Assembly (NCBI GenBank): GCA_030603605.1
Contig: JAUVXN010000049.1
Coordinates: forward strand, 1-8,630
DNA: 8,630 bases
Direction: 5' to 3'
Source: Dehalococcoidales bacterium
GTDB taxonomy: Bacteria > Chloroflexota > Dehalococcoidia > Dehalococcoidales > RBG-16-60-22
Shown here: positions 1 through 8,630 of the stretch, piece by piece
How the letters are laid out: every line of letters starts with the position of its first letter
Numbering within the stretch: the first letter of the stretch is position 1
Program-made: the position numbers and the translations under genes
The notes under the pieces: generated by a model
The model's input: the letters and a program-made list of their open reading frames with translations, nothing else
The model's database searches: none
What the model was told of the DNA's origin: nothing

Positions 1-452
1 GCCACCGCCCGGGAAAGCACCAGCTCAAACTTCTCCCGATATTGAGCCTTGTGGGCAACATCCTCAGCCCGACCAACCACGATTTCAACATTGTCCAGCT
101 CCAGTTTTTGTTTGATGTGATGTAAAAAGGCAGCTTTTTTAGCGGTGGCGTCAAGCAGCACCAGCTTAATACCAGACAGTAGAATTTTAAGCGGTATTCC
201 AGGTATGCCCGCCCCGGTGCCGACATCAATGAGACGGAAGTTAGCCTTACCAATCGGTTGCTTTAAAGCCAGAAGCACGGTAAGCGAATCAAGGAAGTGC
301 TTTATCTGCACCTCTTCATAGTCGGTGATAGCGGTAAGGTTCATTCGCCGGTTCCAGTCCATCAACTCCCGGTAATAGATATGGAACTGCTCAAGCTGGT
401 GAGGGGTAAGATGTACGCCTAATTTTTTGGCTCCGGATTCAAGTTTTTCCAT
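1..452 (-). CDS. rsmG: 16S rRNA (guanine-N7) methyltransferase RsmG, 5' part (C-terminus off the left edge)
   Basis: RsmG (GidB) transfers a methyl group from S-adenosylmethionine to N7 of a guanine in the 530 loop of 16S rRNA. About 150 N-terminal residues are visible; the family is usually around 210-240, so the catalytic domain is cut. The N-terminal helical part ends with the conserved stretch NRRMNLTAI at about residues 34-42. The SAM-binding motif LIDVGTGAGIPGIPL follows at 74-88, then LLDATAKKAAFL at 99-110, whose acidic D101 ends strand 2. The last visible residues, LVLSRAV, match the family's conserved RAV motif. The ATG at 452 is chosen because it gives the usual N-terminal length; an in-frame GTG at 461 is possible, and neither has a clear Shine-Dalgarno. 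The gene follows cdsA in the same direction but is separated by a repeat and has its own promoter, so it is probably a separate unit. Confidence 0.93.
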   Translation of the reverse strand, partial: MEKLESGAKKLGVHLTPHQLEQFHIYYRELMDWNRRMNLTAITDYEEVQIKHFLDSLTVLLALKQPIGKANFRLIDVGTGAGIPGIPLKILLSGIKLVLLDATAKKAAFLHHIKQKLELDNVEIVVGRAEDVAHKAQYREKFELVLSRAV

Positions 453-479
453 GATAGCCACTGCCCAGACTTTGCTTCA

Positions 480-488
480 ATTATATCA
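480..488 (-). promoter_or_regulatory. Extended -10 promoter for rsmG
   Basis: Read on the minus strand, 488-480 gives TGA followed by a perfect TATAAT (485-480), an extended -10 element. No good -35 is visible 16-18 bases upstream, which extended -10 promoters tolerate. The predicted transcription start is near 473, leaving about 20 bases of leader before the rsmG ATG at 452. The call rests on the motif alone. Confidence 0.6.
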
Positions 489-518
489 CCGTTGCTGCCA
501 AATAGAGTAATAATTGTG

Positions 519-660
519 TCTAATAACCCCATCCCTCGAAGAGTCTTCGACCTGTATCCCCTTCCCCTTGTTAAGAAGAGGCTCTGCCCTGAAGGGCAAA
601 AGCCCAGAGGGGGGATAAACCCTGTTAGGAACTCTAACGGGGTAACGGGGGTGAGGTAGA
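519..660. repeat. Palindrome-rich intergenic repeat between cdsA and rsmG
   Basis: This non-coding stretch is a chain of small palindromes: CGAAG/CTTCG at 537-549, GCCC/GGGC near 586-597, and a 10-bp stem at 619-643. It ends with GGGGGTGAGGT at 647-657, which recurs exactly at 5108-5118 at the end of a similar block. The internal run with TTAAGAAGAGG (about 570-582) also resembles TTAATAAGGAGAGG at 5086-5099. Both copies lie in the same orientation between genes. This suggests a diverged family of short, non-autonomous, hairpin-forming intergenic elements. An 82-codon open frame crosses it but looks like low-complexity repeat translation. Confidence 0.5.
619..643 (-). terminator. Possible weak terminator hairpin downstream of cdsA
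   Basis: Bases 619-628 pair with 634-643 over 10 bp (one G-T pair) around a 5-base loop. On the minus strand this lies about 50 bases past the cdsA stop and is followed by only three T residues and then ATCC. It could slow or stop transcription leaving the rpsB-cdsA operon, but the T-tract is poor and the stem is equally explained as part of the surrounding repeat. Confidence 0.3.
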
Positions 661-690
661 CAGACAATCTCCTAGCAAGCTACAGCCAAT

Positions 691-1503
691 TCAGCCAACC
701 ATTAGCGCTGGATAAACAAAGGTGTAGTATAAGTAGACGACTATGCCGGCAAAGACTATGCTGTCTGTCCGGTCAAGGATACCGCCATGCCCCGGCATGA
801 GCTTGCCGGACTCTTTTACTCCCGTATTGCGTTTAAGCAAGGACTCTATCAGGTCGCCGCATTGACCGAAAACGCTGACCAGGAAGCCGAGGAGTATTGC
901 CTGCCACAAGCTAATATGAAGAATAAGAGGCGTGGGTAGAATAAAGAACAGGCTAACGATGATAGCCCCAAAGACTCCGGCTACAGTTCCTTCCCAGGTT
1001 TTGTCTGGACTGATATGCAGGGCAAGACGATGCCTGCCCAGTGCCCGTCCAACGAAGAAAGCAGTGGTGTCAGAGGCAAAGGTGACAAACAGAACAAAAA
1101 ATACCCAATTTCTCCCCGCATCCAGTCTTAATGCCACCAGATAGCTTAACAGCCACCCCACGTAGAGGATTCCGGCTATTGTCCATGCCCAATCAATAAA
1201 AGCCCCTTCTTTTTGTGGGCGCAGTAGCAACCATATCAAAGATAGCACCATAGCTGAAGTCAATAGAAGCGGGATAATAAAATCATAATCAAAATGAGGA
1301 CTGAGGATGAATAACAGAGTCCAAACCAGCCCGAAATAAGTAAGTGATGGGACTTTTAAGGTCATTCTGTAGAACTCAAAGACAGCCAGCAATCCCCAGA
1401 TAGCCACTAATATGGTGAACCAGGGTAATGGTTTATCAAACCAGACGGCAACGACAACAAGAGGAATGCCCCACAGTGCAGTTATGATCCTTTTCTTGAG
1501 CAT
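691..1503 (-). CDS. cdsA: Phosphatidate cytidylyltransferase (CDP-diglyceride synthase) CdsA
   Basis: CdsA is an integral inner-membrane enzyme that makes CDP-diacylglycerol from phosphatidate and CTP, the branch point for phospholipid synthesis. The 270-residue length is normal. Most of the protein is hydrophobic, with roughly eight membrane segments (for example 10-22, 28-44, 57-69, 76-94, 132-152, 173-190, 198-214, 248-262). Conserved landmarks are SDTTAFFVGR at about 144-153, SPDKTWEG at 165-172, GD at 216-217, and the family signature running from S221 to D247 with KR, PGHGG and LDRTD. One signature position differs: the usual K-D pair is K230-E231. The two Asp positions 27 residues apart (D217, D244), which I believe are the metal ligands, are retained. 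The ATG at 1503 lies 10 bases after the uppS stop, so it is cotranscribed. It is the last gene of the operon; no dxr or rseP follows. Confidence 0.95.
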   Translation of the reverse strand: MLKKRIITALWGIPLVVVAVWFDKPLPWFTILVAIWGLLAVFEFYRMTLKVPSLTYFGLVWTLLFILSPHFDYDFIIPLLLTSAMVLSLIWLLLRPQKEGAFIDWAWTIAGILYVGWLLSYLVALRLDAGRNWVFFVLFVTFASDTTAFFVGRALGRHRLALHISPDKTWEGTVAGVFGAIIVSLFFILPTPLILHISLWQAILLGFLVSVFGQCGDLIESLLKRNTGVKESGKLMPGHGGILDRTDSIVFAGIVVYLYYTFVYPALMVG

Positions 1504-1513
1504 GTGGCTAACA

Positions 1514-2245
1514 TTATAAGGCGCCGAAGCGCCTTTCTCTCTGGCTATAGGCGAGTAGTGCTTTGTCGATATCCTCTTTAGTAAAGTCGGGCCATAAGAC
1601 CTGGGTAAAGTAGTATTCGCTGTAAGCCGTTTGCCATATCAGGAAGTTGCTAAGGCGGAGTTCATCTCCAGTGCGAATTAGTAGGTCAACATCAGGTAAA
1701 CCAGTGGAATAAAGGTAACTACTAAATAATTTTTCATCTATTTTCTGAGGTGGGATACCCTCGGTTATAAGGCGACGCACCGCATCTAGAATCTCAACGC
1801 GCCCCCCATAATTGAAGGCAAGATTAAGAGTCATTCCAGTGTTATTCTTGGTCAACTCTACCCCCCTATTTAGAGCCTGTTGCAGCCATGGCGGGAGTTC
1901 TTCAAGGCGACCAAGGTGGCGAACTCTAACACCTTTTTTATGAAGTTTAGGAACGTCTTTATCTATCCTCTCCCCTAAGATATGGAATAAACCATCAATT
2001 TCATCTCCAGGTCGGCCCCAGTTTTCCGTGGAAAAGCCGTAAAGCGTTACATACTTTATCTGGCAGTCGTTAAGGTATTCAACTATGGCACGCATGTTTT
2101 TTACCCCGGCATGGTGACCCTTAAGCCTGGATAACCCGCGTTGCTCCGCCCATCTACCATTGCCGTCCGGCACAATGGCGACATGGACAGGCAGGCGAAC
2201 AATTTTTTTCATAGCTGTCTCGGTAGTTTTAGTCTTATCAGCCAA
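1514..2245 (-). CDS. uppS: Isoprenyl transferase (undecaprenyl diphosphate synthase) UppS
   Basis: UppS is a soluble cis-prenyltransferase. It extends farnesyl diphosphate with isopentenyl diphosphate to the C55 carrier lipid used for cell-wall or surface glycan assembly. The 243 residues carry the family motifs in order: DGNGRWA (27-33, D27 the expected Mg/diphosphate Asp), GHHAG (43-47), FSTENW plus RP (71-79), RTGDELRLSNFLIWQ (191-205), E210, and WPDF (218-221), ending in RRFG. The start is TTG at 2245: it is preceded by GTAGGAG with about 8 bases of spacing, whereas the in-frame ATG at residue 12 would leave the Shine-Dalgarno far away. The first 15 residues are a Lys/Thr-rich extension. 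It lies 23 bases after the frr stop and 10 bases before cdsA, pairing carrier-lipid with phospholipid synthesis as is common in bacteria. Confidence 0.96.
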   Translation of the reverse strand: MADKTKTTETAMKKIVRLPVHVAIVPDGNGRWAEQRGLSRLKGHHAGVKNMRAIVEYLNDCQIKYVTLYGFSTENWGRPGDEIDGLFHILGERIDKDVPKLHKKGVRVRHLGRLEELPPWLQQALNRGVELTKNNTGMTLNLAFNYGGRVEILDAVRRLITEGIPPQKIDEKLFSSYLYSTGLPDVDLLIRTGDELRLSNFLIWQTAYSEYYFTQVLWPDFTKEDIDKALLAYSQRERRFGAL

Positions 2246-2268
2246 GGTTAAGACTCCTACAATCCAGA

Positions 2269-2826
2269 TTAGACCTCCGTGAGTTCTACTTCTTTATTGC
2301 GCCCAATTTCTTCAATGTCAGCGATAAAGAGGTCAGTAAGTTTTTGCAGCTGATTTAGGGCACGCTTATGCTCATCCTGTGATATCTCTTTATTTTTCTC
2401 TAGATTTTTCAGCTCATTCATGGCTTCATGTCTTAGATTACGCACAGCTATTTTTCTTTCTTCAATTCTTTTTCGCACCACCCTAATTAGCTCCTGCCGC
2501 CGCTCTTCAGAGAGTTGCGGGATACTTATCCGAATTACATTCCCATCACTAGACGGATTCAGCCCGAGGTCAGACTTCAAGATAGCCTTCTCTATATTAC
2601 GTATACTGCTCTTGTCCCAGGGCTGGATAACGAGGAGCCTGGCTTCAGGCGCAGAAATACCAGCAATTTGATTAAGCGGAGTGGGAACACCAATATACTC
2701 CACTTTAATATGTTCTATTAGGGCAGGTGTAGCGTGCCCGGTACGGATGGTAGCTAATTCCTTCTCCAAACCCCCGGTGGAAGTTTGCATCTTTTCTTCA
2801 ATGCCTTGTAAAATGTCTGTGGCCAT
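2269..2826 (-). CDS. frr: Ribosome recycling factor
   Basis: RRF acts with EF-G to split post-termination 70S ribosomes and free the mRNA and tRNA. The 185-residue product has the usual family length and layout: a long helical bundle (domain I, about 1-30 and 105-185) interrupted by the small beta-rich domain II (about 31-104). Recognisable stretches are LATIRTGHATPALI (24-37), IQPWDKSSI (67-75), AILKSDLGLNPSSDGNVIRISIP (81-103), SEERRQELI (105-113) and the charged helix DEHKRALNQLQKLTD. Position 31 is His in RTGHA, where many RRFs have RTGRA; this is a modest variation. The ATG at 2826 is 5 bases past the pyrH stop, with AGGGAAG immediately upstream, so translation may be coupled. It is followed by uppS. 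Confidence 0.97.
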   Translation of the reverse strand: MATDILQGIEEKMQTSTGGLEKELATIRTGHATPALIEHIKVEYIGVPTPLNQIAGISAPEARLLVIQPWDKSSIRNIEKAILKSDLGLNPSSDGNVIRISIPQLSEERRQELIRVVRKRIEERKIAVRNLRHEAMNELKNLEKNKEISQDEHKRALNQLQKLTDLFIADIEEIGRNKEVELTEV

Positions 2827-2831
2827 CTTCC

Positions 2832-4062
<1,231 letters not shown>

Positions 4063-4075
4063 AATTCTGCCTCCT

Positions 4076-4861
4076 TCACTCCTCTTCAGGGGTAAAAATG
4101 AGTGGTTCCATAGTTTCTGTAACCTCGGGTTCTCCCAAGCCTTCTCCTTCTCCCTCCTCTGCTAAAATCTCGGTGGTTCCGGTTTTGCCTTCAATAACCG
4201 CGTCGGCAATTTTACTGCATATCAGTCTAATGGCTCGAATAGCGTCATCATTAGCTGGAATAGGATGGTCTATATCATCAGGATTGCAGTTGCTATCGGC
4301 TATAGCTACAATCGGTATTCCCATACGTCTGGCTTCAGCGAGAGCAATCTTCTCTTTTATTGGGTCAATAATGAAGAGGGCGCCGGGCAGACTGGTCATC
4401 TCTTTGATACCGCCCATCTGCAGATTGAGGCGCGCAATTTCTTCCCCAATCTTCAAGATCTCCTTTTTAGACAGGCGCCCAAACTCTCCTCTGGATTGCT
4501 GGTCTTCCAAACGGACCAGGTGGTCGATACGAGACTGGATAGTAGCGAAGTTGGTTAGCATTCCTCCTATCCAACGTTGAGCAACGTAATACATACCACA
4601 GCGCTGAGCCTCTTCTGCCACTGACTCCTGAGCCTGCTTTTTGGTACCGACAAAGAGGACAGTGCCACCTTCGGCTACCACATCTCGCACAAAATCGCAG
4701 GCCTTGTCTAACATGGCTGCCGTTTGTTCCAGGTCAATTATATGAATACCGTTGCGCTTGGTGAAGATGTAATTCTTCATACGCGGATGCCAGCGGCCGG
4801 TCTGATGACCGAAGTGAGCCCCGGCTTCTAAAAGTTGTTTAATGGTAGTTGTATCTGGCAA
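4076..4861 (-). CDS. rpsB: 30S ribosomal protein S2
   Basis: S2 is a primary-surface protein of the small ribosomal subunit, needed for S1 docking. From the chosen start it is 261 residues. Matches include [15 protein letters not shown] at 6-20, [11 protein letters not shown] (23-33), [12 protein letters not shown] (36-47), [10 protein letters not shown] (70-79), [10 protein letters not shown] (96-105), [10 protein letters not shown] (158-167) and [31 protein letters not shown] near the end. The tail from about 230 is acidic and Glu/Gly-rich. No ATG lies near the expected N-terminus. I choose TTG at 4861 because AAGGGGG lies 7 bases upstream and the protein then begins almost directly with the conserved [12 protein letters not shown] eight codons upstream (4885) would add EGKGGRNL and has no ribosome site. 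First gene of the leftward operon, about 40 bases after its predicted transcription start. Confidence 0.96.
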
Positions 4862-4908
4862 ATTCCTGCCCCCTTTTCCTTCCAAATAATAGCTTTTTAC
4901 TGTTTAAC

Positions 4909-4938
4909 AGTATAGCACAACCTTTTATTATACGACAA
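4909..4938 (-). promoter_or_regulatory. Promoter of the rpsB-tsf-pyrH-frr-uppS-cdsA operon
   Basis: On the minus strand a TTGTCG (4938-4933) lies 18 bases upstream of TATACT (4914-4909), which is preceded by TGC, making an extended -10. The predicted start is near 4902, giving an approximately 40-base leader. A 13-base perfect palindrome (ACTGTT-N-AACAGT, 4899-4911) spans the end of the -10 and the start point. It could be an operator or a small 5' hairpin. Confidence 0.65.
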
Positions 4939-4983
4939 CAGCAGTTTTCTTAACCTCACACCTTTAGATTTTTATATAGATAA

Positions 4984-5118
4984 GGGAGGCTTCGCCTCTC
5001 TTCGACTCTCATTGCCCTAAGTTAAGAATTTGGGGTGTTTAAGAGGGGCTGGCGTCCCTCTTTCGATTAAATAAGCCTCCTTTCCTTAATAAGGAGAGGG
5101 GGCAAAAGGGGGTGAGGT
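4984..5118. repeat. Palindromic intergenic repeat block between rpsB and the T-box
   Basis: Three hairpins lie in a row: a 7-bp stem with loop TTC at 4984-5000 (GAGGC/GCCTC core), AAGAGGG/CCCTCTT at 5041-5062, and a 13-bp stem with only G-T deviations at 5075-5103 around loop AAT. The block ends in GGGGGTGAGGT (5108-5118), identical to 647-657 in the cdsA-rsmG gap. I see no coding potential. A purine-only run follows at 5131-5151. The elements look like a diverged family of intergenic repeats. They lie between divergent promoters, so a role as terminators is unlikely. Confidence 0.5.
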
Positions 5119-5183
5119 CACACACGTTCTAAAGGAAGGAGGGAGGGGAGACTGGTTATAAAAAATCTTCTTAATTTGACTAC

Positions 5184-5212
5184 TTGACAAATTGTTCATA
5201 TGGTGCTAAACT
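5184..5212 (+). promoter_or_regulatory. Promoter of the T-box / trpB2 transcript
   Basis: A perfect TTGACA (5184-5189) is followed after exactly 17 bases by TAAACT (5207-5212), with TGC just before it as an extended -10. Transcription is predicted to start near 5219, shortly before the first T-box helix, which begins at about 5231. The strong -35 fits a promoter controlled downstream by attenuation rather than by an activator. Confidence 0.8.
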
Positions 5213-5218
5213 TTCCGA

Positions 5219-5539
5219 AAATAGTGTAAAGGCTGTGAACAAGACTAGTAGGCTTCAAAGCGGGGCTCAGAGAGTCGGGTAGGGTGTGAGCCGACGCCAG
5301 CGCCGAAGTTGAATGGACTTGGGAGCCGCAAACCGAAAGTTGCCAAGCTGGTAAACAAGTAGGATTTGACGCAAGGGAAGCGTTATTAAGCCCCAGGGTA
5401 TCGAGCTAAGTATCTTGTGCTATAGTCTCTGTACCTGATAGAGATAGTCATCTGGCCCCTTTAGGGAGATGACTAAGAAGGGTGGCACCGCGGAAGTAAG
5501 CCTCCCGCCCCTTCAAGGGCGAGAGGCTTTTTTATTTTT
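5219..5539 (+). promoter_or_regulatory. T-box riboswitch specific for tRNA-Trp
   Basis: T-box leaders bind a matching uncharged tRNA and then favour an antiterminator over a terminator. Stem I is visible: GGCT 5231-5234 pairs AGCC 5324-5327, and CAAG 5240-5243 pairs CTTG 5318-5321. The specifier loop holds AGTA (5247-5250) opposite GAATGGA (5311-5317), closed above by GGCTTC 5251-5256 with GAAGTT 5305-5310. The distal part has AGAGAG (5269-5274) and GGTG (5283-5286) in the loop closed by GTCGG/CCGAC. The specifier codon is TGG at 5314-5316, tryptophan. The T-box sequence AGGGTGGCACCGCGG is at 5479-5493; its TGGC would pair with a tRNA acceptor end of GCCA, matching the G discriminator usual for bacterial tRNA-Trp. 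The terminator follows. The downstream gene is a tryptophan synthase beta-like enzyme, which agrees with the specifier. Confidence 0.95.
5499..5539 (+). terminator. Intrinsic terminator of the Trp T-box
   Basis: Bases 5499-5510 pair with 5517-5528 over 11 base pairs with one C-A mismatch, around loop CTTCAA. A T-rich tail follows (TTTTTTT-A-TTTTT). The left arm partly overlaps the region that must pair with the T-box in the antiterminator form, so the two structures exclude each other. It should form when tRNA-Trp is charged. Confidence 0.92.
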
Positions 5540-5589
5540 ATCGTGAGAGGCTTCGGATTTGAAAAATAGAGACTGGGAGGTTAACAAAT

Positions 5590-5640
5590 ATGTCTACTAT
5601 GTCATGGAGGTGGCCCCTCGGGGCCGAGTGGAGAAATTAG
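5590..5640 (+). CDS. Putative tryptophan-sensing leader peptide (16 aa, three Trp codons)
   Basis: A 16-codon ORF reads MSTMSWRWPLGAEWRN and ends with TAG. Trp codons are at positions 6, 8 and 14 (TGG at 5605, 5611, 5629). GGAGGT at 5576-5581 precedes its ATG with 8 bases of spacing, a strong ribosome site. It lies 50 bases past the T-box terminator and its stop is 30 bases before the trpB2 ATG. A hairpin GGCCC-CTCG-GGGCC (5612-5625) lies directly after the W-R-W codons. It overlaps a competing CTCG/CGAG stem (5617-5628). Trp leader peptides in attenuators and the B. subtilis rtpA leader peptide work by ribosome stalling on Trp codons when charged tRNA-Trp is scarce. No T-tract follows the hairpin, so control would be of translation rather than termination. 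The function is inferred; the ORF, codons and ribosome site are seen directly. Confidence 0.7.
   Translation: MSTMSWRWPLGAEWRN
5612..5628 (+). other. Overlapping alternative hairpins inside the Trp leader ORF
   Basis: GGCCC (5612-5616) can pair GGGCC (5621-5625) around CTCG. Alternatively CTCG (5617-5620) can pair CGAG (5625-5628) around GGGC, and the two cannot coexist. In addition CCCTC (5615-5619) is complementary to GAGGG (5662-5666) in the trpB2 ribosome site. A ribosome held at Trp codons 5605-5613 would cover the first arm. This supports, but does not prove, a translational switch. Confidence 0.45.
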
Positions 5641-5670
5641 CCTGTAAACCAAAAATAAAAGGAGGGAAAA

Positions 5671-7044
5671 ATGGAAAGAACAATGTATTTTCTTGACCAA
5701 AAGGACATGCCAACTCACTGGTATAATATCCTGCCCGATTTACCCGAGCCACTGCCACCCTTGCGCCATCCCGGCACCAAGGAACCCCTTCCCAGGGAAG
5801 GACCTTTACCCCCTCCCCTCTTCACTGACGCGGTCAATAAACAGGAGTTCAGCACCGAGCGCTACATTGAAATCCCGGAAGAGGTGCAGGCTGCTTACCA
5901 CACTTATAGACCGACAGTTTTGCATCGGGCGTATCGACTAGAGAAGGCTCTGGACACTCCAGCCAAGATTTTCTACAAATACGAGGGGACAAGCCAGGCG
6001 GGGAGCCACAAGCCTAACACAGCGATAGCTCAAGCTTACTATGCCAAGAAGGAAGGCGCCAAACGCTTGGCTACCGAGACTGGTGCCGGGCAGTGGGGCA
6101 GCGCCCTGGCTATGGGTTGCGCGTTCTTCGGTCTGGAATGCAAGGTCTATATGGTCAGGATAAGCTACAACCAGAAGCCATACCGCCGCATACTTATGGA
6201 GACCTGGGGAGCCAAGTGCGTGCCCAGCCCCAGTGAGGACACCGAGGTCGGGCGCCGTCTTCTGGCTGAGAATCCCGAGCATCCTGGTAGCCTGGGAATC
6301 GCCATCAGCGAAGCATGTGAGGATGCCTTCGGCAACGATGATACCAAGTACTCCATAGGCAGTGTCGTCAACCATGTCCTGCTTCACCAGACAATCATTG
6401 GCGAGGAAACCAGGAAACAAATGGAGATGGCCGATGCTTATCCAGATATTATTGTTGGCTGCGTCGGCGGCGGCTCAAACTTCGCCGGGCAGTTCCTGCC
6501 CTGGGTCAGGGATAAGATTAGCGGAAAGAAACCAGACATGCGCATTATCTGCGTTGAGCCTCAAGCCTGCCCCACCCTGACCAAGGGCCCCTATGCCTGG
6601 GACTTCGGGGATGTAGCCGGACTTGCCCCTATAGTCAGGATGTACACCCTGGGTCATACCTTTGTACCACCACCAGTCCATGCCGGTGGACTACGCTATC
6701 ACGGCATGGCACCCATCATCTGCCACCTCTACAAGCTGGGCTTAATTGAAGCCAGGGCTGAGTACCAGATCCCAGTCTTTGAGGCTGGGGTAAAGTTTGC
6801 CCGCACCGAAGGCATTATTACTGCTCCCGAGCCATGCCATGACCTCAAGGTAGCCATTGACGAAGCCCTCAAATGCAAGGAATCAGGCGAATCAAAAACT
6901 ATCCTGATAGCTCACAGTGGGCACGGGCATTTTGACCTAGCCGCCTATGACGAGTACCTTTCCGGCAGGTTGCAGGATTATGAGTACCCGGTAGAAAAGG
7001 TAAAGGAGGCACTAACTCACTTGCCCGAGGTACCTTCGGCGTAA
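5671..7044 (+). CDS. trpB2: TrpB-like PLP-dependent enzyme (tryptophan synthase beta chain, TrpB2 type)
   Basis: The 457-residue protein belongs to the TrpB2 branch of tryptophan synthase beta subunits, longer than TrpB1 (about 400) through its N-terminal part (about 1-80, Pro-rich at 21-50). Tryptophan synthase beta condenses serine with indole using pyridoxal phosphate. Visible motifs are GSHKPNTA (111-118, K114 the expected PLP Schiff-base Lys), ETGAGQWG (136-143, TrpB2-type W in place of the His of TrpB1), the phosphate-binding GGGSN (266-270), HAGGLRYHG (337-345), APEPCH (385-390) and HSGHGHFDL (415-423). The ATG has GGAGG 5 bases upstream. No trpA or other trp gene is next to it: a terminator follows directly. 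It is preceded by a Trp-specific T-box and a Trp-rich leader ORF, which favours a real role in tryptophan supply, perhaps indole salvage. An alternative activity (for example on serine or phosphoserine) has been discussed for TrpB2 proteins. Confidence 0.93.
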
Positions 7045-7054
7045 ATAAATACAG

Positions 7055-7092
7055 AATAAGGGGCTGGGGTTTATCTCTGGCCCCTTATTTTT
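7055..7092 (+). terminator. Intrinsic terminator after trpB2
   Basis: AATAAGGGGC (7055-7064) pairs perfectly with GCCCCTTATT (7080-7089) over 10 bp, with a 15-base loop, and runs into a T-tract (TTATTTTT, 7085-7092). It ends the trpB2 transcript 11 bases past the stop codon. The end of the tract overlaps the -35 of the next promoter. Confidence 0.88.
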
Positions 7093-7119
7093 GCCCTAAT
7101 TGCGCCCATATGCTAGAAT
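7091..7119 (+). promoter_or_regulatory. Promoter of the HtrA-like protease gene
   Basis: TTGCCC (7091-7096) is spaced 17 bases from TAGAAT (7114-7119), which is preceded by TGC as an extended -10. Predicted transcription start is about 7125-7127, only 3-5 bases before the ATG at 7130. No ribosome site precedes that ATG, so the mRNA may be leaderless. Confidence 0.55.
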
Positions 7120-7129
7120 AAAATCAGCC

Positions 7130-8278
7130 ATGAAAAGGGTCACATATTTAGTTGTTTTCCTCATTCTTATGCTCTCGCTTATGCCGGGTACGGGGTGCGC
7201 TTTACCATACATAGATATCTCACCGGCACCTCCGCCAAGCCCAGCGCCACCACCCGCGCCGGCTCCACCCCCGGAACCGATCAACCCCACGTGGACACCC
7301 CCACCTACACCCACACCCACAGCGAACCAAAGCATAGTACTGCCCAGCATTGCCGATGTCGTCGCCCAGGTTAAACCCTCGGTAGTCGCTATCACCACCG
7401 AGGTGGCAACCTTTGATTTTTTCAATCGACCGTTCACCCAGCAGGGGGCTGGTTCTGGATGGATTCTGGATGAAAACGGAATCATCGTGACCAATAACCA
7501 TGTAGTTGAAGGCGCCAGCAGTATTACCGTAACCTTGGATGATGGCCGCACTTTCACCGTAGACATCGACTCTGTGTTCACTGACAGGCTCAATGACCTA
7601 GCCATACTCAAGGTTGATGCCCAGAACCTGCCGGCACTTAAAATAGGCGATTCCTCTAAACTGAGGACCGGCGACTGGGTAGTAGCCGTCGGCAATGCAC
7701 TGGGTCAGGGAATAAGAGCCACCGAGGGAATAGTCAGTCGGCAGGGAGTTTCAATACCGGTATCTCAAGCCCAAACACTATATGACCTTATAGAAACCAG
7801 CGCCGCCATTAATCCGGGCAATAGCGGGGGGCCGTTAGTCAATCTGTCCGGGGAGGTAATCGGTATCACCAGCGCTAAAATAGCTACGGTTGGCGTTGAG
7901 GGTATGGGCTATGCCATAAGCACGGAAACGGCTATCCCGATTATTGAGGAACTAATCAAGAACGGATATGTAGTCCGTCCCTGGCTGGGGGTAATCCTGT
8001 ACACTGTAGACGAATTTGCCGTACAAAGATACGATTTAGCAGTGGAGGAAGGAGTCTTGCTCACCCTGGTGGCAGAAGGGAGTCCTGCCGACAAGGCTGG
8101 ATTAGAAGTGGGCGATGTTATTGTCAGTTTGGGTGGCGAAAAAATAGCCACTGCCGAAGAGATAATACAACTTATCCATAGCTCTCAAATTGGACAGGAG
8201 CTAGAAATAACCTACTGGCGGGGCGATACCGAAAATGCCACGGTGGTAACACCTAGTGAAAGCCCGCCACCCCCCTAA
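7130..8278 (+). CDS. Secreted or membrane-anchored HtrA/DegP-like serine protease with one PDZ domain
   Basis: Trypsin-like HtrA proteases degrade or refold damaged proteins outside the cytoplasm. From ATG 7130 the product is 382 residues. It starts with a signal peptide (MKR, then a hydrophobic core at about 4-18) ending near MPGTGC; Cys23 could be lipidated, but Gly at -3 departs from the usual lipobox, so cleavage by signal peptidase I or retention as an anchor are also possible. A Pro/Ala/Thr-rich linker (about 32-64) follows. The protease domain has His124 in TNNHVV, Asp156 in NDLAIL and Ser232 in NPGNSGGPL, so the catalytic triad is complete. A single PDZ domain (about 284-370) has WLGV, GSPADKAGLEVGDVI and a carboxy tail ending in four Pro. 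The in-frame TTG at 7100 is rejected because it would put charged residues before the signal peptide and lies upstream of the promoter -10. Monocistronic. Confidence 0.93.
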   Translation: MKRVTYLVVFLILMLSLMPGTGCALPYIDISPAPPPSPAPPPAPAPPPEPINPTWTPPPTPTPTANQSIVLPSIADVVAQVKPSVVAITTEVATFDFFNRPFTQQGAGSGWILDENGIIVTNNHVVEGASSITVTLDDGRTFTVDIDSVFTDRLNDLAILKVDAQNLPALKIGDSSKLRTGDWVVAVGNALGQGIRATEGIVSRQGVSIPVSQAQTLYDLIETSAAINPGNSGGPLVNLSGEVIGITSAKIATVGVEGMGYAISTETAIPIIEELIKNGYVVRPWLGVILYTVDEFAVQRYDLAVEEGVLLTLVAEGSPADKAGLEVGDVIVSLGGEKIATAEEIIQLIHSSQIGQELEITYWRGDTENATVVTPSESPPPP

Positions 8279-8279
8279 G

Positions 8280-8630
8280 TCAGCCCAGTCTTTTCACCCC
8301 CAGCGTTACGCTATAGCCGGTTAATTTATAGGTCTCCTTAAAGTCAACCTCTGCTGGTAGTCCTTCAACAATCTCCCTGGATAGTGTTTCCTGCTTAATG
8401 TATTCGGCAAAATCAGCCATTACCTGCTTCAGATAAGTCTCTCCCTGATAGTAGGTGGTAATATGGTCGGCAATATCAAAGCCAGCAGAGCGGCGCATGG
8501 TCTGCAAACGACGTACAATCTCGCGCGCCATGCCTTCAGCCGCCAGCTCCGGAGGAACATCAGTATCCAACATTACCGTCAAGTCGCCTTCAGAAACTAA
8601 AGGCCAGTCCGTAACCGGCATAGCATCAAC
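8280..8630 (-). CDS. ileS: Isoleucyl-tRNA synthetase, C-terminal part (start off the right edge)
   Basis: Only the last 116 residues are visible. They match the extreme C-terminal region of bacterial IleS of the longer type. LTVMLDTDVPPELAAEGMAREIVRRLQTMRRSAGFDIADHI is the recognisable stretch: a beta strand, a TPEL-like turn, then the EG-AREIVRR-Q-RR-AGF helix. IleS charges tRNA-Ile with isoleucine and edits valine; the catalytic HIGH and KMSKS motifs and the editing domain would lie beyond 8630. The reading frame is open to the window edge, so the in-frame Met at 8621 is internal, not a start. The gene converges on the HtrA-like protease gene, with one base between the two stop codons and no recognisable terminator hairpin between them. 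Confidence 0.85.
   Translation of the reverse strand, partial: VDAMPVTDWPLVSEGDLTVMLDTDVPPELAAEGMAREIVRRLQTMRRSAGFDIADHITTYYQGETYLKQVMADFAEYIKQETLSREIVEGLPAEVDFKETYKLTGYSVTLGVKRLG

Follow-up and report, generated by a model that had tools for sequence, protein, structure and literature searches.

The 16-codon open reading frame (ORF) that lies ahead of trpB2 in the window, the whole 8,630-nucleotide stretch of Dehalococcoidales DNA analysed here, belongs to a family of elements that are probably translated leaders sensing scarce charged tRNA-Trp through a hungry codon. The family is marked by a conserved ORF, a UGG that is invariant among the aligned members, a hairpin placed at that UGG and linkage to trpB2 and two uptake genes; it was absent after the trpE and ileS T-boxes examined. 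An earlier note on the window had described an ORF with three TGG codons, preceded by a strong Shine-Dalgarno (SD) sequence and located between the terminator of a Trp T-box and trpB2. All of this was found as described (Table 1), with an RF00230 match upstream and a TIGR01415 gene downstream. The T-box combines a model score over the gathering score with a UGG specifier and a terminator ending in a T-run. TIGR01415 covers a TrpB-like PLP enzyme, usually named TrpB2. The leader stop lies 30 nt before trpB2, and the linkers between leader and trpB2 are A-rich and G-poor (mean 50% A and 13% G over 41 loci). Divergent from trpB2, a cluster of rpsB, tsf, pyrH, frr, uppS and a cdsA-like gene, recognized by eye, occupies positions 3-4885 on the minus strand of the window.

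Table 1. Features of the T-box, leader and trpB2 region of the window.
Feature	Position	Strand	Remarks
T-box leader (tRNA-Trp)	5226..5515	+	RF00230, 105.3 bits vs gathering score 93
T-box specifier TGG	5314-5316	+	inside GAA-TGG-AC 5311-5318
T-box core GGTGGCACCGCG	5481-5492	+	
Intrinsic terminator of the T-box, GC hairpin and T-run	5500..5539	+	by eye
Leader Shine-Dalgarno GGAGGT	5576..5581	+	8 bases 5' of ATG
Leader ORF, 16 codons, product MSTMSWRWPLGAEWRN	5590..5640	+	ATG 5590, TAG 5640
Trp codon 6 of leader	5605..5607	+	Trp there in 17/43 leaders
Trp codon 8 of leader, control codon at hairpin foot	5611..5613	+	Trp in 40/43 leaders
Third TGG of leader (codon 14)	5629-5631	+	
GC hairpin TGGCCC-CTCG-GGGCCG	5611..5626	+	begins in Trp codon 8
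Linker 5' of trpB2 SD	5641..5659	+	
trpB2 Shine-Dalgarno AGGAGG	5660..5665	+	
trpB2, TrpB-like PLP enzyme	5671..7044	+	TIGR01415 trpB_rel, 635 bits, cut-off 519

Genome contigs were scanned with TrpB2, and the best 80 loci were picked on protein similarity, not on the leader. L002 and L046, with the gene start absent, were dropped, leaving 78 loci, some with short upstream DNA (15 nt in L051, 130 nt in L003). A common plan recurs upstream of trpB2: an SD, an ATG, codons 2-7, TGG at codon 8 and a GC hairpin that begins in this TGG. With the window included, 24 of 79 sequences carry a Trp leader, and 17 of these 24 also have a T-box regex match; 10 of the 27 trpB2 loci with such a match have no Trp leader, the motif being doubtful in L017 and L031. 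Twelve of the 79 follow a trpA motif, none with a leader, the trpA regex having missed L005, where trpA precedes one. A Trp-blind scan of 78 sequences (the window and 77 trpB2 loci) for SD-bearing ORFs of at least 8 codons in the upstream interval returned 18 ORFs, with Trp at codon 8 in 15 and at codon 6 in 7. Among control ORFs of 8-40 codons taken from other parts of these loci, Trp occupied codon 8 in 22 of 1152, in line with the earlier claim that the Trp codons exceed chance. A chance ORF was ruled out by this comparison, and the SD-bearing, frame-conserved family of ORFs with Trp at codon 8 is therefore a real leader.

Forty-three homologous leaders were tabulated, 25 from the trpB2 loci and 18 via a covariance model built on 23 of them, the latter being therefore biased towards Trp 8; one of the 43 (L030) has lost the Trp codon, and six more leaders were seen besides. 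Trp stands at codon 8 in 40/43, at codon 6 in 17/43 and at codon 11 in 6/38, and is rarer elsewhere. Thus, of the three Trp codons first noticed in the window, Trp 8 is kept and Trp 6 partly so, and the Trp at codon 14 is peculiar to the window (1 of the 32 leaders long enough). A T-box core regex match lies within 450 nt upstream of 31 of the 43 leaders, and beyond these L114 and L118 show, by eye, an ACCGTG variant of the core. A covariance search of 84 genomes, 21 of them with E ≤ 1e-4, yielded five more leaders (L187, L189, L190, L191 and L195), all with a T-box, trpB2 and Trp at codon 8. In the leader before the second trpB2 of G019 (L154), Trp is at codon 6 and the hairpin sits on codon 6. 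The TrpB2 proteins of 37 leader loci share 61-94% mutual identity and fall into 13 clusters at 85%; in a TrpB2 tree, drawn with no support values, the leader is scattered across many subclades.

In a wider search, matches with E ≤ 1e-4 were found in 4 of 301 genomes of the phylum, namely three known leaders and one site inside a glyA-like gene. Across 393 genomes of the class, 57 had a match with E ≤ 0.01; the 21 matches with E < 1e-5 comprised 18 before trpB2, one before a TRAP transporter, one before a TrpX-like gene and one at a contig end. Fifteen weaker rows of this search were examined, of which six were true leaders (L124, L125/L137, L126, L127, L132 and L140; the L137 leader ends at the contig end) and nine fell in coding or unrelated sequence (L106, L109, L123, L128, L129, L130, L131, L141 and L142). 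The class of G002 (85 genomes) contributed 12 genomes with E ≤ 1e-3: two intact leaders, three decayed ones and seven matches in unrelated sequence. An Rfam search of the leader gave three matches below E 5, all far under the gathering scores.

Conservation was then resolved between codon and hairpin. Codon 8 is TGG in 39/39 aligned leaders, an alignment from which L030, L066, L076 and L078 had been removed beforehand and part of which was found with a TGG-containing model, so that the fixed TGG is best read beside the Trp-blind scan. Of 42 leaders, 40 have a strong hairpin beginning within the Trp codon (none in L066, a weak one in L062), vs 67 of 435 in-frame TGG codons of trpB2 and 969 of 14313 TGG triplets. 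The helix begins precisely at the T of TGG in 34 of the 41 leaders with a helix. When placed on 36 aligned leaders it pairs 96.8% of the cells, vs 27-59% when slid. In these 36 leaders, the three TGG pairs vary on the 3' side only (13 UG, 3 GU), and the next three pairs include 6 cells changed on both sides and one 5'-side change. The count of both-side cells was matched by 0 of 500 shuffles; the number of further pair types in the helix was no better than shuffled (264/500). Codons 2-7 have a dN/dS of 0.66 (n = 39), or 0.46 in a core set (n = 19), and the other frames 1.09-1.75, the pairs compared not being independent. Given the 3'-only change at the TGG pairs, the compensatory pairs beyond and the frame-specific dN/dS, conservation at the TGG is that of a codon, and in the remainder of the arm that of a helix. 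The family thus has the conserved control codon in a short SD-bearing ORF by which a codon-sensing leader peptide is recognized. The earlier note had suggested checking whether related intervals keep a short ORF with conserved Trp codons in otherwise variable sequence. Many relatives do keep the ORF, with Trp 8 and in part Trp 6; the remainder is not freely variable and follows a recurrent peptide, M-[S/F]-T-M-S-W-x-W-P, with codon 7 highly variable.

The genes behind the T-boxes indicate where the leader is used. Sixteen genomes were searched for T-boxes, 15 with the leader and one (G001) without; of the 31 T-boxes found, 30 were read, with genes named by eye. They precede trpE (11), ileS (5), trpB2 (13) and a TrpX-like importer (1). 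The leader is absent after all 16 T-boxes before trpE or ileS, present after 12 of the 13 before trpB2 (the exception is G282:C33:4201) and also present after the T-box before the TrpX-like importer. A generic T-box feature was thereby ruled out. In G282 the T-box and leader are followed by a TrpX-like substrate-binding protein (249 bits, under the 390 cut-off), a permease and an ORF that by eye resembles an ATPase. In G003 it is T-box, trp genes, trpA, leader and trpB2. In G299 one Trp T-box heads genes reading as trpE through trpA, after which come a leader and a TRAP transporter, then acyl-CoA ligase, a ferredoxin-like ORF, 2-oxoacid:ferredoxin oxidoreductase, a second leader and trpB2. We infer that the genes marked by the leader serve to salvage and import tryptophan, as opposed to making it de novo. 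The unit of T-box, leader and gene proposed for the window needs widening: a selected, Trp-specific ORF does lie between T-box and trpB2 in Dehalococcoidia relatives, and it also occurs without a T-box of its own, inside operons and before transporters. Two-layer control of trpB2 by T-box and leader looks likely.

Presence of the leader varies even among close relatives; the earlier note had said that homologous intervals lacking an ORF with Trp codons would count against the proposal. This was seen in part: among the full-length relatives at 90% TrpB2 identity (L001, L003 and L004), L004 alone has the leader, L001 has neither leader nor T-box motif upstream of trpB2, and L003, with just 130 nt of upstream DNA, has ATG-CTC-TAA in place of the leader. 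The leader is intact, with a single Trp codon, in two deltaproteobacterial loci (L004 and L044) that lack a T-box motif. Seven others (L021, L026, L029, L035, L037, L040 and L144) keep the SD-like box GGAGGTGA or a close variant and have no ORF running from ATG to Trp 8, with a possible in-frame GTG start 13 nt from the SD in L040 and L144. A lenient scan detected the hairpin in six of these seven, the one without being L026. In several of them AGG or TCG stands where the start codon would align. These ORF-less copies could be either relics after transfer or hairpins with a role independent of the ORF.

From this arrangement we infer leader translation, a stall, the sign of its effect and an output, as follows. 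A ribosome would start at the leader SD and reach UGG8, in some leaders meeting UGG6 first. With Trp-tRNA scarce, it would wait at UGG8; a ribosome footprint usually reaches ∼13 nt beyond the A-site codon's first base, and the waiting ribosome would cover the whole 5' arm and hold the hairpin open. With Trp-tRNA plentiful, it would move on and the hairpin would close behind it. The occupied, open state would most likely raise expression of the adjoining downstream gene, trpB2 or sometimes a transporter, and the leader would thereby add a local second layer to the T-box.

Two other readings place the signal elsewhere than in the codon. A TnaC-like arrest by the nascent peptide, sensing free tryptophan, would account for the recurrent peptide and its low dN/dS; however, past the start no residue besides Trp 8 is invariant in the 39 leaders, codon 7 varies widely, and in L055, L067, L134, L137 and L140, whose hairpin arm is altered, codon 9 encodes Arg or Cys. 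Pro 9 therefore seems a consequence of the hairpin, and we regard peptide arrest as very unlikely. Just as unlikely is that the hairpin itself is the functional element, for RNA stability or as a protein site, with the ORF incidental or serving only to load ribosomes. The deltaproteobacterial copies without an intact ORF, which retain the SD-like box and in six cases out of seven a hairpin, speak for this reading, whereas the TGG being fixed on the 5' side only, the frame-specific low dN/dS and the 15 of 18 Trp-blind ORFs with Trp 8 speak against it.

The remaining readings accept a stall and differ from ours in how it would be relayed. In rtpA the leader stop is positioned for a terminating ribosome to cover the SD of the gene, and the earlier note had likened the leader of the window to the rtpA leader. 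On this model, a ribosome finishing the leader would cover the trpB2 SD, and a stall at the Trp codons upstream would free it. The order of T-box, Trp leader and gene is the same and the stop in the window is 30 nt from trpB2, but the adjoining stop turned out not to be conserved. The distance from leader stop to gene ranges from -29 to 100 nt with a median of 45.5 (n = 40; L135, at 250 nt, and L030 excluded, and with gene starts set as much as 15 nt too late in about six loci), and L048, L119 and L189 stop right after Trp-Pro, which makes occlusion of this kind improbable. A classical attenuator or an erm-type switch, in which alternative hairpins hide the trpB2 SD, has in its favour a hairpin at the control codon that resembles the 1:2 hairpin of trpL. 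In erm translational attenuation, a stall a few codons into the leader melts a hairpin; here, unlike in erm, a hungry codon would provide the signal, and the SD is not masked by a second hairpin. With the region under a ribosome at codon 8 masked, the mean unpaired value of the trpB2 SD went from 0.504 to 0.497 (n = 41), and no SD sequestration was found by this masking test in the 41 loci. The freed 3' arm pairs no better than with shuffled sequence, either downstream (mean z -0.02) or upstream (-0.28; n = 40). Antiterminator/terminator alternative hairpins, the mark of a classical Trp attenuator, were not found after the leader, and the inspected linkers that join leader and trpB2 showed no intrinsic terminator by eye. 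We therefore give such a switch little credence.

With neither an effect on the SD nor a partner for the 3' arm, the usual routes from stall to signal are missing, and the null masking, pairing and stop-distance tests indicate that conservation does not extend to SD masking, to alternative hairpins or to occlusion by a terminating ribosome. Since neither sequestration of the downstream SD nor an alternative pairing partner was found, our first guess is that a stall at the hungry codon would act on the stability of the mRNA or its processing at the hairpin, or through Rho, rather than by SD unmasking. Among 14 leader genomes, 13 have a match to Rho (12 over the cut-off), 13 to RNase Y (11 over) and 12 to TIGR00649 (all over), presumably the RNase J family; decay and Rho routes are thus both possible. 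We tentatively suggest that the family may be a new type of codon-sensing switch, built of one hairpin with no alternative structure. A hungry ribosome would hold this hairpin open and thereby stabilize or protect the mRNA of the next gene. The module would be portable and gene-specific; located after T-boxes or within operons, it would serve genes of tryptophan salvage and uptake (trpB2 and the TRAP and TrpX-like transporters) and not trpE.

To our knowledge, the sole tandem transcription and translation sensing of tRNA-Trp controls a Bacillus regulator. The present family, in another phylum, seems to put a second tRNA-Trp sensor on the salvage and uptake genes themselves. Its geometry, in which the control codon makes up the first three pairs of the hairpin, lacks those switching parts that were tested, and it raises the question of how a leader-ribosome stall could regulate without SD masking or termination, in an element that is small and easily tested.

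In published accounts, the B. subtilis rtpA (anti-TRAP) leader is a T-box followed by a leader peptide (PMC11255114, PMC4027176). A Trp-codon leader ORF between a Trp T-box and a gene is shared with rtpA control. Unlike there, the target is trpB2 or an uptake gene and not anti-TRAP, the Trp codon lies in a conserved hairpin, the stop-to-SD geometry is not fixed and the leader also occurs away from T-boxes. Two further reports describe actinobacterial Trp attenuators, including a predicted one before trpB2A of C. diphtheriae (PMC1262725), and E. coli trpL, a short ORF with Trp codons at a hairpin (PMC8346122). The present leader resembles both in being a short ORF with Trp codons at a hairpin; it differs from them in that no terminator/antiterminator and no alternative downstream pairing were found. 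T-boxes before trpB-like and trpE genes of Dehalococcoides were reported in 2008 (PMC2494555), the former in common with the present loci; the term "leader peptide" has 0 occurrences in the main text of that paper. No report of a Trp-codon hairpin leader was among the matches listed for the CC-licensed PMC literature.

Several further arrangements were seen around these genes. In G299 (L183, 17.9 kb) the trp operon is extended by the TRAP transporter, acyl-CoA ligase, 2-oxoacid:ferredoxin oxidoreductase and trpB2, and, judging by these gene families, the extended operon might serve the salvage of an indole acid into tryptophan. In L139 (G104) a second SD and a small hairpin (AGGAGGTCAAAATAACCCCATCGGGG) without an ORF were noticed by eye between T-box and leader, perhaps a decayed older leader copy. 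At the leader position of L014, L041, L064, L065, L003 and L057, a strong SD precedes an ATG or GTG whose reading frame closes within three codons, the mini-ORF being ATG-TAG in L014 and L064; it is GTG-TAG in L072. Such start-stop mini-ORFs were rejected as a second leader class: 7 lie before trpB2 (the one in L045 overlaps a real leader), a count with no matching trpB2 denominator, and 18 of 233 SD-plus-start sites elsewhere have them. Eight leaderless deltaproteobacterial trpB2 loci (L013, L018, L019, L022, L024, L025, L027 and L033) share another hairpin within ∼100 nt before the gene, which reads by eye roughly GTCCGT...CGGAC and is followed by GAA in several.
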